Virus record (IMG/VR): IMGVR_UViG_3300045051_000342
Span: 1-39,043 of that record
Strand: one strand, 5' to 3'
Source of the DNA: a virus
Length of the DNA stretch: 39,043 nucleotides
How positions within the stretch are numbered: position 1 is the first letter of the stretch; each line of letters starts with the position of its first letter. Positions 1 to 39,043 of the stretch are shown piece by piece. The position numbers and the translations under genes were made by a program. The notes beneath the pieces were generated by a model that saw only the letters and a list, made by a program, of their open reading frames with translations, was not told the DNA's origin and ran no database searches.

Positions 1-27
1 TCCTCGCACCCCTGGGGGAATGAGGAC
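1..27. repeat. Left copy of 27-bp terminal direct repeat
   Basis: The first 27 bases are identical to bases 39017-39043. Joining the two copies gives one continuous reading frame for an HNH gene that stops exactly at the next gene's start. The window is therefore one circularly closed or circularly permuted molecule. The repeat is itself a broken dyad, with TCCTC at its left and GAGGA near its right around CCCCTGGGG. It could be an assembly overlap rather than a physical end repeat. Confidence 0.93.
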
Positions 28-82
28 CGGCACGCCAGCCAGCTTTCCCGCTGTACGACCCCCCCAAACGGGCCTCGGCTGA
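1..82 (+). CDS. HNH endonuclease, 3' part (continues from 39043)
   Basis: Reading the frame from 38655 across the closed junction gives 17 codons (29-79) and then TGA at 80-82. The final A of the stop is the A of the ATG that opens the small terminase gene (TGATG). Such exact coupling would be unlikely if the junction were an artefact. The C-terminal tail coded here lies after the HNH fold and has no recognisable motif. Confidence 0.82.
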   Translation, partial: PRTPGGMRTGTPASFPAVRPPQTGLG

Positions 83-618
83 TGGCCTCCCCTTACCCCA
101 AGCCCGCAGCGACCCGCCAGAGGCGCAACCGGACCACCACGGCCGCCCGGATGGAGGCGCCGCCCGCCACGCGCGTCCCGCTGCCTGCAGTGCGGTGGTC
201 GTCGATCAAATGCCTCCAGTGTCACCTCGCGAAGTGGTCCCACATCCGCCGCTGGTTCGAAGAGGCCGAGGTCGAGCCCCACGATTACGACCCGGCGCCC
301 ATCGCATGGCGGCCGACCACCGTGACCTGGTGGGACACGATCTGGGACAGCCCCATGGCCGCCGAGTGGGTCGACGCGGACGTCCCGGGCCTGCTCGCGC
401 TCGCGATCCTCGTGGACGAGTTCTGGACCTTCGGCGACTCCAAGATCCACGCCGAGATGCGCCAGGCGTCGCGCGAGTTCGGGCTGTCGCCGCTCTCCCG
501 TCGCCAACTGCAGTGGGAGATCCACCGCGCCGAGTCGGTCGCCAAGCCGAAGGCACCCCCGCCCCCGCGCCGGGCATCGCGCGGCGGGCTGTCCGTCCTC
601 CAGGGCAAGGCCGGCTGA
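82..618 (+). CDS. terS: Terminase small subunit
   Basis: A 178-residue protein that should recognise phage DNA and hand it to the large terminase at the portal. The region from about residue 80 (W-x-T-I-W-D-S-P-M-A-A-E-W) through LALAILVDEFW to R-R-Q-L-Q-W-E-I near 145 resembles small terminase proteins of actinobacteriophages. These have this spaced tryptophan pattern and a final RRLQWEI helix. The N-terminus is basic and carries C44-x2-C47, a possible DNA contact or half zinc site. It is coupled to both neighbours by TGATG overlaps, and position between HNH and large terminase supports the call. Confidence 0.78.
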   Translation: MASPYPKPAATRQRRNRTTTAARMEAPPATRVPLPAVRWSSIKCLQCHLAKWSHIRRWFEEAEVEPHDYDPAPIAWRPTTVTWWDTIWDSPMAAEWVDADVPGLLALAILVDEFWTFGDSKIHAEMRQASREFGLSPLSRRQLQWEIHRAESVAKPKAPPPPRRASRGGLSVLQGKAG

Positions 619-2357
619 TGGCGCACCTGATCGTGCCCCCGATCGAGGGCGACGGGGACTGGCCGTCCCTCGGCCCGCAGGTCGCGGACTGGCAGGAGTC
701 CACGCTGGCCTTCGGCCCAGGCGACCTGCTGGGCAAGCCCTACCGGCTCGATGAGGAGGATCGGGCGCTGCTCGAGCGCGCCTACCAGGTGTATCCGCCC
801 CAGCACACCGGGCGCTGCCGGTTCGATGAGGACGGGGCCGGCTGGCGGTGCAGCGTCGGCAACGGCAAGTGCGGCCGACGTCGGTTCGACACCGTCGTGT
901 ACATGCTGCGCAAGGGCCTGAAGAAATCCGAGCGCGCGGCTGGCGTGGCCGCGGTGGAGCTCGCCGATGACGGTCCCGTGCGCTGCGACGGGTTCCGCCG
1001 CGCGGGTAGGCGGTGGGAGCCGATCGGGCGCCCCGTCGTGTCGCCGTTCGTGTTCGTGTTCGCGTTCGCCAAGGAACAGGCCGAAGACACGAGCTTCGAT
1101 GCGATGCGCCAGATGATCGCTCTCGGCCCGGGGGTGGACCGGTTCGATGTCTGGGAGGAGCGGATCCTGCGCCGCGATGGAACGGGCGAGGCGAAGGCGA
1201 TGGCGTCGGCGCCTGACTCCAAGGATGGCGGGAAGACGACGTTCCAGATCAAGGAAGAGCCCCACCGCTGGGTCCTGCCGCGCCATCACGAGTCCCACCA
1301 GACGACGCGCGGCAACCTCTCCAAGCGCCCGATCGCCGAGCCCTGGGAGCTGTTCCCGACCACGGCCTACGCCCCGGGCGAGGGGTCGGTGGCGGAGGAG
1401 CTCCACGAGGCGGCGCGCAAGCTCACGGGCGACGCCGCGAAGACGTCGCGGATGTTCTTCTACTACCGCTGGGCGGACACGAAGATCAAGATTCGCGACG
1501 ACGACGGGGAGATCAACGAAGAGGGCCTCCGGCGGGCCATCATAGACGCCTCGGGCCCGATCGCCGCGAAGTGGTCGGACGTCGACGGCATCATGGCCCT
1601 CCAGTTCCAGGCGCCCGGTGCCGACCAGGCGTATGGCGAGCGGGTGTGGCTCAACCGCACCGTCAAGCGGGCGGTGTCGGCATTCGACATGGAGAGCTGG
1701 AAGCGCAACGCGCGACCGGCCAGGCGGATCCCGGCGGGCGCGCAGATCACGCTCGGGTTCGATGGTTCGCGGGGGTCGGTGGACCCCAAGCGCTCACCGG
1801 ACCATACCGGCCTCATCGCAACCGAGATCGAGACGGGCTTCCAGCAGAAGCTCGCGCACTGGGATCCAGCGCTGTTCGAGAGCCGCATGATCCCGCGTCA
1901 CGAGGTGGACATCGCGGTCGACGACGCGTTCACGCGGTACGTCGTGTGGCGCATGTACGCCGACCCGCCCGACTGGGACAGCGAGATCGCGGCCTGGCGC
2001 GCGAAGTACGGCGCGGAGCGCGTCATCGAATGGCCGACCTACCGCGAGCGGCCGATCGGATTCGCCTGCGCGAACTATGCCAAGGCGATCGAGACGGGCG
2101 AGCTGATCCACGACGGGGACAAGGAGTTCACGGCCCACATCGGCCACGCGCACCGGAAGCCCGTCAACGCCCGCGACGACAAGGGCGAGCGCCTGTGGAC
2201 GATCCAGAAAGAGCGCGAGGGGTCACAGCTCAAGATCGACCTCGGGATGTGCGGCGTCCTCTCGTGGGAGGCCCGGACCGACGCGATCGGCGCCGGCGTA
2301 ATGCGCATCGAAACGCAGGTGTCGGCGTACGAGACGTTCACGAGCCTGCTCGCATGA
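618..2357 (+). CDS. terL: Terminase large subunit (ATPase-nuclease)
   Basis: A 579-residue packaging motor that pumps DNA into the prohead and cuts it. The ATG at 618 overlaps the previous stop (TGATG); the frame is open upstream to 195, but that part overlaps terS. The P-loop is the variant RKGLKKSE at residues 98-105, where most terminases have a G-K-S/T ending. The Walker B region is QIKEEPHRW near 210-218, with the catalytic glutamate but Glu where Asp is usual before it. The RNase H-like nuclease domain starts at LGFDGSRG (379-386), with further acidic residues near D449 and in the last 30 residues. The order ATPase then nuclease and the length match the family. Confidence 0.93.
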   Translation: MAHLIVPPIEGDGDWPSLGPQVADWQESTLAFGPGDLLGKPYRLDEEDRALLERAYQVYPPQHTGRCRFDEDGAGWRCSVGNGKCGRRRFDTVVYMLRKGLKKSERAAGVAAVELADDGPVRCDGFRRAGRRWEPIGRPVVSPFVFVFAFAKEQAEDTSFDAMRQMIALGPGVDRFDVWEERILRRDGTGEAKAMASAPDSKDGGKTTFQIKEEPHRWVLPRHHESHQTTRGNLSKRPIAEPWELFPTTAYAPGEGSVAEELHEAARKLTGDAAKTSRMFFYYRWADTKIKIRDDDGEINEEGLRRAIIDASGPIAAKWSDVDGIMALQFQAPGADQAYGERVWLNRTVKRAVSAFDMESWKRNARPARRIPAGAQITLGFDGSRGSVDPKRSPDHTGLIATEIETGFQQKLAHWDPALFESRMIPRHEVDIAVDDAFTRYVVWRMYADPPDWDSEIAAWRAKYGAERVIEWPTYRERPIGFACANYAKAIETGELIHDGDKEFTAHIGHAHRKPVNARDDKGERLWTIQKEREGSQLKIDLGMCGVLSWEARTDAIGAGVMRIETQVSAYETFTSLLA

Positions 2358-2551
2358 ACCGTCTCCGCCCGCTCCTGCCCGAGACGGACAACGGCCGCGC
2401 CCTGCTGCTGGGCCTCGTCCTGACCTCGCTCGGCCTGCTGGTGATGCTCCCGCCGGTCGCCCTCTGGGGCCCGGGCGCCGCGATGCTCGTCCCGGGGGCG
2501 ATCTTCGTGTTCCTCGCTTTCATCACCCCGCCACCGGAGGGTGAGTCATGA
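2354..2551 (+). CDS. Small two-helix membrane protein
   Basis: A 65-residue protein that starts in an ATGA overlap with terL and ends in an ATGA overlap with the portal gene, which strongly supports translation. After a short basic N-terminus, residues about 14-55 are two hydrophobic segments split by a Pro/Trp/Gly turn. The C-terminus is short and acidic. No family is recognised. A membrane protein locked between terminase and portal is unusual and might link head assembly to the membrane, but no function can be assigned. Confidence 0.7.
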   Translation: MNRLRPLLPETDNGRALLLGLVLTSLGLLVMLPPVALWGPGAAMLVPGAIFVFLAFITPPPEGES

Positions 2552-4089
2552 GATTCCTCGACCGCGCCGCGGCCACCACCGTCATCCCGTTCACGCCCTC
2601 GACCTATGACGAGGCGTTCCGCGACCGGCTGGGTCCGATTGCGACGAACATCAGTGCCGACCGGTCAGAGGCGATCCCGGCGGTCTACGCCTGCACCACG
2701 GTCATCAGCGAGGACATCGCGAAGGTCCCGCTGCACATCCTCGAAGACCTTGGGTCGGACGCGGATGGGCGATCGCTGGGCAAGCGCCGGGCCTCGGACC
2801 ACGAGTGGTACGACGCTCTCCACCACAGGGCGAACGACTATCAGACCGCGCTCGAGATGCGCGAGATGATGACGGCGTTCGCGCTCAACCGTGGCGTCGG
2901 CGTGGCGCGCAAGATCCGGCGCAGCGTCGGCCGCACGGTCCGCCGCGAGCTCGAGCCGCTGCACCCCGACCTCATCACGATCGAGACGACGGACACCGGC
3001 GACCTGCGCGTCCGCTACCAGAACCCGATCGAGCGCAAGGAAGAGCGCCTCCTGGCTGACGAGGTGTTCGTCCTCTGGGGCCGGCGGCGGCGATCGGTCC
3101 TCTCGTTCATGCGGGAAGCGTTCGCCGTCCAGCTCGCAATGATGGAGTTCGCGAACCAGACCTGGAAGCGCGGCCCGCGCCACACGGGCGTGATCCTGCG
3201 CCCGAGCACGGCGCCCCGCTGGACGGACAAGGCGCAGGAGAACTTCCGCAAGGCCGTTGACGAGTACATGGGCGAGGGCGAGCGCGCCGGACGCCCGATG
3301 CTCCTCCAGGACGGCATGACGTGGGCCAACAGCGGGTTCTCCCTGACGGACTTCGAGTTCCTCGGCCAGCTGCAGCACGGCGTGGCCGATGTCTGCCGGG
3401 CGTACCGAGTGCCCCAGCACAAGATCCAGGAGCTCCTGCGCTCGACCAACAACAACATCGAACAGCAGAGCGTGGACTACGTCGTGGACTCCCTGCTCGG
3501 CTGGGCGGTGCGCTGGGAACAGGCGTATCGCGCGCAGCTGCTCAGTGAGCCGTTCGTCGCCGAGCACAACCTGGACGGCCTCCAGCGCGGCGATTACAAG
3601 GGCCGTGCCGAGGGCAACGCGATCTACGTCAGCCTCGGGGTGCGCAGTCGGAACGAGGTCCGCGAGGACCAGGGCTGGAACCCGGTCGACGGCGGCGACG
3701 ACATGCTGGTCCCGCTCAACATGAACATCCCGGGGACCTCGGTCGCCTTCGCTCCTCCCAATCGGCTGGGCGAGGCGCACCGCCGCGCGCTCGTGCGCGA
3801 CGGGGTGTCGCGCGTCCTGCGCAAGGAACACCAGACGCTCGCCAAGGTCGCTGAGCGCACCGGCGGCCGCGGTGACGAGTGGGAGCGCGAGGTCAACACC
3901 TTCTACCGCGAGCACGCCGAGTGGACGTCCCGCGTCCTCGCCATCAGCGAGGAACGCGCCGCGCGCTACACCCGCGGCCGGGCCGGGGACGTCATCGCCA
4001 GCCCGTCGCTGCTCGTGGATCTCGAGGACGCATCGGACACCCTGACCGCCATCGCCCTGGCCGACGCCCGGGAAGGAGTCGCCGCATGA
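2548..4089 (+). CDS. Portal protein (HK97-like)
   Basis: A 513-residue protein expected to form the dodecameric ring at one head vertex through which DNA passes. The N-terminal segment AIPAVYACTTVISEDIAKVP (residues about 43-62) is the typical opening of HK97-type portals. It is followed by the YRVPQHKIQELLRSTNNNIEQQ region near 285-310, also characteristic of the family. The C-terminal third is charged and helical. It overlaps its neighbours by ATGA. Length and position after terL and before the prohead protease fit the standard head-gene order. Confidence 0.93.
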   Translation: MRFLDRAAATTVIPFTPSTYDEAFRDRLGPIATNISADRSEAIPAVYACTTVISEDIAKVPLHILEDLGSDADGRSLGKRRASDHEWYDALHHRANDYQTALEMREMMTAFALNRGVGVARKIRRSVGRTVRRELEPLHPDLITIETTDTGDLRVRYQNPIERKEERLLADEVFVLWGRRRRSVLSFMREAFAVQLAMMEFANQTWKRGPRHTGVILRPSTAPRWTDKAQENFRKAVDEYMGEGERAGRPMLLQDGMTWANSGFSLTDFEFLGQLQHGVADVCRAYRVPQHKIQELLRSTNNNIEQQSVDYVVDSLLGWAVRWEQAYRAQLLSEPFVAEHNLDGLQRGDYKGRAEGNAIYVSLGVRSRNEVREDQGWNPVDGGDDMLVPLNMNIPGTSVAFAPPNRLGEAHRRALVRDGVSRVLRKEHQTLAKVAERTGGRGDEWEREVNTFYREHAEWTSRVLAISEERAARYTRGRAGDVIASPSLLVDLEDASDTLTAIALADAREGVAA

Positions 4090-5078
4090 ACCGCTACCGC
4101 CGTGTCGTGGAGTACCTGTCCGCCCATCCGTGGGCCATCACCCGGGAGAAACTGGACGGCATCGTTGAGCTGATCCGGATGCGGTCCGAGGGCGGTCGGC
4201 TGGCAGAGGACGAGATCGCGACGCGTCTCGCCGCGGCGCGAGCGACGCAGGGCGAGCGACGGGCGGAGTCGTTCGCTGGCATCGTGCCCATCTACGGCGT
4301 GATCATGCCGCGCGCCAACCTCATGACCGAGATGTCGGGCGGGACCACGGTCGAGGGCCTGCGGCGGTCGTTCCGCGCCGCGTTGGCGGATCCCGAGATC
4401 AGCCGGATCATCTTCGATGTCGACTCGCCCGGCGGGTCGGTCGAGGGCATCACGGAGATCGCCGCAGAGATCCGCGACGCCCGCGGCCAGAAGCCGATGA
4501 CCGCGGTCGCGAACTTCACGATGGCCTCGGCTGCGTACTGGATCGCGGCCCAGGCAGACGAGATCATGGCCTCGCCATCGGCCCTCGTGGGGTCCATCGG
4601 CGTGTACGGCGTGCACGAGGACTGGTCCGTCGCGAACGAGCAGATGGGCGTCGCGCCGACCTACATCAGCGCCGGTAAGTACAAGACCGAGGGCAACCCC
4701 GACGCGCCGCTGGGCGATGAGGCCCGGGCGCACATGCAGGAGCTGGTCGACGCGTCGTATGACCTCTTCGTCCGCGACGTGGCCGCTGGACGGGGTGTCA
4801 GCCCATCGGCCGTCAAGGCGGGCTACGGCGAGGGGCGCGTGCTGCCCCCGGAAGCCGCAAGGGCCGCGGGGCTGATCGATGGCATCGCGACCTACGATGA
4901 GGTGCTCGGCTCCAAGCCCCCGCGCATGAAGGCCCGGACGAAGGCCGAGGATGTGGAGCTGATCCGCCAGGCGACGGGCGCTGCCGAGCACATCGACGTG
5001 GCTGCGCTCGCCGCGGACGCGGAGCGCTTCGCGTACGAACAGGAGCGTCGGCGACGGCTGGGCCTGCGACCGGCCTGA
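4086..5078 (+). CDS. Prohead protease, S49 (SppA/protease IV-like)
   Basis: A 330-residue serine peptidase likely to mature the procapsid by trimming the scaffold or delta domain of the capsid protein. The fold signature is FDVDSPGGSVEG (residues 110-121). The nucleophile is Ser148 in TMASAAYW and the general base is a lysine in SAGKYK (K198 or K200), the Ser/Lys dyad of family S49. The ATG at 4086 overlaps the portal stop (ATGA) and is preferred over in-frame upstream codons inside the portal gene. S49 proteases replace S14 or U35 proteases in many phages, and the capsid protein here has the long N-terminal domain such a protease would remove. Confidence 0.93.
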   Translation: MNRYRRVVEYLSAHPWAITREKLDGIVELIRMRSEGGRLAEDEIATRLAAARATQGERRAESFAGIVPIYGVIMPRANLMTEMSGGTTVEGLRRSFRAALADPEISRIIFDVDSPGGSVEGITEIAAEIRDARGQKPMTAVANFTMASAAYWIAAQADEIMASPSALVGSIGVYGVHEDWSVANEQMGVAPTYISAGKYKTEGNPDAPLGDEARAHMQELVDASYDLFVRDVAAGRGVSPSAVKAGYGEGRVLPPEAARAAGLIDGIATYDEVLGSKPPRMKARTKAEDVELIRQATGAAEHIDVAALAADAERFAYEQERRRRLGLRPA

Positions 5079-5146
5079 TGTACTGCCGCTGGTGCCTCAC
5101 CTGGTTCGCGGGGGACCACGAGTGCGACCTGTCGATCTTCTTCTAG
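5078..5146 (+). CDS. 22-residue cysteine microprotein
   Basis: The ATG shares its A with the protease stop (TGATG), and a TAG ends the frame four bases before the next gene. The peptide has C3-x2-C6 and H14-x-C16, a spacing that could hold one zinc ion, with four aromatic residues between and after them (W5, W9, F10 and the terminal Phe pair). No family is recognised. Tight coupling and the metal-site pattern argue that it is translated. It could instead be a translational relay that carries ribosomes from the protease to the sugar cassette. Confidence 0.5.
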   Translation: MYCRWCLTWFAGDHECDLSIFF

Positions 5147-5150
5147 CCCG

Positions 5151-6080
5151 ATGATCGACGTCCTCGCCTCGGAGGTCCAGTACCGCCATCACCTGGAGCC
5201 GGTCCATGCAGCGCTTCCTCCGGAGATCCGCGGCCGCCTGCTCGATGGGGACGCTGCGATCCCCCACGACGGCGCGCCGGTCCTGGTGGCGTCATACCAC
5301 GACCTTCGGCGCGCGAGACGAGCGGGTCGGACCCGGATCGCGTGGATCGAGCACGGTGTCGGCCAGTCCTATGGCGGCGACCCCGAGACAGCCGACCACC
5401 CCGCCTACCCCGGTGGCCGGGACCACGACGACGTCAGCCTGACGCTGACCCCCAATCGCACGGCGGCCGCCCGCTGGCTGGATCGCTACCCATCCATGGA
5501 CGTGCGGGTCGTCGGCTGCCCCAAGCTCGACACGCTGCCCGTCCTCGAACCATCCGGCGAGCCCGTCGTGGCCCTGTCGTTCCACGGCAACGCGCACATC
5601 GGGGCGCCCGAGGCCCAGAGCGCGTGGCGCCACTACCGCGACGTCCTGCCCTCGCTCCGCGGCTTCCGGGTCATCGGCCACGCCCACCCGCGGTACGCGC
5701 CTCGTCTCCGGGGGTGGTACCAGCGGGCCGGGATCGAGTTCGTGCCCGACTTCGCGGAGGTCTGCCGGCGCGCATCGGTGTACGTCGCGGACAACACGAG
5801 CACGCTGTTCGAGTTCGCCGCCACCGGTCGGCCGGTCGTCGTGCTGAACGCGCCCTGGTACCGGCGCCGCGTCCAGCATGGCCTGCGGTTCTGGGAGACG
5901 TCGCACGTCGGGCTCAACGTGGAGGATCCGGGCTCCCTCGCCGAGTCCATCGCCAGCGCCCTGCGTGATCCGGAGCACCGACGGGTGGACCGCGAGGAAG
6001 CCCTGATCGATGCGTACGAGTACCTCGAGGGCGCTGCGCGGCGAGCTGCGAACGCGCTCTCCGACTGGGCCGCCTCGTGA
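5151..6080 (+). CDS. GT-B transferase, CDP-glycerol glycerophosphotransferase-like
   Basis: A 309-residue predicted cytoplasmic transferase and first gene of the sugar cassette. It has a two-domain GT-B layout. The N-terminal half contains WIEHGVGQS (65-73). The donor half contains VIGHAHPRY (174-182) and the long signature DNTSTLFEFAATGRPVV (214-230), followed by NAPWYR. The last motif is close to the D-x-S-S-x-x-F-[DE]-[FY]-A-x-x-x-[KR]-P pattern of the TagB/TagF family, which moves glycerol phosphate or related groups onto teichoic acids. It ends in a GTGA overlap with the dehydratase. Donor and acceptor are unknown; a sugar transferase of related fold is equally possible. Confidence 0.72.
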   Translation: MIDVLASEVQYRHHLEPVHAALPPEIRGRLLDGDAAIPHDGAPVLVASYHDLRRARRAGRTRIAWIEHGVGQSYGGDPETADHPAYPGGRDHDDVSLTLTPNRTAAARWLDRYPSMDVRVVGCPKLDTLPVLEPSGEPVVALSFHGNAHIGAPEAQSAWRHYRDVLPSLRGFRVIGHAHPRYAPRLRGWYQRAGIEFVPDFAEVCRRASVYVADNTSTLFEFAATGRPVVVLNAPWYRRRVQHGLRFWETSHVGLNVEDPGSLAESIASALRDPEHRRVDREEALIDAYEYLEGAARRAANALSDWAAS

Positions 6081-7039
6081 TCAGCGGGCGGGTCCTCGTC
6101 ACTGGCGGGACAGGGTCCCTCGGCCGTGCGCTGATCGGGCGCGGGATCGCCGAGGGCTGGGACGCGGCGTTCGTCGTCTTCAGCCGTGACGAGGCCAAGC
6201 AGGCCGCGATGCGTGAGACGTACCCCTCCGTGCGCTACGTGCTGGGCGACGTGCGAGACGAGGCGACGCTGGAGGCGGCGGCCCGGGGTGCGGACGTCAT
6301 CGTGCACGCGGCGGCGTACAAGCGCGTCCCCGAGGCAGAGCGCCAGCCGATCACCTGTGCCGGCGCCAACGTGGAGGGCTCGATCGAGGTCGTGCACGTC
6401 GCGCGCCGTCTCGGCATCCCGCGCGTGCTCGGGATCAGCACGGACAAGGCGTGCAGCCCGATCAACGCCTACGGCATGACCAAGGCCCTGATGGAGCGGC
6501 TGTTCCAGGCTGAGGCCCTCGAACGCCCGGAGGGGCCGGCGTTCACGCTCGTGCGCTACGGCAACGTCCTGTCCTCCACGGGCAGCGTCGTGCCCGCCTT
6601 CCGCGCGCAGATGGCGACGGGCGTCCTGAACGTCACCGATCCCGGCATGACCCGGTTCTGGATCACGCTGGACGACGCGGTGGACCTCGTGGAGGCTGCG
6701 CTGCGCTCTCCGGCGGGGACCATCCTCGTGCCCCGCTCACGCGCGTCGAGCATGGCCGTGATGGCCGAGGCCATCGCACCGGGGCTGCCGACCGTGACCA
6801 CCGGCAACCGGGGCGGGGAGAAGCGCCACGAGCAGCTGCTGAACGTCCACGAGTCGCCGTTCGCGGTCGAGGCGCCAGCGGGCTATGTTCTCTCGCCCAT
6901 GGCCGGTGAGCCGCTCGCGTTCCTCCCCGACGGGTTCGAGTATCGCTCCGACACGGCGCCCCAGATGACACCCTCTGAGCTCCGGGCCATCCTCGCGCGC
7001 ATGGACGCCCACGAGGCGGTCCGGACCCTCGCCGCGTGA
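6077..7039 (+). CDS. UDP-sugar 4,6-dehydratase (PseB/FlaA1/CapE-like)
   Basis: A 320-residue short-chain dehydrogenase/reductase enzyme. Relatives convert UDP-GlcNAc to a 4-keto-6-deoxy sugar nucleotide with bound NADP. The Rossmann motif is GGTGSLG (10-16). HAAAYKRVP (77-85) is diagnostic for the PseB/CapE/FlaA1 branch. The catalytic set is intact: T122-D123-K124 in STDKACSP, then Y132-x3-K136, the same spacing as in FlaA1. RYGNVLSSTGSVVP and DPGMTRFWITLDDAVDLV follow as expected, and GEKRHEQLL is kept near the C-terminus. GTG start and stop overlap both neighbours. The product probably feeds the transferases on either side, which is inference. Confidence 0.9.
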   Translation: MISGRVLVTGGTGSLGRALIGRGIAEGWDAAFVVFSRDEAKQAAMRETYPSVRYVLGDVRDEATLEAAARGADVIVHAAAYKRVPEAERQPITCAGANVEGSIEVVHVARRLGIPRVLGISTDKACSPINAYGMTKALMERLFQAEALERPEGPAFTLVRYGNVLSSTGSVVPAFRAQMATGVLNVTDPGMTRFWITLDDAVDLVEAALRSPAGTILVPRSRASSMAVMAEAIAPGLPTVTTGNRGGEKRHEQLLNVHESPFAVEAPAGYVLSPMAGEPLAFLPDGFEYRSDTAPQMTPSELRAILARMDAHEAVRTLAA

Positions 7040-9003
7040 TCCCGCGGACGCTGCACCACATCTGGTTCGGACCACGCCCCGTTCCGGAGGCGTGGATCGC
7101 CGCCTGGTGCGCGATGCATCCGGGCTGGGAGCATCGCCTGTGGCGCGAGGCGGACCTGGCCGGTGTGCCGATGGTCAACCGCGCGGCGTTCGAGGACTTC
7201 CTGGCGCGTGGCGTGTGGCACGGAGCGGCCGACATCGCCCGGGTGGCGATCCTGCGGGCGCAGGGTGGCGTGTACGTGGACGTTGACAGCAAGCCCCTGC
7301 GGCCGTTCACGGGCGCGCCATTCATGGACGCGGGGTTCTTCGCGGCCTACGAACCGTCGCCCTCCCTGCCGGGGCGGATCGCCAACGGCACCATCGGCGC
7401 GGAGGCCGGACACCCGATCCTCGCGACCTATGCCGAGCTCGTGTCGCGGATGGAGTGCCTCGCGGAGCCCTGGGACACCACGGGCGGCACCGGGCTCACA
7501 GCGGCCGTCCTCGTCCACCGCCAGTGCTGCAAGCCGCTCGTCCTGCCCGCCCGGACGTTCTACGCGACCGACGCCCACGGCCGTCCGGTTCCGGGTCGGG
7601 AGACGGCGTACAGCGAGCATTTCTGGGCGAGCACGAACCATGCCTACCCGGTGCGCGCCGCGATCATGGTCCCGCGTCGGGCCGGCGATTTGGTCCGCGA
7701 TCGGTCATGGGAGTACGTCCGCCGCCATTGGGAGCCGCTCGGGCTGCCGATCCACGAGGGCCACCACGACGACGGGCCGTTCAACGCGGCCGCGGCGCGG
7801 AACGCGGCTGCGGAGAGCGCCGGCGATTGGGAAGTGGCCGTGTTCGCGGATGCCGACACGGTCATGGTCGACCACGAACCCGTCCGTCGCGCCATCGCGC
7901 AGGCCGCGAAGACCGGCCAGATGGTCCGGCCCTATGCCCGGTACTGGATCCTTGACCAGGGGGCGTCCGAGGCGCTCATGAGCACCGGTCGCGCCCCCCG
8001 ATCGACGGGTGCGCGCCTCCTGCGAGCCGGGCAGGCCCACGGTGGCGTCAACGTGGTCCCTCGCGCCCTGTGGGACAAGGTCGGCGGGTATGACGAGCGC
8101 TTCCGGGGATGGGGGTCCGAGGACACGGCGTTCGAGCTCGCGTGCACCGTGCTCGGCGGCTTCCGCCAGACGCAGGGCGACGTGTACCACCTGTGGCACC
8201 CGATCAGCGCCGACCGCTCGACAGCCGACCCGGGCTTCCAGGCCAACGTCGCGCTCCGTCACCGGTATGAGGCGGCCCGCAGGCCGGGGGCCATGCGCGC
8301 GCTGGTCGCCGAGCACGACGGGCGGGAGCCCGCGCCTCCCGAAGTGGGACTGGTGATCATGACCAATGGCCGCCGCGACTGCATCGCCCGGACCATCCCA
8401 TCCCTCGAGGCGCAGGTGGGTCCGTTCGCCCAGCGGGTCATCTGCGACGACTCGGGCGACCCCGCGTACGTCGCATGGCTGCGCGAGACGTTCCCCGCGT
8501 TCACCATCCGCGCTCATCCCCACCTGGGGCACGGCGGAGCGGTGCGGTTCGCGATGGCCGAGGCGGCCAAGCTGGACGCTGACTGGGTGTTCTGGTCCGA
8601 GGACGATTTCGAGTTCGCCTGCCGCATCGACGTGCCAGCCATGGTGCGCACGATGGAGACGGAGGGCGACGACCTGAAGCAGATGGTCATCCGGCGCCAG
8701 GCGTGGTTCCCGGCCGAGGTCGAGGCCGGGGGCATGATCGAGCGCTTCGATCCCGCGCTGTTCACGGAACGCGAGGGACCCTGCGGACCGTGGATCGAGC
8801 ACCGCCAGTTTTTCAGCCTGAACCCGCACCTGATCCGGCGGTCCCTGCTCTCGGTCATCCGCTGGCCGGCCGTGGAGAACAGCGAGCATCACTTCGGCCT
8901 GCGACTGTTCCGCGACGCCCGGGTGCGGTGCGGGATCTGGGGCGCCAAGGCCGACGCTCCCATCGCGCGCCACAGCGGCGAGCGCGTCGGGACCGGGTAC
9001 TGA
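7036..9003 (+). CDS. Three-domain GT-A glycosyltransferase
   Basis: A 655-residue fusion. Domain 1 (about 1-205) has the GT32/OCH1-like pattern: HHIWFG at the start, DIARVAILRAQGGVYVDVD and the metal-binding D82-V-D84. Domain 2 (about 206-415) resembles GT2/GT27 proteins, with VFADADT (D272-A-D274), GGVNVVPRALWDKVGGYDE and the catalytic-loop motif GWGSED (358-363). Domain 3 (about 435-655) starts VGLVIMTNGRRDCIARTIPS and has a WSEDDFEF metal site (522-524), again GT2-like. All three metal motifs are intact, so one chain may add several sugars in sequence. The GTG start overlaps the dehydratase stop. It is the last gene before the capsid promoter. Confidence 0.85.
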   Translation: MIPRTLHHIWFGPRPVPEAWIAAWCAMHPGWEHRLWREADLAGVPMVNRAAFEDFLARGVWHGAADIARVAILRAQGGVYVDVDSKPLRPFTGAPFMDAGFFAAYEPSPSLPGRIANGTIGAEAGHPILATYAELVSRMECLAEPWDTTGGTGLTAAVLVHRQCCKPLVLPARTFYATDAHGRPVPGRETAYSEHFWASTNHAYPVRAAIMVPRRAGDLVRDRSWEYVRRHWEPLGLPIHEGHHDDGPFNAAAARNAAAESAGDWEVAVFADADTVMVDHEPVRRAIAQAAKTGQMVRPYARYWILDQGASEALMSTGRAPRSTGARLLRAGQAHGGVNVVPRALWDKVGGYDERFRGWGSEDTAFELACTVLGGFRQTQGDVYHLWHPISADRSTADPGFQANVALRHRYEAARRPGAMRALVAEHDGREPAPPEVGLVIMTNGRRDCIARTIPSLEAQVGPFAQRVICDDSGDPAYVAWLRETFPAFTIRAHPHLGHGGAVRFAMAEAAKLDADWVFWSEDDFEFACRIDVPAMVRTMETEGDDLKQMVIRRQAWFPAEVEAGGMIERFDPALFTEREGPCGPWIEHRQFFSLNPHLIRRSLLSVIRWPAVENSEHHFGLRLFRDARVRCGIWGAKADAPIARHSGERVGTGY

Positions 9004-9013
9004 CGAATGTCCC

Positions 9014-9043
9014 TTGACAGGTATGCATCCGTGGCCGGATAGT
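9014..9043 (+). promoter_or_regulatory. Probable sigma-70-type promoter for capsid and tail genes
   Basis: TTGACA at 9014-9019 is a perfect -35 box. GATAGT at 9038-9043 matches the -10 consensus at four of six positions after an 18-base spacer. ATCCG (9027-9031) and CGGAT (9036-9040) form an inverted repeat inside the spacer and -10 box, a possible operator. It lies just after the sugar cassette and about 175 bases before the capsid start. Confidence 0.55.
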
Positions 9044-9147
9044 CACTCTCGGAACTGAATCAGGCGCTGCGAAAGGGTCGGGCCTATGCCACCGGCCGGC
9101 GCAGTGCGACACAGGCAGCGACGCCCAATGGCGCGCGCAACTGTCGA

Positions 9148-9163
9148 CCGTGAGCAATCACGG
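9148..9163 (+). promoter_or_regulatory. Leader hairpin with GCAA tetraloop
   Basis: CCGTGA (9148-9153) and TCACGG (9158-9163) pair perfectly around GCAA, a GNRA-type tetraloop. It sits in the untranslated leader of the capsid gene. Together with the second hairpin it suggests a structured leader that affects mRNA stability or translation. Confidence 0.45.
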
Positions 9164-9183
9164 CGCCGGTTGACGCGCGTTTT

Positions 9184-9213
9184 GTGTCTCTGGCGCCAGA
9201 GCGCAGGAGACAC
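9184..9213 (+). promoter_or_regulatory. Alternative hairpins covering the capsid ribosome-binding site
   Basis: GTGTCTC (9184-9190) pairs perfectly with GAGACAC (9207-9213). The second arm contains part of the Shine-Dalgarno sequence AGGAGA (9205-9210), which is eight bases before the ATG at 9219. A perfect 14-bp palindrome, CTCTGGCGCCAGAG (9188-9201), shares bases with the first arm, so the long hairpin and the fully paired palindrome exclude each other. One fold hides the ribosome-binding site and the other frees it. Confidence 0.5.
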
Positions 9214-9218
9214 TTCAG

Positions 9219-10553
9219 ATGGCATCCCTCCTCGAGACCCTCCAGGCGGACCTCTCGACCGAGCAGGCGACTCTCGCTACCCTGACCCAGCAGCGCAACG
9301 TCCTCGAGGCCGAGGCGGAGACGGCCGGTTCATACGATCCGGTGCGCGACCGGCTGGGCCCGGTCGACTCCCAGATCAGCGCCCAGAACCAGCGCATCGA
9401 AGCTCTCAGCGGCGACCTGCGCCGCGAGCAGGACCGCCGCCAGCGGGCCCGCACGGCTCCTGCGGCGCGGGTCGAGCACGACGCGGAAGGGCCGATCACG
9501 CCCGTCGGCGGGTTCGCCCGCATGCCGGCCTCGCTCACCGACCAGTTCATGGGCTCGGACGCGTGGCGCAGCTACGTGTCGGCCGTGGCGCCGCAGGGCT
9601 TCGCTGCCCGGCAGCGGATCGAGAGCCCGAAGATCGAGATCGCGGGCAGCATCATCCCGGGCATGACGCGGCGCGGCCTCGTCACCGGCGGCTCGGTCAC
9701 CTCGGCCGGCGCCCTGATCCTGCCCAGCCAGGCGGGCATCTTCGATGAGGGCACGTTCCAGCGCGAGCTGTCCGTGCTGGACGTCATCACCCGCGGCACG
9801 ACCGACAGCGACACGGTCGAGTACGTCCGGACCACGGGGTTCACGAACCTCGCGGCCATCGTGCCCGAGGCCGACAACGTCGCCGACACCGACGACACCG
9901 GCCGCAAGCCGTGGTCCACGATCGCGCTCGCGCGGATCCAGGAGTCCGTCCAGACCATCGCCCACGGCGAGGCCGCGACGACCCGGGCCCTCGCGGACGC
10001 CGGCCAGATGCGCACGATCATCGAGAACTGGCTGCGCTACGGCCTGCTCGAGGCCCTCGAGGACGAGATCGTCGGCGGCGCCGGCGGGGCCGACCACTTC
10101 GACGGCATCCTGACGGTCGCCAACACCCAGAGCCAGGCGTTCGCGACCGACATCGCGACGACCATCCGCAAGGCGAAGACCAAGGTCCGCATCGGCGGCA
10201 AGGCGCGCGCCAACGCCGTCCTGCTCAACCCCGAGGACTGGGAGACGCTCGACCTGTACATGACCCTCGAGGGTCCGGGGTCGAACTTCCGCCAGGCCAC
10301 GGACGAGAGCCCGGCCCGCATCTTCGGCCTCTCCATCGTGGAGACCGAGGCGGTCGAGGCGGGCACGGCGATCGTGGGCGACTTCCGGCGCGCCGTTCTC
10401 TGGGACCGCCAGCAGACGACCGTCCAAGCGACCAGCGGCTACATGGACTTCTTCATGAAGAACCTGGTCGCGATCCTCGCCGAGCTCCGCGCCGCCTTCG
10501 GCGTGATCCGGCCCGCGGCCTTCGTCATCACCGACGTCAGCGCCGGCTCGTAA
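9219..10553 (+). CDS. Major capsid protein (HK97 fold)
   Basis: A 444-residue shell protein. Residues 1 to about 90 are charged and helical with heptad-like spacing, as in the delta (scaffolding) domain that prohead proteases remove. The HK97-like core follows, with a helix running through IIENWLRYGLLEALEDEIVGG... near 268-288 and the typical late segment ANAVLLNPEDWETLDLYM (about 327-344). The ATG at 9219 has AGGAGA eight bases upstream, within a hairpin. It is the first gene behind a promoter and is followed by a strong stem-loop, which would allow it to be made in larger amounts than its neighbours. Confidence 0.93.
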   Translation: MASLLETLQADLSTEQATLATLTQQRNVLEAEAETAGSYDPVRDRLGPVDSQISAQNQRIEALSGDLRREQDRRQRARTAPAARVEHDAEGPITPVGGFARMPASLTDQFMGSDAWRSYVSAVAPQGFAARQRIESPKIEIAGSIIPGMTRRGLVTGGSVTSAGALILPSQAGIFDEGTFQRELSVLDVITRGTTDSDTVEYVRTTGFTNLAAIVPEADNVADTDDTGRKPWSTIALARIQESVQTIAHGEAATTRALADAGQMRTIIENWLRYGLLEALEDEIVGGAGGADHFDGILTVANTQSQAFATDIATTIRKAKTKVRIGGKARANAVLLNPEDWETLDLYMTLEGPGSNFRQATDESPARIFGLSIVETEAVEAGTAIVGDFRRAVLWDRQQTTVQATSGYMDFFMKNLVAILAELRAAFGVIRPAAFVITDVSAGS

Positions 10554-10565
10554 GCAGGAGCCTCT

Positions 10566-10591
10566 CGGGGTCCGGGTTCGCCCGGGCCCCG
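10566..10591 (+). terminator. Strong stem-loop after capsid gene, attenuator-like
   Basis: An 11-bp stem (CGGGGTCCGGG with CCCGGGCCCCG, one G-U wobble) closes a TTCG loop, 12 bases past the capsid stop. There is no T-tract, so it is not a textbook intrinsic terminator. It may slow polymerase, give partial termination, or protect the 3' end of a capsid mRNA. This would explain high capsid relative to connector expression. Confidence 0.5.
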
Positions 10592-10603
10592 ACGGTCCTC
10601 GCC

Positions 10604-11248
10604 ATGACTGCCTACGTCGACTCCTCCGCGGTCATCGCGGCCATCCCCTATTCGGCCCGTCCCGACCCCGACGACGCGGCCGAGGGGGCGGCCGTGGTGG
10701 CGCGTATCACGAGCCTGTGCACCTCCACCGCGGACATGATCGATGCCGAGATCGGCGTCGACTTCCACCGCCACCCGGCAGACGAGGACGACGCGGACGA
10801 GGTCCGGATCCTCGATGGCCGGGGGGGCCGCAAGATCCACGTCCACCGTGGCATCGTCTCCCTGACCTCGGTCGAGATCAGGCTGTCGGCGGCCCTTGAC
10901 TGGCAGGCGCTCAATCCCGGCGACTGGGAGCTCGTCTCGATGTACGAGGACGAGTCCGGGCGTCCGTATGACCACATCCGCCTGACCGGTGTCGGGCGCA
11001 ACTGCTTCCCGTCGGGCGAGCGGAACGTCCGGGCCACGGGCGTCTTCGGCTGGAACCTGCCGCCGGCGCGCCTGGTGGAGGCGAACATCGCATGGGTCCG
11101 CCAGCACCTTGCGGCCGGCGACTCGTACTCGGGCGGGATGCTCGTGCCCGAGGGCGGCACCGTCATCGTTCCCCGGCTCCAGATCCCCGACGACGTTCGG
11201 ATGTTCCTCGTCCGGGAGTCCCGGCGGTACGAGGACTGTTGGACATGA
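10604..11248 (+). CDS. Head-tail connector protein
   Basis: A 214-residue protein in the position of the head completion or adaptor protein that docks under the portal. The N-terminus is helical and acidic, then a beta-rich middle with GRKIHVHRGIVSLTSVEI (about 75-92) resembles gp6-type adaptors of actinobacteriophages. The ATG at 10604 is the first after the stem-loop and leaves no overlap with the capsid gene. The stop overlaps the next start (ATGA). Assignment rests mainly on position and general composition. Confidence 0.65.
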   Translation: MTAYVDSSAVIAAIPYSARPDPDDAAEGAAVVARITSLCTSTADMIDAEIGVDFHRHPADEDDADEVRILDGRGGRKIHVHRGIVSLTSVEIRLSAALDWQALNPGDWELVSMYEDESGRPYDHIRLTGVGRNCFPSGERNVRATGVFGWNLPPARLVEANIAWVRQHLAAGDSYSGGMLVPEGGTVIVPRLQIPDDVRMFLVRESRRYEDCWT

Positions 11249-11739
11249 GCGGCCTGGTCGTCACCTGGAAGGGCGGCAAGCAGGTCCACAAGCTCATGAA
11301 CTCCCTGTCCAACCGGGAGCTGCAGAACCGCACCCGGCGCGCCGTGCGCAAGGGTACGGCCGTCGGCCGGAAGGCCCTGCGGGCGGAGGCCAGGAGCCGG
11401 GCCGACATCCCGAACTCGTTCGCGAAGACGAAGACGCGCAACCACCGGCTGCCTATCGCGTCCTCGGTCGAGCCCGCTAGCCCGCTGTTCCACATCTTCG
11501 AACCCGGCGCCACGAGCCACACGATCGCCCCCGGCAAGCTCCAGGTCTCGGGCAACCGCCCGATGCTGCTGTCGGGCCCTGCCGGCAAGCGTGGCCGCGA
11601 GCGGGCCTTTCTCGCCTCGCAGCCCGTGACCCACCCCGGCATGGCCGCCAGACCCCTGGTCGCGCCCGTGTTCGCGGCCGAGAAGGACCACATGGCAGAG
11701 GCCGCCATGGGCGAGCTGTTGAAGGGCCTCGAACGATGA
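11245..11739 (+). CDS. Neck or tail-completion protein (HK97 gp10-like)
   Basis: A 164-residue basic protein with a helical N-terminus rich in Lys and Arg (RELQNRTRRAVRKG near 25-38) and a C-terminal helix after PVFAAEKDH. This pattern resembles HK97 gp10-like proteins that join head and tail. It starts in an ATGA overlap and ends in another with the tail terminator gene. The order connector, gp10-like, tail terminator, tail tube is the standard siphovirus order. Confidence 0.65.
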   Translation: MSGLVVTWKGGKQVHKLMNSLSNRELQNRTRRAVRKGTAVGRKALRAEARSRADIPNSFAKTKTRNHRLPIASSVEPASPLFHIFEPGATSHTIAPGKLQVSGNRPMLLSGPAGKRGRERAFLASQPVTHPGMAARPLVAPVFAAEKDHMAEAAMGELLKGLER

Positions 11740-12221
11740 CCGAGCTCACGTCGCAGGGATGGTTCGCGGCCGTCGGTGACGTGTTCGCGCAGGTCGACGG
11801 GATCAAGCGCGTCTACGGCGTCAAGGGCGCCGCCACCGACCCCAAGGTGGTCCCGATGTCCTCGGAGCTCGTGACGAGCCCGCTGGGCGTCCTGGGCTAC
11901 GGCGGGGCGCAGGTCACGCCCGGCTCGTGGGAGCGCCAGACGCACACGCTCAACGCCGCGATCTGGATCCCGGTGACGGCATCGTCGGTGGGGTCCTCGT
12001 ACGAGCAGGCGGTGGCGTTCATCGATGCCGTCATGAACGCCTTCCCGCCGCGCTCCAAGGCCGGGAACGTTCACCCCGAGCTCGCGGCCGTGCTCGTGAC
12101 CGCGTTCGAGGACATCACCCAGCGCACCTGGGGCGAGGGCACGCAACAGCGCGACTTCGTGGTCCTGCCGTTTTCCATCCAAGTGGTCCGCAACCGGGCC
12201 GCCCAGTACCAGCCAGGCTAA
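11736..12221 (+). CDS. Tail terminator protein
   Basis: A 161-residue protein immediately before the tail tube gene, where the tail terminator that caps tube growth is normally coded. Visible features are an alpha/beta composition and a C-terminal strand QRDFVVLPFSIQVVRN that fits the gpU-like fold. The TAA stop lies within the strong AAGGAGG ribosome-binding site of the next gene (12220-12226). The call depends chiefly on gene order. Confidence 0.6.
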   Translation: MTELTSQGWFAAVGDVFAQVDGIKRVYGVKGAATDPKVVPMSSELVTSPLGVLGYGGAQVTPGSWERQTHTLNAAIWIPVTASSVGSSYEQAVAFIDAVMNAFPPRSKAGNVHPELAAVLVTAFEDITQRTWGEGTQQRDFVVLPFSIQVVRNRAAQYQPG

Positions 12222-12233
12222 GGAGGCCCCGCA

Positions 12234-13265
12234 GTGGCGGAGAACGTCTTCAACATCTGCCAGCTCGGCCGCCAGGCCGGCACGTTCTATGAGCCGGGGG
12301 CGGCTGTCGCGGGCCGGGTCCTGTACCCGGTGTCCGACCCCATCGCGATCGAGCTCGACCGCGCCTCGCGCTACCCGGCCGAGGACTACGGCTACAACTG
12401 GGACGCGTACCCGTCCCGCGGCTCCCACGGCGTGCGGGGCGCGACACTGTCGATCAACTCCGAGGCCCGGTTCCATGACCTCATGGACCCCCTCGAGATG
12501 CACTGGGCGGGCGACATCACCCCGGTCGCCGGCGTCTGGGTCTACCCGTTCGAGACAGGCGCCCCGACCCTCGTCCCGTACACCGCGCGCACGGGCTCCG
12601 AGTCGACCGAGGACCAGTGGTACGCGCAGAGCGTCCTGATCGATGAGATGACGCTGGGCTTCGATGACCTCGATGCCCCGGGCATCCACCCCTGGACGAT
12701 CGAGGGCTCCGCGCTCGGCGTCAACCGCGTGTCCTCGGGCCTCACGGCAGGCGTTGACGCGCCGCCCGTCCTGGAGTCGATGCAGGGCCACCTGTCCACC
12801 CTCGCCATCGGCTCCACCTCCACCGCGTTCGAGGCGCTGGACGAGCTGGCGGCGACGCTGATCAGCTTCTTCTGCAAGACGATGCGCCACCTCGTGCTGC
12901 GGCCCTACGGGTCGACCGGGGACGTCGCCACGGGCTACGGGTTCTCCGCCAAGTCCGAGGGCGAGGTGACGTTCAAGGTCCGGATCAACGCCGAGACCAA
13001 GAGCGTCCTGCACGACGCCTGGAACAGCGACGGAGCGGACCTCGGCGAGCTCCGCGGCCGGGTCACGGTCATCGGGTCCGGGACGAACCAGATGGACCTC
13101 GACTTCCGGGCCGGCCTGACCGCGGTCCCGATCGGCGAGCGCGACGGCGAGCGGGTGTACGAGTGCACCGGCAAGCTCGTCCGCGACGGGACGCTCAGCG
13201 CCCCGGCCCAGATCACGCTCGACAACGGCGTGACCTCGCTCCTGTCCGAGGCCGCGTACTCGTGA
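12234..13265 (+). CDS. Major tail tube protein
   Basis: A 343-residue protein likely to form the stacked rings of the tail tube. The GTG at 12234 has AAGGAGG seven bases upstream, the best Shine-Dalgarno sequence in the structural operon, as expected for an abundant protein. It is beta-rich, with a repeated pattern of short strands and a C-terminal RVYECTGKLVRDG segment. It sits between tail terminator and chaperones. The length is typical of actinobacteriophage tail tube proteins with an added surface domain. Confidence 0.8.
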   Translation: MAENVFNICQLGRQAGTFYEPGAAVAGRVLYPVSDPIAIELDRASRYPAEDYGYNWDAYPSRGSHGVRGATLSINSEARFHDLMDPLEMHWAGDITPVAGVWVYPFETGAPTLVPYTARTGSESTEDQWYAQSVLIDEMTLGFDDLDAPGIHPWTIEGSALGVNRVSSGLTAGVDAPPVLESMQGHLSTLAIGSTSTAFEALDELAATLISFFCKTMRHLVLRPYGSTGDVATGYGFSAKSEGEVTFKVRINAETKSVLHDAWNSDGADLGELRGRVTVIGSGTNQMDLDFRAGLTAVPIGERDGERVYECTGKLVRDGTLSAPAQITLDNGVTSLLSEAAYS

Positions 13266-13693
13266 GCGACAACCGGGCCGACACCAAGGCGAGTCGGCCG
13301 TTCGTCATCGGTCCCTGCACCTGCCCCGGCAGGCCGCACACCGAAGACACGGCCGACCTCCGGGTGCTATACGGCTACGGCGAGCTGGGGCGTATCCGCC
13401 AGGCCGGGCGGCTGGCGGGGATCGAGGCCTACATGCAGGCCGCGATCCTCATCGGGGTCGTGCGCTGGAACCTCGTCCTCGCCAACGGCAGCGCTCGGCC
13501 GATCGATGCGGACGAGGTCGGGCTGCTGAGCGAGTCCATCGTGGATCGGCTCATGGCCGATGACGGGCTGGGCGCGGCGTTCGGAGACGACGAACTCCCA
13601 AACCCCTCCGCCGCTCCCTCGCCGAGTGGGTCGCAGGAGAGCGGCTTCCCGACCCCGACGACCCCGGAGCCCGCGACCTCTACGAGCACCTGA
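13262..13693 (+). CDS. Tail assembly chaperone, short product (gpG-like)
   Basis: A 143-residue zero-frame product. GTG at 13262 overlaps the tube stop (GTGA). The first 110 residues are mixed helix with C20-x-C22 near the start. After the slippery site the zero frame continues into a low-complexity Pro/Ser/Thr tail. It lies between tail tube and tape measure genes, as in nearly all siphoviruses, where chaperones coat the tape measure protein during tail building. Most ribosomes should make this form. Confidence 0.82.
   Translation: MSDNRADTKASRPFVIGPCTCPGRPHTEDTADLRVLYGYGELGRIRQAGRLAGIEAYMQAAILIGVVRWNLVLANGSARPIDADEVGLLSESIVDRLMADDGLGAAFGDDELPNPSAAPSPSGSQESGFPTPTTPEPATSTST
13597..13603 (+). 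promoter_or_regulatory. -1 frameshift slippery heptamer C CCA AAC
   Basis: The sequence CCCAAAC is in the exact X XXY YYZ register of the zero frame (codons CCA at 13598-13600 and AAC at 13601-13603). Slipping back one base gives CCC AAA and opens a frame with no stop until 13974. Position at codon 114 of the upstream gene and direction (-1) match the programmed frameshift conserved in siphovirus tail chaperone genes. Confidence 0.88.
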
Positions 13694-13974
13694 TCATGGC
13701 CGAGCTGCCCGGTTGGGACCGTGCGCGGCTCGATACCGCGCCCGAGCCTGACGTTGCCGCGGCGCGGCTGATCGTGTTCGCCCGCGAGGTCAAGCCGCTC
13801 CTGCAGCGCGACTTCGCCGCGGAGATCGACGAACTCAAGGAACGCTCGCCGCGCGAGCAGGAGATCCACGACAAGCGGATGCGGGCGAAGGCACGCGACC
13901 AGCTCGTGATCGGGTGGCGCGGCCAGACGGCGCTTCGGAAGCTGCTGCTGCTGGAGCCGACTGATGGCCGGTAG
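13603..13974 (+). CDS. Tail assembly chaperone, -1 frameshift extension (gpT-like)
   Basis: Expected product is the join of 13262-13603 with 13603-13974, re-reading base 13603, for about 237 residues. The extension begins P-L-R-R-S-L-A-E-W-V and is rich in charged helices. A DFAAEIDELKER segment and a basic stretch lie near its end. An ATG at 13696 could suggest a separate gene. However, the frame is open and protein-like from the slippery site onward and has no clear ribosome-binding site, so the fused product is preferred. The stop lies inside the tape measure start region (11-base overlap). Confidence 0.85.
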   Translation, partial: PLRRSLAEWVAGERLPDPDDPGARDLYEHLIMAELPGWDRARLDTAPEPDVAAARLIVFAREVKPLLQRDFAAEIDELKERSPREQEIHDKRMRAKARDQLVIGWRGQTALRKLLLLEPTDGR

Positions 13975-16198
13975 CCGCATCCAGCGCGAGCTCGCGCTGC
14001 TCGTCACGGGCAAGGATGTCTCGGCCTCCAAGGCGCTGGGACGGGTCGACAGCCGCCTCCGTTCCCTCGAGCGGCACTCGGGCAAGGCGTTCCGCAACAT
14101 CAGCCGGAACATCGAGTCGGGGATCGTTCTGGGCGCCGGCGCCGCTGTAGGAGCGATCGGGTACGCGGTCAAAGCGGCCGTCGACTGGGAGTCCGCATGG
14201 GCGGGCGTGAACAAGACCGTCGAGGGCACGCCGGCCCAGCTCCAGAAGATCAGCGACGGCATCCGGGCGATGTCGCGGACCCTCCCCGTCTCGGCTGTCG
14301 AGCTCGCGGCGATCGCCGAGAACGCGGGCGCCCTGGGCATCAAGACCGGCGACATCCTGGAGTTCACGCGCGTCGTCGCGCTCATCGGCACGACGACCAA
14401 CGTGACCACCGATGAGGCGGCCACGGCCCTCGGCCAGCTGCAGAACGTCCTCGGGCTCACCGGGCAGGATTTCGACAACTTCGCGGCCTCGCTGGTGGAC
14501 CTCGGGAACAAGGGCGCGTCGACGGAGGCGGACATTCTCGAGATCGCCCGGCGCTCCGGCGGCGCCGCGAAGCTGATCGGGGTCGCCAAGGATCAGACGC
14601 TCGGCTGGGCCTCGGCTGCGGCGAACCTCGGGATCAACCAGGAGCTCGCTGGCACCTCGCTCCAGAACTTCTTCGTGAAGGCGCTCAACGGTGTCTCGGG
14701 CGGTGGCGACAAGCTCAGCCTGTTCGCGAAGACGGCCGGCAAGAGTGCGTCGGCGTTCCAGAAGGCGTTCAAGAAAGACGCCTCGGGAGCCCTCGAGGGG
14801 TTCCTGAAGGGCCTCGGCAAGATGCCGAAGGATGCCCGGCTCACGACCGTCCAGAAGCTGTTCGGCAAGGGCACAGGCCTGACCCGGCTCGTCCTCGGGC
14901 TCGCCGACAGCTTCGATCGCAACCTCGATCCGTCGCTGGACACGAGCCGCAAGGCGTGGAAGGACAACACCGCGGCCGCGATCGAGGCCGAGAAGCGCTA
15001 CGCCACCACGGCGTCCCAGCTGCAGATCTTCCAGAACAACGTCCAGGACGCCGCGATCACCGTCGGGTCGAAGCTGCTCCCGGTCCTCGCGGAGCTGTCG
15101 AAGGAGGGCGTGGACTGGATCGAGGCGCACCAGCCCGAGATCCAGAAGTTCGCCGAAGACCTGGCCTCCGGCATCAAGGAAGCCGTGACGTGGGTGAAGT
15201 CGCTCGACTGGGACGCGATCACGGGCACGCTGCAGGCTGGTGCCGGCCTCGCCAAGGGGATCGTGGAGGCGTTCGTCAACGCGCCGCCGTGGGTACAGCA
15301 GCTGCTCGCCGGTGGGTTCGTTGCGAACAAGTTCACGGGCGGAGTGGTCGGGGACATCGCGGGCGAGATCGGCAAGGGGCTGATCCGCGAGAAGCTCGGC
15401 ATCAACGCCGGCGTGGTCAACGTGAACGGGAAGGTCGTCAACGGCGGCGGGGCGGGCGGCACTGGCGGCGGAGGTGGTCTGCTTTCGACAGTCGGGAAGG
15501 TGTTCATCGTCGGCATGGCGGCCGCGGCGGCGGTGGAGCTCGCGGCCCAGCTCGGCCAGCAGTCGACCGAGATCCGCCAGCAGGGCGAGGCCCTCGTGGG
15601 CGGTGCGAAGACCCTCGCGGGGACGAACAAGGCGGCCGACATCCAGAACGCGATCAACGCGATCGACGCGCAGCTGAACGACCCGATCAAGAAACTCGAG
15701 CTCGCGATCACCGACCCCCTGAACCACGGCCTGTCCAGCCTGTACGAGGCGCGCGACGTCCTCCAGGCGCGGCTGACGGAGATCACGAAGCGGGAAACCA
15801 GCGTCGGCAAGCACGGCCCCGACGGCATCGATCGGACCACGGAGAAGCTCTCGGCCGACACGAAGTCCGAGGGCATCGCGACCCGCCGGAGCCTGGACGG
15901 CGTGAAAGAGAAGCAGGCCGCATCCCTCGTGGCGTTCCGCGACGGCGAGCGCGCGTCGGAGACTGGCCTGTCGTCGGTGGGCAGCATTACCCGCTCGGGC
16001 ACCGCGGGCATCACGAGCGCGCAGAACTCGGGATCCGCCGCGATCGTGGCGGCGATTGTCGCCAATCGGGCCCAGGTCACGGTCAACGTCAAGGCCGGGG
16101 TGAGCGCGGCCCAAGTGACGCAGAGCGTGACGACCAACAACCGCGCTGGCCGCACGAGCTCGGCCCACGGCGGCTCCCATCGGTCGGGAGTGGACTGA
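13964..16198 (+). CDS. Tape measure protein (TP901-type)
   Basis: A 744-residue protein that sets tail length and is ejected with the DNA. The TP901 core spans about residues 70-330, with AVDWESAWAGVNKTVEG, ELAAIAENAGALGIKTGDI and TDEAATALGQLQNVLG. Hydrophobic segments at about 45-66 and 505-530 can insert in membranes. Glycine-rich linkers occur near 490. At about 0.15 nm per residue it predicts a tail near 110 nm. It is read from an ATG at 13964 that overlaps the chaperone extension. It is the longest plus-strand coding gene, though short for a tape measure. Confidence 0.92.
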   Translation: MAGSRIQRELALLVTGKDVSASKALGRVDSRLRSLERHSGKAFRNISRNIESGIVLGAGAAVGAIGYAVKAAVDWESAWAGVNKTVEGTPAQLQKISDGIRAMSRTLPVSAVELAAIAENAGALGIKTGDILEFTRVVALIGTTTNVTTDEAATALGQLQNVLGLTGQDFDNFAASLVDLGNKGASTEADILEIARRSGGAAKLIGVAKDQTLGWASAAANLGINQELAGTSLQNFFVKALNGVSGGGDKLSLFAKTAGKSASAFQKAFKKDASGALEGFLKGLGKMPKDARLTTVQKLFGKGTGLTRLVLGLADSFDRNLDPSLDTSRKAWKDNTAAAIEAEKRYATTASQLQIFQNNVQDAAITVGSKLLPVLAELSKEGVDWIEAHQPEIQKFAEDLASGIKEAVTWVKSLDWDAITGTLQAGAGLAKGIVEAFVNAPPWVQQLLAGGFVANKFTGGVVGDIAGEIGKGLIREKLGINAGVVNVNGKVVNGGGAGGTGGGGGLLSTVGKVFIVGMAAAAAVELAAQLGQQSTEIRQQGEALVGGAKTLAGTNKAADIQNAINAIDAQLNDPIKKLELAITDPLNHGLSSLYEARDVLQARLTEITKRETSVGKHGPDGIDRTTEKLSADTKSEGIATRRSLDGVKEKQAASLVAFRDGERASETGLSSVGSITRSGTAGITSAQNSGSAAIVAAIVANRAQVTVNVKAGVSAAQVTQSVTTNNRAGRTSSAHGGSHRSGVD

Positions 16199-16200
16199 CG

Positions 16201-17805
16201 GTGGGCGCCCGCCACTACTACCAGTCCGACACCGGGGAGATGGTCGAGGTCACCCGGATCCTGCGCGAGGGCTGGAACGTCAAGGAAGCGGCGGAAGAGG
16301 GCGAGAGCCCGATGGTCCAGATCCAGGTCAACGACCCGTTCCTGGAGCTGTTCTTCGTCGGTCATCGCCGCTGGCTCGTGATCGAAGACGAATCGACGGG
16401 CGACGACGACGTCCTCTATTGCGGCTACATCTGGCGCCGGACGGTCGCCCGCGGCACTGACGACAACGGCGAGCCCCTCGGCCGGGTATGGAAGATCGAG
16501 CTCAACGACGCGAACACGCTCTGGGGCCGCCGGGTCATGGAGGGGACGGACTGCAACCGTGCCGCCGAGTCGGACGTGGAGCGGGTGCAATGGCTGCTCT
16601 CGACAGCCGAGGCTGCGGCATTCGACAACGTGACGGACTTCGTTCACACGACGAACCCTGCGCCCATGGATGCGGTCAATTACGTGGGGCAGATGTTCGA
16701 CGACATCATGAACGACTGCGCCCAACAGAGCGGGAAGAACTGGTACGTCTTCTACCGCAAGAACGGCGCGGAACGCGAGATGACCGCCTGGTACGGGCGG
16801 GACGCGGACTCGGGCTACGTCTCGCCGCTCTCGGTCTCCAACGACCCCGCGGACTGGTCAGATGCCGATCTGGCCGACGGCACGTCGCTCGAGTGGCCGG
16901 TCGGCGACGACACCGAACTGGTGCTCGACCCGTCGCGGCGCTATTCGGGCGCCCACGTCCCATATGACGGCGGGGCGCGCTACGTGACCAAGCCATCCAC
17001 CGCCACGGCGATCGGCGCGCCGCGGGACTCGGTCATGCCCGCGGTCAATGTGAAGACCGCCGATAAGGCCATCGCCCGCGGGCGCCGATGGCTCAACGAC
17101 ATGGACGAGGAAGACGAGCGCATCACGACGACCGTCACCCTGCCCGCGGCCATCGCCACCCAGTGCCGGGCGGGCATGCTGCTCGGCTTCAAAGGCGTCC
17201 ACCTCCCGGGGTACGAGGACTCCGTTTCCTGCCGCATCCTCTCGGCCGCGCCCAAGCCCGTCGACGCTGGGTCGCGGTACGAGATCGCGCTTGATCTCGC
17301 CGGGCCCAAGGGCCTGCGCTCAGCCCCCGCAACGGGTGCCCGCGCCGTCCTCTGGATGGTGCAGGGCACGGCCCCCTTGCAGTTCGCGGCGCCCGGCGAC
17401 ACGCCACCCGCAGGCTTCCCGGTGATTCCCACGTCCGCGCTCATCACGCCCGGACCGGGTGGCGGCGGGCCGTGGGCGTACACCGGCTGGACGATCGGCG
17501 GCTCGGGCACGATCGACCTCTACCTCAACTGCCCCGTTGCCGGCGTCACGGTCCCCGTGCCGGTCGACGTGATCGTGGAGCTCCTGCACAACGACGCGGT
17601 CATCGGATCGGACTCGCGCTCGTACAGCATCGGCCTGCGCTACATCGGGTTCTCAGCGGAGATCACCGTGACGGGTGTCTCCGTCTCGCCCGGTGACACG
17701 ATCACGGCGCGCGTCCGCTCCACCGCGGGGGTCGCGTTCCTCGGCGCCCGCGGCATCGGGGACCTGAACCAGCGGATGGAGATCACCGGGGGTTCGCTCT
17801 CATGA
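16201..17805 (+). CDS. Distal tail or baseplate protein
   Basis: A 534-residue protein directly after the tape measure, where distal tail and baseplate hub proteins are coded. The GTG at 16201 follows the tape measure stop by two bases. The first two thirds look like a hub-type protein: WKIELNDANTLWGRR near 99-113 and repeated Trp/Tyr-rich strands. After a proline/glycine linker (about 400-425), a C-terminal beta domain (430-534) could be a carbohydrate-binding jelly roll. It overlaps the next gene by ATGA. Function is inferred from position and composition. Confidence 0.68.
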   Translation: MGARHYYQSDTGEMVEVTRILREGWNVKEAAEEGESPMVQIQVNDPFLELFFVGHRRWLVIEDESTGDDDVLYCGYIWRRTVARGTDDNGEPLGRVWKIELNDANTLWGRRVMEGTDCNRAAESDVERVQWLLSTAEAAAFDNVTDFVHTTNPAPMDAVNYVGQMFDDIMNDCAQQSGKNWYVFYRKNGAEREMTAWYGRDADSGYVSPLSVSNDPADWSDADLADGTSLEWPVGDDTELVLDPSRRYSGAHVPYDGGARYVTKPSTATAIGAPRDSVMPAVNVKTADKAIARGRRWLNDMDEEDERITTTVTLPAAIATQCRAGMLLGFKGVHLPGYEDSVSCRILSAAPKPVDAGSRYEIALDLAGPKGLRSAPATGARAVLWMVQGTAPLQFAAPGDTPPAGFPVIPTSALITPGPGGGGPWAYTGWTIGGSGTIDLYLNCPVAGVTVPVPVDVIVELLHNDAVIGSDSRSYSIGLRYIGFSAEITVTGVSVSPGDTITARVRSTAGVAFLGARGIGDLNQRMEITGGSLS

Positions 17806-19769
17806 GCGTCCGACCCACCACGCACGGCCGGCCGTTCGCCATCCGCCAGGGTGAGATCGGGTTTGACCGGGCGCTCACGATGCCCGACACCCCGCCGCCG
17901 GTCGACCTCGCGCTGGCGGCGGTCATCGAAGTCGTCCCGACGCCTGATCCGGTCGCGGTCACCGTCGTCCAGTCGGCCCACGGCTCAGGCACCGGGGGCG
18001 GGATCTCGATCAAGCTGCCGCTGACGCCGACGCTGGGCAATACGCTCATCTTCGCGATCAATCAGCGCAACGCCGGCGCCCTCGACATGACCTCTACGTA
18101 CGGCCCGGCCATGCCGACGTGGACCGTGGTCGCGAACCTGTACGGGGAGATCGCGGTCCTCGTCAAGACCGCGGACGGTGTCCACGACCACAACGCCTAC
18201 CCCGACAACGTCAACGAGTACCTGGTCAAGTCCCCGGTGGCGAACGGCGGGTGGTTCTGGGCGATGTGGGAGGTGTCCGGGCTCGATATCGCGACCCTTG
18301 TGAGCGCCACGGCCACGGACTCCGGGGCATCGATGTCTGTGCCCATCGTCCCTGCGGCGGGAGCCGAAGCGTTCGAGGTCGGGGCGTTCGAGATCCGTGC
18401 CAGCGACGTCGCGGTCTTCGCCCCCGGCTTCTACGGCACGGCGGGTTCCGGCTGGACGGAGGACTACGCGAGTCCAGCCACCACCTACCACCCGGGCGCC
18501 CTGTTCGAGCACCGCACCGTGACCGCGCCCAACGGGTCGGACAGCTACCCCGCGACCGGCGACCGGTACGAGGCGGCCGGTGCCAACTGGTACGGCGTGG
18601 CTTTGGCGATGAACCCGCTGTCGACCGCGCCGACGACGTGGGAACTCGCGCCCGAGATCCACGACGGCGACGATGCCACCTACCACGAGGCGGACGAAGC
18701 CGACTCAGGCGTCGTCCTGCGGGCGATGCTCGACGACACCTACCGGGTGAGTCGGTGCGTCGTCAAGCTCGGCCACAGCGCCGCGGGATCCAAGAGCTAC
18801 ACCCTCGAGGGCGCCAACCTCGCGGACTTCAGCGACGCCGACACCCTCGACTCGGTCACCTTCACCGCGACGGGCTCGTACACCCTCGACACGATCACGT
18901 TCGTCACCCCCAACACGACGGCGTACCAGTTCCTGCGGCTCACGGGGTCTACGGAGGCGCGGCGCTTCTACACGTTCGAGGCCTACGTCGACTCCACGGA
19001 TCTCGCGGCCTACCAGCTGCGGGCGGAGAAGGGCGCGGCGTCGGGCTATGCGGATCTCGATGCCTCGGCCCTGGTGCCGATCGCCGAGCTGCCGGTGGGC
19101 ACCGCGTCAACCGAGGTCGCTGCGGGTAACCACGGCCACGCGCCCGACGCCGCGGCAGCCGCGCACATCGTCGACGCGTCCGACGCTCACGACGCCTCCG
19201 CGATCTCCATCGCGGACACGGGCGCGAACTTCGCGGCGACCGACGTCGAGGCGGCCCTCGCCGAGCTCGCGACCGCGACCCGCGCCCTTGACGACCTTTC
19301 TGACGTCACGGCGCCCACGCCCTCCGACGCGGACGTGCTCACCTGGGACGCCGGGACCAGCCGGTGGATCGCGCAGGCGGCCCCGGGGGCAGGCGGTGGG
19401 GACAGCAGCGGCCAGCTCGCAGGCGGGTTCGACGGCGGAGGCGCAGCGATCACGGCGGGCTCGATCTACTACGGCGTCGTCCCGTTCACCGGCACGATCA
19501 CGGGCGGACGCATCCTCGGCCACAACGCAGGCGCGGCGGGCTCGGCAGTGTTCGATGTGGCCGTTCACGCCCCGGGCGCGTTCCCCGTGTTCCCGACCGA
19601 CTCGATTGTCGCCGCCGACCCGCCGACGATGACCTCGGATACCGAAGTCACAATGCCGCACATCACGTCGTGGATCACGGCCGTGACCCAATACGACAAC
19701 TACGCAATCAAGTTCGTCTCGGGCGACGTCACGTGGGCCGCCCTCATCCTTGACTACTCGCGCCCGTAG
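17802..19769 (+). CDS. Tail fibre protein, probable receptor binding
   Basis: A 655-residue, Thr/Ala/Gly-rich tail protein. Residues about 285-400 look like a discoidin (F5/8 C)-type or galactose-binding domain, from TWELAPEIHDGDDATYHE to RRFYTFEAYV. Next comes a fibre linker seen in many phages: AEKGAASGYADLDASALVP then IAELPVGT (about 410-440), and IADTGANFAATDVEAALAEL (about 470-490). The C-terminal 120 residues form a beta-rich head. It most likely binds cell-surface sugars. It is followed after a TAG by a strong AGGAGG for the next gene. Confidence 0.8.
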   Translation: MSVRPTTHGRPFAIRQGEIGFDRALTMPDTPPPVDLALAAVIEVVPTPDPVAVTVVQSAHGSGTGGGISIKLPLTPTLGNTLIFAINQRNAGALDMTSTYGPAMPTWTVVANLYGEIAVLVKTADGVHDHNAYPDNVNEYLVKSPVANGGWFWAMWEVSGLDIATLVSATATDSGASMSVPIVPAAGAEAFEVGAFEIRASDVAVFAPGFYGTAGSGWTEDYASPATTYHPGALFEHRTVTAPNGSDSYPATGDRYEAAGANWYGVALAMNPLSTAPTTWELAPEIHDGDDATYHEADEADSGVVLRAMLDDTYRVSRCVVKLGHSAAGSKSYTLEGANLADFSDADTLDSVTFTATGSYTLDTITFVTPNTTAYQFLRLTGSTEARRFYTFEAYVDSTDLAAYQLRAEKGAASGYADLDASALVPIAELPVGTASTEVAAGNHGHAPDAAAAAHIVDASDAHDASAISIADTGANFAATDVEAALAELATATRALDDLSDVTAPTPSDADVLTWDAGTSRWIAQAAPGAGGGDSSGQLAGGFDGGGAAITAGSIYYGVVPFTGTITGGRILGHNAGAAGSAVFDVAVHAPGAFPVFPTDSIVAADPPTMTSDTEVTMPHITSWITAVTQYDNYAIKFVSGDVTWAALILDYSRP

Positions 19770-19778
19770 GAGGCCACG

Positions 19779-20807
19779 ATGGCTTGCATCTTCATGGACG
19801 GCTTTGACTACTACGTGACGGCCGACATCAGCAAGCGCTGGACGACCAACTCCGTGTGGGCAGTCTCGCCCCTCGCCGCCCGGCAACCGAGTGGCCAGGG
19901 GATCACGGCATCGGGGGCGGCGCTGGTCACCAAGACGTTCGGCGCCAACTACACCGCGGGCTGCATCGGATGGGCATGGCAGAACACTGCCGGCGGGAAT
20001 AACGCCGCGAGGACATTCATGACGGTGCTCGATGGGGCGTCCGAGCAGATCAGCGTCCGCACGAACAGCTCCGGCGTCCTCGTGGTCAACCGCGGCGCCA
20101 CGCTGCTCGCCACCGGGACCACCGTCCTGTCGATCAACGTCTGGTACTACATCGAGCTCAAGTTCAGCATCCACGCCAGCGCCGGGACCGTGCTCATGCA
20201 GCTCAACGGCGCAACCGAGACGCTCACCTACGTCACGGGGACATCCACGACGCAGAACACGAAGGCCACCGCCAACGTGCAGTGGAACGGGTTCCAGTTC
20301 AACCAGCCCGGGTCCGGCATCACCTACAACATCGACGACGTCTACGTCCTCGACACATCGACCGGGACGAACACGACGTTCCTGGGCCCGGTTCGCGTGG
20401 TCGCGTCGTATCCAGCGGCCAACGGCACCCACGCCGACTGGACGCCGAATGGCGGCTCGAACATGGGCTCTGTCTCGGAGCAGTACGAGGACGGCGACGC
20501 ATCGTTCAACGCCTCGGCCACGGCGAATCAGATCGACACGTTCGAGCTCCAGGATCTTCCCGTGGCGTCGGGTTCCGTCCTCGCCGTCTCGCCCCATTAC
20601 GTCATCCGCCAGGATGCAGGCGCGGCGCGTACGTTCGCGCCCGTCCTGCGGATCGGCGGCTCGGACTACGTCGGGTCCACCCAGGGCCTGTCGTCGTCCT
20701 ACCAGAACCTCGGCCAGATCTATGATCTCCAGCCCGTTGGCGGGACGCCCGCGTGGGACGTCTCCACCGTCAACGCGATGGAGAGCGGCTACAAGCTGAT
20801 CTCCTGA
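19779..20807 (+). CDS. Lectin-like minor tail protein
   Basis: A 342-residue protein opening with IFMDGFDYY. From about residue 50 to 200 it has the strand pattern of a concanavalin/LamG-like sandwich: INVWYYIELKFSIHASAGTVLMQLNG, then NIDDVYVLD. Proteins with this opening and fold are common next to tail fibres and are thought to bind surface polysaccharide. AGGAGG stands upstream of the ATG. It ends in a TGATG overlap with the next gene. Confidence 0.72.
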   Translation: MACIFMDGFDYYVTADISKRWTTNSVWAVSPLAARQPSGQGITASGAALVTKTFGANYTAGCIGWAWQNTAGGNNAARTFMTVLDGASEQISVRTNSSGVLVVNRGATLLATGTTVLSINVWYYIELKFSIHASAGTVLMQLNGATETLTYVTGTSTTQNTKATANVQWNGFQFNQPGSGITYNIDDVYVLDTSTGTNTTFLGPVRVVASYPAANGTHADWTPNGGSNMGSVSEQYEDGDASFNASATANQIDTFELQDLPVASGSVLAVSPHYVIRQDAGAARTFAPVLRIGGSDYVGSTQGLSSSYQNLGQIYDLQPVGGTPAWDVSTVNAMESGYKLIS

Positions 20808-21064
20808 TGGCCGCGATCGTCACGCAGCACGTCGTTGAGGTCATCATCCCGCGCACGACCTACAGCCCCGCCACGCCGACCGGGGTGGGCGTCACGCAGC
20901 ATGTCCTCGAGGCGGTGATCGCAGACGATGCCACTCGGGCGGCCGTCACCCTGCACGTGGTGGAGGTCATCGTCGCCGCGGATCCCGACGGCTCACACGG
21001 CGGCACGGGCGGGGGCGGGGGCACGCCCACCCCTGTCACGCACTCCTTCGGCTACGCGGTCTGA
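20807..21064 (+). CDS. Short triple-repeat tail-tip protein
   Basis: An 85-residue protein with three near-identical strands: VTQHVVEVII (5-14), VTQHVLEAVI (29-38) and VTLHVVEVIV (47-56). They are followed by a glycine linker (65-72) and a short aromatic tail ending in FGYAV. The repeats alternate hydrophobic residues and could form a three-stranded beta spiral or an oligomeric plug. Short proteins with a repeated V-T-Q-x-V-x-E-V unit follow fibre genes in other phages. Its last 72 bases overlap, tail to tail, the minus-strand membrane gene. Confidence 0.7.
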   Translation: MAAIVTQHVVEVIIPRTTYSPATPTGVGVTQHVLEAVIADDATRAAVTLHVVEVIVAADPDGSHGGTGGGGGTPTPVTHSFGYAV

Positions 21065-21763
21065 GCGCCCGAGGTAGGCCACCACCGGGACCAGCATCAG
21101 CGGCACGTCCTGGATGCTGTAGAGCAGGCCGCCCCCTTGCCCGTTGAGCAGGACGTTGGCGTACTGCGGCCACAGTGGCGCGAACACGAGGGCCGTCATC
21201 CCGAGGCCGAGAGCAGGCAGCCACCACGCCCTGCGGCGCATCCCGATGAGCGCGAACGGCGCGAGCGAGGGTTTCAGCAGCACGAACACCGACGGCCAGC
21301 CGTAGACGGTCCCGAGAGCGCAGGCTGCGGCCGTCCACATGAACGGGTTGCCGTGGACGATCTTGACCATCGTCGGCGGGTACGCGAGGCACAGCGCGAG
21401 CAGCGGCCACGTCCACGGGGCCGGCCGATGTCGGACGATGACCCAGCCCACCACGCCCAGCGGGATCGCCCAGAACAGGATGGCCGGCAGGGCGAGGAAC
21501 GCCGCGAACATGGGGATGGTCGAGGGCGGATAGAGGATGTCGCCGTCAGTGATCGTGTAGGGCACCAGCTGGTGCGCGGGGTAGAACGCCTCCCCGCCGA
21601 TCCATCGCCGCGTCGCGTCCAGGTACAACGTGAGGTCTGCGCCGACACGGCCGAGGCCCGCGGCCCGTGCGTAGGCCATCGATGCGACGACGCCGGCGCC
21701 GATGACGATGAGCAGCGTCAGCCCCACCATCACCGGCCGGTACCACCGCCCCCCGTGAGTCAC
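20993..21763 (-). CDS. Polytopic membrane protein, GT87/DUF2029 mannosyltransferase-like
   Basis: A 256-residue membrane protein. The GTG at 21763 is preceded by GGAGG with six bases of spacing; an in-frame TTG lies at 21778. About seven hydrophobic segments are visible. An outward loop GADLTLYLDATRRWIGGEAF near the first helix carries the acidic residues that define polyprenyl-phosphate-sugar-dependent (GT-C) mannosyltransferases. YPPSTIPMFAAF and a second YPPTMVKIVHGN follow. It is shorter than the usual 400 residues and lacks much of the C-terminal half, so it may be reduced or regulatory. It lies downstream of the repressor on the same strand, which suggests expression in lysogens. Confidence 0.6.
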   Translation of the reverse strand: MTHGGRWYRPVMVGLTLLIVIGAGVVASMAYARAAGLGRVGADLTLYLDATRRWIGGEAFYPAHQLVPYTITDGDILYPPSTIPMFAAFLALPAILFWAIPLGVVGWVIVRHRPAPWTWPLLALCLAYPPTMVKIVHGNPFMWTAAACALGTVYGWPSVFVLLKPSLAPFALIGMRRRAWWLPALGLGMTALVFAPLWPQYANVLLNGQGGGLLYSIQDVPLMLVPVVAYLGRSDRVAEGVRDRGGRAPAPARAAV

Positions 21764-21988
21764 CTCGTCCCTCCCCAATACGCACCAGCCCTGAGCGAGC
21801 CGGTGTCACCCCGATTCCGTAGGACGCTCAGCCGATGGTACCGCGCGCTTGACGCCATCTCTCAGGCGGGCGTACCGATAGGCGAGCATCCCGGCCCAAC
21901 GTCCGGGCTTGGGGCGCTGCACCATGGGGGTCCCGCGTGTCCGCGCCTGTTACCGATCCGGACATCATCGAAGCCATCGAAGCCGCGC
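21764..21988. other. Gap between membrane gene and repressor
   Basis: No well-supported gene is seen. A 67-codon plus-strand frame opens at 21937 but runs antisense into the repressor and lacks a convincing ribosome-binding site. CTGAGCG (21791-21797) and CGCTCAG (21825-21831) form an inverted repeat that could regulate the minus-strand membrane gene starting at 21763. No clear -10 and -35 pair was found on either strand. Confidence 0.4.
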
Positions 21989-22357
21989 TCATGCGCTCAA
22001 TCGTTGCGGCCCGACGCCTGGCGCGTCTCCGTCTGATGGGCCTTGCCCCGGCCCCTCGCCCCAATCGCGCTGCTCTCGCAGCCCTGAGAGACGAACGATC
22101 TCGTCAAGCCGTTCCTCGGGGGTCGGTGCCGGATCGGTGAACACCGACAGCGGTACGCCGTACCACTCGGCCAAGCGCCGAAGGACCGTCAGGCTCGGGA
22201 TCGTCTTCCCGGACTCATAGTCGCTCACCGACGACTTAGATTTCCGCGACAGCCCGAGGAACTCGGCAGCGCCCTGCTGGCTCTTGCCTGACCGCTCGCG
22301 GGCAGCGCGGAGCCAGAACCCCAGGCGCTTGGCGTAGAGCGTGTCTTCGGCGGCCAT
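21989..22357 (-). CDS. XRE-family lysogeny repressor
   Basis: A 122-residue DNA-binding protein, the likely immunity repressor. The helix-turn-helix covers about residues 10-66: LRAARERSGKSQQGAAEFLG, then SSVSDYESGKTIPSLTVLRRLAE, the classic Cro/CI-type layout. The C-terminus is short and has no peptidase motif, so induction would not use LexA-like self-cleavage. The ATG at 22357 was chosen because the domain begins there; a TTG at 22384 would add nine residues. It is divergent from the early operon, with the shared operator region between them. Confidence 0.85.
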   Translation of the reverse strand: MAAEDTLYAKRLGFWLRAARERSGKSQQGAAEFLGLSRKSKSSVSDYESGKTIPSLTVLRRLAEWYGVPLSVFTDPAPTPEERLDEIVRLSGLREQRDWGEGPGQGPSDGDAPGVGPQRLSA

Positions 22358-22397
22358 CGCCGGAGACAGTAGGCGTAGCGACAACTCGTTCCCACTG

Positions 22398-22431
22398 ACA
22401 CTGTTTAGGTGTTGACAACACGACGCAGTGT
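22398..22431. promoter_or_regulatory. Nested inverted repeats, candidate repressor operator
   Basis: GTGTTGACAACAC (22409-22421) is a perfect five-base dyad around GAC and covers the -35 box. Outside it, ACACTG (22398-22403) pairs with CAGTGT (22426-22431). The two dyads are centred within half a base of each other. Binding here would block early transcription. The location between divergent repressor and HTH genes supports operator function. Confidence 0.6.
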
Positions 22432-22441
22432 GCCCTACTAT
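22412..22441 (+). promoter_or_regulatory. Early promoter, predicted leaderless start
   Basis: TTGACA (22412-22417), an 18-base spacer and TACTAT (22436-22441) form a good sigma-70 promoter. Transcription would begin about seven bases after the -10, at 22449, which is the A of an ATG. The first early mRNA may therefore have no leader, a translation mode common in high-GC actinobacteria and some other phyla. Confidence 0.7.
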
Positions 22442-22448
22442 GGCGCGG

Positions 22449-22661
22449 ATGGAACAACAAGTTGTCTACCGGACGCGCGAGATGCAGCGGATCGAAGCTG
22501 CCTGGCATGAGCCGATGGGCGAGATCCTCGCCCGGCTCTACGTCATCGAAGGCAAGACGGTCCAGCAGGTCGGCGACGAACTCGGGATCACCAAGGGCGC
22601 GGCGAGTCGCTGGCTGGAGCGGTTCGGTATCGAGATCCGCCGCGCTGGAAGGGCCTCCTGA
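22449..22661 (+). CDS. Small HTH regulator, Cro-like position
   Basis: A 70-residue protein and first gene of the rightward early operon. The HTH is at about 38-60 (TVQQVGDELGITKGAASRWLERFG), closer to transposase-type or sigma-like HTHs than to the XRE repressor. The ATG at 22449 coincides with the predicted transcription start; in-frame ATG 22440 and GTG 22428 lie in the promoter. It overlaps the next ATG by one base (TGATG). By position it may act as Cro or as an early activator. Confidence 0.75.
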   Translation: MEQQVVYRTREMQRIEAAWHEPMGEILARLYVIEGKTVQQVGDELGITKGAASRWLERFGIEIRRAGRAS

Positions 22662-22912
22662 TGCCTCGCCGCGTTGCCGTGGACGAACAGTCCGTGGAGT
22701 TCCAAGTCGCGCTCCGCGACCTCCGCCGCCAGCACGCCGCGCCCCTGTGGGAAGCCGCGCTGGCAACCGGCGACTGGGGCCAGCTCTCCGACGCGAAGGC
22801 GCTGGACGGCGTGCTCCGGGTCGCCGAGCGCATCGCCAAGCGCATGGCCGGCCGGGTGTCGGCCCCCTGCGCTGACGGGCTGCTCGAGCCCGGGCACGGG
22901 GCGGCGGCGTGA
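22661..22912 (+). CDS. Conserved-type early hypothetical protein
   Basis: An 83-residue helical, charged protein. SVEFQVALRDLRRQHAAPLWEAAL (about 11-34) and ALDGVLRVAERIAKRMAGR are amphipathic. No family is recognised. It is coupled to the HTH gene upstream and to a winged-helix-like gene downstream, so it belongs to the early control block. Confidence 0.65.
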   Translation: MPRRVAVDEQSVEFQVALRDLRRQHAAPLWEAALATGDWGQLSDAKALDGVLRVAERIAKRMAGRVSAPCADGLLEPGHGAAA

Positions 22913-23154
22913 AGGACAGCACCGTCCTCGCCGTGCGCCTCCTCGAGGAACACCCCGAGGGCCTGACGCGCATGACCGCGATCAAGGGCGGCTGCGGCAA
23001 CCTCCCGGCCCGCGTGCAGGAAGCCCGCGCCGAGGGCCACGTCATCCGTGACGAGTGGGTGACGACGCCGAACGGTGCCCGAATCAAGACGTGGTTCTAC
23101 GTCCGCGGCCCGCGCGTCCCGACGGTCGGCGAGCAGATCGGCGCGTTCGCGTGA
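22909..23154 (+). CDS. Winged-helix-like DNA-binding protein
   Basis: An 81-residue protein with a GTG start in a GTGA overlap. VLAVRLLEEHPEGLTRMTAI... then LPARVQEARAEGHVIRDEW and NGARIKTWFYV give helix-helix-helix-wing order. This matches the small HTH proteins often found in phage early operons, where the wing ends in a Y or F strand. Likely binds DNA; target unknown. Confidence 0.65.
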   Translation: MKDSTVLAVRLLEEHPEGLTRMTAIKGGCGNLPARVQEARAEGHVIRDEWVTTPNGARIKTWFYVRGPRVPTVGEQIGAFA

Positions 23155-23639
23155 GCCCCATGGGTGTCTACCCGCGACCGTCGCTCGAGACCCGCCTGTG
23201 GTCTCGCGTTGATGCGAGCGGCGACTGCTGGGAGTGGACCGGGGCGAAGGTGATGGGCTACGGCAGGATCGGCCACCTCGTCAATGGTCGGAAGCGCGTG
23301 GCCCAGGTGCATCGCGTGGCCTACGAACTGCTGGTCGGCCCGATCCCTGCTGGCATGCATATCGACCATCTCTGTCGCAACCACAGCTGCGTGAACCCCG
23401 ACCACCTTGAGGTGGTCACGCAGGCGACGAACAACTTGCGCGGATACTCGCCCATCGCTAGGGCCGCCCGGCGCACTCACTGCCCAAGCGGCCATCCCTA
23501 TTCGGGCAGCAACCTCATCGTCTTCCGCGGTCATCGGATCTGCCGGACCTGTCGAGCCCGGCACAACATCGCGACGACCGCACGGCGCCGGCGTGAGTGG
23601 TTGGCGCGGCTCGAGCGGCAGCCGGAGCGGTCGGCATGA
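23151..23639 (+). CDS. HNH homing-type endonuclease
   Basis: A 162-residue nuclease. The N-terminal segment DCWEWTGAKVMGYGRI is typical of phage HNH proteins. The active site is HIDHLCRNHSCVNPDHLEVV (70-89) with following NN. A zinc ribbon lies behind it: HCPSGHPYSGSNL and RICRTC. GTG at 23151 (GTGA overlap) or ATG at 23160 could start it. Free-standing genes of this type usually behave as mobile homing nucleases. It interrupts the early operon but stays coupled to both neighbours. Confidence 0.9.
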   Translation: MSPMGVYPRPSLETRLWSRVDASGDCWEWTGAKVMGYGRIGHLVNGRKRVAQVHRVAYELLVGPIPAGMHIDHLCRNHSCVNPDHLEVVTQATNNLRGYSPIARAARRTHCPSGHPYSGSNLIVFRGHRICRTCRARHNIATTARRRREWLARLERQPERSA

Positions 23640-23953
23640 CGTTCCTTGTCGACGCCGACGTCCATGCGAAGCACGTTGAACTCTCGTTCAAAAGTGGCGC
23701 GTGCGACCAGTGCCAGGGCAACTGCGCAATCTGCCCGCTTGACGTGCCCTCAGTTGAGCCGCAGTCGTGGACGGAGCGCGCCGCCGCTCACACGTTGCCC
23801 GTCTGCGCGGTGGGCGGCGTCATCACCGATCACCCCGACCTCGTGGTCGGGACGCGAGTGGACCCCGGGGTCGTTCCCCCCCGGCTCCGGTCGCAGCTGC
23901 TCGCGTTCCGTCCAGGCGGCCGGACAACCGCCGCAGCCGGGCGCACCGGCTGA
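23636..23953 (+). CDS. Cysteine-rich hypothetical protein
   Basis: A 105-residue protein. C24-x2-C27-x3-C31-x2-C34 (in GACDQCQGNCAICPLD) is a likely zinc or metal cluster site. The remainder is a low-complexity Val/Pro/Arg-rich stretch. The ATG at 23636 overlaps the HNH stop. No family is recognised. It is followed by a real intergenic gap with a strong stem-loop. Confidence 0.6.
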   Translation: MTFLVDADVHAKHVELSFKSGACDQCQGNCAICPLDVPSVEPQSWTERAAAHTLPVCAVGGVITDHPDLVVGTRVDPGVVPPRLRSQLLAFRPGGRTTAAAGRTG

Positions 23954-23960
23954 CTGCATG

Positions 23961-23995
23961 GGGCCGCTGGGGGCGACAGGGAACCCCGGCGGCCC
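23961..23995 (+). terminator. 12-bp stem-loop in early operon
   Basis: GGGCCGCTGGGG (23961-23972) pairs with CCCCGGCGGCCC (23984-23995) with one G-U wobble and an 11-base loop. It fills the only true gap in this part of the early operon and has no T-tract. Partial termination, an antitermination site or an mRNA processing point are all possible. Confidence 0.5.
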
Positions 23996-24023
23996 ACCCC
24001 TGCTGCGAAGGGAGATTGGGGCT

Positions 24024-24332
24024 ATGGCGCGCATCAAGGTCAACGTGGATCCGACCACGGACGTCGAGGTTCAGGACATCCGGTTGCCCGAGTGGGGGCA
24101 CCTCCCCAGCGTCACATTCGACGGCGTCGAGGTGCAGATCGGGTGGGGGCCGATGACGGCCGACCGGGACGCCGCCATCGTCGCCGCCTGCGGCCTGCTG
24201 ATCGAACCGCTGACGGCCTTCCGCACCGCCGCCATGGAGCGGATCCGCGCCGCCGAGATCGCAGCCATCGCAGAGGCCAGCGGACCGGGGGACCGCGAGG
24301 TTGTCGCGGAGTGGACGCGGGTGGCGTCGTGA
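24024..24332 (+). CDS. Hypothetical early protein
   Basis: A 102-residue protein with GGGAGA upstream of ATG 24024. The first half is beta-rich (IKVNVDPTTDVEVQDI, VTFDGVEVQIGWG) and the second is a long charged helix (AAMERIRAAEIAAIAEA). No family is recognised. It is the first gene after the stem-loop and ends in a GTGA overlap. Confidence 0.65.
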   Translation: MARIKVNVDPTTDVEVQDIRLPEWGHLPSVTFDGVEVQIGWGPMTADRDAAIVAACGLLIEPLTAFRTAAMERIRAAEIAAIAEASGPGDREVVAEWTRVAS

Positions 24333-24649
24333 CCGCCCTCGTTTGCGGCGCCACCATCGGGCACAGCCCGGACTCCCACGGCTTCCGCGCCGTGACGTGT
24401 CGTCGGGTCCTGGGCCTGCGCTCGTGGCTGGACGCATCGGGGCAGGTGCGGGCTGCGTGCTCGGCCCCCGGGCACGACACGAACGTGCGTCGGCGGTTCG
24501 GGCTGCTCGTGGATGCCCTCCGCGAGGAAGCCGCGTTCGAAGCGGTGCATGCCGACCTCGCCGACCTCGCAGAGGCGGAGGGGCTCCCGGACGTGCCGTT
24601 GGCGGCATGGACCGAGGCCGAGTGCCGCCTTGCGTTCGGAGACAGGTGA
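24329..24649 (+). CDS. Hypothetical early protein with possible zinc residues
   Basis: A 106-residue protein. Cys6, His12, Cys24, Cys45 and His49 in its first half could bind a metal; the second half is an acidic helix (DALREEAAFEAVHADLADLA). GTG start overlaps upstream. No family is recognised. Confidence 0.6.
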   Translation: MTALVCGATIGHSPDSHGFRAVTCRRVLGLRSWLDASGQVRAACSAPGHDTNVRRRFGLLVDALREEAAFEAVHADLADLAEAEGLPDVPLAAWTEAECRLAFGDR

Positions 24650-24768
24650 TGGGCCGCGTCTGTCCGACGTGCGGGGGCAAGGGCACGGTCTTCGACCGCG
24701 TGCTCCGCATGAACCGTCCGTGTGTCGCGTGCAACGGCTCCGGGTCGGGGCTGAGGAAGATCGGATGA
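24649..24768 (+). CDS. 39-residue DnaJ-like zinc module
   Basis: The protein is nearly only a zinc module: C5-P-T-C8-G-G-K-G and C25-V-A-C28-N-G-S-G, two C-x2-C-x-G-x-G motifs as in one DnaJ zinc centre. It starts in TGATG and ends in ATGA, so it is surely translated as part of the operon. DnaJ-type modules bind unfolded protein or nucleic acid; here it may act as a small adaptor. Confidence 0.72.
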   Translation: MGRVCPTCGGKGTVFDRVLRMNRPCVACNGSGSGLRKIG

Positions 24769-25001
24769 GCATCCGCGTCATCGATACCCCGTGGACGCGG
24801 GGCTGCGTCACCCAGGAGGAGAGCGAGGCGCTGCACGCGCTCCGCATGGGGCCGGCCGAAGGGACGCTCTCGCTCCTCGCCCGCTCCAAGCACGGGCCGT
24901 TCGTCGGGCGTCTCCGCATCGAAGGGCGAGACGAGATCCGCGTCGAGGCCCCGGCGCTCGTGGATGTGTTCCGCGGGCTGATCGCGAGGGTGCAGGCATG
25001 A
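24765..25001 (+). CDS. Hypothetical protein upstream of recombinase
   Basis: A 78-residue alpha/beta protein (EALHALRMGPAEGTLSLLARS, then RLRIEGRDEIRVEAPALVDVFRGLI). No family is recognised. ATGA overlaps on both sides make it a partner candidate for the Sak4-like ATPase that follows. Confidence 0.6.
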   Translation: MSIRVIDTPWTRGCVTQEESEALHALRMGPAEGTLSLLARSKHGPFVGRLRIEGRDEIRVEAPALVDVFRGLIARVQA

Positions 25002-26242
25002 CCGCAGACCCGTTCCGCGCGCCCGAGCAGGCCGCGCCCAAGGTCAAGACGCTCGTCTACGGCGCCTCGGGCGTCGGCAAGACCTACCTCGCCCTGACCG
25101 CCCCCGGCCCCATTGCGGTCATCGACACGGAGGGCGGTACGGCGTTCTACGCCAACCGTCCGGGGCTGTCCCCGTTTCGCGTGCTTCCGACCAAGACCTT
25201 CGCGCAGGTCGAGCAGGCCGTGGGGTTCATCCGTGGGAACCCCGGTTCCTATGCGACCCTCGTGATCGACCCCGTGACCGTGCTCTACCAGACGCTCCAG
25301 GACGCTGCACAGCAGCGCCGCGCGGAGGTCCGTCGCGATGCCGAGGCGGACATGGAGATGCTCGACTGGCAGCGCGTCAAGCGTGCCTACAGCCGCCTCA
25401 TGAACGACCTCGTGAACCTGCCGATGCATGTGGTGGTGGTGGCGCGCGAGGCAGACCTCACGGAGGAGCGCACCAACGCCAAGGGCCGGACGGAGCGCGT
25501 CAAGATCGGCTCGCGGCCCGAAGCTGAGAAGTCCACGACCTACCACTTCGATACCGTCCTGCGCCTGGTCCCGACCCCGAAGGGCCGCGAGGCGATCGTT
25601 GAGAAGGACCGCACCGGCACCCATGCCCTCGGGGCACGGCTGCTCAACCCGTCGTTCGGCTCCCTGTTCGCCAGCGTCCTGGCCGGCACCGGGACTGCCG
25701 ATCGGGCCATCCAATCCGATGCGGACGCCAGTCGCATCGACGCTGCGACGACGATGGCGGAGGAGGAGCTGCGCGACCGAGAGGAGACGCTTACTCCGCT
25801 CGGGCGCGTGAGCCGTGAGGGCATCGTAGAGCGCGGCGAGGGGCTGCGTTCCAACCTGCTAGCCCGACCGCAGGCCGATGGCACCTACGCGTTCGGCTTC
25901 CTGCTCAACACGGGCGGCAACCAACGGCCGCAGGTCGTGGCCGTTGGGCCCCTTGGGGCGTGGTTGTTCGAGGCCGTCGACGGGGCCACCGAAGACCTCG
26001 TGAAGGCGCGCGTGTCGGTCGAGGGCGAACTGTATGAGGTCACCCGGGCCGGAGCCCGGAAGATCTACCGCCTCGTGATGGATGCGATCTCCGGTCCGTT
26101 CGGGACGTTCCCGGCCCCTGTCGGTACCGCGCCCGTCCAGGATGCCCCACAGGCCGAGGCGGAGCCCGTTGCGGCACCCGACGCCACGACCGAGGAAGAC
26201 GCGGCACGCGAAGCCGACCTGGACTCGTTGTTGTGGTCGTGA
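24998..26242 (+). CDS. Sak4-like recombinase ATPase with C-terminal OB-like domain
   Basis: A 414-residue protein. Residues 15-235 form a RecA-like AAA_24 ATPase: Walker A GASGVGKT (22-29), VIDTEGG (41-47), Walker B LVIDP (88-92). Phage Sak4 proteins of this type promote single-strand annealing. A second domain (about 265-370) has the strand pattern of an OB fold (KARVSVEGELYEVTR, KIYRLVMDAI). After a Pro/Ala linker the chain ends in an acidic tail with DLDSLLWS, reminiscent of the protein-docking tip of SSB. Sak4 usually works with a separate SSB; none is seen here, so a fusion is plausible. ATG 24998 overlaps upstream. Confidence 0.83.
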   Translation: MTADPFRAPEQAAPKVKTLVYGASGVGKTYLALTAPGPIAVIDTEGGTAFYANRPGLSPFRVLPTKTFAQVEQAVGFIRGNPGSYATLVIDPVTVLYQTLQDAAQQRRAEVRRDAEADMEMLDWQRVKRAYSRLMNDLVNLPMHVVVVAREADLTEERTNAKGRTERVKIGSRPEAEKSTTYHFDTVLRLVPTPKGREAIVEKDRTGTHALGARLLNPSFGSLFASVLAGTGTADRAIQSDADASRIDAATTMAEEELRDREETLTPLGRVSREGIVERGEGLRSNLLARPQADGTYAFGFLLNTGGNQRPQVVAVGPLGAWLFEAVDGATEDLVKARVSVEGELYEVTRAGARKIYRLVMDAISGPFGTFPAPVGTAPVQDAPQAEAEPVAAPDATTEEDAAREADLDSLLWS

Positions 26243-26535
26243 GACGCCACGCGGACCCGGTGGCGCCGGAGCTCCGTCTCGCCGTCCTTGCCCGCGACCG
26301 CGGCTGCGTGGCCGTTCGGCTCGGTGAGGACCCGGCCGACTGTGCCGGCCGCCTGACCCTCGAGCACGTCAAGAGCGCGCTCTGCATGAGCAAGCGCGCG
26401 CCGTCCGACATGGCCCACCTCGTGGCGCTGTGCGAGGGACACACGGAGGGTGGAGCCCGGGCCGGCTACCAGTGGAACACCGACAAGCGGAACCGGGAGC
26501 GGGTCCGCGCCTACCTGGAGGGAGTCACAGCATGA
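26239..26535 (+). CDS. HNH-like nuclease, divergent
   Basis: A 98-residue protein. ELRLAVLARDRGCVAVRLG at 11-29 resembles the start of HNH domains. LEHVKSA (41-47) supplies the His of the first motif and AHLVALCEGHTEGG (59-72) the Asn/His region with C65 and H68. The classic central Asn is not obvious, so activity is uncertain. GTG 26239 gives a GTGA overlap with the recombinase gene; a GTG six bases earlier is in frame. Genes of this type beside recombinases may serve Holliday-junction or end processing. Confidence 0.68.
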   Translation: MRRHADPVAPELRLAVLARDRGCVAVRLGEDPADCAGRLTLEHVKSALCMSKRAPSDMAHLVALCEGHTEGGARAGYQWNTDKRNRERVRAYLEGVTA

Positions 26536-26600
26536 CCGCAGTCCGCCGCCTGCTCGCCGCCATCGCCGCCCTCGTGCTGGCCGATGAGCTGCCCCGATGA
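26532..26600 (+). CDS. 22-residue hydrophobic microprotein
   Basis: ATG at 26532 overlaps the stop before it, and its own TGA overlaps the next ATG (both ATGA). The peptide is MTAVRRLLAAIAALVLADEL and two more residues: a basic start, then one hydrophobic helix. It may be a small membrane peptide or a translational bridge. Confidence 0.45.
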   Translation: MTAVRRLLAAIAALVLADELPR

Positions 26601-27004
26601 GCGCGCCGACCACCGACGCAGGGCGGGCCCTGTTGGCCCGCCTGACTGCACTCGGGAGCATCGTCCCGGCGACGCGCGGCATCGTGTCTGGTCCCGACAT
26701 CGCCACCATCGAGGACGAGGCCTGCCAACAGGAGCGGGACCGGATCGCGGCAGCGGTGGAGGGCGGCTGGGCCGCCCCCGAGCCAAGCGCCGCAGACGAG
26801 CCGCTGCCGTTCGAGCCCTACGCCGAGCCGCTGGACGTGTCCTGCGCCGCCCTCGCCGATCGGCTGGAGCGCCTGTTCGCCCTCGGAGGACCGGCCGAGG
26901 CGCTGTCCGTGGCGAGCATCCTCCGCCACTTCGGTGAGCACTGGACAGACGCGATGGCCGGGCAGGTCATGGCCCTCGTCAACGACCCGGAGACACCCCG
27001 ATGA
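26597..27004 (+). CDS. Hypothetical helical protein
   Basis: A 135-residue acidic, mostly helical protein. The first 50 residues and the last 50 (ALADRLERLFALGGPAEALS, HWTDAMAGQVMALVND) are amphipathic, joined by a Pro/Glu-rich linker (76-95). No family is recognised. ATGA overlaps occur at both ends. Confidence 0.62.
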   Translation: MSAPTTDAGRALLARLTALGSIVPATRGIVSGPDIATIEDEACQQERDRIAAAVEGGWAAPEPSAADEPLPFEPYAEPLDVSCAALADRLERLFALGGPAEALSVASILRHFGEHWTDAMAGQVMALVNDPETPR

Positions 27005-27150
27005 CCGATGACGCCGTCATCCAGGCCGCACGCGCGGCGTGGGAAGCCTCACCCCGTCGTGTCCTCGTGGCGCTCGCCGGCATCGTGGCGGGCGTGTTCG
27101 CGGGCTACGTCCTGCTCGTGGTCGCGATCGTGATGGGGACGCCCCAGTGA
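27001..27150 (+). CDS. 49-residue single-pass membrane protein
   Basis: A short N-terminal amphipathic region (AVIQAARAAWEASPRR) is followed by one strong hydrophobic helix (VLVALAGIVAGVFAGYVLLV, about residues 21-40, extending to 45). ATGA and GTGA overlaps bracket it. It could be an early membrane effector such as an exclusion protein, but nothing proves this. Confidence 0.6.
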   Translation: MTDDAVIQAARAAWEASPRRVLVALAGIVAGVFAGYVLLVVAIVMGTPQ

Positions 27151-27620
27151 GCGACTTCCTCATGGTCTGGGAGAACGAGGACGGCGATGCGTGGGTAGAG
27201 GTGGACGCCGCCGCCACCGAAGAGGAGGCTGGCACCCGGGCCGCGAATCAGACCGGCTGCGTCTACGCCGCGACCGGGCGGGGCCGGATCAACCTCCAGG
27301 AGTGCGAGTGCGCCCCGACCCACGGACCCGAGGGCGAGGGGCACCGACAGGGCTGTCTCGACCACCCCGGCACGGCCTGCGTCGTGCGGGAGAAGGTGGA
27401 CTGCTGGGGCTTCGAGTCGTTGGGCGACCTCCCGCGCAGCGGGTCGGAGTGGGGCCGCTGGACGATCGATGACGCGGAGGCGGCCATCGCCGACGGACAG
27501 CGCGTCTTCCTGCCCGAGGGGTGGACGATCGTTGACGGCCACGTCACCGATGGGTTCGCCCCGACCGTGCTGCACCCCGAGGCGCCGTCCATCCCGATGT
27601 TCGACGAGGCGTCGGCATGA
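27147..27620 (+). CDS. Hypothetical acidic protein with Cys/His cluster
   Basis: A 157-residue protein. LMVWENEDGDAWVEVDAAATEEEA opens it in spaced strands and helix. A metal-type cluster lies at about 50-90: E-C-E-C-A-P-T-H, then H-R-Q-G-C-L-D-H and C-V-V. The C-terminal part has WTIDDAEAAIADGQRVFLPE. No family is recognised. Confidence 0.62.
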   Translation: MSDFLMVWENEDGDAWVEVDAAATEEEAGTRAANQTGCVYAATGRGRINLQECECAPTHGPEGEGHRQGCLDHPGTACVVREKVDCWGFESLGDLPRSGSEWGRWTIDDAEAAIADGQRVFLPEGWTIVDGHVTDGFAPTVLHPEAPSIPMFDEASA

Positions 27621-27865
27621 TGCTGCGCCTCCACCTCCCGGGCGAACCTGTCCGGTTCGAGGATCTCGGCCCCGCGTCACCCGCCCCGCTCCACGGGTTC
27701 TCCCACCGCCCGCACGGCATCCCCGCCGGTCGGATTGCCCGGCCCCTGCCCGCCCCTGAGCCCGCAGACCAGCGGCGTGCCGAGTCGCTGGCCCGCTACG
27801 CCCGGGCGTATCGCGCACGCCAGCGGGAAGCGGCGCACCAGCGGTGGGCGGAGGCGACGGCGTGA
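27617..27865 (+). CDS. Hypothetical Pro/Arg-rich protein
   Basis: An 82-residue protein. The first half is proline-rich and unstructured; the second is a basic helix (SLARYARAYRARQREAAHQR) that could bind nucleic acid. It begins with two ATG codons in the overlap. No family is recognised. Confidence 0.58.
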   Translation: MMLRLHLPGEPVRFEDLGPASPAPLHGFSHRPHGIPAGRIARPLPAPEPADQRRAESLARYARAYRARQREAAHQRWAEATA

Positions 27866-28122
27866 GGACCGAGTACCGCCTCGTGTGGAAGCGCGCCGCC
27901 AGTACGGACCCTGACGGCGGAGCCGGGCAGCCGTTCCGCAAGGTGCGGCGGTTCCAGACGCTCGCCGCTGCCAAGCGGCACATCGTGCGCCTCACCGGCC
28001 CCGACGTGGACCCGCACTACCGCTGCGATCACGACACCGGCTTCTGTGAGCCCTGTCCGCCCATCATTGACGGACCCCACCTCGAACAGCGGTGGGTCGG
28101 TGGCTGGGAGCGTCCGTCGTGA
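27862..28122 (+). CDS. Hypothetical protein with zinc-type residues
   Basis: An 86-residue protein. The N-terminus (TEYRLVWKRAA, KVRRFQTLAAAKRHIVRLTG) resembles small phage proteins with a beta-beta-alpha start. CDHDTGFCEPCPP gives three Cys and a His close together, a likely metal site. GTG start in a GTGA overlap. Confidence 0.6.
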   Translation: MRTEYRLVWKRAASTDPDGGAGQPFRKVRRFQTLAAAKRHIVRLTGPDVDPHYRCDHDTGFCEPCPPIIDGPHLEQRWVGGWERPS

Positions 28123-28328
28123 CCTTCACCCCCGTCTCCCTCCCGCTGCCCCTCCAGCCCGGAGAGAGCGCCTACTCCACCGACGATGCCCGGATCGTCG
28201 TGGCCGGGCGTCCCGGTGAGTGGACGGCCGTCTGGTGGAGCCCCCTGCGCTCACCGTATCCCGCGAGGTACGGACACGGACGAAGCCGGGCGGGTGCGGT
28301 GCGGGACCTCACCGGTGAGCGGCTGTGA
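28119..28328 (+). CDS. Hypothetical small protein
   Basis: A 69-residue beta-rich protein with two Trp pairs (WTAVWW) and a basic end. It has GTGA overlaps on both sides. No family is recognised. Confidence 0.55.
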   Translation: MTFTPVSLPLPLQPGESAYSTDDARIVVAGRPGEWTAVWWSPLRSPYPARYGHGRSRAGAVRDLTGERL

Positions 28329-28516
28329 GCCAGCGGATGTACGAAGTCGAGGCAATCGGCAGCACGGACGCCGCGGACATCGCCAAGCGCCGGGCGCGCG
28401 AGGAGGGCCTGAAGGTTCGGACGGTCGCGAGCATCCGCGCCGTGGACATGCCGTCCAAGACGGAGCGCACCCGGTGGATCGTGATGCTGGCGATCGCCGA
28501 TCGGGGGCCATCGTGA
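28325..28516 (+). CDS. Hypothetical small alpha/beta protein
   Basis: A 63-residue protein with strand-helix-strand-strand order: MYEVEAIG, STDAADIAKRRAREEGLKVR, TVASIRAV, RWIVMLAIA. The pattern resembles small ferredoxin-like folds found in phage early operons. GTG start. Confidence 0.58.
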   Translation: MSQRMYEVEAIGSTDAADIAKRRAREEGLKVRTVASIRAVDMPSKTERTRWIVMLAIADRGPS

Positions 28517-28761
28517 GCCTCTGGCCCCGCGACTGCGCCTGCGGAACACAGGTCTGGGCGAACCCGATCGACTCCTTCCCGGACGTGCAGGCGCACGTCG
28601 AAACGCCCCAGCATCGCGCCTGGTCCGACCGCTGCTCATGGTTCCCGCGGCCGACGCATCCTGACCCCACGGCCAGCCCCAGCCCCGTTGACTTGTCCTC
28701 GGCTGGCCTAGTGCGTCCGGTCCGGAGGCGTCGGCCGTACGGAATGACGGTAGTCCGATGA
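28513..28761 (+). CDS. Hypothetical protein with N-terminal Cys pair
   Basis: An 82-residue protein with C8-A-C10-G near the start, a His-rich middle (VQAHVETPQHRAW) and C42. It could hold one metal ion. The basic C-terminus is low complexity. It ends in an ATGA overlap with the replication gene. Confidence 0.5.
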   Translation: MSLWPRDCACGTQVWANPIDSFPDVQAHVETPQHRAWSDRCSWFPRPTHPDPTASPSPVDLSSAGLVRPVRRRRPYGMTVVR

Positions 28762-29507
28762 GCCGACAGCCGGGGTTCGCGCGAGGCGATTTCGACACGT
28801 CATTCCCGCTGGATGACAAGTTCCTGGAGCTCCGCGGCTCGCTGGACCCGCTCCACTACTACGCCGCCGCCGGGGTCTATTGGCACGTCCTGGCGGCCGG
28901 CTGGCGGGAGGCCGACCGCAAACCGGGGTCCCGGACGACCCCCGACGCGGAGGATCTGCTGGCCGAGCTGAAGCGGGTCGGGCTGCTCGACAAAGAAGGC
29001 CGTCTCAAAGTTGCCTCATTTCGTCGTTGGGTCGGTAAAGCCCTGGCATCCCGCAAGGCCGACGCCGACCGCAAGGCCCGAAATCGAACGGGAATGTCAC
29101 GCGTGACTCCGGCGGAGTCCGGTGGAGTCACACCGTTGTCCAACGCTCGCGCGCGTCAGGGTCACGCAGGGAGGACAGGGGAATCGTTGGGGGGTCCGGG
29201 GGGTTCGATGGACCACACGACGGGCGCCATCGAAGCCGCCTGGTCCGACGCCACCGGCGTCACCCTCCTGTCCTCGGGAGAGTTCGCCATCGGCATCGTC
29301 GACGACTCAGCCCGCCGGCATCCCGAGGCGGCCGTTGTCGCCGCCATCCGGGAGACGCGCCAGGGGTTCGAGCACATCCCCGAGACGCGCGCCATGGCCG
29401 CCGCCCTGCGCGGCCACCTCGATCCGATCCAGCGCGGCGGCCGGAAGCCAGCCGCCGGCGGTCACACGCGCACCGCAGCCGAAGTAGAGGGAGCCTTCCG
29501 TGGGTAG
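28758..29507 (+). CDS. Probable replication initiator (DnaD/replisome-organiser type)
   Basis: A 249-residue protein directly before the helicase loader. The N-terminal 110 residues form a winged-helix-like domain (DKFLELRGSLDPLHYYAAAG, AEDLLAELKRVGLLDKEGRL). A disordered Gly/Arg linker (about 115-152) follows. The C-terminal helical domain (AIEAAWSDATGVTLLSSGEF ... RHPEAAVVAAIRETRQ) fits the part that meets helicase or loader. The two-domain order matches phage initiator proteins that open an origin and recruit a loader. The origin often lies within such genes; none could be located by eye. Confidence 0.68.
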   Translation: MSRQPGFARGDFDTSFPLDDKFLELRGSLDPLHYYAAAGVYWHVLAAGWREADRKPGSRTTPDAEDLLAELKRVGLLDKEGRLKVASFRRWVGKALASRKADADRKARNRTGMSRVTPAESGGVTPLSNARARQGHAGRTGESLGGPGGSMDHTTGAIEAAWSDATGVTLLSSGEFAIGIVDDSARRHPEAAVVAAIRETRQGFEHIPETRAMAAALRGHLDPIQRGGRKPAAGGHTRTAAEVEGAFRG

Positions 29508-30129
29508 GGGACAAGTGCCGCTCAGGTTCGATGGGGCCACGCTGGACGGGTTCGAGCCGGTCACGCCCTCGGCTGCATCCGCGCTCCGGGCCGCCCGGCA
29601 CATGGTGGAGTGCCTGACCGGGGACCAGCCCATGGCGAGCCTCGTGCTGGCAGGACCGACGGGCGCGGGGAAGACGCACCTGGCCGCAGGTATCGTCTGG
29701 GAGGTCACCCGTCGGCTGGTGGCCGGGTACGAGGCGGCGGTCGCGGCCGTCGGGGAGTCGGGCAGGCACCCGAGGGTCCCCGTGCTCCCGGAGTGGCTGA
29801 ACGTCGCCGATGCCATCGTCGCTGTCCGGCTCGAGTTCGGCCGGCCGTCCGACGACCGGGAGATCACCGACCGCGTGATGCGCCTGCATCGCCACCCGGC
29901 GCTCGTGGTCCTGGACGACCTCGGCCGAGAGAAGGTCAGCGACTGGACGGGCGAGATCGTGTACGCCCTCGTCAACGCCCGGTACGAGGCGCTGCTGCCG
30001 ACCCTCGTCACGACGAACCTCACGAGCGCCGAGCTCGCGGAGTCGCCGTACTGGCCGGCGATCTCGCGCCTGGCTGAGGACGGCGCGCTGGTGCGGATCG
30101 ATGCGCCCGACCGGCGGCTGGCCCGATGA
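29500..30129 (+). CDS. DnaC/IstB-like helicase loader (AAA+)
   Basis: A 209-residue ATPase that should load the host replicative helicase. Walker A GPTGAGKTH (52-60), Walker B LVVLDDLG (135-142), sensor 1 TTN (171-173) and the arginine region ISRLAEDGALVRI (188-200) are all present. This matches the compact DnaC family. GTG at 29500 overlaps the initiator by eight bases. No helicase gene is present, so host DnaB is the probable target. Confidence 0.9.
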   Translation: MGRGQVPLRFDGATLDGFEPVTPSAASALRAARHMVECLTGDQPMASLVLAGPTGAGKTHLAAGIVWEVTRRLVAGYEAAVAAVGESGRHPRVPVLPEWLNVADAIVAVRLEFGRPSDDREITDRVMRLHRHPALVVLDDLGREKVSDWTGEIVYALVNARYEALLPTLVTTNLTSAELAESPYWPAISRLAEDGALVRIDAPDRRLAR

Positions 30130-30392
30130 CCACCACGGAGGGAACCCCGATGCCCGACCGGATCGTCGTCTCGGACGCCGAGGCGCACGCCATGAATGCC
30201 CGCTACATCCGCGGCGAGATCACCCGGGAGAGCTGGGAGGACTGGAACCGGCGACGGAGCGACTCGCTGTACGTCGTCGACGACACCGACCCCACCGGCC
30301 GTGTCGTGGGGTACGTCGTGCTCGTGTTCATCGCCCTGGTCGTGATCGGCGGGCCGATCGTCCTCGCCTGGCTGTTGGGAGTGAAGTTGTGA
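30126..30392 (+). CDS. 88-residue single-pass membrane protein
   Basis: The soluble N-terminus (AEAHAMNARYIRGEITRESW) resembles short SHOCT-like helices. One long hydrophobic helix follows (about 61-84, VVGYVVLVFIALVVIGGPIV). It lies just after the replication genes. Function unknown; an exclusion or membrane anchor role is possible. Confidence 0.6.
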   Translation: MTTTEGTPMPDRIVVSDAEAHAMNARYIRGEITRESWEDWNRRRSDSLYVVDDTDPTGRVVGYVVLVFIALVVIGGPIVLAWLLGVKL

Positions 30393-30619
30393 GCCGTTGC
30401 GAAGAGTCCTACGTCACGGGCCATCGCCGGGGCGAGGAGTGCCCGTACAAGGCGACGAACATCATCGCTGGCCCCGAGGTGGCGAGCTATTCCTGCGGCT
30501 ACCACGCTCGGGCCTACGCCCCCCGCGTCGTCTACCCGCTGGAATGGTCGCTGGAGACGATCCGCCGGTTCCAGCGGTCCAACCTTGACGCGCTGCTCGG
30601 TGGGGAGGCATCCGCATGA
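30389..30619 (+). CDS. Hypothetical zinc-type protein
   Basis: A 76-residue protein. C4, H12, C18, C36 and H39 lie in two groups as in small zinc ribbons. The C-terminal helix (SLETIRRFQRSNLDALLGG) is amphipathic. GTG start in a GTGA overlap. Confidence 0.58.
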   Translation: MSRCEESYVTGHRRGEECPYKATNIIAGPEVASYSCGYHARAYAPRVVYPLEWSLETIRRFQRSNLDALLGGEASA

Positions 30620-31395
30620 CCCCGACATCCCCCACCCCCGCCGACCGCCCGGACTGGGCTCGGGACGACCTTCCGTGGAACGAGACGAACCCGGAGTGGT
30701 GGCAGGCCAACGTCACGTACCGCATGGGCTTCGGCGACGGCTCGGCCTGGCGGTGGCTCGTCAACGAATGGGCCGCCCGCCAGCCCGCCCCCGAGCCGAC
30801 CGCCGCGCTGCGGAAGTGCCTCAACTGCGGCGGCCTCGGGTACTGGGTTGCCGACCCGGGCGAGGCAGTCGATTGCGGCATCTGCGGCGGTTCCGGTGAA
30901 CAAGAGCCCACCCCGAGCGCCGCACCCGACCCCGTGAAGTTCCAGATGGCCGAGTGGCCGGATCAGGACTTCGTGCTGGCTGAGGACTACGAGCGCCTGC
31001 GGACCGCGGTCGGCCACACGATCACCCCCGAATGCGGCCCGATCTGCTGGACGACCGGCCACCACCACGACCCCGAGGCATGTGACGGGTGCCGTCGGCT
31101 GGCAGACGCGATGCACGCCGCCGGACTGGCCCTCACCCCCGCTGAACCCCGCCCGGCCCCGGCAGGGCTGGACGTGGTGGACCTCGGCCTGAGTGCCGAA
31201 CAGACGATCGTCCTGCGCGACCTGCTCGGGAGCCGCCAGCAGACCGTCTCCGAGTGGCTGGGCGATTGCCTCATGGACTGGGGGCTGGGTCGGGTCGCGG
31301 GCCGTGACTACCCGCCCGCCATGCAGGCGTATCAGCGAGCCCAGGGGCGCGAGCCGGACGACTTCGCGGAGTACGCCGACGAGGGCCAACCGTGA
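30616..31395 (+). CDS. Hypothetical protein with DnaJ-like zinc centre
   Basis: A 259-residue protein. C68-x2-C71-G-G-L-G and C87-x2-C90-G-G-S-G make one DnaJ-type zinc site, like the 39-residue protein at 24649. A second Cys/His group follows at about 139-159 (ECGPICWTTGHHHDPEACDGC). The C-terminal part is helical with EQTIVLRDLLGSRQQ. The two DnaJ-like modules in one operon may serve a shared partner. No enzyme domain is seen. Confidence 0.62.
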   Translation: MTPTSPTPADRPDWARDDLPWNETNPEWWQANVTYRMGFGDGSAWRWLVNEWAARQPAPEPTAALRKCLNCGGLGYWVADPGEAVDCGICGGSGEQEPTPSAAPDPVKFQMAEWPDQDFVLAEDYERLRTAVGHTITPECGPICWTTGHHHDPEACDGCRRLADAMHAAGLALTPAEPRPAPAGLDVVDLGLSAEQTIVLRDLLGSRQQTVSEWLGDCLMDWGLGRVAGRDYPPAMQAYQRAQGREPDDFAEYADEGQP

Positions 31396-31691
31396 CCACC
31401 GCCGATTGGGCGGGGACCGAGCCTCAGTCGAAGTCGCGGACTCGGCGGCGGCGATCAGGTCACGTGTGGGCGCTGCGACGGGTCAGGGCAGATGGCACCG
31501 TCCGGTTCCTCGGCCACGACTTCCGACCCCGTGCCGATGCCCAGGTAGCGCCCGAGCCGGGCGAGTGGTTGATGGTCTGCAACTACGGCCCCGAGCATGA
31601 CGCCCAGCACGGACCGACGTGCTACGAGTGGACTGCTCCCGCTGACCCTGACGGCTACATCCGTCGCATGTTCTGGGAGGTCCAGCCATGA
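31392..31691 (+). CDS. Hypothetical protein
   Basis: A 99-residue protein with a basic start (SKSRTRRRRSGH) and a Trp/Tyr-rich remainder. VWALRRVRADGTVRFLGHDF is a strand pair; C63, H68, H72 and C76 may bind metal. GTG start in a GTGA overlap. Confidence 0.58.
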   Translation: MTTADWAGTEPQSKSRTRRRRSGHVWALRRVRADGTVRFLGHDFRPRADAQVAPEPGEWLMVCNYGPEHDAQHGPTCYEWTAPADPDGYIRRMFWEVQP

Positions 31692-31765
31692 CCCGCCACC
31701 ACTCCGGCACCATCGCCGTGCTGTCCGGCTGCGCCCTGCTCGTGGTCCTGGAGGTGATCCGGTGA
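31688..31765 (+). CDS. 25-residue membrane microprotein
   Basis: ATGA overlap before it and GTGA after it. The peptide has a basic/His start, then one hydrophobic helix (IAVLSGCALLVVLEVI). It is similar in design to the 22-residue peptide at 26532. Confidence 0.45.
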   Translation: MTRHHSGTIAVLSGCALLVVLEVIR

Positions 31766-31803
31766 GCCCGAAGCGCGAGATCATCTGGAGGCCCGGCCAA
31801 TGA
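31762..31803 (+). CDS. 13-residue relay ORF
   Basis: GTG at 31762 overlaps the stop before it; its TGA overlaps the ATG at 31800. The peptide is MSPKREIIWRPGQ, highly basic. Such a short frame may exist only to pass ribosomes to the next gene, but the double overlap suggests it is translated. GGAGG near its end (31788-31792) is the ribosome-binding site for the ATG at 31800. Confidence 0.3.
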   Translation: MSPKREIIWRPGQ

Positions 31804-32024
31804 TTGCCGGATCGCCCGAGTCGGTAGCCGACCTGCGGCAGCGATATCCGAGGACGACGGCCGCCATCGAAGCCGAGGCCGTCGCCGACGCCATGGCCGC
31901 GCTCCGGTTCGAGATCGAAGCGTTGGACCATACCGTCGTCCTTGGCGGGCGCGGCATGGGCGAGATCCACGAGCCGACCCGCGATGCGGTCCTCGCCCTG
32001 ATCGACAAGGCCGCCCGGCGATGA
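31800..32024 (+). CDS. Hypothetical helical protein
   Basis: A 74-residue acidic protein with a long central helix (AIEAEAVADAMAALRFEIEA). GGAGG lies upstream of the ATG. ATGA overlap with the next gene. No family is recognised. Confidence 0.6.
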   Translation: MIAGSPESVADLRQRYPRTTAAIEAEAVADAMAALRFEIEALDHTVVLGGRGMGEIHEPTRDAVLALIDKAARR

Positions 32025-32188
32025 GGACCGCCCTCGCCTCCGTCGCCATCTTCGCGTGGGTCCTCGTGGCAGGGAGCATCGCTGACATCCACGAGCCGGG
32101 GATGGTCACGGCCTACGCCCTGGGCATGCTCACCGTGGCCGTGCCGTTCGTCGCTGCCGCAGCGTTCACGGAGCGGGACCGTGGCTGA
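32021..32188 (+). CDS. 55-residue two-helix membrane protein
   Basis: Two hydrophobic segments (ALASVAIFAWVLVAGSI and TAYALGMLTVAVPFVAAAAF) are joined by DIHEPGM. The end overlaps the next gene by eight bases. Function unknown. Confidence 0.6.
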   Translation: MRTALASVAIFAWVLVAGSIADIHEPGMVTAYALGMLTVAVPFVAAAAFTERDRG

Positions 32189-32840
32189 GCGGCTGCTGTG
32201 GCCGGAGCTCGAGCCGGAGGCGGAGGCCCAAGGGTTCCTTGCGGACATCCCGCAGGTGACGAGCGCGCAGGTGCTCGCGGCCCTCGCCACCCGCCACCCC
32301 ATGGACGGGATCCACGGGATGCCAGCGCGCTGGGTGTTCGTGCGCGAGGTGCAGGCGACGACCGGCGTCTACGGCGACACGCAGCGCTTCGATGCCGTCG
32401 CCCTAGGCCTTGTGCCGAGCAACGATTACGCGCGGATCGTGTACGAAATCAAGGTGTCGCGCGCCGACTGGCTCCGTGAGCTCAAGCCCATCCTCGACGT
32501 CGCGGACGCCCGAGGCAACCGGCTGAGCTCGCACACCGCGCGTCACGTCGTGCGGTCGATGGCCGAACTCCGCGACGATCCGGGATGGCGATTCACCGAG
32601 CGCCGGAAGTGGGATGAGGCGCTGGCCGTGAGCACCGAGTTCTGGGTCGCGGCACCCCCGCGCTGCGTGCTGCCCTCCGAGCTCCCGCCGGAGGCCGGGC
32701 TGGTCGAGGTCCGCCCGTGGGGGCCGAGCCGCGAGCTCCGGCCGCGGGTCGTGGTCAAGGCCCCGGTGCGAGACACCCCGATGCCGGGTCCCGGGTTCTG
32801 GGCCGCGGTTCTGCGGCGTGCGTGCGAGGTCCGCCGATGA
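32181..32840 (+). CDS. PD-(D/E)XK nuclease-like protein (MmcB-type)
   Basis: A 219-residue protein. The active-site pattern is R69-F-D71 in TQRFDAVALGL and E89-I-K91 in IVYEIKVSRADWL, the D...ExK core of this nuclease fold, as in MmcB-like DNA repair proteins. The upstream helix (ARWVFVREVQATTG) fits the N-terminal part of the fold. The C-terminal section lists Pro/Arg-rich segments and a final helix. It likely cuts or processes DNA during replication or repair. GTG 32181 overlaps the membrane gene. Confidence 0.76.
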   Translation: MAERLLWPELEPEAEAQGFLADIPQVTSAQVLAALATRHPMDGIHGMPARWVFVREVQATTGVYGDTQRFDAVALGLVPSNDYARIVYEIKVSRADWLRELKPILDVADARGNRLSSHTARHVVRSMAELRDDPGWRFTERRKWDEALAVSTEFWVAAPPRCVLPSELPPEAGLVEVRPWGPSRELRPRVVVKAPVRDTPMPGPGFWAAVLRRACEVRR

Positions 32841-33007
32841 CCGTCCACATCCACGGCCAGCCCGTCCTCCACCGTGCCGTGCGCCCGGACGCGGATCCGC
32901 GCCTCGCCTGGACCCGCTGCCGAATGCGATTCGCGTGGGGCGTGGTGCCACAGGGGCCGGCGGTTCGCGAGCGCTGTCGGGAGTGCTGGGCGGAAGGGAG
33001 GTCCTGA
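32837..33007 (+). CDS. 56-residue hypothetical protein
   Basis: A basic protein with C28 and a final C47-x2-C50, which may make a metal site with His residues 4 and 6. ATGA overlap upstream and TGATG downstream. Confidence 0.55.
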   Translation: MTVHIHGQPVLHRAVRPDADPRLAWTRCRMRFAWGVVPQGPAVRERCRECWAEGRS

Positions 33008-33363
33008 TGGGCTATGGCTTCTACATCAACGCAGACGGGCGCCCGGCCGGGTACGGCGTTCTCGCCACCTGCGACCGGCGCGGCTGTGCGGCCGAGATCG
33101 ATCGCGGGCTCGCCTACCTCTGCGGCGACACTCCGCATGGCCCACTGGATGCGGCCCCCGGCTGCGGGTTCTACTTCTGCGGCGACCATCTCGCGTTCGT
33201 GGGTCCTCGCGGCGGGTGCGGGCACCGCCAGCGACGGGCGTGGGGTCGGACGCTGGCCTGCATGGCCGCGGATGACGACACCGACGCGACGTTCGTCTGC
33301 CTGTATCGCGCCGGGCATGGGGGCGTCCACGCATGGGCCGACCCGGCTGAGGCGCGGGCGTGA
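33007..33363 (+). CDS. 118-residue zinc-type protein
   Basis: Six or more Cys and four His in pairs: CDRRGC, YLCGD, FYFCGDH, GGCGH. The pattern suggests two zinc sites. The start is YGFYINADGRPAGYG. No family is recognised. It is coupled on both sides. Confidence 0.6.
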   Translation: MGYGFYINADGRPAGYGVLATCDRRGCAAEIDRGLAYLCGDTPHGPLDAAPGCGFYFCGDHLAFVGPRGGCGHRQRRAWGRTLACMAADDDTDATFVCLYRAGHGGVHAWADPAEARA

Positions 33364-33539
33364 GTCACCGGACCGGGACCCGATGGCGCCGGACTCGTGT
33401 CGCGGCCGTCCACTACGCCGCGAACCGGGGCGTTGGTACGTCCGTGGTCCTGCTCGAGTGCGGCCACGTCGCCTTCCGCCAGTACCCGATGGCCGTCGGC
33501 CAGCGGGCCTACTGCGCCGCCTGCCGGGAGGCCGCGTGA
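33360..33539 (+). CDS. 59-residue zinc-ribbon-like protein
   Basis: A basic N-terminus is followed by C34-G-H36 and C52-x2-C55, a four-ligand site. Small proteins with this ECGH...YCxxC pattern are common in phages of high-GC hosts. Likely nucleic-acid binding; GTG start and GTGA end overlaps. Confidence 0.58.
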   Translation: MSHRTGTRWRRTRVAAVHYAANRGVGTSVVLLECGHVAFRQYPMAVGQRAYCAACREAA

Positions 33540-33754
33540 CCGAGCCCCTCCCGCCCCTCACCTGCCGAGAGCTCGAGGTCCTCGACTGCGCCAAGGCCGG
33601 GATGACGGCTGCCGAGACGGGGCTGCGGTTGGGGATCACCGGGCACACCGTGAAATGGTTCCGGGCGAGTGCCATCCGCAAGCTCGCGGCCGCCAACATC
33701 ACGGAGGCCGTGGCGATCGCGACGGCGCGCGGGCTGCTCGAGGTCGCGGTGTGA
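33536..33754 (+). CDS. Stand-alone LuxR-type HTH regulator
   Basis: A 72-residue protein that is only a LuxR/GerE DNA-binding domain: LTCRELEVLDCAKAGMTAAE, LRLGITGHTVKWFRASAIRK and a final helix. With no sensor domain, its activity would depend on its amount. Position directly before excisionase and integrase suggests control of integration or late transcription. Confidence 0.8.
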   Translation: MTEPLPPLTCRELEVLDCAKAGMTAAETGLRLGITGHTVKWFRASAIRKLAAANITEAVAIATARGLLEVAV

Positions 33755-34167
33755 GCGACCCCATGACCGTCAAGGAAGTCGCCGTGAAGCTGAGGGTCCA
33801 CCCGAACACGGTGCTGCACATGCTCAAACGCGGCGAGCTCGGCGGGGTGCGGGCCGGGACCGCGTGGCGGATTCCGTTCGCCGCGCTGAATGCATACCTG
33901 GAGGGCTGGAGGGATGGCGTACGATCCGGACGTGGGGAACCCGACCGGCAAACACCGCCCGAAGCGGCGTCACCACGGCCAGGGAAGCCGTCCGTTCCGC
34001 GTCACGGACGCGCGTCGTCGCCGACCGTGGCGGTGCGACCTGCGGATGGGCCGGGACCCGGCGACCGGGAAGCTGCGAACGAAGTCGTTCTGGGGTACGT
34101 CGGCCGCCGAAGCCGCGGCACTCCGAGACGAGTATCGCGACCGGCTCCGTCGCGCGGGCTCGGCTGA
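33751..34167 (+). CDS. xis: Excisionase-like HTH protein
   Basis: A 138-residue frame. The first 52 residues form a MerR/excisionase-type winged HTH: MTVKEVAVKLRVHPNTVLHM, then GGVRAGTAWRIPFAALNAYL. Rather than stopping there, the frame stays open for 84 more codons over the start of the integrase gene. This tail is Arg/Pro-rich and may be real or simply high-GC read-through. GTG 33751 (GTGA overlap) or ATG 33763 could start it. It should bend attachment-site DNA and steer integrase towards excision. Confidence 0.76.
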   Translation: MSDPMTVKEVAVKLRVHPNTVLHMLKRGELGGVRAGTAWRIPFAALNAYLEGWRDGVRSGRGEPDRQTPPEAASPRPGKPSVPRHGRASSPTVAVRPADGPGPGDREAANEVVLGYVGRRSRGTPRRVSRPAPSRGLG

Positions 34168-35194
34168 GGCCGCGGAGCGCACCGTGTCCGTCATGCTCGC
34201 CGAGTGGTACGCCGAGCGCGCCCCGAACGTCGACCCGTCGACCAAGGCACGGTACGCGGGGATCGTCGCGCACCACCTTGTCAAGGGACGCACCGCGCCC
34301 GGACGGAACGGCGTGCTGTTGGGCGACCTCCTGGTGCTGGACGTGACGCACGCCGACGTCCTCGCTTCCCGGGCGTCGTGGGTCACGCAGCCCCGCGGAA
34401 AGTCCCCCGGCGGCAAGCCGCTGTCGGCGTCCGCGTCGAACCTCGCCCTCGGCATCCTGCGCGAGGCGCTCGCGACCGAGGTCAAGCTGGGGCGCATCGA
34501 AACCGACCCCACCGCGGAGGTCGCCCGGCGGCGCCGAACGTCGTCGCCCGCCCGCTACCTGACCCTCGAGCAGGCCCTTGCGCTGCGCGACGCCCTGAAA
34601 GGCGACCCGCTGGAGCTCGTGGTCAAGGTCGGGCTCGCGGTCGGTCCGCGGCGGGGCGAGATCCTCGGCATGCGCTGGTCCGACATCGACCTCCCGGCCG
34701 GGACGTGGCAGATGAACTGGCAGCTCCGGTCCATCGCGCCGCGCTTCCGTCACGAGGGCGAGGGCCCCTACCGGCTGGTGCGCCTCAAGGGCGACCACGC
34801 CACGGGACGCGTGCTCGCGCTGCCGGCGTTCCTCGTCACGGCGCTGACGGCGCACAAGGCGGTGCAGGACCCGATTCGCAAGCGAGCGAAGGTGTGGGTC
34901 AAGCCCGGTGACCTCGTGTTCTGTGACGAGATCGGCCAGGCGCTGCCGCCGGGCTCCGTCACGAGGCGATTCGAGCAGCTCGCCGCGCGGGCCGGATTGG
35001 GGCATCTGCGCTTGCACGATTTGCGCCACAGCTACGGCACCATCGCGACCGCGATGGGGATCAACCCGCGCGTCATCCAGGCGAACATGGGCCACGCGAC
35101 ACCGCGACAGACCGCGGAGTACACGCACGTCGTGGAGTCGCTGGGACGCGATGCAGCGGACGTGTTCGACGAAGCGATGGGAGGTGCAGGGTGA
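33914..35194 (+). CDS. int: Tyrosine integrase
   Basis: A 426-residue site-specific recombinase. A basic N-terminus and AP2-like arm-binding region (about 25-80) precede a core-binding domain (90-205). The catalytic set is complete: R246 in VGPRRGEILGMRW, K292 in LVRLKGDHATGR, H368-x2-R371 in LHDLRHSYGT, H394 in NMGHATPRQT and the nucleophile Y403. ATG 33914 follows GGAGGG with a short spacer. It starts within the excisionase frame and ends in a GTGA overlap. A probable attP lies about 300 bases downstream. Confidence 0.95.
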   Translation: MAYDPDVGNPTGKHRPKRRHHGQGSRPFRVTDARRRRPWRCDLRMGRDPATGKLRTKSFWGTSAAEAAALRDEYRDRLRRAGSAEAAERTVSVMLAEWYAERAPNVDPSTKARYAGIVAHHLVKGRTAPGRNGVLLGDLLVLDVTHADVLASRASWVTQPRGKSPGGKPLSASASNLALGILREALATEVKLGRIETDPTAEVARRRRTSSPARYLTLEQALALRDALKGDPLELVVKVGLAVGPRRGEILGMRWSDIDLPAGTWQMNWQLRSIAPRFRHEGEGPYRLVRLKGDHATGRVLALPAFLVTALTAHKAVQDPIRKRAKVWVKPGDLVFCDEIGQALPPGSVTRRFEQLAARAGLGHLRLHDLRHSYGTIATAMGINPRVIQANMGHATPRQTAEYTHVVESLGRDAADVFDEAMGGAG

Positions 35195-35505
35195 GCGCCA
35201 TTCGCGGATGGGTGCGGCGCGCCCGGTGGCGCTGGGAACTCATGTCCAGCGGGGTCGACCCAGAGCGCGATGAGGCCGGGATGTGGCGTCAGATCACCGC
35301 TCTGCGGACGCAGCGCATGGCCGAGCAGATGCGGGCGTTGCAGACGATGCTCGGCCGCGCGGTCATGGCCGCGTGTGATTTCGAGGCGGCGGTGCGCCGG
35401 ATGGCCGAGGCGATGAACAGCGGGTCCAGAGCCGCGGATTCGCTTGCGAATCTCTCAATGACTTCCACAATGCCTGCCAGATCGCAAAGCTCACGCACGC
35501 GCTGA
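35191..35505 (+). CDS. Hypothetical helical protein after integrase
   Basis: A 104-residue protein with a long helix (MAEQMRALQTMLGRAVMAACDFEAAVRRMAEAM, in part) and a basic start. The final 20 residues are Ser/Thr-rich and their DNA lies in the left arm of the proposed attP. No family is recognised. Confidence 0.6.
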   Translation: MSAIRGWVRRARWRWELMSSGVDPERDEAGMWRQITALRTQRMAEQMRALQTMLGRAVMAACDFEAAVRRMAEAMNSGSRAADSLANLSMTSTMPARSQSSRTR

Positions 35506-35580
35506 GCGTGAGTGGTTCCGAATCCCACCTTCGCTACCACCCCTGTTTGGAGGGTCCGTGAGCACCATTCCACGCTCACT
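35489..35580. other. attP: Probable attP: tRNA 3' end with four arm sites
   Basis: The core (35512-35539) ends in CGAATCCCACCTTCGCTACCA-type sequence, a T-loop, acceptor strand and encoded CCA of a tRNA; the part left of CGAATCCC departs from the usual T-arm. Related sites GCTCACGC (35489), GCGTGAGT (35506), CGTGAGC (35557) and ACGCTCACT (35573) lie as two inverted pairs on either side. They resemble integrase arm-type binding sites. Integration would rebuild the 3' end of a host tRNA gene. Confidence 0.7.
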
Positions 35581-35659
35581 TTGACCACTCCGGACACCCC
35601 GGATCACACCTGCCACCTGACGGATGGCTGACACAATGGCTACCACGGAGGGGATGACG

Positions 35660-35974
35660 ATGGACGAACGCCGCTTCTACATCGATGGCGATCGTCAGAT
35701 GGTCGCAGGACCCGATGAGCCGCCCCATGAGGCCGACCCGGCGGACCCCGGCTTGCTGGCAGCGCAGGAAAGGATGCGGGGCCTGATGGGACCCGAGCCC
35801 GGGCTGCCGCTCGTCTGCGCTCTGTGCCTGTTCGTCGGCGACAGCGAGGACCCGCGGCCGGTGACGATCATGAACGGCAACCTGACGTGCGAGCCGCACA
35901 ATGGCTACTTCCAGGGCGAGGGGCACGTTCGGGCGATCATCGCGTGGAAGCGCGAGCACCCGGAGAGCGGGTGA
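35660..35974 (+). CDS. Hypothetical protein after attP
   Basis: A 104-residue protein. ATG 35660 has AGGGG six bases upstream; earlier in-frame ATGs at 35624, 35636 and 35654 lack this. A metal-type pattern is seen: C-A-L-C near 52-55 (LPLVCALCLFVG) and C-x2-H near the end (NLTCEPHNG). It resembles small zinc-containing phage proteins. Bases 35581-35659 before it hold no gene; a TTGACC at 35581 could be a -35 box but no good -10 follows. Confidence 0.62.
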   Translation: MDERRFYIDGDRQMVAGPDEPPHEADPADPGLLAAQERMRGLMGPEPGLPLVCALCLFVGDSEDPRPVTIMNGNLTCEPHNGYFQGEGHVRAIIAWKREHPESG

Positions 35975-36050
35975 CATTCGGCCCGGGTTAAACGGCCCCC
36001 GCCAAACGACGGGGTTACATCGCGCCCGATACGCCCGAAGATGGGGAGCG

Positions 36051-36290
36051 ATGGCGCGCAGGCAGGCTCCCTCGGCGCACGTCCCGACGCGGACGGTCGG
36101 GGTCGCTGTCCCTCCGGCGACCCCCGCGCCCCTCCTGACACTCCCCCTCGAGGTGACCGGTGATGTAGCCGTCATCCCGCCGTCGCGCCTCCACATGCTG
36201 GCAGGCCACACCGTCACCGTGCCCGCCCGGCCTGCGGCCCTCCGATATGGGCCGCGCCTCCCTCGGACCGCGATGCGATGGGTCCGGTGA
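36051..36290 (+). CDS. Hypothetical beta-rich protein
   Basis: A 79-residue protein with GGGGAG upstream of ATG 36051. It is basic at both ends with a Val/Pro-rich centre. No family is recognised. The 76-base gap before it contains a weak CCCCG/CGGGG hairpin (35997-36014). Confidence 0.52.
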   Translation: MARRQAPSAHVPTRTVGVAVPPATPAPLLTLPLEVTGDVAVIPPSRLHMLAGHTVTVPARPAALRYGPRLPRTAMRWVR

Positions 36291-36542
36291 GTGATTTCTC
36301 CCGACCTCGCCGCGCAGCTGTCGGACCTGGGCGGCTTCGCCCTCTTCCTCTTGGTCGTCGTCGTTGCCGCCGTTGGCCTGTACAAGCAGTGGTGGGTCCC
36401 GGGCTGGATCTACCGTCAGGAGCGCGAGTCGCGGCTGAAGGCCGAGACGCAGGCGACGCGCAACGCCGAGGCTCTCGAGAAGCTGGCCCGGGTGGCATCG
36501 CGTGATCGCGTCGTACGCAGTCAGGCGGGGACCGATGCGTGA
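36291..36542 (+). CDS. Membrane-anchored coiled-coil protein
   Basis: An 83-residue protein. One hydrophobic helix (about 13-31, GGFALFLLVVVVAAVGLYKQ) is followed by WWVPGWIYRQE and a charged coiled coil (RLKAETQATRNAEALEKLAR). Proteins with W-V-P-G-W after a membrane helix are frequent in phages near lysis or late genes and are sometimes called holins. The coiled coil points to a spanin-like or accessory lysis role. GTG abuts the previous stop. Confidence 0.65.
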   Translation: MISPDLAAQLSDLGGFALFLLVVVVAAVGLYKQWWVPGWIYRQERESRLKAETQATRNAEALEKLARVASRDRVVRSQAGTDA

Positions 36543-36738
36543 CGCCCTGCGTCGGGCGATCGAACGCTTCGTCCCGTGGTACGACCGTGACACCGAGGCC
36601 CGGCGCGCGGCGCATACCGAGGCCATCCGCCAGCGCTCGATCGCCGCTCGCATGACGGTGGAGCACCTGACCCCCGCCGCGCAGGCCCGGATCCGCAAGG
36701 CGTACGCCGCCTATGGCCGCGAGCTCCGCCGCCGATGA
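36535..36738 (+). CDS. Basic helical protein
   Basis: A 67-residue, highly basic helical protein (ARRAAHTEAIRQRSIAARMT and RIRKAYAAYGRELRRR). It overlaps the membrane coiled-coil gene by eight bases and the next membrane gene by ATGA. It may pair with either. No family is recognised. Confidence 0.55.
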   Translation: MRDALRRAIERFVPWYDRDTEARRAAHTEAIRQRSIAARMTVEHLTPAAQARIRKAYAAYGRELRRR

Positions 36739-37049
36739 GCGCCATCTTGCCGTTCCTGATCTGGGGCCTGACCGCCTCGGCCTGGATGAGCGCGGTCATC
36801 TTGGTCCGGGCCGCGTTCGTGTGCCCGCGGGTCGGCGCCCTGACCGAGCGCGCCGTGGTCGCCGTGGTGCTCGCCATCTTCGGCAGCGTCTACAGCCTCG
36901 CCGTCCTGAACAGCGAATGGGCGCACCTCGTGGATGGCGGGGACGTGGTGAGCCTGCTCCGGATCGCCGTCGTCGTCCTGCTCCTGCTCCCGGTGTGGTG
37001 GAGCTTCATGTACCTGACGAACCGGCTCGGGCCGGGAGGCGACCGATGA
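36735..37049 (+). CDS. Three-helix membrane protein, holin candidate
   Basis: A 104-residue protein with three hydrophobic segments: ILPFLIWGLTASAWMSAVIL, AVVAVVLAIFGSVYSLAVL and SLLRIAVVVLLLLPVWWSFM. A short charged end follows. It stands directly before the peptidase gene, with an ATGA overlap, where holins often lie. A second candidate holin lies at 38156. Confidence 0.62.
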   Translation: MSAILPFLIWGLTASAWMSAVILVRAAFVCPRVGALTERAVVAVVLAIFGSVYSLAVLNSEWAHLVDGGDVVSLLRIAVVVLLLLPVWWSFMYLTNRLGPGGDR

Positions 37050-37828
37050 CCTACGTCCACGTCTCCCAGTACGCCCCGACCGCGTCCGACACGACCCGGC
37101 ACTCCGGCTGCACCTGGTCATCCGGGGCCTCGGGTGTCGCTGCGACGACGGGCGGTGCGAAGCACCCCACGCCCGACGCCATCCACGCCCTCGTGGCGCG
37201 CTCGGAGGAGACGAGCCCCACGACGCCCGGCTGGAGCATCCCCGACCTCGCGCTCGCGCTGCGCCGGTACGGGATCGGGTTCGTCGACCACTCGGGCGAG
37301 GGCTGGGCCGCCGCGAAGCTGATCCTGGCGAAACGCCACTACCTCGTGGTGCAGGGCGTGTCAGCCGTGTTCGCCGACTCCACCTGCTCGGGGGCGTTCG
37401 AAGGTGCGCACGCCATCGGGATCCATCCGTTGACGAAGACCGAGGCCGGCGTCCTGTGGCGATGGATCAACGACCCCATCTGCCCCGCCGGCCGCTGGGA
37501 GCGCGACAGCGTCCTCGAGCGCTACGCCGAGGCGTACAGCCCGACCGTGCGCTTCGGGGCGTTCACGGATCCAGTCCCGCCCACGACGTACCGCCTGCGC
37601 ATCGGGGCCAATGCCGTCGTGCGCCTCGCCTCGGTCACGCCCACCGGCCGCATCTCTGGCTGGACGAACGACCGCTGGGGCGACACGGCCTCCACCGCTC
37701 CGTGCCGTGCCCCCGTCGTCAAGCGCGGCACCGTCTCGGGCTCGGCGACCGTGGCCTACGTCACCGCAGGCAAGTACGCGCGCCGCTGGGTCGGCATCGG
37801 GCGCGGTGTCACCGTCACGGGCTCGTAG
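37046..37828 (+). CDS. C39-like cysteine peptidase, probable endolysin
   Basis: A 260-residue protein likely to cut peptide bonds in the cell wall. The papain-like triad fits C22 in HSGCTWSSG, H122 in EGAHAIGIHPL and D143 in WINDPIC, as in C39-like peptidases. Residues about 190-260 form a beta-rich tail (YRLRIGANAVVRLAS, then WVGIGRGVTV) that looks like an SH3-type binding domain. No lysozyme, amidase or NlpC gene is seen elsewhere, so this is the best lysin candidate. There is no signal peptide, so release would need a holin. Confidence 0.7.
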   Translation: MTYVHVSQYAPTASDTTRHSGCTWSSGASGVAATTGGAKHPTPDAIHALVARSEETSPTTPGWSIPDLALALRRYGIGFVDHSGEGWAAAKLILAKRHYLVVQGVSAVFADSTCSGAFEGAHAIGIHPLTKTEAGVLWRWINDPICPAGRWERDSVLERYAEAYSPTVRFGAFTDPVPPTTYRLRIGANAVVRLASVTPTGRISGWTNDRWGDTASTAPCRAPVVKRGTVSGSATVAYVTAGKYARRWVGIGRGVTVTGS

Positions 37829-37838
37829 GGAGGCCGAA

Positions 37839-38153
37839 GTGGTCGTGCATTACCGGATGGCCGATCCCGGGGAAACGGTGTCGGGCGGGACGACGTCGTT
37901 CGTTTCCGACGCCTGCTGGTGTGCCTGCTCGATCTGCATGTCGGGCTCGTGCTGCCGGTTCCCGCGGCAACCGTACATCCCCGTCCCGCAGCCCTACATC
38001 GCCCCGCCGCCCTACATCCCGACCACCACGGGCACGGGCACGGACACGACTCCCGCACCCCTCTTCTGCCTCCCGACGGAGCACGACTTCATGCAGTTGG
38101 ACGGCGCGCTTCGCGTGTTCTGCCGTCACTGCGGCACCTCCAAGGACGTGTAG
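37839..38153 (+). CDS. Cys-rich, PYI-repeat protein
   Basis: A 104-residue protein. A cluster of six Cys in about 14 residues (CWCACSICMSGSCC) is followed by tyrosine/proline repeats (QPYIPVPQPYIAPPPYIP) and a Thr/Gly linker. A final C-x2-C with an earlier C and H (FCLPTEHDF, FCRHCGT) makes a zinc-like site. GTG 37839 has GGGAGG upstream. The first cluster could bind metal or form disulfides. No family is recognised; it may be a surface or lysis accessory protein. Confidence 0.58.
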   Translation: MVVHYRMADPGETVSGGTTSFVSDACWCACSICMSGSCCRFPRQPYIPVPQPYIAPPPYIPTTTGTGTDTTPAPLFCLPTEHDFMQLDGALRVFCRHCGTSKDV

Positions 38154-38155
38154 CC

Positions 38156-38428
38156 ATGAGCACCATCCAGGCCATCCTCGCCCGAGTCCGCGACACGCTC
38201 ACAGGCGAGCCCCTGCGGGCCATCGTCTACGGCGCGGCCGTGGTCGTGTGGCTCGTCACGCACATCGCCGTGGCCATGGGCTACGGGGCCTTCCGGGCCA
38301 TCAGCATCGATGAGGCGCTCATCGTCGCGACAGCAGCGGCGGCCACGCTGACCGAGATCTGCAGGCGCTACGTCTACTCGCCCAACACGGTGGCAGCGAT
38401 CGAGGCGGGCGCGGAGGTGGCGTCCTGA
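38156..38428 (+). CDS. Holin candidate
   Basis: A 90-residue protein with two hydrophobic segments: IVYGAAVVVWLVTHIAVAMG (about 23-42) and EALIVATAAAATLTEI (about 53-68), ending in RRYVYSPNTVAAIEAGAEVA. The opening E-P-L-R-A-I-V-Y-G and the R-R-x-V-Y-S-P end resemble holin-like proteins of actinobacteriophages. It could pair with the three-helix protein at 36735 as holin and antiholin. Confidence 0.65.
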   Translation: MSTIQAILARVRDTLTGEPLRAIVYGAAVVVWLVTHIAVAMGYGAFRAISIDEALIVATAAAATLTEICRRYVYSPNTVAAIEAGAEVAS

Positions 38429-38658
38429 TGGTCGCCAACCCGAAGGCTGGCCCGACGCCGCACGAGTGGATGGTCGACGTCCTGGATGCCGCCACAGAGC
38501 TCGGCTATGGCGTGGAGTCGCTGACACCCGGCTCTGTCCGCATGAGCGACCGGGCGCACACGATCACCGTGGAGACCATCTTCCTGAGCGGCGATACGCT
38601 GCGTGCACTGTTCCGGTCGCGTCGGGAGCCCACCCCCGTAGCGAGCACGACCGAGTGA
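38428..38658 (+). CDS. Hypothetical protein before HNH gene
   Basis: A 76-residue alpha/beta protein (EWMVDVLDAATELGYGVESL, then AHTITVETIFLSGDTLRALF). The order helix, turn, strands is typical of small conserved phage proteins. It overlaps the holin gene upstream by one base (TGATG) and the HNH gene by GTGA. Confidence 0.6.
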   Translation: MVANPKAGPTPHEWMVDVLDAATELGYGVESLTPGSVRMSDRAHTITVETIFLSGDTLRALFRSRREPTPVASTTE

Positions 38659-39043
38659 GCCAGCGTTACCGCGTGTGCTCCCTGCCCGCCTGCCCCCGGC
38701 TCACGGATGACGCGTCGGGGCGCTGCAACCTGCACCCATACGACCAGAGCAGCCGCAATCACCACGGCGTTCCACGGCAGGCCCGAGGGCTGGGTGCGGA
38801 GTTCGATGCGGCGAAGCGCGCTGTCATCGAGCGTGACGGCGGCGTGTGCCAACTGCGGCTGCCCGGCTGCACCGTGGTCGCAACGACAGCGGACCATGTC
38901 GTGCCTCGATCGCGGGGTGGAAGCAACGCGCCGTCCAACCTGCGCGCGTCGTGCGGGCACTGCAACCATGCCCGGGGTGCCCGCCCGCTGTCCACAGACC
39001 CCCAGGGGGGGTCAAATCCTCGCACCCCTGGGGGAATGAGGAC
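38655..39043 (+). CDS. HNH endonuclease, 5' part (continues at base 1)
   Basis: This gene runs off the right end and finishes at 80-82 on the left, giving about 147 residues. The GTG start overlaps the previous stop (GTGA). The core HNH motif is DHVVPRSRGGSN at residues 80-91, followed by N95 and a zinc knuckle C100-x2-C103 with H105. A second possible zinc site lies near the N-terminus (C8, C13, C24). HNH nucleases beside terminase genes are known to help DNA packaging in HK97-type cos phages by stimulating the large terminase nuclease. The position here fits that role. An independent homing nuclease is less likely because the gene is translationally coupled on both sides. Confidence 0.88.
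   Translation, partial: MSQRYRVCSLPACPRLTDDASGRCNLHPYDQSSRNHHGVPRQARGLGAEFDAAKRAVIERDGGVCQLRLPGCTVVATTADHVVPRSRGGSNAPSNLRASCGHCNHARGARPLSTDPQGGSNPRTPGGMR
38999..39043. other. Inverted-repeat cluster, candidate cos or packaging site
   Basis: CCCCCAGGGG at 38999-39008 is the exact reverse complement of CCCCTGGGGG at 39024-39033. Each arm is itself nearly palindromic. The second arm is framed by TCCTC (39017-39021) and GAGGA (39038-39042). The cluster sits in the coding 3' end of the HNH gene, just before the small terminase gene, where cos sites of many HK97-like phages lie. Use as a packaging site is inferred from position and symmetry only. Confidence 0.35.
39017..39043. repeat. Right copy of 27-bp terminal direct repeat
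   Basis: This is an exact copy of bases 1-27. It lies inside the 3' part of the HNH endonuclease gene, so the true genome length is 27 bases shorter than the window. Confidence 0.93.

Follow-up and report, generated by a model that had tools for sequence, protein, structure and literature searches.

The window analysed here spans positions 1 to 39,043 of the viral record IMGVR_UViG_3300045051_000342 from IMG/VR; in it three sugar-enzyme genes are found between the protease and capsid genes of a head operon. The relevant features are:

2548..4089, plus strand: portal protein, upstream head gene (PF04860, 1.2e-66)
4086..5078, plus strand: S49/SppA-type protease, presumed prohead protease (PF01343, 5.1e-35; TIGR00706, 6e-39)
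5151..6080, plus strand: cassette gene 1, TagF-like GT-B transferase (conserved motifs, AlphaFold2, Foldseek, PF04464 in relatives)
6077..7039, plus strand: cassette gene 2, PseB/FnlA-like UDP-HexNAc 4,6-dehydratase (PF02719, 2.8e-67; 2gn4, 6.5e-58; alignment A3)
7036..9003, plus strand: cassette gene 3, three-domain GT-A glycosyltransferase (PF04488, PF02709, PF00535, phrog_1721, phrog_3047, Foldseek)
9014..9043, plus strand: promoter-like site TTGACA-18-GATAGT between cassette and capsid gene (consensus match only)
9219..10553, plus strand: major capsid protein, HK97 fold family (PF05065, 2.7e-30; phrog_10, 5e-42)
33890..35194, plus strand: tyrosine integrase, context outside the cassette (phrog_1, 3.6e-51; PF00589, 5e-21)

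The initial annotation had described three coupled genes between protease and capsid, and the open reading frames were indeed found there, encoding products of 309, 320, and 655 amino acids and flanked by the PF01343 and PF05065 genes. The cassette genes are intact and translationally coupled; gene 2 (GTG 6077) and gene 3 (GTG 7036) each begin within the stop of the preceding gene through a GTGA overlap, and further upstream the start codon of the protease gene (ATG, 4086) overlaps the stop of the portal gene. Sites of the TTGACA-18-GATAGT type were observed once where 0.2 were expected, which is a match to consensus only. No further sugar-pathway gene was recognised in the window in a search run without a dedicated PseC profile. 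As a tyrosine integrase is encoded, the phage is probably temperate.

The enzyme identities first proposed, i.e., a TagB/TagF-like GT-B transferase, a 4,6-dehydratase, and a three-domain glycosyltransferase, are supported by profile and fold matches. As a single sequence the gene 1 protein matches PF04464 with an E-value of 0.0044, which is under the Pfam cut-off, while 34 of the 52 members of its family match at E <= 0.001. Its AlphaFold2 model (pLDDT 95.3, pTM 0.92) has a predicted GT-B fold with TagF among the top Foldseek matches (3l7j, E 1.2e-8, TMq 0.62). The family motifs are H68-G69, H179-P180, D214-x2-S217, and E221; the six named residues of the first three are kept in 52/52 members and E221 in 51/52. 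We take these H-G, H-P, and D-x-S-S type motifs to correspond to the conserved motifs of TagF-type enzymes. The resemblance to the TagF/TarL teichoic acid polymerases (PF04464) thus comprises fold, motifs, and the Pfam match of most members. On the other hand, the gene 1 protein has only about 11–12% identity to the solved TagF, UDP-GlcNAc 2-epimerases match its fold equally well or better (1v4v, E 2.3e-9), and the members of its family lie in phage head modules. When PDB sequences were searched with the first gene 1 profile, built from four members, no convincing relative came up; the structural relatives come from the fold search only, and the protein has no match in PHROGs.

Gene 2 encodes a soluble SDR with the features of the PseB, FnlA, and CapE UDP-GlcNAc 4,6-dehydratases. 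It matches PF02719, carries GGTGSLG as its GxxGxxG motif, and has the T122-D123-K124 and Y132-x3-K136 set that had been read as intact; none of these five residues varies among the nine sequences of alignment A3. The closest solved relative is the UDP-GlcNAc C6 dehydratase 2gn4. It differs from the characterised families in falling below the FnlA and PseB equivalog cut-offs of NCBIfam (253.5 bits against 407.75 for PseB), for which reason we refer to it as PseB-like only, and no PseC-like aminotransferase was recognised in the cassette. A 4,6-dehydratase yields a 4-keto intermediate only, no aminotransferase or reductase was recognised adjoining gene 2, and for the gene 1 enzyme the donor could be a CDP-linked one, which nothing in the window produces. 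The description of the cassette as self-contained was therefore too strong.

In gene 3 the Pfam domains Gly_transf_sug (PF04488, residues 63–91), Glyco_transf_7C (PF02709, 334–366), and GT2 (PF00535, 440–553) follow one another, the middle domain matching phrog_1721 (4.8e-30) and the last phrog_3047 (1.5e-11). The motif residues D82/D84, D272/D274, and E522-D523-D524 are invariant in alignment A5. Foldseek matched the model to chondroitin polymerase (2z87, 4.4e-12) and also to beta-1,4-GalT. Structure prediction, which had been proposed for every domain, was clear for gene 1 and only moderate for gene 3 (pLDDT 65, from a five-sequence alignment); because of this the C-terminal part, residues 542–642, is left uninterpreted.

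A search of viral databases for the same three genes, as was suggested at the outset, found all of them in three more IMG/VR phages at 47–69% identity to the window (open reading frames in relatives were called with a simple home-made caller). The cassette is always in the head module of these phages and always with an extra FkbM methyltransferase, while gene order and heads differ among them: one (L024/L002) has an SPP1-type portal of a different family (PF05133) and a capsid of another cluster, in a second (L037/L010) the cassette is ahead of the S49 protease and capsid, and in the third (L027/L016) an HNH endonuclease gene (PF13392) lies inside the cassette. The FkbM gene accompanies the dehydratase in all three and in L088, a contig of a Chloroflexi MAG with the order dehydratase-FkbM-glycosyltransferase that is too short to prove a host, unlike the window, where FkbM is absent. 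The TagF-like protein was found in none of 400 genomes from the phylum of that MAG with a profile that was positive in 31/31 viral records. In loci with a dehydratase homologue only (L004–L009) the head-gene profiles used here matched nothing; this is a weak control, as those profiles derive from the TagF-like loci themselves.

The variable order and content of the cassette, together with the endonuclease gene in L016, could indicate that sugar genes merely collect where the head module tolerates insertions, perhaps carried there by homing endonucleases, and have no role in the virion. We find this quite improbable, as the catalytic-type residues are invariant across the 52 TagF-like members, the nucleotide differences between the window and L016 fall preferentially on third codon positions, and the same enzyme types are associated repeatedly. 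The cassette is not a chance assembly, since its genes are intact in relatives and the differences from L016 show this third-position bias.

The TagF-like family occurs at 63 non-redundant loci, the window and Rctr41k included. Another sugar gene is within five genes at 45 of them and a head or packaging gene within ten genes at 49. On 8 of 9 scored contigs the TagF-like gene has portal/terminase on one side and tape measure on the other (P 0.0012), the exception being L072/G423; it precedes the capsid gene at 7 loci and follows it at 30. It co-occurs with HK97-family, SU10 (PF17236), and phrog_777 capsids, and the recurring partners, the same types being associated across loci, include FkbM, PIG-L, and pyruvyltransferase. 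Not one of the 207 sugar-gene open reading frames near TagF-like genes has at least two predicted membrane segments, so that no flippase, polymerase, or membrane glycosyltransferase is among them, and all enzymes of the cassettes look soluble, which would fit virion proteins as targets. Because soluble sugar enzymes and related kits recur at this genomic location in dozens of uncultivated phages that otherwise differ, phages of this type probably build their own sugar coat on the virion.

Bacterial relatives of TagF and PseB act on teichoic acids, capsules, and flagellins, and glycan genes are classic lysogenic-conversion cargo. With an integrase encoded in the window, the enzymes might accordingly modify surface polysaccharide of the host during infection or in the lysogen, e.g., to block superinfection. 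This is rather unlikely given the lack of products with two or more membrane segments among the 207 nearby reading frames and the placement of cassettes in the late head module of many phages; moreover, a PF00589 integrase was found in only 3 of 31 other records searched, a figure that covers this integrase type alone and records that may be fragments. The transferases could also act on phage DNA, since some virus-encoded glycosyltransferases are described as glycosylating modified DNA bases (Pyle et al., 2024, as cited in PMC12619734) and all cassette enzymes look soluble. Such a function is highly improbable, however: a thymidylate-synthase-type base hydroxymethylase (PF00303) is absent from the window and occurs in just one of the 31 related records, the cassettes accompany head genes and not replication genes, and partners such as FkbM, PIG-L, and pyruvyltransferase typically go with glycans of polysaccharides or proteins. 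The initial reading that the position points to virions gains from the recurrence of the head-module position with different heads and from the soluble enzymes; the virion as target itself is what we infer from these.

A few mycobacteriophages are known to have glycosylated virions. Of the studied systems that of cluster O (Corndog, Firecracker) comes closest; there an O-methyltransferase and three glycosyltransferases are located between portal and protease (PMC4351075). Both systems thus have glycosyltransferase and tailoring genes inserted in the head operon near protease and capsid, and both have a homologous glycosyltransferase: in Firecracker, the cluster O genome compared here, the order is portal-OMT-hypothetical-GT-GT-protease-capsid, and the middle domain of gene 3 has a homologue in gp35 (BLAST 2e-17, hhalign 98.8%). 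Firecracker gp36, in the position of Corndog gp38, matched none of the cassette profiles, and gp34 was rejected as a TagF relative since none of gp34–gp36 matches the TagF profile. Corndog gp38 is reported to be essential for capsid glycosylation in an account citing Freeman et al. (2023) (PMC12363180). The cassette of the window differs in lying between protease and capsid and in having a sugar-nucleotide dehydratase and a TagF-like protein, which the inserted genes of cluster O lack. The arrangement had been called new; a modifying-enzyme cassette in this spot is known from cluster O, and the novelty lies in the sugar-nucleotide dehydratase, in the TagF-like partner, and in how widely the cassette occurs.

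Glycosylated proteins are also reported for the cluster C phage Myrna (PMC12363180). Cluster C mycobacteriophages and the Microbacterium phage A3Wally have a neighbouring pair of genes, one homologous to domain 2 and the other to domain 3 of gene 3 (phrog_1721 and phrog_3047 type), as separate genes without domain 1, dehydratase, or TagF-like partner. In A3Wally the pair is among tRNA genes, outside the head operon, and for the cluster C homologues the annotation shows a PnuC-like gene, and not head genes, as neighbour; the enzyme family alone does therefore not fix the target.

We consider it likely that the cassette glycosylates the virion, as an expanded and swappable version of the Corndog type. 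Late in infection the three soluble enzymes would be made along with the head proteins. From UDP-GlcNAc, or from a UDP-HexNAc like it, the dehydratase would produce a 4-keto-6-deoxy sugar, which may be completed by host enzymes or used directly, and the three-domain enzyme would assemble a short glycan in the cytoplasm on a structural protein, the capsid protein and the major tail protein being the likeliest candidates. The contribution of the TagF-like enzyme may be a further sugar or a polyol phosphate from a CDP-activated donor. Against virion glycosylation stand the dehydratase without an obvious downstream enzyme and the possibility that head operons may simply be tolerant of inserted genes. 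If the proposal holds, glycosylated virions are common in uncultivated phages whose capsids differ, a sugar-nucleotide enzyme encoded by the phage takes part, and the modification differs between phages, which would change the picture of phage particle surfaces, adsorption, stability, and recognition by hosts; the TagF-like family would then be a simple genomic marker for phages that are likely glycosylated.

It is more speculative, and less likely than not, that many environmental tailed phages carry in the head module an exchangeable virion-glycan locus, a viral counterpart of bacterial O-antigen clusters, in which a shared TagF-like core is combined with variable glycosyl-, methyl-, and pyruvyltransferase, deacetylase, nucleotidyltransferase, and dehydratase genes to give different types of virion glycan, the TagF-like enzyme possibly adding a teichoic-acid-like polyol phosphate. 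Cytidylyltransferase genes are near the TagF-like gene in L021, L025, and L034 and further upstream in L026, which is only suggestive of a CDP-glycerol donor.

The window (39,043 bases, the entire IMG/VR record) has a G+C content of about 70% and carries at its left end a head module of standard type, in the order terminase, portal, S49 protease, genes 1-3 and HK97-family capsid gene:

Left end of the window, head module: terminase (phrog_9)
Head module: portal (PF04860)
5151-6080: gene 1
6077-7039: gene 2
7036-9003: gene 3 (first domain with DxD, of Gly_transf_sug/YeGT type; middle domain beta-1,4-GalT/chondroitin-polymerase-like; last domain GT2)
9014-9043: sigma-70-like promoter site between gene 3 and the capsid gene, a good match (consensus match only)

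The initial annotation placed three coupled genes between protease and capsid gene, and this was confirmed: genes 1 and 2 as well as genes 2 and 3 share four-base overlaps (GTGA at 6077 and 7036), which makes joint translation very likely. The sigma-70-like site may provide the capsid gene with an additional promoter of its own. ARAGORN called a tRNA-Asp antisense within the capsid gene (9827-9918, minus strand), probably a false positive.

Gene 2 matches PF02719 (2.8e-67), 2gn4 (6.5e-58) and the FnlA-type 4j2o (2e-50). The T-D-K and Y-x3-K motifs, previously described as intact, are indeed present and, like the nucleotide-binding glycines, invariant in a nine-sequence alignment. Judged from its sequence, the gene 2 protein is soluble and falls among the short-chain dehydrogenases, in the UDP-GlcNAc 4,6-dehydratase group; it did not reach the PseB equivalog threshold, and no other sugar-pathway genes were recognised elsewhere in the window. 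Gene 3 consists of three GT-A-like domains, with DxD and EDD motifs invariant among five relatives. The gene 1 protein alone fell below Pfam cut-offs and has no PHROGs family, and 34 of its 52 relatives match PF04464 (TagF family). An AlphaFold2 model built from the alignment of these 52 (mean pLDDT 95.3, pTM 0.92) has a GT-B fold according to Foldseek; TagF, which polymerises wall teichoic acid, and UDP-GlcNAc 2-epimerases rank highest among the matches (TM-score by query length 0.56-0.67). TagF-type enzymes have an H-G, H-P and D-x-S-S pattern, with which H68-G69, H179-P180, D214 and S217 of gene 1 agree; these residues are invariant in 52/52 relatives and were contained in none of the search patterns. 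We conclude that gene 1 encodes a predicted TagF-like GT-B transferase.

All three genes were found together in three further IMG/VR phages (L002/L024, L010/L037 and L016/L027; 47-69% identity). An FkbM methyltransferase gene (PF05050), missing from the window, adjoins the dehydratase gene in all three. L024 has an SPP1-type portal (PF05133) and a capsid from another sequence cluster; in L037 the capsid falls into a further cluster and the genes are ordered differently. The cassette has thus been transferred among head modules while always being kept within the head module. In L016 an antisense HNH endonuclease ORF (PF13392; 7494-8030, minus strand) lies between the dehydratase and glycosyltransferase genes, and L026 has, in a comparable gap, an antisense ORF that begins similarly and lacks a Pfam match (9289-9975, minus strand); homing-driven mobility of the cassette is possible. 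Dehydratase, FkbM gene and gene 3 are also consecutive on a Chloroflexi MAG contig (L088), a weak hint to the host.

A position-blind search of viral contigs with gene 1 gave 69 loci, or 63 after duplicates were dropped and the window and the metagenomic Virus Rctr41k added. A second sugar gene lies within five genes of the gene 1 homologue in 45/63 loci, a recognised head or packaging gene on the same strand within ten genes in 49/63, and both in 38/63. Family searches placed both tape measure and portal or terminase on nine contigs, and in eight of these the homologue lies between them (chance under random placement 0.0012), the exception being L072, where it is upstream of the terminase. 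In INPHARED a homologue occurs only in Rctr41k, between terminase and head morphogenesis genes. Capsids at these loci are of the HK97-family, SU10-type and phrog_777 groups. Among the enzymes encoded nearby are transferases of the GT2 and GT4 types, methyltransferases (FkbM and others), PIG-L deacetylase, a rhamnosyltransferase-like family, polysaccharide pyruvyltransferase, an epimerase and cytidylyltransferases. The last lie within five genes of the homologue in L021, L025 and L034 and farther upstream in L026, a hint that the donors may be CDP- or CMP-activated. If the cassette consisted of passenger genes, one would have to explain why catalytic-type residues are invariant, why there is a codon bias at the third position and why the enzyme set recurs.

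The initial annotation proposed that an unusual deoxy sugar is made and attached to virions, an interpretation that is partly supported. The transferases would be soluble, be produced together with head proteins and glycosylate structural proteins in the cytoplasm. No lipid-carrier, flippase or ligase functions were seen with them, and simple hydropathy predicts no more than one membrane segment in any of 207 neighbouring sugar-gene ORFs. Given solubility, co-production and no sign of such functions, cytoplasmic structural proteins fit better as target than host-envelope polysaccharide. Envelope modification is possible because the window phage has an integrase, but one of that family occurs in only 3/31 other records. 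Glycosylation of DNA is disfavoured, as the usual base hydroxymethylase family is missing from the window and found in 1/31 relatives.

For structural protein glycosylation the best precedent is provided by the cluster O mycobacteriophages, which carry an O-methyltransferase and three glycosyltransferases between portal and protease; these enzymes were detected in infected cells and not in the set of virion proteins, and mass spectrometry yielded few capsid peptides (PMC4351075). Another paper calls gp38 of the cluster O phage Corndog essential for capsid glycosylation (PMC12363180). The record of Firecracker, also cluster O, has head-operon modification genes in the portal-to-protease interval, and its gp35 and the middle domain of gene 3 are homologous. 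A head-operon cassette of modifying enzymes was thus already known from this cluster; new are the dehydratase, the spread over different phages and the TagF-like marker family.

In L011, a further phage, three glycosyltransferase ORFs (5385-8255) that share ancestry with parts of gene 3 come after terminase, portal, scaffold and capsid genes; neither a dehydratase nor a TagF-like gene was recognised there. Immediately 3' of the cassette, L019 (6368-8119) and L022 (8314-9978) carry a long ORF without Pfam match. The profile of its family hits Firecracker's protease as well as its capsid protein, so the ORF may be a protease-capsid fusion. In the window, a hydrophobic ORF without Pfam match lies directly past the tail genes (20993-21778, minus strand); it probably encodes a membrane protein and could be a lysogeny cargo gene.
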